Positions 1 through 54,811 of a stretch of 54,811 nucleotides of DNA are shown one piece after another (positions within the stretch are counted from its first letter, which is position 1; every line of letters starts with the position of its first letter). The translations under genes and the position numbers were made by a program. Source of the stretch: Ectocarpus siliculosus (lineage: Eukaryota > Sar > Phaeophyceae > Ectocarpales > Ectocarpaceae); NCBI GenBank assembly GCA_000310025.1, contig FN649751.1, positions 79,001 to 133,811 of the forward strand. The letters run 5' to 3'. Under the pieces are notes generated by a model. That model did not search any database. It saw nothing but the letters and a program-made list of their open reading frames with translations, and was not told where the DNA came from.

Positions 1-158
1 ACCACAATGTCCCTGCTGCCATTCAGGGCACGACCCATTCCACGTGTTTGCACCTGCGTAGTAAAGTCGTTCCTGAATATCGTCCAGTTTTTTTCATGTC
101 CATCGAAGTTTAGTTGCTTCAGGCGAGGGATCCGGGCGTGAGAGTTGGAAGCATACCA

Positions 159-474
159 TTTTTTTTTTTTTTTTTGTTCTTCACTTCAATCAGCGCTCAC
201 AGCACTAGTGCCGTTTATTCCAACCCGTGGTCACACAGAAGAGCCCTCTCTACCTTCCCCTCCTGCGGTACTTTGCCTACGATTTTTAATGCGAGAAGAG
301 TTCAGCACTCTCTTCCCTCTGTGTACACACGAACAAGCGCTATCCACTCGGCCAGGAGCGGAGGCGAGAGAAAAACTCACTTTGCAAGAAAAGCTCGCCT
401 ACGCCGGGATTCGAACCCCTGACCTGACCTCTAGAAGGTTTCGAGGTTACCAACTAGACCACCGGGGCGACCGG
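159..474 (-). mobile_element. tRNA-derived SINE, copy 1
   Basis: On the minus strand this reads as a SINE. It has a tRNA-related head (about 474-396) with an A-box-like TGGTCTAGTTGG and a perfect B box GGTTCGAATCC, then a body of about 200 bp, then a 17-base A run (the T run at 159-175). The head does not fold into a complete cloverleaf, because only part of the acceptor and T stems pair, so it is not a working tRNA gene. It is nearly identical to the copy at 867-1201. I see no clear target-site duplication. Confidence 0.72.
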
Positions 475-593
475 CCATGCGGTCTGCTCACTGTGGGCGC
501 CTTCTCGCGAGACGCCTCCCTCAGATGGCGTGGACTCTCCTGGTGGCGCCGGGCCTAGCAGTCGTCTCGCTCCCTCCAGTCCCCGTCCGGTGT

Positions 594-848
594 TTAGTGC
601 GTGGTCCGTGGAAAAACCAGCGCCTGGAAGGGTGTGCGCCCCTCCCACTGACTCTCCTCGCCGCCCGCCGCGGTGGTGCCTCGGGCACCAGTCGAGACAA
701 GGTGTTCATGATGCCTTCCAGTCTCCGTCACCATCTTCTCCATTCTGGTACTGGCGTCGCCGACGGCGTCATCGATGGCCGTCCTAAGCTCCTTACGAAT
801 CGGACCGGCCTCGCCCCCGCCAGAGTTTCCAGAGTCTTCCGAAGGCAT
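594..848 (-). CDS. possible small ORF between SINE copies
   Basis: An 84-codon open frame lies in the non-repeat DNA between the two SINE copies. Its predicted product has a Gly/Ser-rich start, then a charged amphipathic stretch (around residues 17-50, beginning IRKELRTAIDDAV) that looks like a real helix, then a low-complexity end. I recognise no family. It could be a genuine small exon, part of an older transposable element, or chance in GC-rich DNA; the opposite strand is also open here. No splice sites or neighbours help to decide. Confidence 0.2.
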   Translation of the reverse strand: MPSEDSGNSGGGEAGPIRKELRTAIDDAVGDASTRMEKMVTETGRHHEHLVSTGARGTTAAGGEESQWEGRTPFQALVFPRTTH

Positions 849-866
849 GTGTGTCTGCCACGCTAG

Positions 867-1201
867 TTTATTTTTATTTATTTATTTATTTATTTATTTT
901 TTGTCTTCACTTCAATCAGCGCTCACAGCACTAGTGCCGTTTATTCCAACCCGTGGTCACACAGAAGAGCCCCTCTCTACCCTCCCCTTCTGCGGTACTT
1001 TGCCTGCGATTTTTAATGCGAGAAGAGTTCAGCACTCTCTTCCCTCTGTGTACACACGAACTAGCGCTATCCACTAGGCCAGGAGCGGAAGCGAGAGAAA
1101 AACTCACTTTGCAAGAAAAGCTCGCTTACGCCGGGATTCGAACCCCTGACCTGACCTCTAGAAGGTTTCGAGGTTACCAACTAGACCACCGGGGCGACCG
1201 G
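867..1201 (-). mobile_element. tRNA-derived SINE, copy 2
   Basis: Second copy of the element at 159-474, in the same orientation and nearly identical over about 295 bp. The head is at 1201-1117 with the same A-box and B-box motifs. The tail differs: instead of a pure A run it is a TAAA-type repeat (TTTA repeats at 867-900 on the plus strand). This is typical of SINE tails that were copied and then expanded independently. Confidence 0.72.
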
Positions 1202-1758
1202 GTTATGGCGTGAGGCGTTCAATCAGAGTGATTGACCCCAAGCCCGGTGCTGCTGGATGAGCACGGCTGACCCGGTTGATAAATGTGAAGAGATGGTAAA
1301 GTCGTTTTTATTGGTTGCCCTCGTAGACGAAGCAACGGAAGAGAGTGGGCACCAGGGTGCATCACAAGCACCGAGGTACACGAGCAACAGTCGCAAAAAT
1401 TCACCGCAGTAAAGACGCGTTCGGCACTCGGAACACGCGACAGCGGAACACGTGACAAGTTGCCAAATATATGACCGGAGATACCCCCGAAAGTCCAAGA
1501 CCGATGAACGGCCTCGTACTTGCGCACTTGCCAAGCTCAAAACCACACATGAGTACTACCGCAGTGGCCTTCGCAAGGATGGCATAATCCACCTCACGAA
1601 CACAGTGGTTCTCTCATTAGGTGGCCTGATGAAGCTGCAGCTGCGTGCACACGCGGCCGTCGGAAAGATCTTGACCCCCTCGCTTGTAGCACGCTTGGTC
1701 GGTTCTGAGCGCAGTGTTCCTTGTTGTTTCTATCTACTCGGCGCGATTTTCCCTTCAG
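1202..1758. other. no gene recognised
   Basis: Unique-looking sequence between the second SINE copy and the first candidate exon. Short open frames on both strands overlap each other and lack recognisable protein character. Nothing is supported here. Confidence 0.4.
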
Positions 1759-2899
1759 GACGAGGGGGCTGGTGCGGGAAAGAAAGCGGCAGAGGCTGCA
1801 CCGGCCGATGCGCCCGAGGTATGCATGCGAGGTGTTGAATCCGTGAATGTTTGGTTTTTGTGTGTGTGTCTTTATTGTTAGCATCGACTGCGCTATAACC
1901 GGCTGACCGATGAAAAGACGTCAGTCTCAATGCGGTTGAAAGCACCAAACACTTCTACACGCCATGAACTGGGACCCCGTGAGGGGGCAGCATGGGGGAG
2001 GCTAATCTATTCTCCGGATTTAAGACAGAAACGGTAGCAACAGAGGAAAACTGCACATGTCTACCAAGGCTGCTGCCTTGCACTCGAGTTCGTTTTCGAG
2101 TGCTTTCACCAGCATCCTCCTTGCTTTCACCACCACCGCCCTCATAATCATTTTCACAGCTATTTTTCGGCAGTTCTTCTCTAGCCCTGCGTCGTTTGTT
2201 GTTGGTAAGGTTCATATGTGTGCGTGTGTGTTGGTCCCATCTAAATTCGCCGTATTTGTAGAGAGAATCGAACCCACAGATTGACCACTAGACCACCACT
2301 AGACTTCGTTTTTTTTTTCGTTGCGAGGCGTTCGTTGACGAGCGCGGTGCGTTCACGGCGTTGATTCGGCTCCTCTATTTTTCCTTTTTCAGGCCCCTTA
2401 TGGTAGCGAGTATTCTGTGCCTTGACCTCTGTTCCGAGTGCAGTCCTTCCTGCAATGACTTCCAGTAGTCACAACAATCTCGAGTGCATCTTTGAAGTAC
2501 CTTGCTTTGAAGCAGCAGTGTGGGCGAACGCAAATGTGCTTTCACAACCTTTAGAATATTGAAGTAGTCATTTTTGTAACCTGCACATTCAAAACTTATC
2601 ATGAATTAATTCAAGGTTTCCCCCTGGTGCTCATTCTTTCTCATTTTTTTATGATCGATTTGATGGTCATTCCACGGTGTTTCATTCGCAAGTTACTAGT
2701 TCGTAACCAGCAGAACAGCTCTGTCTTGTCCTGCTCTCCAGAACGTCGGGCTGTCGAAACGACGTGACCTCTTGTTGCTTTTCTCGATTGACCTCGCTTT
2801 TTCTACGTGCCTATCACTGCCTTGTGTTTGGATGGATTTGTGTCGACACCCGCAGGCGGAAGCTGCGGCGGGAAAGGAGACCCCAGCGGAGGCGTCTTC
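1759..2899 (+). CDS. two candidate Ala/Glu/Lys/Pro-rich exons (partial gene)
   Basis: Two short segments have exon character. The first is 1759-1818: acceptor cccttcag, 20 codons, donor gtatgc. The second is 2856-2899: acceptor acacccgcag, 14 codons plus 2 bases, donor gtgaag. Both encode the same kind of low-complexity peptide (DEGAGAGKKAAEAAPADAPE, then AEAAAGKETPAEASS), and the splice joins in phase 0. That agreement in composition and phase is the only support. No start or downstream exon could be fixed. They may belong to an upstream gene or to an alternative 5' part of the recA transcript; a phase-compatible acceptor into the recA leader exists at 5518-5519 but has no pyrimidine tract. 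Function unknown. Confidence 0.28.
1850..2325 (-). repeat. dispersed repeat with tRNA-like motifs (family X, long copy)
   Basis: The segment at about 1855-2060 is clearly related to 24640-24840, sharing a GCGCT..CCGGCTGACC.ATGAAAAGACG core and a long 3' body. On the minus strand the core reads like a tRNA 5' half (TGGTCAGCCGGTTAGCGC type). Further along, at about 2265-2305 on the minus strand, a TGGTCTAGTGGT A-box-like motif and a GGGTTCGATTC B box sit unusually close together, which suggests a deleted tRNA-like head. A 10-base T run follows at about 2310-2319. It is most simply one or two nested tRNA-derived elements. Confidence 0.5.
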
Positions 2900-5460
2900 G
2901 TGAAGGGGGCGACGCAAATGGGAAATGCTGGGGGCGTCGTAACTGTACGATGATGCTGCCATCATACTGTACGGGAAAGGAAACCACGACTGTTCAATTA
3001 CGGTCTCGTCCTTGTACCAACATGCCACCCTGGCGGCGCAGTAGCCATGCACCAGATACAAGCTTCCCAGCCGTTGTTGCTGAAAATCGCCTTGCAAGAA
3101 GGTAGAGGTTATAGGGAGAATGGGAGAATGCATTGCAACCCGTGAACGTTCCCTAGGAATCGGGAGATTGGTAGTGTAGGAAAGGCGCAGCAGTCTTGTG
3201 GCTGGATTATTTAGTCCAGACACGTCTCTCCAGTTTAAGTGCCGCCTCCTTAGCACCCGTGGCGGATTACATGGCCTTTCTGTTTGCTGACATGCAACCG
3301 GAGTATCATTTTGGTCCGGATTGTGTGCCATGATATAGGGTTAGGTAGGGTTGTTTGAGTCCATCCTCCGCTACATGCGCTACAAACAGCGAACGTCGGC
3401 GCTGCGTTGCTAAACTCGGCACGCTTGATAAATTGTTTTCTTTTCGTTATTTCCGTTGCGTTTTGTCGTCCAGCTTGGTTTCTGTTGCTTGAGCTGATGA
3501 CGCTTTCAAATCGGTTTTGGCATTAATTGATGATTCCAGTTGTGAATTTTTGCTCGGGCCTGTGCCGCGGAGCGGACAAGGGTTGCTTGGCGGCACCCCT
3601 CTCCGTTCGTGTTATGTCCACGTTCACAACGGCGATGGAGGTCGAAAGGATAGTCATGAACAACGCGATGTTTTATCTATGATTGGAATCGCCAATCCTT
3701 CTCACCGCAGACAGACGCTGTTCCGTCCGGTGATGCCGTGTGGTGTCAGGACTGCTGCGCAGGAATTAATTTCGATATCGACAACGCGACGCACAGCATC
3801 ACGTTTCGTCTCTCAACGTTTCTCTAATCTACTACTGCCAGGCAGATGTCGGATTTAAGCGTACAAGGCTCCACGTCTGCAATGCAGACTGCAATTACCA
3901 ACCAACGCAAGCTCAGCACGCGATCCACCTAACTAAAAGTCATCAGTAGTCCTCCAGCACAACAATAAGCTGTCCTGAGCAGCCCAGTCGTTCATTCCTC
4001 ATTCATGCTCAAGACTCAGACAGGTTCCGGTCGAATACAATCAATCGCTGCGGTGGTGATATTACGTGCTTGTTCAAGATAAAAAAAACAACGCACAAAG
4101 CTCACGTTGAGGTGAGACATGATGTATTCACACGAGTCACCCGAACCAAGGCGCGACACAGCAGCAAGACCGGGTGTCCCCTCTTCCCGCAGAACAAGAT
4201 GCCAACGAAGCTGGGGCGAAACCCTGCAGGTCCTAGCTGTGGGGCCCCCTTGTTCGCTCCAATTCGCTCAAGTTCGCTGCCTCCACACCTCCACAAGGGC
4301 ACATTAGCTGGTCCATTGCTTCCACTCTACAACAGCCGTAGTGGTTTTTGCTGACTTCTATAGGGGCTATGTCCTCCCGGATGTTCTCGCTGGCTCAAAT
4401 GGCCTCAAGAGGCCACATGAGGTGATGGTGAATATGTTTGTGAATTCAAAAACAACGTGTTGCTTGCAGTGTGTACGCTGGTGAGCCTGCTGCCGCTCAA
4501 CATCTAAGTAAGCTAAGCTGTTTACAAGCAGGTCCCAACGTCAAAATGTTACAGAGCAGTCAGCCATATCGATCGTAGAATGGAGGGGCAATCACTGGTC
4601 TATCTCTAGGTGTTTTTTGTTAGTCACCACTACTGCAGGCTGAGTGGTGTTGCCATTTTTCGGCACGTGTATCCATACATGTCATACACTCCGACTCGCA
4701 CACAGAAGTCCCATCGTCGAGTCTACACCAGCTTGTGCATGCAGGATGGCCAGGCAACAGAGAGAATACCATGTACATTTCTGCCACACGCTGGTACAGC
4801 GACCGAACTCCTTGTGAGCCATCTGAGCAGCTCCTTCCCGGACTTTCTTTTTTCACGGCGTTGCGATGGAAAGAAACCCTACTGCGGGGCAAGTGCGCGG
4901 TTTATTATGTTTTTATCGTCCACCGCCCCACTCACACCCGCTCTTTTTTGGGACAGCCTTCCCCCGATCAGTATACAATTGTACTAAGTTTATGAGGAAA
5001 TATGCACAGAGCAGGGAGGGGGTACGCAGACCCTATTCCCTAACCGTAACCCTACCCCAACTTCCCCGATTCGATTGTATGCTTTATCCAACATGTTTAC
5101 AAAATGTGAAAAGCCTGCGACGGAAGGCTACTGTTTTTTTTGGCGGGGGGGTTGTCCGTTTCGTTGTACCACACCTGTCAGGTAACGGTTTGCTTTAAGA
5201 TTTGATGTACATACGTGTTTTTGTAAAAAATTAAGTTCTTAGAGGACAAGTTGCACCACTCTTGGCCACAGCAGTATCGCGCGTAGGCAAGACCCGCCAT
5301 CTCATCGAAAGCGTGGCAGCTCCTGAGTATTATGAAACACCTCGCAATACCCCTTCACGACCCGTTCTGACTGGGCAACAACACACCCGCCTAACCTCCA
5401 ACTGTGCGCAATTCGTGGAAAAGCAGGCGCTTGGGCATCCCCTGCGTGCTCGCTACCCCA
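2900..5460. other. upstream flank of recA, no gene recognised
   Basis: About 2.5 kb of mixed sequence without a supported coding region. Open frames on both strands are short and mutually overlapping. A small segment near 5034-5060 (cctaaccgtaaccctacccc) resembles degenerate telomere-type repeats but is too short to call. The recA promoter should lie in the 3' part; no recognisable TATA element or other core signal was found. Confidence 0.4.
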
Positions 5461-6579
5461 ATGAATGCATCCATTCGAGCGATATCCGTGGCGGGAAACG
5501 AACGCACGGGCTTGTCGAGCTCAGCAACTACCGCTGCCGCTCGGCGATGTTTCGCGGCCAGAGCGAAGAAAGGGGCGGGGTCTAACAAGGGCCGTGGGGT
5601 TGGTAAGCTCCGCAGCCGCCGCGCCGTTTGTCGTTTTCGCCTACACCAGAAGTAGTGGGCTGCCCCCGGAGTGCTCTGCCTGGCAACAGCGTTGTAGTAC
5701 GTCGTGCCTTCTACAGCGGGAAGATCAACAAGGACAAGTAATGATCAAGGCCACGATGCATAGAGTGTTACAGCAGTCGATAACGATACGGCTATGCATA
5801 CACATTCACTGAAAGCCAACTTCACCAGCACCTGAGCAAGCACCCGGTACTTTTCAAGTACATAGCAGTGTAGAGCAACCTTGATGATTCCATCTGTGGG
5901 GCGAGATTTCGCGGGCGCAATAGCAGGCACCATGCACTGCTTCACTCTCACCGCTGAAGGCCCCCCTCCCCCACTACTTGTACTGTACCCCAGACATTCC
6001 CCGAAACATGACAACGGCACACACATCGTTCAAACCCGCTGCCGTAAGAGGCCACCACAAGGATGCAGGTACCCACACAGCGGACAGGTCTACCACCGCG
6101 GGGCCCCCCACCCACCGCCGCCTCCTAGCCCCCCATAACCTCAAAACCCGGATAATTTATTTCTTATAGGTGAGGACTCAGACGTGGTGCCCAAGAAGCA
6201 GCTGGCGCTTTCCATGGCGCTGAAGCAGGTGGAGATGGCCTACGGGAAGGGGGCCGTGATGCAGCTGGGCTCCGCTGAGGTCGCCAAGGTGCTAAATGTA
6301 GCCAAGCCACGCCTAGCCTGGCCTGGAGCAAGCCTGGTCTAACCCAGATGATGTGGGCATGGTTTGTTTGTTTTTTTGGTTGAGCGCTGCTGTCTTACGG
6401 CCCCGTGGCGCTGGGCTTGAGTCAATCGTGTCGCCGACGGCGTGGCGAAATTTCACCGCTTTGTTGCTGTACGCCACGAGACACACGGGGGAGAGATATA
6501 GACCGACGATTGACTTGCTGCAGAGGCAATTGGAACTGCAGACGTACAATGTTATCTACGATTTGTTCTCTCTCTCTCA

Positions 6580-6618
<39 letters not shown>

Positions 6619-9600
6619 AACACTTGTTCATGTCAAAATCAGATCGTCAGTACCATCGGTTGCCGTTCTGCCCTCCCCCCATCAGCGTTCTGTCCTCGCC
6701 CCATTACCGTTGTGTCCTCTCCTCATTCACCTCCTCAGGTCGAGGTTATTCCGACAGGATCGTTGTCGCTGGACCACGCCCTGGGCGTCGGCGGTCTTCC
6801 TAGAGGCAGGGTTGTGGAGGTGACGGGGCTCCGTGCTGTTCTTGCCCCCCCCTCCCCCCCGCGTTGTTCCGCTTGTTGAGTTGCGGTAGTGGCATGCCGG
6901 CCTAGACCGGAAGGCACACTCACCGCAGAAAAAAAACACCCCACCCCAGCCCTATGCATTCCCACCAACAACTCAACGCTTTTTCCTTGCGTGCTATCCT
7001 GTCATCTGTGGCGGTTGTGCTGGTCTTGATCGTGTCTAATACAGGTGTACGGGCCGGAGAGCTCAGGAAAAACCACCGTGGCCCTGCACGCGGTGGCCAA
7101 GTGCCAAAAGGCCGGTGAGCTATCCCGCCGCATTTGTTTGTTTCGTCCGTATCTGGGTTTGTTGTACTGAGTGCATCAGCGCGACTTGTTCATCCCGCAG
7201 GGGCAATGGTACCGTAAGAGCGCGAGTGGTCCCACACCCCCTAGACTGAGTTTCAAGAAGATGTCTGCTGGCGTCAGCCTAAAGCACACCTGTCGCACGC
7301 GCTAGCGCGCTCTTCGCGGTTGTGAGAAAAAAATGCAACAACACGAGAGAAACGGACGCAGAAGTATTTCATGTACGGAGGACCTGTTAGCGACTGCCTT
7401 GTCTAGCTACCACAATATCACGTCGCACCGCCGCACCCCGGTAGTGTAACTGCTTTGTAATTGTTGGTTCGGTTTAACGGCCTGCCCTGAATAGCGGCCA
7501 CATTTCGTCGTGACACTAGAGGCCGCTAAACCGCCCCCCCACTGTACTGGTATGTATTTGTTATTTTGTTTTGAGGAAGTGATATTCATTCCGGGTCTCC
7601 TGAAGCTGATTTTTTTCCTTGCTTGTCGCCATTTTCAACGACATACATGCATGCATGCAGGGGGCACCGCGGTCTTCATCGACGCGGAGCACGCCCTGGA
7701 CTCTGCGTACGCCAAAGCCATCGGCGTGGACATGACCAAGCTCTACCTTGCGCAGCCGGACAACGGAGAGCAAGGTGCGGACGAACGAGCACGCCGTGCT
7801 GATGCCGCTTTCCCACGGGCCGCACCTGCCCGGGGTGGTATGCAAAGCAAAGGGTGACGGATTGCATCAGGCCGCCCGGATCACTCCACTTGTTTTATTG
7901 CTGCACCGTTATTTGTGCGATGTCCTTGTGTGCATCTGCTTCCCCCCACCGCCTCGAGTCTGTTCCTTCGTATTCGGTGTGAAACAGTACTAGTACTTTT
8001 GTCTAAATGTGCCTTCCCCGCGCTGTGTCTTTCCCCTGTTTTTATGGTAGTTGCTTTCTTCCGTTCCCCTTTTTTTTTTTTCTATTGATACTGTTTTTGC
8101 CATGCGCCAACCTAATCTACGCACGGCTTGTCCTTCACCACGCTGGACCACGAATGGACTTACTGCTTGAAGCCCTCGACATTGTGGACACGCTGGTGAA
8201 GTCGGCGGCGGTGGACATGGTGGTTGTCGACTCTGTGGCAGCGCTTGTGCCCAAGGCAGAGCTGGAAGGGGAGATGGGAGACCATCACATCGCCCTGCAG
8301 GTATGGTGTAATTTCCGTACTCTTGGCTTCTTTTTTTTTCGCACCTGTACGTGTACATTTCTTGTTGAACAGGATAATTCTCACGCCAAGAGTTGTGCTT
8401 TGTTTTGGAAACACCTGCTGTATTGGTTCGTTTGATCCAGCAGCACGGGCTCAAAGTTGGTGCTGACCTACTCTAGCCCGTGTTATTTTTATATATATGT
8501 TTCGTTTTTTTTTTTTTCAAGTTTGACGGGCGAACAAGAGAATGTGACGGCACGTACGTGCATCGGGTTGGCAAAGTCTTTCAATCCGGCGCCCCTCTGT
8601 TGCTTTCGTTGGTGGCGGTGCCTGTACATTACATGCCGTTCCGATCTCTGCCCAGCAACTTCTAACTCCGTACAGGTACAACTGTGACGCGATTCCCCCT
8701 CGCTGGCTAGCTAGCATACCCCATGGAGGCACATTGCCGTTTTTGGCACAAGAAAACAACCCCCGGTGATATCTACCATGGTGACTTCGAAAACAAAATA
8801 TTGTTGCCGGATGTGTTGTTCGGGGATGAGCGCGGCATATCGCGTCCCCCTGTTCCTTGATCTGAGAGAGTAGTTTGATGTTTCTGGCTCATGCTAACCC
8901 GTAATAAAAATTTGAGGAGCGGTGGCGGTGGGGGTGTGCTATCTTCTGTCGTATTATGTACGGTAATCAAACAGAAAGTAATGGGCCCAGAATTGAAACA
9001 CACATGCGAGTAGTGCGACGCGAATCTTGGCGGGGTTTAAATCTTGTTTTTTTAGTCAAATTGATGAAAAATCTCGCGAATTCCACCGCTCACCTAAATT
9101 GTGTCTATGCGTAGAGTTATGTTGGCTCGCCCCTCGTGAAGGCCTCGAAAGTTATCTTGCGAAAGTCAAGGAAGCTCGTTATGAGAAAATGATACTCCGA
9201 AGTACTTCACACATCCACACAAGTACAAAAACCGGTGAGCTTAAAAAAAAAGGAAGTTTCGAACCTGTCAAAAAAAGTATTCCAAGCGGGGTTCGAACCC
9301 GCGACCTCCACCATGTCAAGGTGGCGTCATAACCAACTAGACCATCGGAACGTGCTTTGCGACGTAGAGATTAGGGCTCCTGTTGCGATCACCGATCCTG
9401 TTTCGCGTTTCACTGCCTCCCGCACAGCAGTATTTTATGTTTTGCTCTTTTACTTCTTATTTGTTGTGTAAAACCCTGGCATGAAAATTTTGGGAGAGTT
9501 CCACATTCATTCGTGGTTTGGTCAGGCTTAGACTAGCCTCGTGGTCTTGGAGCTAGGTACAGCAATACGTAGAGGACGTTTCGAAGTACATTCTGCTGGT

Positions 9601-12600
9601 GAAAAACTTCGGGAAATTGGCACCGTTCACCCCGATCAACGATGCCTATTTTTGTGAAAACATTGGGCACCTATAGTTTATTGTGTTTGACTGCCGTGTG
9701 CGCGAACCATGTGCTCCGTTTTCTTTGCCCACCCAATCTTCATCTGTACTCTGCCATTCGTACGTTTCATCTACGGCGCCCCCCCTCCCCCCTCTCGAAA
9801 GGCGAGGCTCATGAGCCAGGCGCTCCGCAAGCTTACGGCGATCCTGAATACCACTCGCTGCACTCTCATCTTCATCAACCAGATCCGACAGAAGGTACTA
9901 AACAATACTGTTGTCTCTATGCAATGCGGTGGTGCGCTTGTTCGACGTACAAGTAGTGCACGCGATTGGATCTGTTCCTTGAATATGGCATATGCTGCTT
10001 ACGTTGTGTTCATTTGTGCGGAACGGTGCGCCAGATAGGAGCATCGTATTTTATCCATCATGGGTTGCCTCTGAAACCAAGCGGTAGCGGGTTTTGCAAT
10101 CACGGTAGTTTTTGCAACTTCTGCTTTTCTGTTGTTGTTGTTTTTTTCATTCCTGGCGGAAGTTGCTTGTGCTTCTGCTGCTATTGGCGGGTCCGCGTTT
10201 GTGTGGCAGACGGATCCCACGCGGCGTTGGTGTTTACGGTGAGGCATTCGTTCAAGGAGTCCGGGCAGCACGCACACACACTACTGTTGCTCGAGTGGTG
10301 CAGCAACAAGTCGCGCTGGACACTGATTCTCGGCGCAAATGCTTACAACTCTGTCTCTTTGAGCTCTGACGTGTGTCGGTACAAGATTGTTGCGCTCAAG
10401 TCGTCCTGATCGCTGCCACAGGCTGGTGTGTTTCGCCGTACCGTTCGATAGCATAAACTTACACGTTTGTTTCTTCTTTTGCATGCAGTGTTTGGGTCGT
10501 CGAGTTAGGCGTGCGGCATGATTCGCATTTTGTTTTGTTCCATCTGTTTAGTGTGCAAAGAGCGTCCGGTACGTAGACACGCGCCGTCCTCATTTGGGAA
10601 AAACTGGGCTTATCAAGAGAGGATGGCGGTATTCGTTTGTGGTCTGTTCACCTCTGGGTTGGCAGTTTCCTCGAGGTTCGTCGACCATCCTTATCGTTTA
10701 GCTTGACTTGCAGGGAATAAGAGCTGAGATATGCAGCGCCGGAAAGAGTTAACCCAGTGTGTCGTAAATTCTGGAGCGAGCTGGTATTGTTCTGCACCTG
10801 TGCAGTCCGCGCCCGAATGTTGCCAGTGTCGGTGTGTGCGTGCCTTATCACACCTTAACGCGCTCCCTCGAGTTGCACGTGCCATAATTGCGGGATGACG
10901 ACCCTCTGAAAATATATATATATACTCCGGTGCACCCTTCCGTGGACGGGTTTCGATGTGAGCAGGTCGGCGTTGTCTTCGGATCCCCGGACGTTACGTC
11001 GGGGGGGATGGCCCTGCGATTTTACTCTTCGGTGAGGCTCGAGGTCCGGAAGGGTCAAGCCATCAAGCAAAACGGAGAGATGGTCGGCACCAAGGTACAT
11101 GCTCAAGTATCGTTCTTTTCTTTTTTTTCAGTTCTGTTTTGCACGTGTGCCCGTTACTTCACACGTGTATGGAAAACAGTCAGGGCGAATATTATCGTAG
11201 TGGTTGCTCCGCATGACTAAAATACCGTATTGTTCCTGTTTGTTTGGTTCGCTGGATCGTGATGTGCACACAACGTTTGTCTTTTTATGGCCTTGCTTGA
11301 CTTCTTGGGTCATGGGAAGACGCGACTATTTTGTCGTACGAGAACGGATCTTGACTTGGTGCGCTATGTCGAGCGCGATTCTTTTCTTTTATTATGTCCC
11401 GTCGATTTTCACGGCCAACAAGGGAGACTTGGGGACAGACAGTCCAGTCATGGCCACGGACAAGACGATAGTAATATAATTGTGTGTCCGAGCTCGTTGA
11501 GGGATCTACGCTATCTACGCTATCTACGCTATCTACGATTTCGAGTGGCGGTTCTCTTCACGCGCACAACATTGCATTGCACGATTGCGAGGGTGATGGT
11601 GATGGTGCCGTGTGGGCGTACAGTACTTGGGGCAGGTGGGTGTGTGAGTGTTAAGTGCCAAACAGTCCACCCGTGGTTGTACAAGCTGTTTCTGACCCTT
11701 CCCCGACAAGGCAGCTAGGAGGTATCAAAGAGCCCCCACGGCTGGTAGGTGCCGCCCGTTCTGCTGCGAGGTGCCGACTGTGCTGGCTTCCTCCTCCGTA
11801 GTAATTTTCTTCGTCTACCGTCACGGCGAACGGAGAAGATTTTCGTTCTTCTCCCGCGAACGTGGTGTCTGTTGGTGTCTACTGTACTGGGTGCTGTGGC
11901 TAACGCAGCGTGGCGTGCGCGTGCTTGTGGGCGTGCGCTTCTTCATTCAGGGTTTACCGCGCTACAAGGTCCGCTGGCCGATGGAAAAGACGCCAGTCTT
12001 GCAGGGCAAAACAAATGCTTGAACCCGTTCCAATCTGCGGCGCCCCTGATAGATGTGCTCATGGTTTACCTTCAAGTAGCTTGGCGGCTCGATGCGGCTG
12101 AACACGAGATGACAGCAGAGTTTGAGAGCGTGTACGGGCCGGTACGGGAGCTCCCTACGTTGCAACCGTCGCGCTCACGAGCAATCAACGGGATTGGGTG
12201 GAGCAACAAGAGCCAATCAGCATTTACCCCTTTCCGGACAGGGAGGAGGGGGGGAGATTGGACGGAAGAGCTAGGCTTTCGAATTGCGAGCGCTCGTGCG
12301 AGAGGCGATACAGTACCTACTCCTCTGTGTGTGTGTTTCTTAGGTTTGCATCAACCGCGAATCGACTGACTAATGAAAATACGTTTGTGTGCTCGTCCTC
12401 TTTTTTTTCTTCTTTTTCATCGTGTTTTTTTTTTTTTGCAGGTGAAGGTGAAAGTGGCCAAGAACAAGCTCGCACCTCCCTTCGGCAAGGCTGAGGTAAC
12501 GCAAACGTGCAACGTACTGGCGGTTTCGTTCGAAGATTAAGATTCAGTGACATCCATCCACTTTTCGAAAGCCCCTGTTTGGCCATCCAAATCTCATCTC

Positions 12601-14520
12601 CTTATGTTTTCTCTTCGGTAGTTGTTGAGGTCGTTATTGGTATTGATCGACTAAATAGATTGAAACTAAAAAAAAAAAAACAAACGAAACACACATAGTA
12701 ATATCTATCTTATTGAAGCGAGTCTAAGATAGATTTGTTTGTTGTCGTTTTAGGTATTTTAGCTCGTGTAGCATAGCCTTTCTGGTGTTCGCGGTTACGC
12801 ATGAGGGTTGCCACACTGACAGGAACACCCCACCCCTGCCCATCAAAGCCCTCCCTCATGGCAGCTGCGTCTCTCTTTTCGGGAGTGGGGACCATGGTAG
12901 AAATGGATGTTTGAAGTGTCAGTTACAGATTCCCGACCAGATTTTGTTGAGACCGTGCGCAGTCGGATAACGAGGTTCCCTTAGGTCTGTGCTGTTCCAA
13001 TCGCTTTCCCAACGTATGTTGGGTTGTCCCAACGATATTGCTGCTGGGTTCTGGTTCCCACAAATGTTGAAATGAGCAAGCCGAGATTGTACTGAATCAT
13101 CGATTGTTGGGAGCAAGCGCAACCAGCCTCTTTTTCATACCCACAAGATGCAAATCGAGGCAATCAAAAGACACGATGGGGTTGGAAACAGGGGCTCGGT
13201 TGAACGTACTGTGTATTTTGACCCAGGCACGACTCGCTGTTTTCAACGATGACATTTTTTTTACATTTTTTTTTTAATGCTTCGTTCGGTGACGTGGCCC
13301 CGTTTCCCGGTGTCTCTTTGTCAGGTGGACCTCATGTACGGCAAGGGTTTCGACCTCCAAGGCGAGCTTCTCGACCTGGGGTGCACCGTCGGGTTACTGT
13401 CCAAGAGCGGTGCATGGTAAAGTATTTTACTTACTAGGCAGTAACATTTGTTTATTTCTCTTCTAATCCTTGTTCAGTAGCTAATATTATCTACCTCGGA
13501 GCAGATTGCTACACGCCGCCATTTGTTGTGATTTTTCACGATTTTTCACGATTTTTTTTGTGTATTGGAAACTTAAGGTTCGGCGTGAGCGCTTCGATGG
13601 GCGTGGACGGCACCGAACTCGCCGGGCAGGCGGCACCGTGGCTCATGGGCCAGGGTAGGGAGAAGGTGGGGGCAGCGTTGTCTCAGCGTTGTAGAATAGA
13701 GGCAGTATAGTCCGTCGCACACGAACGTTACGTGCCTGAGGTGTCCGGGATGTTGTCATTCTGGCGGCGGTCATCGCGAAATTGCGCCTGTTGTTGGTGT
13801 TGCTGGTGTTGTGTTGGTGTTGGTTTTGTTTTTGGTGTTGGTCCGTTTGCCGTTGGTGATGTTTTTGCTGCCACCACGCGTCCTATGTCACCGTTCGAGC
13901 ACGCGCGTCTCTCTGCCCTATCTATGTCGTCGTGTGGATTTTGGCGCGGCCAGCAGCTCTCCGAGAAAAGGCGGTTTTATCACTGTGGAAAACATCTACA
14001 GTACTTTCCGCCTCCCTCAACACTCTCTTTTTTGCGTCGTCGCCTCATTTTTCCTCATGCCCCCTCCTCCCCTGCCGCGCACCTGTAGTCGAAGGCCTTC
14101 TTGTTGGCAAACCCCCGCCTTTCGGAGAAGCTCAAGGCTGCAGTTATGGAAACCCTTACCGCCGGAGAATCGCACGACGCCGCAGGAGCAGCAGGAGACG
14201 TGCCATCAGACCCCCCGTCCCTCGCCAGCTCGACCGAACCTAGCGACATCGCGGATGATGTTGTACCTGAGTCTGCAACAGGGGATGCATCGGTTTCGTC
14301 CCCGGGCGGCGTTTTGGGCAAGAATGGGGAGCGAGAAGAGGTGGTTGAGGCAGAGGGCGTGTTGTTGGAGCCGGGGGTGGGCTCTGTGGAAGAGTTGTTT
14401 GAGAGTGACGTTTTTTCGAAAGCGCCGGTTGCCTCTGTCCAGGGTGGGGGGAGTAGGAAAGGTAGCGGCGTCCAGGAGGACGCAGCGAATGCCGAAGAAA
14501 AAATGAAGGCTAAACGGTGA
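5461..14520 (+). CDS. recA: RecA recombinase, organelle-targeted, 12 exons
   Basis: Bacterial-type RecA, the ATP-dependent strand-exchange protein of homologous recombination. Exons: 5461-5602, 6170-6288, 6739-6819, 7045-7114, 7661-7774, 8173-8300, 9802-9894, 10966-11094, 12442-12495, 13325-13416, 13578-13665, 14089-14520. All are bounded by AG/GT, all phases agree, and they join to 513 codons plus TGA. Visible marks: Walker A GPESSGKT (117-124), catalytic-type Glu in DAEHAL (Glu147), Walker B MVVVDS (191-196), FINQIRQK (242-249), and the RecA signature ALRFYSSVR (265-273). Residues 1-48 are Arg/Ala/Ser-rich with one acidic residue and no signal-peptide core. This suits a mitochondrial transit peptide better than a bipartite plastid leader (inference). 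From about residue 395 an acidic, Gly/Ser/Glu-rich tail of about 120 residues replaces the short bacterial C-terminus. The ATG at 5461 is the first in its frame; an extra upstream exon cannot be excluded. Confidence 0.93.
6567..6614. repeat. (CT)n microsatellite in recA intron 2
   Basis: Nearly pure CT dinucleotide run of about 24 units with two interruptions (cac), inside the second intron of recA, about 125 bp upstream of the acceptor at 6737-6738. It may act as an extended pyrimidine tract, but that is only a possibility. Confidence 0.85.
9278..9351 (-). tRNA. tRNA-Val (anticodon GAC)
   Basis: Complete 74-base cloverleaf on the minus strand. The 7-bp acceptor stem is GTTCCGA with TTGGAAT (including two G-U pairs), with discriminator A at 9278. 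The D arm has TAGTTGGTTAT with the conserved GG. The anticodon stem is CCACC/GGTGG with loop TTGACAT, giving anticodon GAC (valine codons GUC/GUU). The variable loop has 5 bases, and the T arm is GCGGG-TTCGAAC-CCCGC. A run of six T follows one base after the discriminator (plus-strand A run at 9271-9276), as expected for a Pol III terminator. CCA is not encoded. The gene lies antisense inside recA intron 6 (8301-9801). GAC is an uncommon valine anticodon in eukaryotic nuclear genomes, where AAC is usual. Confidence 0.88.
11504..11537. repeat. 9-bp tandem repeat in recA intron 8
   Basis: Nearly four copies of atctacgct (the last one incomplete) in the intron between recA exons 8 and 9. A short minisatellite with no evident function. 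Confidence 0.85.
11945..12001 (-). repeat. family X repeat, diverged copy
   Basis: In recA intron 8. It shares an ACCGCGCTA...GGCTGGCCGATGGAAAAGACGCCAGTCT-like core with the repeats at 1850 and 24640. It is diverged, and only the core is recognisable. Confidence 0.4.
12325..12395 (-). repeat. family X repeat, short copy
   Basis: In recA intron 8, 47-117 bp upstream of the exon 9 acceptor. A GT-rich run, then GCATCAACCGCGAATCGACTGAC and a following TAATGAAAATACG, match the tRNA-like core of family X. On the minus strand the order is head then CA-rich end, as in the other copies. Confidence 0.45.
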
Positions 14521-15450
14521 AGGGGCGGTTAATACCCCGCTTTAGGACTTGATTCTGTGTATGGTAGGGTAAGCCGTTGTTGGCGGCAAACCTGCGGGGT
14601 TTGGGCAAAGCAAGCTTTAGGGCATGCACTGAGTGTGCTTGGGATCAAGCCTCAACCAGACCTTGCCTACGACGTGTTGTTTGTTGATTGCAAGCGAAAC
14701 CAAAGCGTTCCGCGATTCAAAGGGACCACTTTGAGAGTTACAATACCGAGCTGTTTTCTGTTCTGGCTTTCTTTGCGGGACACTGTCAAAGAATGCCGGA
14801 ATGGACAACATTCCGGATCCTCTATGAGCTTGGAGGAGAATTATTTGCCTCACACGTCTCTTTCTGCGTTTAGCGTGTCTTCGTTTACCGTTCAACGTCG
14901 TGGATCGAACACCATGTGCGATCACCCGTGTGTGTGAAACACGTTGTTGACCCTGGGCATCTGTCCCTTGAGGTTGTTTCTCTCCATCTTATTGAATGCA
15001 ACGCCACAATTTCGCCCAAGATCCATGCGCTCATGAGCAAGGAGACTCACGTGTTATCAGTGCCACACACACCACACGGAACACCACCACATGGAACTGC
15101 TGTGTTGTTCTTTTGCCCTTCCGTTGAACAGCTCTTCGCCTTGACAGATTTTCCTCCCATACGGTCTACTTGCCTGTCTAGTTGAACAACTCCCCGAGAT
15201 ACACAAGGGGAACGGTGATTCTGCGGTGATGCCTTGATAATTTTGCGCCAGAAGGCTTGAGCTCTCCCCTTCGAGCTGCACTCACGGACAAGACAAGTAT
15301 AATAAATCATACGCGTGGGCACGCATCGTGGAAACATAAGAGTACGCCCCCCCCCCTCCGCACCAGTACTATTTCAAAGGAACCCCCTCCTCGCCGCTGA
15401 TCTGTAACTGCCCACCGGGTCAGGCCCGCGAGTAGCCCCTCACCCCTTCG
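14521..15450. other. recA 3' flank, no gene recognised
   Basis: About 0.9 kb after the recA stop codon. It should hold the recA 3' untranslated region and polyadenylation site, but no canonical AATAAA signal was found near the stop. Short overlapping open frames lack protein character. Confidence 0.4.
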
Positions 15451-15996
15451 TGAGTTCTTATCTTGTTGCAGCTGCCGCGTTTTGGGGCTCTGTTCTTATC
15501 GGTGAGCACATTGTTACACCACGAAGAAGGCGGGTTCTTGTTCTTAACACCACGTCGGGACTGAGCACGTGTTCTTATGGCCAATTTCTTTGATTTTGAT
15601 TTTTTTCGAGGCCACATTTCATGACTACTAAATTCTTAAGTGCGAGTGAGTGCAATCTGTATCTTTTCTCATCATTATGTAGTACCAGAAGCAACATAGA
15701 CATGGACCTACTATTTGATATGATTGGGTAGAAATACGAACGGCAACGATCGGGGGAGAAAGAAAAGACTGCGAAAAAGAGAGGCGATGATTATGATTAC
15801 TACAGAACGCGCCACCACTTAAGAACTTAGCAGTTAAGAACTTGAGCCTCAAACAATCCAAAATCTAAGAACTTGGCCATAAGAACATATGCTCAGTTCC
15901 GACGTTGTATTAAGAACAAGAACCCGCCCGGTGTACCAATGCGCATAGAGATAAGAACGGAGTCCCAAAACGCGACGGCTGCAAGATAAGAACTCA
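15451..15996. mobile_element. foldback / MITE-like element with long inverted arms
   Basis: The left arm (15451-15642) and right arm (15817-15996) are imperfect inverted copies over about 180-190 bp. Both begin with TGAGTTCTTATCTTG read inward, and share blocks such as GCGTTTTGGG, GGCGGGTTCTTGTTCTTAA, and GTTCTTATGGCCAA. Each arm repeats the motif GTTCTTA several times. The 174-bp spacer has no coding potential. This is the layout of a non-autonomous foldback or MITE-type DNA transposon. No convincing target-site duplication is visible, partly because both flanks are C/G-rich (TCACCCC on both sides). Confidence 0.7.
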
Positions 15997-16086
15997 GGAG
16001 GCTGGGGGTGACCCAAACAGCAGTTAGTTTCTAATTCGAGGCGGGGGGGGGGGGCAGAGAGAGGACCTCGTGATGAATTCTTGTAC

Positions 16087-17465
16087 GCGCGGAGGGGGAG
16101 AGCGTACTCTCTCTCATGTTTCGCATGCCTTAGCGGTAGGACAATTGACCAACGTCTTCGAGAGGACGCATCCATGTTCCAACAGGATCACTGATGCCAA
16201 TCGTTCCTTCCCACTTCGAAGTACTTTGTCAAACGTGGCCAAACCATGTTCTCCCTAGCCGATCTACCCTATATCGATATCACTTCCCGCCTTTTCAACC
16301 CACTTCTTATGCCCCAGTACAGCTACCACCGTTTTCTCCTGGCTATTCCATGCCTCAAACACCTCCCTGTACCTTTTCTTCTACATGTCCAACTCAGTCA
16401 TGTACATTTCTCTGTCCTTGTCGCCCCACACGGACGTTTCAACGACATGAACCCGGTCTTCGCTCTCGGAGTCGCATTCACATTGAACTCGTCTTCATCG
16501 TCTACCTTCCTGAATCTTCGTCAATGTTCTCGAAGGCCGTTTTCCACACTCCAAAATTTGACCTTGGGCTTTCTCCCTGAATCCATTGGTCCATGTAGTA
16601 GGTATATACCTTCTTTCAACCTCCGTACACATGGAGACCCTCCTTATCCTTGGATCCTTTTGTTATATGGTGTTCTCTCTCGGCGAAAGAAGCAGATTTC
16701 TTGTTCTCGAACCCCTCTAGATCTACCGTTCGTTTCCAATTTACCAACCTAATCGATTTTGAACTCTTCCTACGCCGTCTACAACCTTAATCCACTCCCT
16801 CCGGGTTGGTACCTCCATTTTTCTTGTTTGTCCACTTCGCCTCCCAGGCTTCTCTCGGCAATCTCTCCTCTCCCACATCGTACAACATACGGCCTACCTG
16901 CCATTTTAACCTACTTACGCCTCTTCCCGATCGTAGGAGTTGGATCCGAAGGGGGTGTACTCTCTCTCATGATTTGGCAGCCTTACATAGCGGTTAGACC
17001 GTTGACCACGCGTCCTCGACAGGACGGAGCATTGTTCCCACAGGTTCGATCACCGATGGCCAATCGTTCCTTCCTACGTTGCCAAAAAGTTCGGTCAAAC
17101 ATGTTTTCCCATCGGTATCACTTTCCGCCTTATTTTCAACCCATTTCCTATGCCCCAGTACAGTACCGTCTTCTCCTGGCTATTTACATTCGTCAATTGT
17201 CTTTCTTTCTGTACTTTTTCCTTCTACTTTTTTTCCCAGCTAGCTCAGCCATGTACATTTCCCTCTCCTTCTTGTACCACGGACATTCCGCAAGTACATG
17301 AAGGTGGTCTTCGCCCTCGGAGCCGCAATCACACCTGGGTTTGTCGTCTTCATCGTCTACCTTCATCAATCTTCGTCTACGTTCTCAGAGGCCAACATCC
17401 CCAGTCCTAGGTTTGACCTTCAGCTTTGTCTCTGCATCCATTGGCCCTCCATGTAGGTAATCTTT
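16087..17465 (-). mobile_element. decayed LINE (non-LTR retrotransposon) remnants, two copies
   Basis: Minus-strand frames, broken by stops and shifts, match the end of a LINE ORF2. In the copy at about 16940-17465 one reads RTGDVGL, then RRRRLMKVDDEDDKPRCDCG and EGEDHLHVLAECPWYKKERE, the C-x-C-G...H...C zinc-knuckle seen after the reverse transcriptase and RNase H part in many LINEs. The copy at about 16087-16625 has the same segment in worse condition (REMYMTELDM in place of REMYMAELAG). Between them a frame reads GRMLYDVGEERLPREAWEAK, also LINE-like. Both copies share the same 3' end, with a B-box-like GGTTCGATC in one. The element is inactive and its upstream part runs into the assembly gap. 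Confidence 0.65.
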
Positions 17466-18371
17466 NNNNNNNNNNNNNNNNNNNNNNNNNNNNNNNNNNN
17501 NNNNNNNNNNNNNNNNNNNNNNNNNNNNNNNNNNNNNNNNNNNNNNNNNNNNNNNNNNNNNNNNNNNNNNNNNNNNNNNNNNNNNNNNNNNNNNNNNNNN
17601 NNNNNNNNNNNNNNNNNNNNNNNNNNNNNNNNNNNNNNNNNNNNNNNNNNNNNNNNNNNNNNNNNNNNNNNNNNNNNNNNNNNNNNNNNNNNNNNNNNNN
17701 NNNNNNNNNNNNNNNNNNNNNNNNNNNNNNNNNNNNNNNNNNNNNNNNNNNNNNNNNNNNNNNNNNNNNNNNNNNNNNNNNNNNNNNNNNNNNNNNNNNN
17801 NNNNNNNNNNNNNNNNNNNNNNNNNNNNNNNNNNNNNNNNNNNNNNNNNNNNNNNNNNNNNNNNNNNNNNNNNNNNNNNNNNNNNNNNNNNNNNNNNNNN
17901 NNNNNNNNNNNNNNNNNNNNNNNNNNNNNNNNNNNNNNNNNNNNNNNNNNNNNNNNNNNNNNNNNNNNNNNNNNNNNNNNNNNNNNNNNNNNNNNNNNNN
18001 NNNNNNNNNNNNNNNNNNNNNNNNNNNNNNNNNNNNNNNNNNNNNNNNNNNNNNNNNNNNNNNNNNNNNNNNNNNNNNNNNNNNNNNNNNNNNNNNNNNN
18101 NNNNNNNNNNNNNNNNNNNNNNNNNNNNNNNNNNNNNNNNNNNNNNNNNNNNNNNNNNNNNNNNNNNNNNNNNNNNNNNNNNNNNNNNNNNNNNNNNNNN
18201 NNNNNNNNNNNNNNNNNNNNNNNNNNNNNNNNNNNNNNNNNNNNNNNNNNNNNNNNNNNNNNNNNNNNNNNNNNNNNNNNNNNNNNNNNNNNNNNNNNNN
18301 NNNNNNNNNNNNNNNNNNNNNNNNNNNNNNNNNNNNNNNNNNNNNNNNNNNNNNNNNNNNNNNNNNNNNNN
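17466..18371. other. assembly gap (906 N)
   Basis: Unresolved bases. The sequence on the right edge (18540-18700) contains inflated G, C and A runs that look like poor base calls, so gene calls next to the gap should be treated with care. Confidence 0.99.
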
Positions 18372-18375
18372 GGAA

Positions 18376-18504
18376 TTACTTGCGGGACGAGACAAACTCC
18401 TTCTGCTGCTGTCCTCCTTGCTGTCTTTTTTTCTCTTCGCCTTCGTTGCTCATACGTTCCTCCTCCCTCTGCTTGTTGAACGCTTGCTCGTAAACCTTAT
18501 CCAT
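18376..18504 (-). CDS. charged, Gln/Glu-rich C-terminal fragment
   Basis: A 42-codon frame from ATG at 18504 to TAA at 18376. It begins MDKVYEQAFNKQREEERMSN and continues with a Glu/Lys/Gln-rich stretch that could be coiled coil. The composition is protein-like and unlike the flanking low-quality sequence. It may be the last exon of a minus-strand gene (an acceptor-like CAG lies just upstream at about 18516) or part of the retroelement across the gap. Family unknown. Confidence 0.25.
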   Translation of the reverse strand: MDKVYEQAFNKQREEERMSNEGEEKKRQQGGQQQKEFVSSRK

Positions 18505-18924
18505 CTCAGTTTCGCCACTCTCTGTGTGTTTGTTGTGTAGACCATCGTTATTTCGCACAACTCCCCGAGGGGGGGGTTCCCCTCGGGGTAGCGTTGGAAC
18601 AAAAAAAACTACCCCCCCCCGGTACGTCAATTCCCCCCCGGGGGGTTTGGTTTCAGAAAAAAAAACGATCCCCTCTCCCCGGGGGGAAACTCCGACGTTT
18701 ACGGTATGTTGTTGTTGTGGAACATAAAACTTAACTGACCAAAAACTTCCCATTAAACGGAAGACGACAATAATATCCGGAGTTTCTGCTTTTGGGTGGG
18801 GGGGACGGCAAAGTGTGCGCTTATCGGCCGCGTCGTGGGCGGTGTTGTGCCACACAATTTTTTCAGCCCCCCACTATACATTCATTCATTCATGAAATTT
18901 TCGTGCATGTCGTACACGCCATGT

Positions 18925-19301
18925 CACAACACGTAGCGTAGCGGTAGATAGAATGAATGTTAAGGAGGACCCGATTCGCAGGGTATCCGTCGACTTTTAC
19001 CAGAATCGGTATACCTTCGCACATGGCGTCAGCAGGATACTGGTGGTTCGAATCTCTTTGGGTGCACGTTTTTTCTCCTGACTTGGACATTTTCCCATGG
19101 ACACAATGTGTGTCAGTCCTGAGAACACCTCTTGGAATCGATCCTATAAAGAACCTTGTGACACTTCCATCGAATTACCGTCCTGGCCACAAGAGGTTCC
19201 CAGTTGAGGGTAAATTCTGTTGGTGGAGAGTGTTAAGGAGGACCCGATTCGCAGGGTATCCGTCGATTGACTTTTACCAGAATCGGTACACCTTCGCATG
19301 A
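18925..19301 (+). repeat. tRNA-like repeat with an internal direct duplication
   Basis: A TAGCGTAGCGGTAGA A-box-like motif (about 18934) and a GTGGTTCGAATCTC B-box-like motif (about 19043) lie about 110 bp apart on the plus strand. A segment of about 66 bp at 18958-19023 (starting gttaaggaggacccgattcg) recurs at 19231-19301 with a 4-bp insertion and few substitutions. This looks like a tRNA-derived element that is partly duplicated or inserted into a relative of itself. Confidence 0.5.
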
Positions 19302-22300
19302 ACACTTTCTTCTTTGATATTTAATAAATTATTAGTAAGTCGCCGGTCCGAAAATCCCCCTACTCGTGTTTTCTTCCTTGACAAGACTTTGCGGTAGTGA
19401 ACACGGACGGGCGAAGTCTCGCGTACCGCGACCGCAGGGTGGAAGAAGGTGAACACCCTCACACATGACATGTATTTTTTTTCCTCGCCCCTTTTTTATC
19501 TCCCTCCCCCTCTTCACACCCACCCTCGCATGATGACCGCTTTTTTCACAACCCGGGCACGTTATACCGGCTCGGCCTGTAACCCCCCTACGTTATCCCA
19601 TGTAATAACCACTCGTTGGCCGGAGGTTACTCAACGCCCCCGTACAACGGTGCCCACTGGTCACCTGTCTGTGTGGCCAGTCGAATAAATTGCCGGGTGT
19701 CGGTATCTACATATAATATAGTCTCGTCTATAGTACCGGTGTTTTTCTGCTCGTACATCCTGAAATACAAAGAAAGTCGTTCGGTACTCTGAATACTATC
19801 GGTGCCTGGAATAATAGTGCTGGTAAGATCTCTGGATACCTACCGGCACTATATAACAAGTAGTCTACAGGGCCGACGCTGCTGTATTGGATGTAGTCTT
19901 TGGGATAAATGCATCATGCGGGGTAATTCCGGAATGGTTTCGGCATCTAGACTAATGGGTTGCAGTATGAACTATTGAATTCCCTACATACATACATACA
20001 TAGTCCCGCCGCGCCATCTGCAGTATATATATACACGAGTAAGTAGCACCTTGCTTGCTAGATTCGTAGCTAACGGCTGCAGGTGTCGACCTTAAATACC
20101 CTGCTTTTACATGCCGCTTCTCCCAATACTTAAACTATAGCGTATGTATGTATGTATGTGTAGTACAGGTAGAAGCTATAAAATCTGGAGCCAGCAGAAG
20201 CGAGCGGTGAAAGCCTGATAATTCTGCAAGGAAGGGCATCATCACCATCATCATGCAGATCATGTATATATATATGTGTGTATGTATGTATGTGTATTCT
20301 TTGTTATCAGGGGGCAACATCCAATAAATACACGCTGTGGATCTCAGCATCATGTGTGTTATCGCCCTGCAATTTTGCGCAGGTCAGCCACAAGTCGCAC
20401 CCCGCCGTAGTTGCTGCATGAGTGCTGTATCAAGGACGAGCCACCAGTCATTTTGCTACGGAGTTTGTGCGCACCTCCTATAATATATATTCCTTAGAGA
20501 CAAACATTTCAAATTAACCCTTGGGTCTAGTCTATCTACATGTAGCTCTTAAAAAGGAGGAAAGACTGCGGGGAAAGAGACGAGTGTACTTCTGTAGACG
20601 CAACAGCTATCTCCACCCATAGGCCATGAGGGCTGCCCGCGACAGGACGGTGGGCACAGACAGGGTCATAGACGGGTTGATGCGTGGTCGCGGTGCGGCC
20701 GCTAGGTAGGGCAGGTTAGGCTTGTAGACCTCGACAAGATCAGTCGTCATCAAGCCACCCAAACTACTCTATATTTTCAGTATATTCAAATGATCAGTGA
20801 AAATGATCAGTGAGAGGGCTTGTAGACCCATAGCCACTTTGCCATAGCAAGTTGGCCATATTGGCCATAGTGGTTCTGGGACTTCTGTACTTCTCTGTCC
20901 CCTCCCCGATGTGAGCCCTGCCGGCTCACTACAGCTCCTGTGATTTTCCCACATTTCCCACAAGCACGCAAGCACACCAGCACACACCTACCTTTGCATC
21001 AGTGGCTCTCTAGGTTCGGGTGAGGGTATATGTGGAGCTATGATGATAGTGTATGTGGTACTGCAGTACTGCTGTATGTTGGACCCGTCTACATACACTG
21101 CTGCTGCTGCTGTGTAGTATAGCTGTGCTGACATGATGACTGCTGGATCTTGGGAGTGTTGTACGATTTTCAAATTTGGAGGATATATGCAGCATACCAC
21201 GATATCCTGGCCTGGTTGGGCTTGAAGTGTTCATTTTTGCTGTCCTCCTGTCTTTGCGTTGCTTGCTAGATTCGGACGAAGCATGTATGTATGTGGAGGT
21301 ATTGATGCGTGTCTCTGTGAAATGATATGGGGAGAGATTGATGGTGGCATTGCCATTAGAGCAACGTGCATTTATTTTCCGAATTTTGGCCGTTCCAGGG
21401 ACCTTGATATACCCGCTGGCACTATTTTTCGTATTTTCATTGGTCACCGGGTACGCGGTCGATACGAATAACATAGACACACCTACCTATTGACTTGCCA
21501 ACACCTGGCGTGGAGGGATACAGGGCGGCAACTCCATGGCATGTCACAACACCAGCATGTACAAATGATCAATCAATGATCTGTCAGGACGCCTGTAGAC
21601 CCAAAAGAATGGCGCGTCTCCAGATACCCCGAATCGATTGTCGTCTCTCGGAGTGTGCTGGCGTTATTTGCCCCCGTGCACGCAGGTAGGTGCTTTTTTG
21701 TGGAGCTGAGGTGAAGACTGAAGCACGCATTGGTTCGACCTAAACAGAAGAGGCAGGTCCAGCACCCGCAACGATTTCCGCCCCATTTCCGTGATTGCCA
21801 GCTCATCTCCGCACTCAAGTGCCCCTCTAATTATCCGCCTAGAAGCCGCCGAGCTGGTGTCTCTCAAGATCCAACCGCCAGTTTTCCCACAAGATAAACC
21901 ATTCCCCCGTTGCCCCCGCCCCACACACCACAGCGGCGACATGCACCCAGAAACAAAGATGATGTGGCATGGCGTCCAAGGTGAGTTTTTGGGTGTGGTC
22001 CACGCATCCCTTAGATACCTTGGATACGACCGCGGTAGGTAGGTCATGGATGCTTCCTTCTTTCGGTGGCTGGCGTGACGCTCATCGCCGTTTTTTTAGG
22101 ATTACACCTTGATGGATGACACGGAGCATCATTTGGAAAAAGCTGCATGTAGTGATCGTGTGCGTGCGGCTGGAGGGTATCAGTGACGCTAGATGGAGAC
22201 GGAGACGGGACGTATGGGTTTGGTCCGATATGCATGGGAGGCTGGAACAAGAACACTCATATGCATACCAGGTAGACGTTCGGACGTTCGAAAGGACCTC

Positions 22301-23859
22301 TTGTGAAATTTTTGTCTCGTGAACTCGGGCTGACGGCTGGCGTGACCCTTTGGAATCAATCATGAATCATTGGAACGCATCACGTACGTATCTATCGATG
22401 CGTACCTGCGGCATGCACACAGAGGTACAGCTTCTAACGCTCTGGAGCGCGCCGGGACTGCACACCTCTCGTGGGCGGGACACCCCCAGTTCGTCGCCGG
22501 AGTGTGGCGCCGAAGGAAGGAGCTCTCTCGCGTGCGGTCAGCAACCGATGCAACTGCTGTCTGCATGTTCGCCGATTGGTTGCCTCAGAGAAATTTGCCC
22601 CACCGGGAAAAATGATCACAAACAAAGAGCATAGCACACACACACACACACGCGCGCTTTTCATTGGTCAGCCGGTTAGCGCGGTAGGTGCAAATAATAA
22701 AGACACACACGCGCCCGCCAGCAGAAGCCCCTCTCACTCAACTACAGAGTCAGAACGTGATGTGACGGCTGTGACGTTGTCGATCCACAGGAGAGTCGTC
22801 GTACATCCAGGTGGGCCCACTTCCTCCCTATCCCCGAGGTCGAGCTCTAGGCAGCAGCGATACGACGCCCATGGCGATGCGAGCGGGATGGCCGTCGGCC
22901 GGTGTGACCCCTGGGACAGAGCTCGGGGGCCTGCTGGAATCCAACTTCATATCCTGCTTCATCTCCAACTTTATTCCCATGTAAGCTATAATAACCGACA
23001 TAAACACACACCAGCACGGCACCCAAAGACAATCTACGTTTTTATTCCCGATTGACCGCTAGTAAGTATTTACACATTTTTGCTCGCCATGGTTTCGTTT
23101 TCAGCGCGCTTCTTCTCCTGGCGTGGTATGGTCGTTACACAACGGATAGCGCTCTCTCCGCGGTGTGTGGGGACTTTTGTGTTGTGCGGCGGCTCTTGGA
23201 TGTGGCAGATTCAAATGCCTACTCTGTACATGAATTTTTCATGGTGCCACCGTGCCCTACCTCTCTTCCACCCTGATATCTTGAGAGGAAAGTCATCAAA
23301 TATCCCCGGGTGTAGGGTAGGTAGCCAAGGTCGTGATTGAACCCATGCTAGGGGGGCTGGGGCAGGCAAGCCGTGTGTGTTTGCCCCATGATCACGTGCA
23401 TGATCGTGTCGTAGTCTAGACTGAACTTTGAGCCAAAAAACTATCGTACACGTGGATCCATAGATACACAACAGGTGCATGGCATGCAATGATTCATTTG
23501 CAGAGACTTCTCGAAGACTTTTTCTGTTTCGCCGAATCTGTTTCCGACATAGGTCGACCGCTAGACTTTGGAATGAGGCATCTACAGCAATAAGTAGAGA
23601 TCCATGAACACATCCCTCCCCGAGCTTGGATTCGTTGCGCCAAAACTTGGGGGCGAAAACGTCATGTGGACAGACTGCAGCACATCCCCATTTGCGCAGG
23701 GGCGGTTGTTCTTTTTTTGTGACCCCTGATCCCGAGAGCAACGAATCACCGGTTCTTCATGTTCGTTCTTGATAGTTGAACATCTTGAGGGCCAATCAAC
23801 TTGGTCCCGCTGGGTATAGCAAGCACACCTTATTGTTAGAAAGGCTTACCCATTAGCGC
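19302..23859. other. no gene supported; microsatellites and scattered repeats
   Basis: A long stretch without a convincing gene. It holds short (CATA)n and (GTAT)n runs near 19990, 20140 and 20280, a CTG run near 21099, and a family X fragment at 22650. A plus-strand frame at 21791-21980 (ending KMMWHGVQG before a strong donor gtgagt) and a longer minus-strand frame at 21664-22047 overlap. Either could be an exon, and I cannot choose between them. This region may hold 5' exons of the gene at 25956-31986. Confidence 0.4.
22620..22715 (+). repeat. family X repeat, opposite orientation
   Basis: A CA-rich run, then TTTCATTGGTCAGCCGGTTAGC and a following GCGGTAGGTGCAAATAATAAAG. This is the tRNA-like core of family X read on the plus strand, with a (CA)n segment in front and ACACAC after it. 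Confidence 0.5.
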
Positions 23860-24005
23860 TGACTGAGTAGTCTAATGGGTAAGCCATTCTAACACTTAAC
23901 CTGTGTGCCACTCGGCTGGCCTTGGTTTGTAGCACGAAAACTGCTCCGGTATCAGCAAGAGATAGAGGCGTGGGGTTCGAGTCCCAATCTCCGTCACGGG
24001 CGCGT
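23860..24005 (+). repeat. tRNA-like segment (possible SINE)
   Basis: A perfect A-box-type motif TAGTCTAATGGG (about 23868) and a B box GGGGTTCGAGTCCC (about 23973) lie about 105 bp apart. That is too far for a normal tRNA without an intron, and the arms do not form a cloverleaf. Best read as a tRNA-derived repeat. Confidence 0.4.
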
Positions 24006-24211
24006 CATCCCGGAAGCCTCTAGTCAAAATCCTGAAGTGATGCATGTGGCTGCCATGCGTGTTGATGCAACGAGCGTGGACGGCATACCGAATGCCCCCA
24101 AAGCAAGGCCGAGCTTAGCCTTGCGTTCTCCCCCATGAACTTCTCGGAACATTTGCCGTCACCTTCGTTGGCGCCGGGGAGGAGTGCGAGGCCCGGGGGA
24201 TCTGTTCCTGC

Positions 24212-24310
24212 TCATGGCGGCGATGGGACTTGAACCCCAACGATTCTGTATCTTTCGCAAACACAGCAGCCGCAGTATCTCGGCGTTACCATATATATAT
24301 TCAGTCGGCT
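24212..24310 (-). repeat. tRNA-like segment with B box
   Basis: The minus strand carries GGGGTTCAAGTCCC (B-box type, about 24238-24225) followed by ATCGCCGCC, with a weak A-box-like GGTAACGCCGAG upstream. No complete cloverleaf forms. A tRNA relic or SINE head. Confidence 0.35.
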
Positions 24311-24639
24311 CAGATAAATAAGTGGTTCGGGGGCAGGGCGTGCTGACAGCAGTGTAGCACAGAGCTTCGACTCGGGGGGGGGGGGCGTGCTGACAGAATA
24401 ACACAAAACTGCAACTGTGCCTATTGACAAAAAAAGCAGATCTTCCTCTCGGGACATTCTCAACATCGCACTTGTTGCTCCAAATTTCACACGACCGTTT
24501 TCCGCGGTCTCGTGCGTACGGACCTGAAATATTGGGATGTGTGGGTGTTGTTGTTGTTGCTGTTGTTGTTTTCTTCACATTAAACTCGTGTCAGTTGCTA
24601 ATCCCAAAATCTAGCAAATATTCGGTCCTTGTGTGTCTA

Positions 24640-24960
24640 TATTGTTACAGCATCGACCGCGCTGACTGGCTGACCAATGACAAGACGTCAGTCTCATCAG
24701 TGCGGTTGAAAACACAAAAGAACGCTTCTAAACGCCATGAGCTGGGATCCCGTGAGGGGGCGTCATGGGGGAGGCTAAGCTGTTCTCTGGATTAAAGACA
24801 TAAACGACAGCAGCAGAAGAAAACCTGCACGTGTGTGTGTGTGTGTGTGTGTTCGTGTGTGTGTGTGTGTTCGTCCCATCTATTCTGGTGCCGGTTTACA
24901 GGCCTTTCAGCGTATGGTATATACCATGGGTTCGAGTCCCGGCAAAGTGAGTTCTTTTTC
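24640..24960. repeat. family X repeat, long copy, with (GT)n and tRNA-like end
   Basis: 24640-24830 is the clearest partner of 1855-2060, with the same GCATCGACCGCGCT...GGCTGACCAATGA core and the same body including GGGATCCCGTGAGGGGGCGTC. It continues into a (GT)n run (about 24831-24868). It ends in a tRNA-like piece with a B box GGGTTCGAGTCCCGGC (24930-24944) that can pair with TGCCGG at about 24889. Confidence 0.55.
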
Positions 24961-25199
24961 TCACTAATATATCCTAGTCTAAGTTGGAAGTGACGCGCTG
25001 CAAAGCTCGTTGTTAGTAAACTAGATAGACTTCATAAGTCGCGAGGGAAGGGATTGCTGTACCCTTCTCGCGATAAAAATATCTCAGGCAGGAACTGCAC
25101 GAGGAGGTCCAACCCCCCCCTATGTGACCCCGGTTGGGTCGTCTAGCTAGTAGAAGTGGAGGATGGGGGCCAGAGGGGCAGACGACAGAGTCCAATGAT

Positions 25200-25237
25200 G
25201 GGAGAAAAAAAAAAAATATATATATATATATATATAC
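25200..25237. repeat. A run followed by (TA)n microsatellite
   Basis: An A run of about 13 bases (25204-25216) followed by about 10 TA units, next to repeat-rich sequence. It may be the tail of an old retroposed element. Confidence 0.7.
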
Positions 25238-25454
25238 CTGACGTATCAGCCGGGTTCACACAAGAGGAAGGTCTCACAGGAGCTTTTTTCATGTTTTTGT
25301 TTTATTGCCCTACCCCCTGCTGTGCTTGCCTTACGTTTTATAGCGAGAAGGTTTAGCCATCCCTTTCCTTCGTCGATCGACCGTGAAGCCGAAGTGTGTT
25401 TACTCACGACGTAGATCGCTTTCGACTTCGGAATGCTGGAAATAAACCCCGGGA

Positions 25455-25540
25455 AAAAAAGCCCGGAGGAGAATCGAACCCACAACCTGCAGCTAGGGAG
25501 TCGTGCAGTCGTGTACTAAAATCTACTACACGTCAGAATT
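25455..25540 (-). repeat. tRNA-like segment ending in T run
   Basis: The minus strand has GGTTGTGGGTTCGATTC (B box) followed by CCGGGC and seven T (plus-strand A run at 25454-25460), like a Pol III terminator. An imperfect arm CTGCA/TGCAG encloses a 12-base loop where a 7-base anticodon loop would be expected. No convincing acceptor stem, so a tRNA relic or SINE head rather than a gene. Confidence 0.4.
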
Positions 25541-25955
25541 TGGTGTGTGTCGTGCGTACAGGACCTGGTTTGTGCACAGCAGTTTACGGAACAGACAAAA
25601 CCACAAACAAACGCCATCGTGCCCGCCCATGTTTTCACCCCCTCGCCGTAAACCAAAAGTTCTGCGAGCAACATGTACAGTATAGCCCCACGATTAACCG
25701 CAGGCTGAACCTCGCTCTCAGCACGAGTCTGTTGTCCCGACATCTTTGGGGGCTGGTCAGTGCTTTGTCCCGTCGTCCGATCCTCCTACGGAGCTAAATA
25801 GCTGCCCTTTGAGAGACGGTGTTTGAGGGCGGCATATTTCCTCCATATTGTTTTTTCGGTCTGGCAGATCTAGGAGATAGGAGGCTACGGTAAGCAACAG
25901 CACGGCGCTGAACTTCCTCGGGGAATTATTTGTTCTTTTCCGTTTCCCTCGCAAG

Positions 25956-28900
25956 GTGCCCAGCGTCCGATGACAGCTCGATCAGAGAGGGGATTATGTA
26001 CGCCATGGCCAACCCGAGCCAGGGCCTCCAAGGCCACGGTGACTTGCGGAGGGGGCAAGCGCTGCGGTGCTCCTTTTACTCGAGCCTCGCGATCGGAGCT
26101 CTCATGCTGGGTTACCCCTCGGATCAGGTGTCCCGGTACATGGAGTCCGCCCAGCTTTGCAGGGAGCAGTGCCGCTACCTCGTGGACCGCTTGGCGGTTT
26201 CGGCCCTGGTTCTCTATTCCGTCGCGAGCGCCTTCTTGGGGCAGGCGGCGGCGTGTCGCCAGGGCATGGAAGAGGCGCGAGCTCTGTCCAGCCGCTCGCC
26301 GGACGTCGACCGGGTCATGTCATCGTACTTGAGATTGCAGCGCTTGACGGAGGGCTTGCGGTCGCTTACGGCGGACATGCTGGACGGCGACAACCCCATC
26401 GATGCCGTGCGGGGACCGGGAGGCGAAGGGTTGGTGATAGAGGTCGAGACGCCGAGAGGGAGACACGTCTGCGACCTCATCGAGGACGGCCGGAGCAACA
26501 ATTTTTCGTTCTCACCGACCATGTCCGCCCACCCCAGTCTCGTAGTCTCGGACGGTGAGTCCCGGGAGGCACCAGTCTTTGCTTGTGCTGCTGTGTTCAG
26601 TAGTATGTTTCTATCTCTGCCCCCGTCCTCTCCGTCTTCGTAGGCACACTGCACGGTTTATGAAATAGAGTCAGCCCTCCGCGATAGCTTGTTCGACACC
26701 ATAGTCCGCCATTTTTTCAACACGAGCCTCAAGGATGATGCGGGGGGGGGGGGGGGCACCCCCCGTCCCGTCCAGTTCCAAACGGTTCGAAACGCGAAAC
26801 TACTTGCTTGTATCGCAGTCCATGATTTATTCTCCCAATTCCTATCTAAAGCATGGGTCTCCGGAACTCCCGATCCCAAGAAAGATGCAAACTAAACGCG
26901 CGCTGCATGATGGGTTTGTAGGGAAAATGTCTCTCGGACGACTAGTCAACCTTATCCTACCGTCAACATTGTCAACACGCAAAACAAGCGTAGCTACAGG
27001 AACAGCAGTTGCTCACTCAAACACGGAAGGAGAGGTCGTGAACCCATCTCGGTTTCACAGAGCTGCTTGTGGTTCATGTATGTATGCCCGAGCAAGAATG
27101 ATACGCAACACTACCAGAAGCACGGGGTGGCGGCTGCAGTAGCCGAAGAAGCAGAACGCGCCCTGCATGATGGTTGCTTCTGCACGATGGGTGCGGGAGT
27201 TTGATAATGAGCTTTAGAAACGAAAGATCCTCGACAACAGGTCAACCTGCTCCCACCATTACCATCAAGCATCGTGTCGAAAACGCAGAAACCGGTTTCG
27301 TCGCGCCACATCAAGAGATAGCTGCTCAAACGTCTCGAGATACCCTCCCTCAGCCACACGGAACTGCTCGTTGTTCTACGAGGGTCGCAGTGTGGGCTGA
27401 GATCGGCTTTTGAGACCCGATCGGTGAACGGGAGGGCTATGCGAATGAAGATATAGCACAAACAGCACAAAAAACACTAATTAATTGAGAGCGAGAGACC
27501 CTAACTCCAACGACCTTCTTTTTTTTTTTTGGAATACAGGCAGTGGTGGTTCCTTTACTGAATGAGAGGGTAACGAGCACGGGAATTCCGTAAAATAGAG
27601 TCAAAATCGGCTGTCACGGGCTCGACCCGCTATAAGAGGGTTACACCCCTCATATATAGAGACCGGCCCCTTTATAGTGGGCTGACCCCACTATAAAGGG
27701 GCTACTCAGTTCGGGACTGCACCCATGTGTGGCTCCCTCGGCTCCTTCACATACACACAAACACACACATTGCGGCGCCAACCACACCGGTAGCAGCATA
27801 CACAACATGTGCCAGCGGCTGGAGAAATGTGTTGTACCCCAGACGTCACGACTGAGTCTCCCAATGGGTGTACAATTGTGTGTGGCGCGGAGGTTGTGGC
27901 GGCCGGTTTCACCAACAATCATGACGTGGTAATTGATTAATGTGCTGTCAGGAGGCAACCCTTCTGACGACGAGCTAGAGCTACGACGATGGCGATGATT
28001 GCACTGGGCTGGGGGGAGGGCTGCCCACCGTACGCTGCACTATCTTCATTTTTTGGCCCGCGGGCGCACAGCGCGGGGTTGTTTGGCAATCAAAATGTAG
28101 AAGCAGCAGGGTCTTTTTGCGCAAGGCTAAAATGTGGTTCCTTTCTCTACACGTTTGTTTCTAAACCACTACGGCAGGCATCCGGGACTTTTCTTATATG
28201 TAGGCAATGCGTGTGCTCATACAGGCCCGCCTCTGTGGCACGCAGCAGTAAACTAAGGTGCGGCAGGTGGAGGTTGGTCTTTCTTGTTGTTGTGCGGCAG
28301 TAGCCTGTGTAGAAGGAAAATTTCTCATGGTCGGGGAGGTGGTCGAGGCTTTGCAACATGTCAATGTTGGTTTCGCGCTTTGCTTGCCATTGTCGTCTCG
28401 ATTCTTGGTGTGTTTGAATGCATGTGCATGTAATTTTCCTCTTGTCAACGGCATGTTTTCTCTCGCAGGCAAGGTGTCATCACTCCTTGAATCAAACTGA
28501 ACACCAAAACGAAAGCGTTGCCATCACGATCACAATCAATCGCCTAGCGTTCGCTTGGGGATTATGATCCGCTCTATCTACATACCAGCCCACCACAACG
28601 CAACATATATATATATATATATGTATTGTATGCATACATCAATCTATTGTACGGCATCCTACTCGGACGATGCAATGATTGTGCCCTTGATTCTCGTTTT
28701 TCCCGATTTTCCCTTTGTAAGAGGGTACCCCACTAGACTATTGAGGACCCCGATATAAGAAGGTTCCCCTCTTAGTATACCGATATAAAGAGGGTGTTCC
28801 GATAGAAAAAGGGTCGAGGACCGTTGTCACACCACCCTCTTATATTTATAACGGAACCACGAGTGCAACAAAAACTCCCTATGTATCTATGTACGTACAT

Positions 28901-31900
28901 GTAGATCGATAGGTGTGGCGATAAGGATACACATATATATGGATCTGGGCATAGGCGACATTGCTCCCATGTAGCGGTGTTGTTGCTTATCCAAAGGACG
29001 AAACTCCGGCGAGAGGCCGGAAGATCTGGTTGGCCTTGTTGTCCGTAGAGAGGCACACGAGGTAGTAGGTAATCATGCCGCACGTATGCGTACTTCGTGA
29101 TAGCCGTTGCCCAGACGGTAGCCGTTACACAGACGGTAGCCGTTACACAGACGGTAGACAGGAAGAAGCACGGCAGCGGCCACCTTTTCTCCCGCCACTT
29201 TCTTGTCACCCTTTCGGTGCTCGAACTGCAGCATGTAGAGCAAAGCCCAGAGCCATGTCAAAAACATCGGTGGTCTGGTGATGTTCGTGTTCTGATGGTC
29301 GGACCAGCCCCATATCACAAACACCACCATGTACATGAGTGCGACAAAGAGGCTCGCAGGCACTACCAACTACTGCTGTGACGTCGTATGTGGTGCGCAA
29401 CAATTAAAGGTACACAGTCCTTGTTAGTAGACTAGATGCCAGCCGCTGACTGAGTCCTGTAGACGCCAACGAACTACTGCGCGCTGCGCGCACTGCACAT
29501 CGCGCCCTTTCTGGAGGTTACTGGATGATGCTGGGCGCTGATTTGCGGAGCCGAGTACAGTTCCGGCGGCCTTCCCCGAGAAAATGAGTGCAGGCGTATT
29601 GGCGTTGGTGTTCGAAGGTCCTCTCGGTGGTAACCGTCGGCAGGAGTGCTCATCTCGCTTGTCCAATGCCATCTCAGGTTGCCGAGGCAGACGATAAACC
29701 TGCAAGACTACCTGTGAACCACCAAGGCCAGCAATGTAACTAGAGTACGCCGTTGTCTGCAAGCGTGCGTGCTATTTAGCGTTTTAGGCCGTCTAGGGGC
29801 GTTGTGCCGGGGGGACTTTTGGAGATCGACCCGCAGTTACAACATTTCCCCAAAACTACAGGTACTTCGAAGTACGAGGTGTTGTTGGGTGAGGGTTACT
29901 GTGTGCATTCTTCTAGTGTTTCGCTTGTTTCCCTATGATCACGCAAAGCTAGCCGGTCTCACCAAGCAGCCTGCCTGTTACCTATGTAGCGAATCGTACC
30001 AACATCAGTGTACTGTTAAACGCTGTCTAACGCTGGATATGTGTCTTTTCGCTCGAATCGCAACATTTTTGTCGAGCGCTGGTCATGTCGGTTCGGCATT
30101 CACTCAAGGATAGTTCCAAGTATTCACATCACGCGCACGGGTTTGTTGCCTTGTTATTGTGTAGTCTGCATCTTCAGTTGACGTGGCAGTTTCATCGGCC
30201 AAAACCTTGCACATCAACGAAACCTTGCACATCAACGACCGATGATGGTGCGCCTCGGCACCTTTCCCCAAGCATTCCCTCGCACGAGAGTGCAGCAGCA
30301 GTGACACCCGTGCGGTTCGTTCCGTGCGCTCATCTTCTCAGCCCCCTTTTTTCGCAGCAATGACAACGCAGCTCATATCAGGCTGATCCTTAAATGAGAT
30401 GATCGTTATCTATTGTTAAGGTGTGGTGTTCGTGTCAATGGTGCCGGACGGTGCGTTACGACTGTCATGAACAAAGCGGGAAGCATGAAAAGGACGCATG
30501 TTGTTGTAAGGTGTGGTGCTCTCTGTCAACGATGCGCGACGGCGCGTAACGACCACGGTTTTTTCATGGACGAAAACGGTGAGCAATAGAACGACAGCCA
30601 TCTGTAAGTCTACCGGATCTGATGAAGAGAGCACAGACGTTCTTCTCAGCCTCCATTCCAACAAGAACCCTTGCATAAGGCCGTTCAAGGTTTGTCTCTT
30701 TTTTTGCCCTTTTTTCCACAAAAGGGCGGACCAAAAAGGTATATACTTGAAGTGCAAAATTTGACCCCCTTGTTACCGTGCAACCCGTCCTAAGCTCTGT
30801 GTTATTTTCTTGTGTCGCCCTCGTTTCCTTCTCCACCCACCACGCCCCTCTTATAAGGTCTGTTCCTCACCCTCCGGTACTACACGACCGTCCTTGAGGA
30901 CGGAACCCCGGCCTTGACGCATGTGCACGGCTACCTGACTTCGGAGCTCGACCACCTCGTCCTGGCGGGGGCGGGGGCGGTGGTGTTGGTATTGTTGTCA
31001 GGCTTGCTCATGGCGGTGAAAGCACGGCTCTCACGGGCGGACGGCCTGCTTCCCCTCGCCGAGCTCACGCTCAACCATTTCCACACACTGCCAGGCTTAG
31101 CAAGGTGGGTTGCTCGAAACATGGCTCTTGTAACCTTGCTCGTGGAAGGACCCACTACCGGCTGTGACCCCCGGCGGTACTTTCCAGTGAAATTTGGAAA
31201 TGACCACCAGCAAGACCTTTTTTGAGTGCACAAATAGTCAGGCTCGATGTTGAACGCGAGCCAAATGCCACCACCGTCGTCGAGCCGTTCATGGCGGCCA
31301 GAGGTCTCGTACGTTCCCATATAGAAGTATATGCTGTGTGCGCGGGAACAATGGAGAAATTGAGCACGAGGGGCCCCGGCGAGTCTCTAGGGTGCCCACC
31401 TTGGCTGGCCGGGTTCAAATGCGCTACACAACGTACCTCTGGCTGATACTTGGAACGTAGTCTGCCGAACTACTGTACCTCCGTGCGTTGCTGCTGCTTG
31501 CCCCCCTCCGGTACGAACTGTCGTTGCAATTGCAAGTTGTCGCGAGCTCCTCGTCGCTCGACTCAGTGCAGCACCACCCCATCCAGAAGACGGAAGTGCA
31601 CCAGACATGGTCTGTCTCTATACACCTCTTCTTCTTCATGCCACCCTCCCTGTTGGACCACCAGCGAAACAACGCAGCCACTCAACTGCAAGCGTGCATA
31701 GCTCCATCTAATTTTCTCACTTTTTCGAACGAACCGGATGTAAACCTCCCCCTGGCACCTTCCCTTTATTTTTTCCAGGTACGACACCCGGCTGTGCATC
31801 TACCCCGCCCTGGCCGTGTTTCGACTGTACGGGAAATGTGAGGAGTATTGCTCCCTCCGGCAGATTGCCGGTGCAGCTAGTCAAGATTACGTGCCCACGT

Positions 31901-31986
31901 TCGATGAGTGCCGCCCGGGGAATCCGCTGTGCCCGCATGATGTGGTCGTCGCGCATGCTGAAAAGATCCTCACGTTGGGCGCATAG
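25956..31986 (+). CDS. helical protein, possible fungal-type regulator domain (5' partial, last 3 exons)
   Basis: Exons 25956-26554, 30858-31104 and 31779-31986 join in phase to 350 residues plus TAG. Strong signs are donor gtgagt at 26555, acceptor ttttttccag at 31778, and consistent codon character. The first exon starts at the third base of a codon, so at least one upstream exon is missing. The product is largely helical with no signal peptide: RRGQALRCSFYSSLAIGALML near the start, then amphipathic segments (ESAQLCREQCRYLVDRLAVS), a hydrophobic stretch AGAVVLVLLSGLLMAV in exon 2, and a Cys-containing end (YGKCEEYCSLRQ). The layout recalls the middle homology region of fungal-type Zn2Cys6 regulators, which brown algae also have, but no zinc cluster was found upstream. 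Treat the family as a guess. The first intron is 4.3 kb and repeat-filled. Confidence 0.6.
27603..27720. repeat. perfect palindrome in TATAAGAGGG-type repeat
   Basis: 27667-27681 (cccctttatagtggg) pairs without mismatch with 27687-27701, leaving a 5-base loop: a 15-bp stem. Immediately upstream a shorter inverted pair (gaggg / ccctc) and further CTATAAGAGGG motifs occur. Related motifs return at 28711-28850. It could be a MITE end, a hairpin satellite or a Pol II-independent structural element. Confidence 0.65.
28711..28850. repeat. second TATAAGAGGG-type repeat cluster
   Basis: Five or more copies of a motif close to GATATAAGAGGGT, on both strands, with ccctctta-type complements. Related to the palindrome at 27603-27720 and lying in the same intron. 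Confidence 0.5.
29073..29369 (-). pseudogene. membrane-protein gene fragment, antisense in intron
   Basis: The minus-strand frame reads like a multi-pass membrane protein: SLFVALMYMVVFVIWGWSD, then PPMFLTWLWALLYMLQFEH, then a basic loop (RKGDKKVAGEK) and another hydrophobic start (VAAAVLLPV). It then runs into three copies of an 18-bp repeat (29098-29155) and loses its character. Downstream on the same strand another frame reads MITYYLVCLSTDNKANQIFR, suggesting a frameshift or a missing splice. No family recognised. Probably a broken gene copy, though a real minus-strand gene inside the intron is possible. Confidence 0.35.
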
Positions 31987-34900
31987 GGCGGCTTTGCGGC
32001 GCTGGATAGACGGTTGCCGCGTCATGGCGTGAGTGTCGAATGAAAGCACGCCATGCATTGAAAGTGAGGTCGATGTGGTGATTGATTGGTGTGAGTGGCA
32101 GTAATTGTGTTATTTTCAGTGACCAAAGCGTTCAAGTGTATCGATGTCGAACTTACTGCGCTGGCATCATGGTCGAGACTCAACGGGATACGGTAGTCTT
32201 GCAAGCAGCATGGCATAACATGGGCGTCGTGTGACTCATTTGGAGCGGAGCAGTGGCGCGTTTTTCCACAGAGCCAAAAACTAAGGGGAACGTCGAATTT
32301 GTAGCAGAAGATTGCGAGGTTGGTTGCATCAGAACAAACGATTGTGAGGCTGAGGCAAGCACGCCACGGGCAATAGCGGGCCTGTAATTCAGAATCGTGT
32401 AGTTTCAATTCTTACTTTCCCTCGCCACCGTCGACAACAGAACGCTTAGATACAGGAGCTTACCGTAGGACCCACCGCTGAGCTGTGTTGTCAACCCTTT
32501 GATGTATTTTTTCATGAAGCGTTTTTCCCGCTCTCTATTTGTTTTTTTCTTGACTATTACTGCGGGTGAAATTCTGTACGATATATCGTAGATATCGTAG
32601 ATGCTGGGAAGACGACCACATGGGTCGGACGAGAGCACGGGTTTATGCTTACATCGATGCCGTTTGGCTCTTGTCGTGTCTATTTTAATTCGCACAAAAG
32701 TTCTTGTTAGAATCGGAGATGATGGTCACACACACGAATGTATGTACGGTACGGGGGCAAATAAGAAGGAGAACCTCATGTTTTCCTAGTATAAATGAGC
32801 TTGGTTTCGGGGGCGCCTTGCGTGGATGGGTCTAGGTAGCGTACGCCAATTTTTGCTGTTTTAGGTGCCGTCGTTTCGGCGACGAGGGATTATGTGGCAT
32901 CCGTTCGTTTGTATGGAGTTGGCGTGTACAATAAGTACCAGTAGTACTTCGTACGCATGCCTACGGAACGGGTCCGCAATCACCGAAAGTCAATTTCGCC
33001 GAAAGTCAATTTCGGGTAGACGCTCAAGTTCTTACTTTTGCCGCCCGCCACCGTTGTCGAGAACATGTAGGTTGTTTATAGAGAGTTTAGCGTAGGTTCC
33101 ACAGGTGAACTAGCTGTGGTTCTTAACCTCCTTTTCTGATTTATCGTAGAGATCTAGCCGCAATTGTTTGTTAGGGGCATGGTTCCTACGGTAGCTGCGG
33201 GGACCCTCTGTAAGGAAGGTTCGACCATTTGATTGCGAAGCGTTTGTGTTGTATGTTATCAAACCGAAAAAAAATCCGCAAGAACGAGGTGTGAGTGAAG
33301 ACCAGTGAAAACGATTGAAATTTGTGCAGTTTCAAAAGCTTTGGCGTTTTGACGAGATACTGTACCTGTCTCCGATGATGATGATGGTGGAAGATGGGGT
33401 TGGTCCCTACCGCGCAGCATCTGCCACATAATGCTGTAATACGAGTCATTTCATGGCAGCCCCACGGGCCCGGTAACCCAGTGAACGCGCCAAGCGGAAC
33501 AATACAGACAGCTGTCCCTTCTCGTACATGTAGATGTTCCAAAAAGGAAAATCCAGCTGGGACTACTGTAGTAACGCCGACGATGTTCGTCAGCTTCCTT
33601 TCAATCTGGAGTAAATCTTGCTTCGTTCCTTTGGTCGGCAAAGGTCGAGGGCTTGGCATACAACCAGCACCCACGCACTTTCTTCCACGGCACGGAAGCC
33701 CTCAGGGAAACTCTACGTTGCCCCCAGGAACCCTACAGCAGCAACAACAGAGAGCTTTCCTTAGCAATCGGCATCAAAGTCGCATATACAAAAGTAGTCC
33801 GACATAGCATGTCAAGGAGCAGAACATCTGTGAGTGAGCGTATGTATGGTGAGCGTTGTACGGGCACTGCATTGCACTGCACGAAAACAATTTAAATTCG
33901 CTTCCCTTCGGTCTAGGCCTTTGGACCAACAATGACGTCTTGACGGTCGCACATGCTCTGTAACTACATCATAACTGTTGTGTTCCGGCCTCTCGCTCTC
34001 TCTCTCTCGTTGTGAGCAAGGAGCGAACCTGGAATTTAGAAGGAATAGAATGATGTGGCAGCAACGGAGAGTGACACTTCCACGACTACTAGTCACACAT
34101 ATCACATCAAACACCCCAACACAACAATACAGAATGCAACACCACGTAGTAACAAACTCTTTCTTTGTGCAACCCTTCCCCCCCTTGTTCAGTGGGGAAA
34201 CCACAAGGAACGATTTGGATAGGGTTCAGTTTCACAAATTATCGGTGAGAACGAACCTCAGTTTTCACTCTTGCGGAGCGGACGCAACCGTGTAGCTCGG
34301 ACAACAGACGAGAAAGTCCGCGGGTTGAAAACGAACTTCGTTCAAGGCGCTCGTTTGTATCAGGAGCAAAGAGGGATTTGGTGGGGAGCCAGCATGCCTC
34401 TCTGTCGTCAAAGGCGCAAAACCGAAATATAATTGCGATACTGCTGCCCCTTCAGCGACAGATACGAGTGCGGATAAACTCGCCTTGCGAAGCCCGGGTT
34501 CTCGTAAAACTAACTGTCATGGGTTGACCAGGGGGAGGAGATCGTCCACTCGGGCAAGATGGGGCTCGACGGGAATGATGAGGGTCCCCGCCAGCTGCGC
34601 TAGCACCGCTCCCCCTTACTTGACCTCGACCAGCCGGCCGGCCTCCGTCTCTTCGATGAATTTGGGAACCAATTTGCAACCCGGAGGTTCCTTCACGGAC
34701 GGAAAAGAACGGCGTTCAAGTACCGGACAGAGAGGAATAGGCGTATCTGCACCCCGGACATGGGGCATTGACAAGAATGAGGAACGATCGGGACGAATCG
34801 ACTGGCAAAATGAGAGTAGCACCCACACGGCAAGCAATCAGTGTTTAGCAACCCTTCAGGCAAAAGCTACACGACTAACCAAAAAGGGTTCCCGGTGATA

Positions 34901-37849
34901 GAAGAACAGTGCACGACAAAGGCATAGGAAAAACAACCAAGGCGTGGTTGGTCAGGGATTCAGATTCCAAAGTCATCTCGGGGTTGTGTCGGAAGGTGCC
35001 GGAAAGATAAGTCGACCAGCGGATCTAGGGAGATGTGTGCCGTCGACAAGAACAGGAGCCCCCAGGATTCACGTCCGACGCACGCGATGGAAGCCGTCGG
35101 TCGGTTGGCGGCAATCACATGCCGACAAAATAACACATCGTTAGAGACAACTACATGTAGGTGAGTAGAGATGTCATCCGTCTTGCCCATTGCGAAGGGC
35201 TTCCCCCCGTCGATCCTAGAGGACCAGCTGTCTGTGAGAGCTCAGCTGTAGTCGAAGAGAGTGGAGTCGTTGTCAGGACCACCTTTATTCACCATGGAAG
35301 AACCGGGGAGCGGCGTTAAGGGCAGGCCGCGTGGTAGGTCTTGCAGCGTCGGGTCCATACACAACTTTGCTGGGATTCGTTCGAGTGACCGTTGGTAGAC
35401 AGATCATGCCGGCACCATGCAGCCTTATCGTTTGTGCGTTGGAGGCATCTAGCCTGTGACCCACGGGGAGTGTCCGTGCCGTCTATTGGACCAGTACCGA
35501 TGTTGGACGGGTGCTGAGCAGAGATCGGAACGATTGTTACGACGACGACAACGGCAACAACACTCGAGGGGTTTGAAGTGCAGTCACGACAAGGTTATCA
35601 TGTCATACGCCAGACATGACGCACGATGCCAAACGGGAAATGGAGTTGGTGACTGCCTTTCTTTGGTGCCAAGGGTGGCGGTCGAACTTCTGCTGAAAAC
35701 CTCGTGCCGGCATGAAAAAGTCAACACTTACCACGCCGCGTTACCACGACGCGTGTACAGTGTCAACCCCGGGAGCTCCGAGGGGGAGGGCTGTGCTAGA
35801 AGGTACGGCTGTCCGCCACAAAAGGGAATCTCAGCTGGTGAAATATGGACAGCGATTTATTTTACGGCGAAGACATAGACTACATACGCATGTTTCAAGT
35901 GGGGGGACTGACAGTTTTACATGTACTTGTATACACTTTACTTTCATACAAGAGGTTCGCCCGTTACCCCCCTCCGTTGTTGGGAAGGAGTATACCTACC
36001 TGGCACACGTACTTGTTGTGGTGATGATACTCACCGTTAGCTTCGGAGGAGGCCAGCAACGAAACAAACGGAGTTTACTAATTACAGTATAATAACCTCC
36101 CGGGAATAAGCGCGGATATCCTTAACTCTGGCCTAAAATTTCTGGGTTTCCGAAACATCACTCTTCTTGCGCGCAGAGGGGCCGCTTGTGCGACAAAACC
36201 AAAAGGATCGCCCCTGCGGTGACTACAGACTGGCTGCTGTCTTGTTCAACCCCCGACATTATGTACCCGAAACTACTGTACGTACGTATGTATCCATCTA
36301 CAGCAGTATCCCTTGGACACAAAACTAACTTTCAGATTCTTGTCTATGGGGGCTGCCAGAAATAGAGATGGTTTGAACGTTCAAACTGCTTGCTGCTTGA
36401 GATACAGCACACCGCATAACTTGCATGCAGCAGCACATCACTCACTCATAATATCGGGACGAAATCATGTTAGACTGGCACACGTACCTCTTACAATAAA
36501 TAGTCCATATGGGAGAACCCTGTACCGGGCGAGTAGAAACGTGGGTGGGAGAGGTCTGAAAGTCTAAAAGTGACGTGTCGAATGGGAGTACGGACAAAGC
36601 GTGTTTGCCATCAAGGCCCAAGGAATAATATAAACACACACAGAAAGACTACCCATTCGAGATATACCCACAGTCGAACGGGATGTGGTGGAGTCTTTTC
36701 AGTGAGTGGAGGGAAACCGGCTGGGTACTGGACTTATTTCGAGTCTTTTTAATGCATGTTTTGTCTTCGCGGAAGGAGCAGCAGCGCCGCAGAGATGGTG
36801 GTACAGTAGTTACAGCGGTCTCGTGAACAGTAGTAGTGGTTGCTCTTGCCTGATGAGATAAATCTTGATCTTCGTCCACAGGTAGGTAGGTATGTAAAGT
36901 ACGTGCACGCTTACACCCCCCTTGTCCATGCAACTCGATCACCTGACGCAGATTGACGATGGGTACTGCTGTACTGTAGACCACCGAAAAATATATCATG
37001 AGAGCTCGTTAATTTTTAACATCTTTCATGCGGATTTTATTGTGCCGCTCGCACCCACACACGGACAGCAGCGTGTTGAGTCCAGTTGTTGAGGATCGAT
37101 CGTGGTCTGTCTGTGCGGTTGATCGTTTTTGATCATCATCACACGTGATGATATCGATGTGCGAGATGTGGGGAAAAGAGGATACTGGAATGAATCCATG
37201 CCGTTCCGTGCGATGCTGTCGTCGCATTCGCCTTGGTCAATGCTCAAACTTGCTTGAAGCGAGAGTTATACCGCGGCGACCTGGGTTGGCTCTGGATACT
37301 TGCTTGCGCCGCCATCGTCGGATGAGCTAGCTTATTATGAGCATCATCATCATTTATTTGAACTTCAACAACACATGCAGAGTAGCTGATGTCCCTATTA
37401 CAAAGACGAAGAAGTATGTGGGAAAGCTATGCAGCGGCTCTCTGAGGGTTGCCGGTGTCTCGACGCGTCAATGCCACAAGTCACAACAAGGCGTGCCTAG
37501 ATCCGCGTTTTGTCCATCATGCGTATCCATCCAAATCAGATGCGACAGGTACAAGCATCATCCCGTTGTTTACTGCTGCAACACTCTCCTGTATGCCACA
37601 CAGCGCGGGAGGCAGGAGACGCACGTCAGTTGTTCGCTGCCCCGAACGCCACATAGATTATGCACGGAGAGGTGAGTGTGTCCGTATGGTTTTCTGAAAA
37701 GAGATGAGTGAGGGGCGTGCGTGGTGTCTCGGACTCGGCTGTCCGCACCGGTGGCAGGTGGATCTCGTGCCAACCCCTTGCACCGCACGCACGGCGGAAC
37801 ACGGTAAAATATTCTGCGGAGCCCCCCTGAAAAAAAAAATGAGCCGGTC
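31987..37849. other. no gene supported; old repeats
   Basis: Nearly 6 kb downstream of the regulator-like gene. The segments at 32400-32520 and 33015-33130 are diverged copies of one another (ttcttacttt...cgccaccgt...cgtaggNNcca). Minus-strand frames at 33186-33674 and 34616-34837 have faint retroelement character, described in the findings. Nothing else is convincing. Confidence 0.4.
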
Positions 37850-38622
37850 TTGAGAAAGTCAGCCCACTCTCGGTGTCTGTCTGAAAGTGAGAGACATTCG
37901 TTCGGGGTCGTTTGCAAAGGTACTGGAGAGAGACAACCCGGGAGCGCCGAACGCGGAGGGAGCACGCCTGCTTCGGGCAAAGCGCAGGGCAAGCGGGCAG
38001 CAGGGGAGAACACGGGAGGCGGGGGTCGTGCCGACGCTACCGGCTCTGATCCTGACGCTCTCCCGGCGCGTAGGCTGGTGTGGTTCGACAGGTCGGGTCG
38101 TCTACTCTCTTGCCCCTCTCCCTCTCTTGTTGAATCCCCCAAAGAGCGCGCGAGACTTTCGGAGAGAGAGAGAGCGGAGAGCGCCGCCGTGAGAAGGTTA
38201 AGCGAGGCATGGGTCCGTTTGGAGGGCCACAGGGGCGAGCGATGGGCCTGGAGACAACGCGACATGTACCAGAACCATGCTCTCGACGCGAGGCTCTTAG
38301 ACCGGGTTTAGCAGGGAAGTTGACAAGTCGATGGGAGAGCAGGAGGGGAGCAGGAGCACGGGCAGCACGGGATCGAGGAGGAAGGAGGGCAGCTGAGAGA
38401 AGCGCGAAAGGGTTGGGCGCCGCTGGGGGGAGTCGATTGCGAAATAGGTGGAGGAGGGGGCGAGCGCTGGCGGGGATGGCGTTCGTGTCGGCTATGACCT
38501 TGAGTCAAGGTGAGTCAAGGTGGCGTGGGTGTGATGGAACGGGGGCCAAATTCCGAAACGGATTAGGTCGCCCTGCTGTCAGAGGGCCTCTTTTTGACAG
38601 CTCTCTCAAGTTGGCTCTCTAA
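37850..38622 (+). other. GC- and CpG-rich patch, possible 5' exon or promoter
   Basis: This stretch is richer in G, C and CpG than its surroundings and is open on both strands (plus 37850-38622, minus 37570-38265), as expected for biased composition. The plus strand ends with ATGGCGTTCGTGTCGGCTATG and a following ACCTTGAGTCAAG before a consensus donor gtgagt at 38510. It could be the first exon of the gene at 43-53 kb, but the phase does not join directly to the first recognised exon. Coding status is open. Confidence 0.3.
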
Positions 38623-41600
38623 CTAAAAAAGTCACAACTTTTGCTTCCTCCGGCTTCGCCCGAGCCTCGTCGCGAGCGCTCAGACCTCGGTTCCCGCACC
38701 AGAGTACCGCCGTTACCCCCACACGACTTTCCAGCAGACACACAAGAAGAGATATAAGTTCAACAGACAGACGCAGGAGAGTTGGTCAGGGAGAAACGCG
38801 TTCGATGAGCGAGGAAGAGAGGCAGGCAGGCACACCACGCCCAAGAACCAAACGCGGCTTCCATGTTTTATGTTTGTATTCTTTCAAACTCTCCCGCGTG
38901 ATTTCTTCACAAGCGTGTTACCGCGGACAACTGCGGGGGCGTCGACTGCTAGGCGTGTACAGGTACACGTGCGTCGAAGCCTGTGCTTTCCAGCTTGCGT
39001 TCGGGTTCTCGGTCGAGCACACCAGCAGCAGTTGCACCTTCTTTTTGGTCATTTTTTTTTAGACCAAAAGGGATGCTTGCCAGAATATCGGACAAACGAA
39101 ACCAGCCAAGCCCTTCGTTACACACTCGTGCGGGGTCACTTTGATAGAGAGAGACACCTGTAACACAGCTAGCCGATAGGCAGCAGGATGAAGGGCCTAG
39201 CGAACGGCAGTCCCTTTGGTCCGAATGCCGCCGATCGAGCCACTGGTCCGGCACGCTCTCTCCGTCCCTCCACACGTGTTCGGGCGTGTGGGGCACGATG
39301 AGCTTCGTCCCCTGCTGCCTCCTCTCCCCTTTACGAAATCAAGATCTTGCAGTATTCTGCGCAGGGCGTGGTGCTTGGAGCATTACTTTAGCCGGCCGTG
39401 TGCTCGGTGTTTTTGTTGCCGGAGTGTAGGGTGGACCTAGCGGTTATCTGGGAGGGAAGCAAGAGAGGGGCGGACTCACCGCTACAGAATATGCTCCCGG
39501 CCTGTCGTCGTGCTCAAAAATTATTTTCGAGGTGGATTCCGGGTGCCGCACAGCAGCAGCAAGCACACCAGCCTTTTTTTCGTTGTGGTTCGCCTGCCGT
39601 TGCAGTTTACGCGGGGTGACCCTTCTGCACCCTTCTGCACGGCGTGTGAGAGGACGAACGCTTGCTTGCTGTCCTTCTTTTTTGTGCATTCCCGTAAAAC
39701 GCGGGCTTGTATCCTATTGCTTGCGGCGGATGTGGGCGAACAACTTCCTGCTCCGCTTGTAACCCAGACGGAAAGACGATCGAGGAGCAGAGAACCAACG
39801 GCGTGTGCGTGAGTTATGCGCTGTTTGTTGCGCAGCTTCGTAATCTGCTGAGCGCGAGAGATGGGTACGTTAGGTTGGACCACCGGCAGACCACGGTCCC
39901 CACGGATCTTAGGTTGCTGCTGCCAATTTTTCACCTAGTACTTGTAGGGTCTGTCTGTTGTTCATGTTTTACTTACCTCAGGACACATGTGGGCACGTCC
40001 CTCAAGCGATACGCCGAATCGCACATGATGCTTATTGTACACGGCATTGTTTAGGTCATGTATCATGCATACGTTCATGGGTTCTCGTGAAGGAAATAAT
40101 ACTTTACTTTTTATTAATCTTGTATGGAGACCTGAAGACCGACCAACAATACCTAGGTAGTTCTTGCCTTCCTCGACATATTAGAGAGCCCCACGTCACA
40201 CCTTGTGTACGCTGCGATGTACGTAGGTACATTTTTTCGTGGGGGGAGATACCAGAGACATGCATCTTTCCAGGAGTTAGCCTATACATGTAAGCCCGGG
40301 GGCGTTCTCCCCTGTGATGTCCTCGAATAACCAAACGAAGAGAGGGAGCAAGGAAAAAAGAACATGCGCAGAGTATTAATATTGTGCACCGCGGAAACGT
40401 GATGCGTGCGATCTTGAGCATGTATCAGGGTGTCAGTCCTATATGTTGCGGTGGTCATGCTACACTACTTCTTTACGTAGGCGATTCCCCCCCCGTTGGC
40501 ACACGCTGTTCCCGTGGGTTTTGAAGACAAGTCATTTGCTGCTGTGATGTCGATTTCTGAGAGATGGCGATCCCCTCCTCTCAGCACTCGTGCAGCTGAT
40601 GGTATCCGGAAAAATTCATTTCCTTGCCGCAACATGGACCGACCGAACCTCTGAAATTGTTTGTTGCGGACAAGAGAGGCGCTCTTGAAAAATACGTGCG
40701 AAACATATTTAAATTTCCGAACAAGCGGAAAGTTAGCAGACAAGAGAGACCGGAGGGGGCGGGGCCCCCTTCGCCGCCAAAGGAACAAAGGAACGGAAAT
40801 GTAGGTACCTAATTACGGTGTACGATACGTGTACAAGAGGGGTACGAGCCGACGCACGACGTCTTTTTTGTTTTCGTGGCGGGAACAAGAAAAGGATTCT
40901 GGATATGCATGTGCACACCACATCGATGGTTGTTCGGGGCGTACTCCGCTACTGCAGCAGTAGCAGCAGCAGTGTTGCACGAGTCATGGACTGAAGCCAG
41001 AGAGCTCCACTCCAGCAAGAGACGGCACCATTTTTCCGCCGCAGCACAAGAGGCGTGCGGATAGTTGCGGTGGAAGTTGCGATCGATCAACCTCTCTTTT
41101 GGTTCTGGAGCCAGTCCGTGGTGGAGCATGCTTCCCTGATACCTGGAATGTAAAACCATGGGGTTTGTTCAGAACTACAAGTAAACTTGGGCGTGGTGGT
41201 TCAAAGGTCGTACGTTCTGACTGACCCATGTGCAGATGCAGGTTGTCGCCAGCCTGTAACCTCTCCGTAGTGATCAGCTCTACATAGACGAGTGGGAACC
41301 CAAGACGGTGCACAGGGGATCCATCGATGTCCAGCGTGCTACCAGTACTACTTGATACACAGCTGTTTTGGGGGAACATATTCTCCATACGATCAGCGTG
41401 TCACAGAGTTCCCTCGGAGAAGTATTTACGTTTTTTTTTTTATCTCTCGTTGGTTTTGTGTTTTCGATATTTCGTCCCATCTATTGCGAGCGCCAGCCTG
41501 TACACGTTTCGGCGTTAGATGTTGTTTTGAGACCCAGCCGGGGTTACACTGAAGTACATAGTACCGCTGCACCAACATTCACAAGAGTTTTGTGGGCTTC

Positions 41601-43076
41601 GTTATGCCCTCTATCTCCTGCGGTCTATTTTTTACCCGCCAATGCTCGAGTAGTCCCTTGCCTTCCTTCCCCCTTGTCTCTACTCATGACTATTTATGCG
41701 CTTTCTACTGGGTTCGCGGAATACTATTTACATGCCTTGGCATTTTGTATGCGAAAACCAATTGTTCGAATAAACCCTCTTGGTGACGACATTTATTTTG
41801 TTAATTTTCTGCTTCAATAATAGTGAAGGGTTGGTCCAAAGGTGGCTCCGGCATGCGCAACTACAGCGGGGGGGGGGGGGAGGGAGGGGAGGGGAGGATC
41901 TCGTCGAGCGAGTGTCAATTCGAGCGTTGACTCGTTTCCTGACATTCATGCCTTCGTGTCACGCACATGCAGGTCTTTGAGCGTTGCTTTTCCCTCGGTT
42001 CACGTCGCCTTTCGGTCCTGTAGCCGTCAAAAGAGTCACACCTCTGGAGTACTCGCTTCCCTGAGGGACTATGTGTTCCCCAAAACAGGAAGAACACATG
42101 TTCCCGAATCACGTCCCAGCACCGCCCCAAGCAAATATAGGTGAAGCAGCGAGTCCTTGCTACCTCTCGTAACCAAGATTGTCGGCTTACCCGGGATCCC
42201 CCCCACCTCGCCCGCATGATCTTATCGTCCGTCATCAACAGCCTCTGGCACGGGAGCGGGAGGATTCTTGAGAAGTGGAGTAGCAAGGATAACACAGGCT
42301 GGGACTGGCCAAGTCGCGCGGAGATTGGATGCTTGTTCGTCGGACTCTGACTGCCAGGTGAATATGTTGTTCTATTTTCGGGCTTTGCTGTGCCCGCCCA
42401 GAGATGCGGGGGCATTGTGAGTAGCTAATGGCGAGTGAATGGCAAGTCTTCTGCTAAAGGGAAAGATAGCACGTAGTTACTGCTGTAGTTAGTGGTGAGG
42501 CGGGCGGCTTGATTGTATGACTCCTGGTGAGTGACAGTCTTGTGCTTGTAGATGGAGGCAAGAGGTATGAGGGCAGGGGTATCCTGGATGCTGAAAGCTA
42601 CCATAAGCCGATGAGTCCTCGTCGGCGGGTAGACCTCTGTTGCGGAACATTCATGGCAAGGGAGACTTGCGGCCATGATACGAAGCGAACATCAAGGAAC
42701 GACGGCAGAGAGTACTCGCGCTCTTTCCTGCCTGGTTTGAGGGCACGAGACCATGCATCATAGGACTGACTGCATGACTACGTTCTGGCGATGTCGATGA
42801 CGATGGCGGAAGTGAAGGGTTTCTACCCGGATCGAAGGCGGAGGAGGGTTAGATCCCTGGCGCTGTGTTGTGATCGGGACTCTCTAACATTGCGAATAAC
42901 GTGCTGTAGGCTGGTGCAAGAAGCAGAAAAAGCAGCAGGGATGAAGGAGAACAGACATTGTATACCTCTGTGCGGCGTTTTTTATTGTACAGCAGCACTA
43001 GTGTCCCCCATGCCCGCGTCTGCGTAATTTACTACGGACATTTTTTGTTTTTCACAAAACAAGTGCTGTTTGCGAA
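38623..43076. other. no gene supported
   Basis: 4.4 kb between the GC-rich patch and the surface-protein gene. It contains a G-rich run (41868-41897, four or more G tracts), short purine-rich segments, and overlapping short frames. A possible signal-peptide frame starts at 42941, described in the findings. Confidence 0.4.
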
Positions 43077-46000
43077 ATGAAATACCGTCCGTGCCTGCAG
43101 GGCTCCGATGCGGACATGGAGGCCTTGGACAATGAGGGAAAGACCATCTTTTGCGACCCTGCTTGCGAGGACACAGGCACCGACATCTTCGGGGGGACCT
43201 GGTGCAATCATTTTGGTCTGGAGGGGTGCCGTGCTTGCGACGTCTACAAGTGGGTATCCCCTAAAAGAACCGTTTTTCGAAGTAGAAGATATCGTACAAA
43301 CGTGTCTGTGAAATGGACAGGTGCAACCTCGAGTATTGTTTTCGCCTTGGGCGATGTGACCTACGCAGAACGTGTGTGCGAAATGGCCAGATGCATCTCA
43401 TGTGTGTTCTTTGCCCTTGCCGAAGGCATGCATTTCAACCACCACAAGCGTCTACCCTCACACAAACACGTTGGTCCCCTCTTGTGTTTGATTGGCCCCA
43501 TCGATCGACAGCTGCGAGGGGTCTTCGGGGGCCTGCGTCCCGTGCAACGGAGAGCTACCCGAGGAAACCACGCCGGCGCCGCAGGAGGAAGGATTGACCC
43601 TTGCTCCTATATCCCCGGGGGAAACGGATCCCCCGTTCCCGATCGGTGAGACCCTGAACAGGGCTCTTCCATTCTTGCTGCTACCGCGCAAGTTACAGTC
43701 TGGCAAGTGTGAGAGGTTGGGGTTGCGATGGTAGGTAAGTTTTTTTTTTTTCGTCATTTGTTTTTGTCAACGCGAGAGAAGAAGACGACGCCTCGGCGGA
43801 GCAGGAGAATTTGTTTTCGTGTCTGGAAACCCCGGGGATGGCTTCTGGACGTCCCCTGGCGACCGACCCCACACTCTCACGCAAACGCTATGGAGAGCGA
43901 GAGGAAGAGAGACTGGAGACATGGTTCCGTACGGGTCTGGGTGCCGCGTGGAAATCGAGGGTAAAGGTAAACGACAAGGTTTGTGCCGCGATTCGGCCGC
44001 GGCCCGCACGTCCGAGGATCTATAGGGGGAGTGGGGGTGGGGGGCGGGGGGGGAGGTGGGCTCTACACCGACAGGCGCGCATACGGACTCCGCCCAGACT
44101 ATCCGAAACGGTACAATTACCGACACCGACACGACACCGAGCGTACGAGCGACAACATGCGGAAACCACGACCTGGGAGCCGAATCTGACCGACTTTTCG
44201 TTTTTCTGTGAACGCGCCCGGCGAAAAGCTTTGAGTCGAGAGCTAGGTAGCTCGCCACCCGACCGCTTTATTTTCTGCGAAACCGGATCGAATCGGATCG
44301 GATCGTGATTTTTTTTTTTTTCCTCGGTGCCGACGTCGTCGTGTCGTTTTTGTTTTCGTTAACGTAGCGCGATGGGTGTTCATCATTAGACTATGATTTC
44401 TACCTACAGCAGTGAAGGAAAATCATGAATTTGGGCAATGCCTTGCATGTGCCCCGAGTGTTCTTTTTTACGCCCTGCTTGCTTGTGTCCTTTTTGGTCG
44501 TGCTCTCCGCAACCAATTAAGCTGTCCTGTGTGCACCTCCTGACTTGACTGCTTTGCTCTTTGCAGCTTCGCCATCCGGTCGCCCGTGTTCGCCTTTTCG
44601 CTCTCTCCGCAACCATCCAACTAACCAACCCTGTCTGCTTTGAATCATTCTCTGGGGGGAGGCGGCGCGAAATGTGCCCCCCGCCCCCCCCGCCGCTGTT
44701 GGTTTCTGTTGGCCGTCGGTGTCTCTGGGAGGGACTTTGGGCGACTGCACACACGTCCGACCAACGTCAATACCTGATTGGCCAACGCTAATCTTCCCGT
44801 TTCTCCCGTTGGTGTGTGTGTGTGTGTTGTACCGTGGTACCCCCCCCCCTCCCCTCCCCGGCCCTTTGCTGCATCAGACGCTAGTTCGTGTACCGCTGCA
44901 GCCTGCGAAGACAACGCGGATTCTGCCGACTTGAGCTACATTGACGATAACAGCCTTACGCTGTACTGCGATGACAAGTGTTCCGATACCCCCTCGGACC
45001 CGTTCGGTGGACTGTGGTGCAACATGAGGGGACTGGGGCAACTGTGCCGTGCCTGCCGCGCCGACAAGTGAGAACGAGACCAATCGCTTTCAGAGCGGTT
45101 TTCTAAATTGTCGTTTTTCCGCTCTCGAATTGTCGGTATATCTTGTGCGCCGTTTCCCTTTTGTTCCTGCCACGTTTACATTCGTGTGAGTTTTGTCGGC
45201 CTTGTCGCATTTGTTTTTGTTGCTGTGTCTCGCCCGTGCCATCTGGATGTTCGTGTGTGATATTTTGGTGGGAAACGGTGGGAAACGGGAGTGCGGGGTG
45301 TTTGCGGTGTGGTCGCCATCCTTTTTTTTTTTTTCCGGATGTGGAGTTTTTTCCCCCTTTCGATTTTTTCGGCGCGCCAGTCGGGGTCATACAAGGGGAG
45401 ATAGGTTACTTTTAAAGCGTTCTTCCCGAAGTACGTTGTAGTTGGCTCTGCGCTTCTAGAAATGTATGAGAAACCTTTGGTCCGTCACCCGCCCCCCCAC
45501 CCTATTTTTCTCAGCTGCGTGGGCTGGACGGAGGACGACACGTGCCTCCCCTGCAACGAGCTCCAGGAAACACTTCCCCCGAGCGTCACCCCGGCCCCTT
45601 CCGACCTAGAGGCCACGCCGGTGCCCGCCGCCGTTGTCACCCCCGCCCCGCTCGTGGAGGAGACGGTAGCCCCCTCCCTTGAGGTGGTGATCACCGATGC
45701 GCCGGCGGCTGCTACGCCGGCCCCGCTGTTGGAGGCGACGGCGGCTCCCGAGCAGGCCACCGAGGCGCCTGCGGCCGCTACGGATGCTCCAGAGGCGACG
45801 GTGGCTCCCGCAGGGGAAACTGTCAGCCCTGCCGCTGCTAGCCTCGCCCCCGACTTGGCGACGACTTCTGTCCCCAGCATGGCACCAGGTACTAGACTCT
45901 TTTATCATCAGGAGGAGCGGGTGTTTGTTTTGCTGCCGGCGCGGTTGAGGAAGGTTGCGTATAATACCTCGACGCCCCTGGACCGATTTATTCTCACCAC

Positions 46001-49000
46001 CCCGGGTCCTCCAACGCTGCTCAGCGGTACTTACGGTCGGTCGGTTTCTGGGTTGTGTATGTTTGTATTGCATAGCAACGAGAGGAGGGTTAAGATAACT
46101 AGGCGACAACGGGTACCAACAGCGGGTGTCAAGTGTCGAGCTTGCCCGTTTTTTGGTATCGCTTCTTTTTTTTGCCAACAACCGTAGAGTTTACTTTGAT
46201 ATCGGTGTATGTACCAAATCCAGGACCGATTCGTACTGCTGTAGATGATCTACTGGTGTTTCCGCTAGTCCGTTCGCGCCGTACATTATTTATTCATTGT
46301 GCGTTCCTGACGTTGTGAGGTGTTGTCCGTCCGCTCTCCGTCCCGACGCAGGAGCGACCGTGGCCCCTGATGGTACTCCCGCTCCCGGCGCTACGCCGGC
46401 TCCTGGCGCTACGGCTGCACCGGGTGCTACGCCGGCTCCTGGCGAAACGCTGGCTCCCGGCGCTACGCCGGCTCCCGGCGCTACGCCGGCTCCTGGCGCT
46501 ACGTTGCCCCCTGGCGAAACGCTGGCTCCCGGCGCGACGTTGCCCCCTGGCGAAACGCTGGCTCCCGGCGCTACGTTGCCCCCTGGCGCGACGTTGGCTC
46601 CTGGCGCTACGGCTGCACCGGGTGCTACACCGGCACCCGGTGCTACGCCGGCTCCTGGCGCTACGCCGGCTCCTGGCGCTACGCCGGCTCCTGGCGCTAC
46701 GTTGGCTCCCGGCGCGACGTTGTCCCCTGGCGCTACGCCGGCTCCTAGCGAAACGCTGGCTCCCGGCGAAACACTGGCTCCCGGCGCGACGTTGCCCCCT
46801 GGCGCTACGCTGGCTCCTGGCGAAACGCTGGCTCCCGGCGAAACACTGGCTCCCGGCGAAACACTGGCTCCCGGCGAAACACTGGCTCCCGGCGCGACGT
46901 TGGCTCCTGGCGAAACGCTGGCTCCCGGCGCGACGTTGGCTCCTGGCGAAACGCTGGCTCCCGGCGCGACCTTGCCCCCTGGCGAAACACTGGCTCCCGG
47001 CGAAACACTGGCTCCCGGCGAAACACTGGCTCCCGGCGAAACACTGGCTCCCGGCGCGACGTTGGCTCCTGGCGAAACGCTGGCTCCCGGCGCGACGTTG
47101 GCTCCTGGCGAAACGCTGGCTCCCGGCGCGACCTTGCCCCCTGGCGCTACGCTGGCTCCCGGCGAAACGCTGGCTCCCGGCACTACGTTGGCTCCCATCA
47201 TCACCATGGCACCGGGAACGACGCTCGCTCCTGACGCGACGTGGGCGCCGAATCTGACGAGGGAATTCATTACGGCGTCCCCTACCGTGGCTCCCACCGT
47301 TCCACAGAGCGCGGCTCCCACCGCTGTCCCAAGTGCGATGCCAAGCGCCGCGCCGAGTGCGATGCCGAGCGCTGCACCAAGTGCGATGCCAAGCGCCGCG
47401 CCAAGTGCGATGCCGAGCGCAGCACCAAGTGCGATGCCAAGCGCTGCGCCCAGTGCCTCTCCAAGTGCTGTACCAAGTGCTGCACCCACAGGTGGGATTG
47501 GGGGTGATAACCTATCGTATCGCGTCATATATGTGAATCATTAGGGGTTGAGACTTGCCGTGTGCGGTTATGCCTTCACGAGTGTCGTGGTCTCTGTCGT
47601 TCTGCGGCCGTTTTTTTTTTTGCTTGCCATACCCACCCAATGTTGTTTCCCTTGTTCTCGCTCATGCACCACATGGGGGATTTTCCTCCTTGTGGTACGA
47701 TATGGCCTGCCCTGTTCAATACTTGGCGCACATTTGTGGGCGTGTTGCTTCTGGTCTAGTTCTCGTCCGTTTGTTTACATCCGACTCGACACGACCACCA
47801 ATTGACTATGTGCCGGTTCGAAACCGTTTCAACACCACTCTTGCAGTGCTGGGAAGTACGATCGCGCCGACAGTCCCAGTACCCGTGTCGGCTACGATGA
47901 CCGCCTCTCTAGAGCTGGCGGGCGTCTTTGGGAGGACCGAAGAGGAGTTGCAGGTGGGCAGTCGGTGGCGGTGCTGTTTTAGGCTGATGCGTTTCCTATC
48001 TAAATGACCACTTTATTGGTTTGCCGAGGTTTGGGTTTTGACTCGCCTGCTGGGCGGTACGTATTGGTTATTGTTGACTGCGATGTACTGGCCGGTCAGA
48101 TTTGACTCACGGCCGGAGTGATGCTTCTGGCGTGTGGGTGTGCTGCTGCAGCTTGTTCTCTTTTGGTATTTCTGTGGAGGACTTGTGGTATTGCTGTGGA
48201 GGTTAAAAGTGTCAGAATCTCGCCACCTCTCTCTTGTGACTATTGTTGTTTTCGCCGTCTTCTTTATGTTGGAGACGCGTACGTCCCACTGCTTCCTTTC
48301 TTGTCTCCCATGTGTGTTGCTTCTCGCAGAAATTTGTTCATGCTTCTTCTCTCTTTTACACTCATAAACCGTTGTTGGTCTCTGACGATGTAGTTTTATC
48401 GATTTTGTTGTTCTGTTGTTGCTGCTGCTGCTGTTTTGCTGCTCTCTGCCCTGTCTCTTCTCCCTCACTCCCTCTTGCTGTCCGCTCCGGTTCTTGTGCG
48501 TATTTAGGCGGACCTTGAGGAAGGAATGGCCGAGGCTATCTCGGATTCCGATGACAGTGTTCCCCGTACCGTGAACGTGTCTATCGACGACCTCTCCGTT
48601 CCCAATGACGAGTCCACCCGGAGGACGCGTGTGCGCGGACGTCGCAGGCTTCAAGAGACGGTAAGCTGCAGTGGGTTTGGATTCGGATCTTGACCAGAGG
48701 TCTCGTGTAGAACGTTCTTCAGAACGTTGTGAGAGGCCCGGCCTTGAGCTGTTCTGTGTTGTGAAGAAATATGTCTTCCGGTTGCGGGTTTTGGGATGTG
48801 TGGGGCCCGAAAATGCTTTAGTCAGGGTGGTACGTAACGCGTCTGATGGCTTTTTGATGTAGATGTAGTGCATGCTGAAACCACGTGGGAATATTTTTTA
48901 CTGTGCTGTTGTACTGTCCTGTCTCTTCCAGGCGTTTTTTTTTTTTTCGGATACAGGCGTTGGTTGTTCACGTTGCCGATTGTGACCGTCGGCAACCCTC

Positions 49001-52000
49001 TTGACGCTGCATTAAAACACTGTCTGGTTGTGCAACAACTTACTCGCTCCTGTGAAGAAAAACGTAGAGGTAATCCGCATCCCTTCGCCATCACCATGAA
49101 TGATGAACAGGAATGTGTTCTCGAGAACGGTGACACGTGTACGGTCAAGGCTACCGCGACGGTGGTCTACTCTTCGGGAGCTGAGGACGACTCCGGAGGG
49201 AGCTCTGCCCGCGGCGTGGACAGCATCAGCAACAAGGAGAACCTGCAGAAGATTGCCTCTGCGGCGGGCGTGGAGGGCTCGGACGTGAGAAAAGCTTGCA
49301 TTGTGTGTGTGTTTTTGGTTGTGTTGTTGCTGCTGTCATCCTCGGACGTTAGAACGCTTGCAGTGTTGCACTATAGTTGTTGGTGTTGTTGCTGTCGGTC
49401 GTTGTTGCTAGTGGTGGTGCTGGTGATGGTGTTCGTGTTGCCGTCCTCGGACGTGGGATAAGGTAGGTATCTGCCCTTGAGGGATTTTGTTATTGTTCTT
49501 GATGTACCTCCTTGTAGGGATACCCTCTTTCGTCGCGCACGGTCACGGGCATGTAGCATCCCCTACGTCCTTTTTTTTTTTTTGACCGGTGTTTTGCACG
49601 GCGTTGCTCGACCCGGTTCACAAAGCCTCGTGCACGCTTTTTCGGACGCTGTTGTTGTCGCACTGACTCTATTTTCCCTGCTCTGTGTCTCTGGCATTGG
49701 TCCTGTCTCGTGCCGGGGGGCTCTGTGGTGCAGTTGACCCTGGGCAGCTTGATCGTGAGCGCGGACGAAAGCGACCAAGTCCTGGACAGCTCCGAGACGG
49801 ACGGTGTGGTGGGCCAGACTATCGTGTCCTCAGATGGTGCTGACGCCAGCAACTACTGGCTGTTCATCCTGGCCGCCGCCCTGCTGCTGCTGCTCTGGCT
49901 GTGCTGCCTCTGCTGGGTGAGACGGAACGAGGGTGCATAAAATCTCGAATAAAACATGGATGCCGTGATGGTAGTGGTGGTCCACCTGTTGGTGTGGTAG
50001 CTAGAATAGCTTCTGTGTTGAGTCGCGTTCACGCGGTCGGTTGCCATCCTTCGCTGTAAGGGCTACTGTACTCTGTTCCTGGTGGTTCTGCCCGTGCCTA
50101 TGCCAACCGCAGCGAGGTGTGTGGTTCTCTTCGTGATAATTTCTTTGTTCGGCGGACCTCTCGCGTGATTCGCTTTGTACTGTACCCGTCCGATTTGTGA
50201 GTGTCCAGACGCTCATCCGTACGCACGGCAGTATGCCTTGTTGGCATCATGACGGCGGCGGTGGAATATGTAGTGTCGCGTTTTGATCGCCGGCCTCCTC
50301 CATCCAATCGCATCGCATCGCATCGCTACCCGAAGTCCCTCGACGAGTGTAGGGTTTGTCGTTGGTCGTTGTTCTCATCATCATGACGGCGCCGGTGATC
50401 GTGTCGCCATTTGATCGTTGGTCCGTCTCCTCCGATCAATCGCATCTCCTCACATCGCATCGCATGTCATCGCAGGCCTGGCAGCGCTACAATATGTCGC
50501 AGGACGAGCAGGACGATACGTACGACGATTCAACCACCGGCGCGCGTTGGGCCGGAGACAAGCACCGCGACTCCTCGCCCACCTTCAAGGGGCGAGGCGT
50601 TGCGTCGTCTGACCGACAGCTGGTGCGTATCCGTCCCGTATTTGCGTGTTTTTGGTGTGTGATGTCCGGTTGTCTAGTCGGTCGGTCAGTCGAAGAAGAA
50701 CTATGGCTGTTGCTTCCAAGCTTACTTCCCAACGATGCCATGCGTCGGCGTGTTTTGCCGCTGCGCGCGCGACCTTCCTTAGCCTCGCATTGTTTTTCGC
50801 ACGGCCATGGTGAAGATTGCGATGCTTTTGTTTTTGTTATCGCTGCGCGACTAAGACGGTGCTGACGAATGTCTGGGTGGAGTCTCGACGCCGTTTTTTG
50901 TGGGGGAGCGCTTGACCACCCCTGTTTTTGGGCGTTTTTGGAGGTTGCGTGTGGTCGTTAACGCCGACCCTATCTGGATAAGATAAACACCATGGCCTTA
51001 CGGGCACGCGCCGGGCCGATCGTTGGTGAGCACGGCACATTAAGTAACTTGTCGGAAATGCATGCGTGAAGCCGTTGAGTGCAGCGACCGGGCCCACCGT
51101 GAACGCCTTCCATTGGGCCGCGTTGATCCTCTGCTCACGCACACGCCGCCTAACAACGTCGCCTGTGCTTCTCTCTTCCCCTCCCCTCACATTTCCTCCC
51201 TTTTCCCTTGCCCTTGACTTCCTCTTTGCCTGTTGTGCCCGCTTACGACGACCACCATCACGATGTAGGATACCGCTGTGGTCGAAGACATCATCTCCCA
51301 GCAGGGCAAGCGCAGGGAGTCGGGCAGCTCTTCGGGCGGCAACAGCGAACACCTCGTCGTTGGTGGCCAGGCCCTGGAGGAGATCCCCGAGGAGGAGAAC
51401 AGCTCCCCTGAAGGCGGGGTCGGGGATCAATCCCTCAGTTCCGCCGCCGCCGCTGGTGCCGGTGCGACGGGGAAGGTCAAGGCGTCTGGTCGACAGATTT
51501 TGTCCCGCGGTCAGGTGAGGGAGGGAGGCTGTCGCTGTGTTGTGTGTGTGTGTTTTTTTTTTTTTTTTTGCGTGGACATCGGCCGCGCTAACCGAGTGAC
51601 CAATGAAATGACGTGAGTTCCATCGAGTTGGTCGTGTGTTTGGGGGTGTTCTACAATAGGAGGCTTCTTGTCCTGAAGAGGGAGCGGGTTCGAGAGCTTT
51701 TGGGAAGGAATGGTGCGGTGCGACTGCCTGACCGCTTCACCCTTTGGCTTTGAAAGTGCACCGTGACTCTTGTTCACCTTAGGCCGGTACTTGCGCGGTT
51801 AGTGAAATGTTTTGAACGAAAGAAAATGGCTGAGAAGCGGCGGGGTCAACGTTTGCTGTTTACTTGAAGCAGCTAACTTTTCCTCGTGTGCCGGTCCGAG
51901 CGACAGCTTTTCGTAGTTGTTGATGAAGCTGAGTTGTTTATCCATCGACGGCACTTCTCTGTAAATACATGGTAACAAGAATAAAATCGCCCTCGGGGGA

Positions 52001-53464
52001 GAGAGCCCGCCACGCTAACAACTCGCCGCTTTTTTTATTGTGTTGTGTTATTCCCTTACCCTTTCGCCGAACCACGCCTCCGCAGCAAAAGTCCACGGGC
52101 AGCAGCTCGTTCAGCGACGAGCTTGTCGGGCCCCTAGGAGACCCCGCGGGAGGCCGCAGGTCGTCCCACAATCAATCCAGCGATCACTACACGTCCGATG
52201 GTGAGAGCGAGAGGCATAGCGGCTGCTGCTGCTGCTGCTGCTGCTGTAGCGTGCGCGCGTCTAGGGCAGTGTTAATGTTTCGGAGTGGGTGATTGTGGGG
52301 TTAGGGGGGAAGGCTTGTGGGGATTGCTTGCAAGATCGATGTTCTGTGTCGTGGCGTTAGGGTTGTCATAGAGATGGCTGGACGTGATCAAGGTTCTTTC
52401 ACCACGCCACTGTTGTTGTGGACGTGCTGAGAATCATTACCGTAGGCCCAAACAATGGCTTGTGTTTATGGACGATACATTGATATCAGTACGCGCCCGG
52501 CACTACCGTCTCACGCCTCCCACAAGAGAAACCACAATGTAGTAGCTGCGTACCCCCCTTAGCATTCCCCGGCGCCCCCGCCCTCCCGCCCCCAGACACG
52601 CGCCAGTTCGGGTCCTCCGGCATGTCCTCGGGCATATCCGGTTCCGGGTCCAACTCCGGCGGCGTGAGCTCGTCGTTTACCTCCTCGGCGGGGATGACGT
52701 CAGGATCCTTCGAGGACGACGAGGAAGACACCGACGACTCGTCCACCAGCTCGAGCGACTACGAGGATGCTCAGGGAGGAGGGGGAACCACTACCGTTTT
52801 CGACGAGGACGCGATGAAGCGAGCTGACGTGGGTCATGCTGTTTTGCTTGTTCCACCGTTTTCGACTTTCTTGTAATTTTGTTTTTTTCGTCCCATCTAC
52901 TGTTCCTTGTCGGGGAAGGCCAGCTTTACACCTTTCAGCGGAGAGTACCTGCAGCATATTTTGCGTTGTTTGTATCGTGGGAGTCGGCGGGGGGAAATGC
53001 GAGTGGATGCAGGCTGCCGCCTTTTCTGTCATTTTTATTTTGTGTTGTGCGAAGTATGTTTTCGGCAGGAGGCGTGCATGCAGGTTGGGTGTGACCCGCC
53101 ATTTGTTTGTGTGTGTGTGTTGCGCGAGGCGCGCTTTGCTCTTGTCCCTATGTCTGTCTATTCTCCCTTTTGCAGGTCCTCAACTCCATTCCACGTACAA
53201 CATTGTGTAGCCCTTCAATCGTCGACCTGTTCTACAGTACGAAGAGTTCAACATGTTCCCATTGGATGGCGCGCACGCATGCTATACAATACCCTCCCTT
53301 TTTACACACTTACGCCAATCTTGGTTCAACGCCAATCGTCGTGGTTGTTTTTCTCTGTTCGTGGCCAGGCTGGGGCAGGAGAGTCTTCGTCCGATAGAGC
53401 ACCGGCTGGGGTAACTTCCCTGGAGGAAACGGTAGCCGAAACCGGCGCCGGCGTCACCTCGTGA
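43077..53464 (+). CDS. mucin-like single-pass membrane protein with two 8-Cys modules
   Basis: Exons: 43101-43249 (open from ATG 43077), 43512-43645, 44878-45067, 45515-45888, 46352-47491, 47847-47953, 48508-48660, 49111-49284, 49734-49916, 50476-50622, 51269-51514, 52086-52200, 52596-52828, 53369-53464. All junctions are AG/GT and all phases agree: 1154 codons from ATG 43077, then TGA. Order: Cys module 1 (26-69), Cys module 2 (133-179), Pro/Thr stalk with about 45 hexapeptides APG[AE]Tx, then [10 protein letters not shown] repeats (about 180-670), a SEA-like membrane-proximal region (about 680-830) with RRRLQ near 751-755, a transmembrane helix [20 protein letters not shown] (857-876), and a 278-residue Ser/Asp/Glu-rich cytoplasmic tail. 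Probably an O-glycosylated cell-surface protein (inference). No signal peptide is visible at 43077; since 43101 follows a good acceptor (tgcctgcag), the true start is probably in an unseen upstream exon. Confidence 0.8.
46364..47195 (+). repeat. 18-bp coding minisatellite
   Basis: About 45 copies of an 18-bp unit close to ggctcccggcgaaacgct inside the largest exon of the surface-protein gene. Variation is mostly at one codon (GCT/GCG or GAA, giving Ala or Glu) and at the last residue (Leu, Pro or Ala). The block 46981-47142 is a near-exact copy of 46819-46980 (162 bp = 9 units), showing recent expansion by unequal exchange or slippage. The unit length keeps all frames open, so a 412-codon antisense frame (46290-47528) also exists and is probably not expressed. 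Confidence 0.93.
47310..47490 (+). repeat. [10 protein letters not shown] coding repeat
   Basis: A second coding repeat in the same exon, built on a 15-bp unit (two alternating versions, 30 bp together) encoding PSAMP/PSAAP. It forms the membrane-side end of the Pro-rich stalk. Similar Pro-Ser-Ala repeats are common in secreted stramenopile proteins. Confidence 0.8.
51550..51626 (-). repeat. family X repeat, short poly(A)-tailed copy
   Basis: On the minus strand: TCATTTCATTGGTCACTCGG with the continuing TTAGCGCGGCCGATG, then about 17 A (plus-strand T run 51553-51569), then (CA)n. A head followed directly by an A tail, inside the intron after the exon ending at 51514. It shows family X as a short retroposed unit. 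Confidence 0.55.
52217..52248. repeat. (TGC)n microsatellite in intron
   Basis: Eight or so CTG/TGC units just after the donor at 52201 of the surface-protein gene. It would read as poly-Cys if the intron were retained. Confidence 0.85.
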
Positions 53465-54590
53465 ACACCGCCCCCCCCCGTGAAATGCGGCAAGGGGGGC
53501 AGGGATTGAGTCGGTTGCATCATGATTGTCCCCGGGAGCGGTAGCATAGATCTGTTGTTCGAGGAATCAATCATTGCGGAGATGAGACGCTCAGCAGGTG
53601 TCGTCGGTTTCGAAAGCCGGCTGGCTGATATTGCGCTCATGTGTTTTTAGGAAAGACCAGAGTTGGGAGTGGGAACTTGGATTGAGAAACCCAACTATCG
53701 CTCAGGGAAATTATTGTGTCCAGTCGAGTCAGCGATGTTGAGCTGAACCCGGCGGGGCACACGCGGGTCGGCAGGGACCGGCAAAACTGTATTTTTAGCA
53801 TCTGCGAGATATGCTTGTTAAGATTTTCTTCTATATTTGTATCGTTTTCTTTTTTCTCATCCAGACGAAATGCGAAAGTACTCCCTTGTTTTTTTTTTTT
53901 TTTTGAACCGTTTTTCCCCCTTCAGACGAAAATACTTCCAAGTACGCTAACGTTTCCCGTTTGATCGGCGAGAAAGTATAGAGAAAAAGGAGCGATGACT
54001 AGCCTGACTAAGAGAGGATTGAACCCGCCGCCTGCTCCACAGCATTTGCGCACCGGGGGGCTCCGCCGAGTGTCGGCGGGAGGCAGTCGCCTTTCTTCGG
54101 CGAGGGGAGAAGGGTAAACCGAGCGAAAAGGTCAGCATGCCGCACCTCTTTTTTTTGCTATCTTTTGTTTTGTTATGTTTTTTTCATGTCCAGAGAAAGA
54201 GATGGGGTGGGATTTGCACATGCCCCCTCTAGACGTCCTTACGGCTGGCCTCGCGCGCTCAGTTTTGCCCTCCCTTGATTTTTTTTTTGATTATTTTTGG
54301 TTTGTGCCGGCGACGAGGCGCGTTGCAACGGGTTCCGTCGAGGAGAGGGGGAGGGGGAGGGGGAGGGGGGGGGTTGAGTGTTCGTGTGTGTTTGCCCTGT
54401 GGGTGGGTCGTCAGTGCGGTTGCGCTTTCTCGCCCTGACCGGCGTTTTTAAGGAAGCACCCCAGGTGAGACCCCAGTGGTTTGTTATTGCGCGCCCAGAT
54501 ATCCTGTGTGGGGAACTGTTTTAAGCTGAGTCGGGTAACACTCCCATGCCTTGTGCATGACGCTTCAACTCAATTATATATTTTCGATGG
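53465..54590. other. 3' flank of surface-protein gene
   Basis: No gene recognised. Several T runs (near 53888 and 54277), a G-tract array at 54340-54373 that could form a quadruplex, and the tRNA-like segment at 54000-54075. The polyadenylation site of the upstream gene should lie here, but no signal is clear. Confidence 0.4.
54000..54075 (-). repeat. tRNA-like segment with B box
   Basis: The minus strand has GGCGGGTTCAATCCTCTC (B-box type, about 54030-54013) preceded by GGTGCGCAAATGCTGTGGAGC, which resembles D- and anticodon-arm sequence. A full cloverleaf is not formed. tRNA relic or SINE head. Confidence 0.4.
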
Positions 54591-54811
54591 TGGCGGGGGG
54601 GGGGGGGGGGCCAAATGCTGTAAAAAAACCAAAATGGGGGGAAGGGTTGGGGGGCCCCCCCCTTTCCAAGGTTCCCTTTTTCCCCGGCCAAGGAGGGGGA
54701 AGGCTTTGGTTTTCCCCCCCCCTCCTTTTTTGCCAAAACCGGGAAAATTAAAATGGGGTCGGTTGAAAGTTATTCTTCCGCCCAAAAAGTATCCCGCCGG
54801 CGGGGCCGGCT
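54590..54811. other. low-quality sequence at window end
   Basis: Dense runs of G, C, A and T of unusual length (such as 16-19 G in a row and repeated cccccccc, ggggcc) make this stretch look like poor base calls at a contig end rather than real genome sequence. Open frames here should be ignored. Confidence 0.6.

What the first reader, a model, noticed from the sequence alone, without database searches (positions are those of the whole stretch)
43077..53464. Mucin-like membrane protein with paired Cys modules, minisatellite stalk and SEA-like region
Fourteen exons agree in phase and give one protein: two 8-Cys modules, a Pro/Thr/Ala stalk of about 490 residues, a folded membrane-proximal region, one TM helix and a long acidic Ser-rich tail. 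This mirrors the layout of animal transmembrane mucins but with unrelated outer modules. I know of no described family with this combination. Exon joins are seen in sequence; surface location and glycosylation are inferred.
Basis: partly seen in the sequence, partly recalled or inferred. Interest (0 to 1): 0.78.

Follow-up and report, generated by a model that had tools for sequence, protein, structure and literature searches.

The report
Brown-algal stalked cell-surface membrane protein
This is a real gene of a brown alga for a single-pass membrane protein with a cysteine-rich head on a long, probably sugar-coated stalk; it is more likely a cell-wall tether or sensor than a mucin, and its head module recurs elsewhere in the same genome.

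Summary
The 14-exon gene is confirmed at 43101-53464 (+): all 13 introns are GT-AG, phases agree, and GC3 without the repeat exon is 75% against 52% intron GC. The interpretation changes. The stalk is 66% Pro/Ala/Ser/Thr but only 20% Ser+Thr, with 93 of 107 prolines isolated: an arabinogalactan-protein-like backbone, not a mucin domain. No SEA domain is detectable by sequence. The Cys module is not unique: related modules lie at six other loci of this genome plus one candidate, and at two they lie on both sides of a Pro/Thr stalk. No Pfam model reached its cut-off. The membrane half has no paralogue better than E 0.1. Best reading: the membrane-anchored member of a Cys-module / AGP-type-stalk family, probably a wall tether or sensor laid out like yeast Wsc1 but without its WSC domain. 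Layout and family are shown; sensing, glycosylation and location are inferred.

The parts
43101..43249 (+). Exon 1 of the model: module 1, first 5 of 8 visible Cys; enters in phase 0, so an upstream exon is expected
43512..43645 (+). Exon 2: last 3 Cys of module 1 and a short Thr/Pro linker
44878..45067 (+). Exon 3: module 2, first 7 of its 10 Cys
45515..45888 (+). Exon 4: last 3 Cys of module 2 and start of the Pro/Thr/Ala stalk
46352..47491 (+). Exon 5: main stalk ([12 protein letters not shown] and PSAMPSAA repeats)
46381..47196 (+). 18-bp minisatellite, 45.3 copies, in frame
47322..47456 (+). 24/48-bp minisatellite, in frame
47847..47953 (+). Exon 6: end of the stalk, start of the membrane-proximal region
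48508..48660 (+). Exon 7: membrane-proximal region, ends RGRRRLQET
49111..49284 (+). Exon 8: membrane-proximal region with a Cys pair ([10 protein letters not shown])
49734..49916 (+). Exon 9: end of the membrane-proximal region and TM helix (about 49857-49916)
50476..50622 (+). Exon 10: juxtamembrane stretch and start of the tail
51269..51514 (+). Exon 11: tail
52086..52200 (+). Exon 12: tail
52596..52828 (+). Exon 13: Ser-rich acidic tail
53369..53464 (+). Exon 14: last 31 codons and TGA; the least certain exon (GC3 0.58)

Best explanation
The gene encodes a single-pass membrane protein of a brown alga, most likely type I at the plasma membrane. Shown in sequence: a head of two related Cys modules, a stalk of about 500 residues with AGP-type isolated prolines, a membrane-proximal region, a TM helix and a 278-residue acidic Ser-rich tail. 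Shown: the head module belongs to a dispersed family in this genome, found beside low-complexity linkers, at two loci on both sides of a Pro/Thr stalk. Inferred: the stalk is hydroxylated and glycosylated and stands out into the wall; the disulfide-bonded heads bind wall polysaccharide or matrix protein; the protein couples wall to membrane, and strain or ligand is relayed to the phosphorylatable tail, as the head/stalk/TM/tail layout is thought to do in yeast Wsc1. Minisatellite copy number would set stalk length.
For: Gene model and coding control. Stalk composition against AGP criteria (PMC8658186, passages). Module relatives: C16 (E 0.005), C4, C18 with module - TEAPVAPP stalk - module, two loci on C6, C241 with module - PTPAPV stalk - module. 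An HMM built from three modules (two of the window plus C16) scores five of eight others at 2e-4 or better; the best of 400 shuffles scores 0.063. The C4 relative opens with a signal-peptide-like segment, judged by eye, so the module is probably extracellular. AGPs and WSC proteins are reported in brown algal walls, and pathways from matrix to growth are uncharacterised in macroalgae (PMC8307928, passages). Wsc1 layout and mechanosensor role: PMC9024836, passages.
Against: No convincing signal-peptide exon was found, so topology is not shown. No transcript, localisation, glycan or ligand data. No Pfam domain in the tail. The module has no known fold or ligand; AlphaFold on the module 2 exon with the module 1 exon failed (pLDDT 48). 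Links from the window modules to the rest are weak one by one: C16 0.005 (0.022 in reverse), C18 0.013, C4 0.16 (0.096 in reverse). No TM was seen in the relatives, whose genes were not fully modelled, so the family as such need not be sensory.
Confidence: 0.45

Rival explanations
1. A cell-cell or cell-substrate adhesion receptor (gamete recognition, holdfast or rhizoid adhesion): the paired Cys heads bind a partner on another cell or surface and the stalk only gives reach.
For: A head on a long stalk with a length-variable minisatellite suits adhesins; the relatives with a module at each side of a stalk look like cross-linkers.
Against: No Pfam domain reached its cut-off in any part; a 278-aa tail is more than an anchor needs; no expression data.
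Confidence: 0.25
2. A protective glycocalyx protein: the animal transmembrane-mucin role, with a membrane-proximal SEA-type domain.
For: The order stalk - membrane-proximal region - TM - tail is that of transmembrane mucins (mucin layout recalled).
Against: Ser+Thr only 20%, at most 28 per 100; no SEA by Pfam; a walled cell has no free glycocalyx surface of that kind (general knowledge).
Confidence: 0.1
3. Two neighbouring genes: a secreted head-stalk protein (exons 1-5 or 1-6, like the C18 relative) and a separate membrane protein (exons 6-14).
For: The C18 relative reaches a stop after its second module with no TM; the TM half has no paralogue joined to a module.
Against: Phases agree at all 13 junctions, exon 6 starts in stalk-like sequence ([14 protein letters not shown]), and the intron between 47492 and 47846 is only 355 bp.
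Confidence: 0.1

Closest known systems
Chimeric arabinogalactan-protein-like proteins of brown algae (Herve et al. 2016, not held; cited in PMC8307928, passages)
   Same: PAST-rich stalk (66%) with isolated prolines beside a Cys-rich domain
   Different: The head is no WSC or fasciclin domain by Pfam; a TM and long tail follow; glycosylation untested
Fungal Wsc1-type wall sensors (PMC9024836, passages)
   Same: Cys-rich head, low-complexity extracellular stalk, one TM, tail
   Different: No WSC/PAN domain; two head modules; stalk Pro/Ala rather than Ser/Thr rich; extra membrane-proximal region
Animal transmembrane mucins with SEA domain (layout recalled)
   Same: Order of stalk, membrane-proximal region, TM, tail; tandem-repeat stalk
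   Different: Low Ser+Thr; no detectable SEA; unrelated head
EsV-1-7 cysteine-rich family (PF19114)
   Same: Another abundant Cys module of the same genome
   Different: No EsV-1-7 match in this protein

Membership tests
Transmembrane mucin | Ser/Thr-rich PTS domain (about 40% Ser+Thr; threshold recalled, not found in the passages of PMC1552070) | tested here: not met
   20% Ser+Thr, at most 28 per 100 residues
Transmembrane mucin | SEA domain | tested here: not met
   No Pfam SEA hit at E<=10; the fold itself was not testable. The genome-wide SEA search is uninformative: its controls did not ring either
Chimeric AGP | PAST above 50% in the stalk | tested here: met
   66%, minimum 54 per 100 residues; criterion from PMC8658186 (passages)
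Chimeric AGP | AG glycomodules (non-contiguous X-Pro) | tested here: met
   93 of 107 prolines isolated; 63 AP, 14 TP, 4 SP; real glycans not testable
Chimeric AGP | N-terminal signal peptide | tested here: inconclusive
   5' exon not found; the C4 relative has a signal-like start by eye
Wsc-type wall sensor | WSC domain (PF01822) | tested here: not met
   No WSC hit in the head, though 102 matches lie elsewhere in the genome
Wsc-type wall sensor | Single TM with cytoplasmic tail after a stalk | tested here: met
   side of the membrane inferred
Wsc-type wall sensor | Signals wall stress | not testable with these tools
   needs experiment
Own-genome Cys-module family | Shared Cys core ending C(N)...CRxC with a Gly before it | tested here: met
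   seven columns invariant in six aligned modules, two of them the window's; HMM control

The most novel reading that the evidence does not exclude
Brown algae evolved their own wall-integrity sensors and matrix linkers from an undescribed Cys module fused to AGP-type stalks: secreted two-headed cross-linkers plus this membrane-anchored member with a signalling tail.
Probability: 0.25. Interest if true: 0.75.

Novelty: new variant of a known kind. Interest (0 to 1): 0.5.

Why it matters
Signal pathways that link the extracellular matrix to growth have not yet been characterised for macroalgae (PMC8307928, passage). A membrane protein that joins an apparently undescribed wall-facing head to an AGP-like stalk and a cytosolic tail is a concrete candidate for such a pathway. 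The family of related modules gives natural comparisons: relatives without a seen membrane anchor against one anchored version.

Tried and rejected
Mucin label: rejected on composition. SEA: not found by sequence; the genome-wide SEA search was void because its controls failed. WSC and EsV-1-7: abundant in the genome but absent from this protein. Best Pfam scores in the gene, all far below cut-off: Lir1 E 0.48 in the head, DUF202 0.025 at the TM, RsgA_N 0.16 in the membrane-proximal region; in the relatives only KIAA1328 E 0.036 for the C4 product. PDB by sequence: no hit for the head or membrane-proximal region; the six-module profile gave four T-cell receptor chains at E 1-1.7, taken as chance. 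Viral contigs and prokaryote contigs: pattern matches but no confirmed relative. AlphaFold of the module 2 exon: pLDDT 48, so no fold search was made.

Upstream exon: the scans listed three phase-0 start sites (30085, 35845, 37337), none of which looks like a signal peptide by eye, and a signal-like start at 32514 that ends in phase 1. Phase 0 is required only if the exon joins exon 1 directly.

Genome hits set aside: C26:5580116 (E 0.135, one stop, not fetched) and C2:6459445 (fetched; the match lacks the Cys); C12:2100686 (fetched; no tblastn hit at 0.01); for the TM and tail C25, C29, C52 and C340 (stops inside) and seven further matches at E 0.77-9.6 (C25 and C29 also), taken as chance. 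The last three exons find only themselves. C87 (E 0.036, one stop) was first dismissed because I read the wrong strand of the locus; its minus strand reads CDQRC...CNWRGLGKTCRFC, so it is kept as a candidate.

HMM control: two of the decoys that scored well (6.6e-4, 0.0043) are real pieces of the window's own exons 4 and 2 left in by mistake, and a third (0.0013) is the C87 candidate. C241b scored 0.0085; C241a (0.091) scored below the best shuffle (0.063); C4a was not recovered. The eight test modules were found by chained searches that began with the window, so they are no independent sample.

Full report
The genome. The window is G000:C26:79001-133811 of a 189-Mb, 492-contig assembly. All 150 scored candidates (of 880 found) match the EsV-1-7 Cys family, and 102 matches to WSC were found among 150 scored of 244 candidates. 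With the intron-rich GT-AG genes this points to a brown alga; that EsV-1-7 abundance marks brown algae is recalled.

The gene. Fourteen exons from 43101 to 53464 on the + strand join in a single frame to 1146 residues and a TGA, with GT-AG at all 13 introns. Introns are 262-1232 bp. GC3 of the exons other than the repeat exon is 0.75 against an intron GC of 0.52. For 8 of 14 exons no stop-free intron window of equal length reaches the exon's GC3; for E2, E3, E6 and E7 about 1% or less do; E5 could not be tested and E14 is not distinguished from intron. Scans upstream gave no convincing first exon, so the N terminus is missing and type I topology is inferred.

The head. Modules 1 and 2 are 51% identical over 60-64 residues (45% over the exon parts). 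Both are split by an intron in the same Asn codon before the sixth shared Cys, so a two-exon unit was probably duplicated. Module 2 has two further Cys on its N-terminal side; module 1 may have lost them, or they lie in the missing exon. No Pfam model comes near its cut-off and no PDB sequence matches.

Relatives in the same genome. Single-protein searches chained outwards from the window found six other loci and one candidate. C16:3601277-3601531 (+): one frame with twelve Cys, ten of them in the places of module 2, ending in a stop, downstream of a Ser/Gly-rich frame. C4:4499206-4499376 (-): a product with a signal-like start and two Cys regions joined by an acidic linker. C18 about 4542973-4544672 (+): module, a TEAPVAPP stalk, module, then a stop. 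C6: two loci on opposite strands, near 1759964 and 1755663. C241 about 595.4-604.7 kb (-): module, a PTPAPV minisatellite stalk of more than a thousand residues, module. C87: candidate. Link strengths by tblastn in the genome: C4-C18 8e-7 and C26-C18 0.013, C26-C16 0.005 (0.022 in reverse), C26-C4 0.16 (0.096 in reverse), C241-C6 4.5e-5. An HMM from the two window modules and C16 recovers 7 of 8 other module sequences at E<=0.1, five of them (C18b, C18a, C6b, C4b, C6a) at 2e-4 or better; the best of 400 shuffles scores 0.063; C4a is missed and C241a scores below that shuffle. The relatives' genes were read from open frames, not fully modelled; that module, stalk and module are one gene at C18 and C241 is inferred from order and strand.

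The stalk. In 507 residues: Ala 25%, Pro 21%, Thr 15%, Gly 10%, Ser 5%; PAST 66%; Ser+Thr 20%; 93 of 107 prolines isolated, 63 of them AP dipeptides at most. This meets the composition used for AGP cores (PMC8658186, passages) and misses a mucin PTS domain (threshold recalled; the passages of PMC1552070 give no number). Whether the alga glycosylates it is inference.

The membrane half. The membrane-proximal region of about 150 residues has no Pfam match above cut-off and no PDB match. One TM helix follows, then 278 residues with 19% Ser, net charge -26 and 13 [ST]xx[DE] sites. No paralogue of this half was found: outside the gene the best scores are E 0.80, 0.12 with stops and none at E<=1, within the limits stated for searches of this genome.

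What it probably does. The layout is that of a wall tether or sensor: fungal Wsc1 has a Cys-rich head, a glycosylated stalk, a TM and a tail, and is described as a mechanosensor (PMC9024836, passages). The membership test for the Wsc family fails on its defining domain, so the claim is 'works like', not 'is'. Adhesion is the main rival. Literature: eight searches on brown algae, seen as listings (12 of 140 papers, 10 of 163), named no such module or protein family; the key brown-algal AGP paper (Herve et al. 2016) is not held and may already list some of these genes as chimeric AGP-like.

Verdict.

Noticed in passing
window about 8150-8300 (+): Exon-like frame with a RecA domain (Pfam RecA, E 2.2e-17), perhaps an organellar RecA gene.
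   Followed up: partly
L012 5711-5938 and 6775-6984 (-): Two near-identical other Cys repeats (ACCDVRCGACGGVGCSKFGEAYGL...CC) upstream of the C6 module on the same strand; the one tested has no Pfam match at E<=1.
   Followed up: no
L014 3-2387 and L017 5867-9999 (-): Very large Pro/Thr-rich minisatellite stalk (SFDFDPDYPTPAPV repeats) between two Cys modules on C241, with a short run of N inside.
   Followed up: partly
L004 1456-1611 (-): Frame VCDQRC...HCNWRGLGKTCRFC, a probable further copy of the module, on C87.
   Followed up: partly
window 16001-20000: Block of low GC (36-40%) that holds a run of N at 17466-18371.
   Followed up: no
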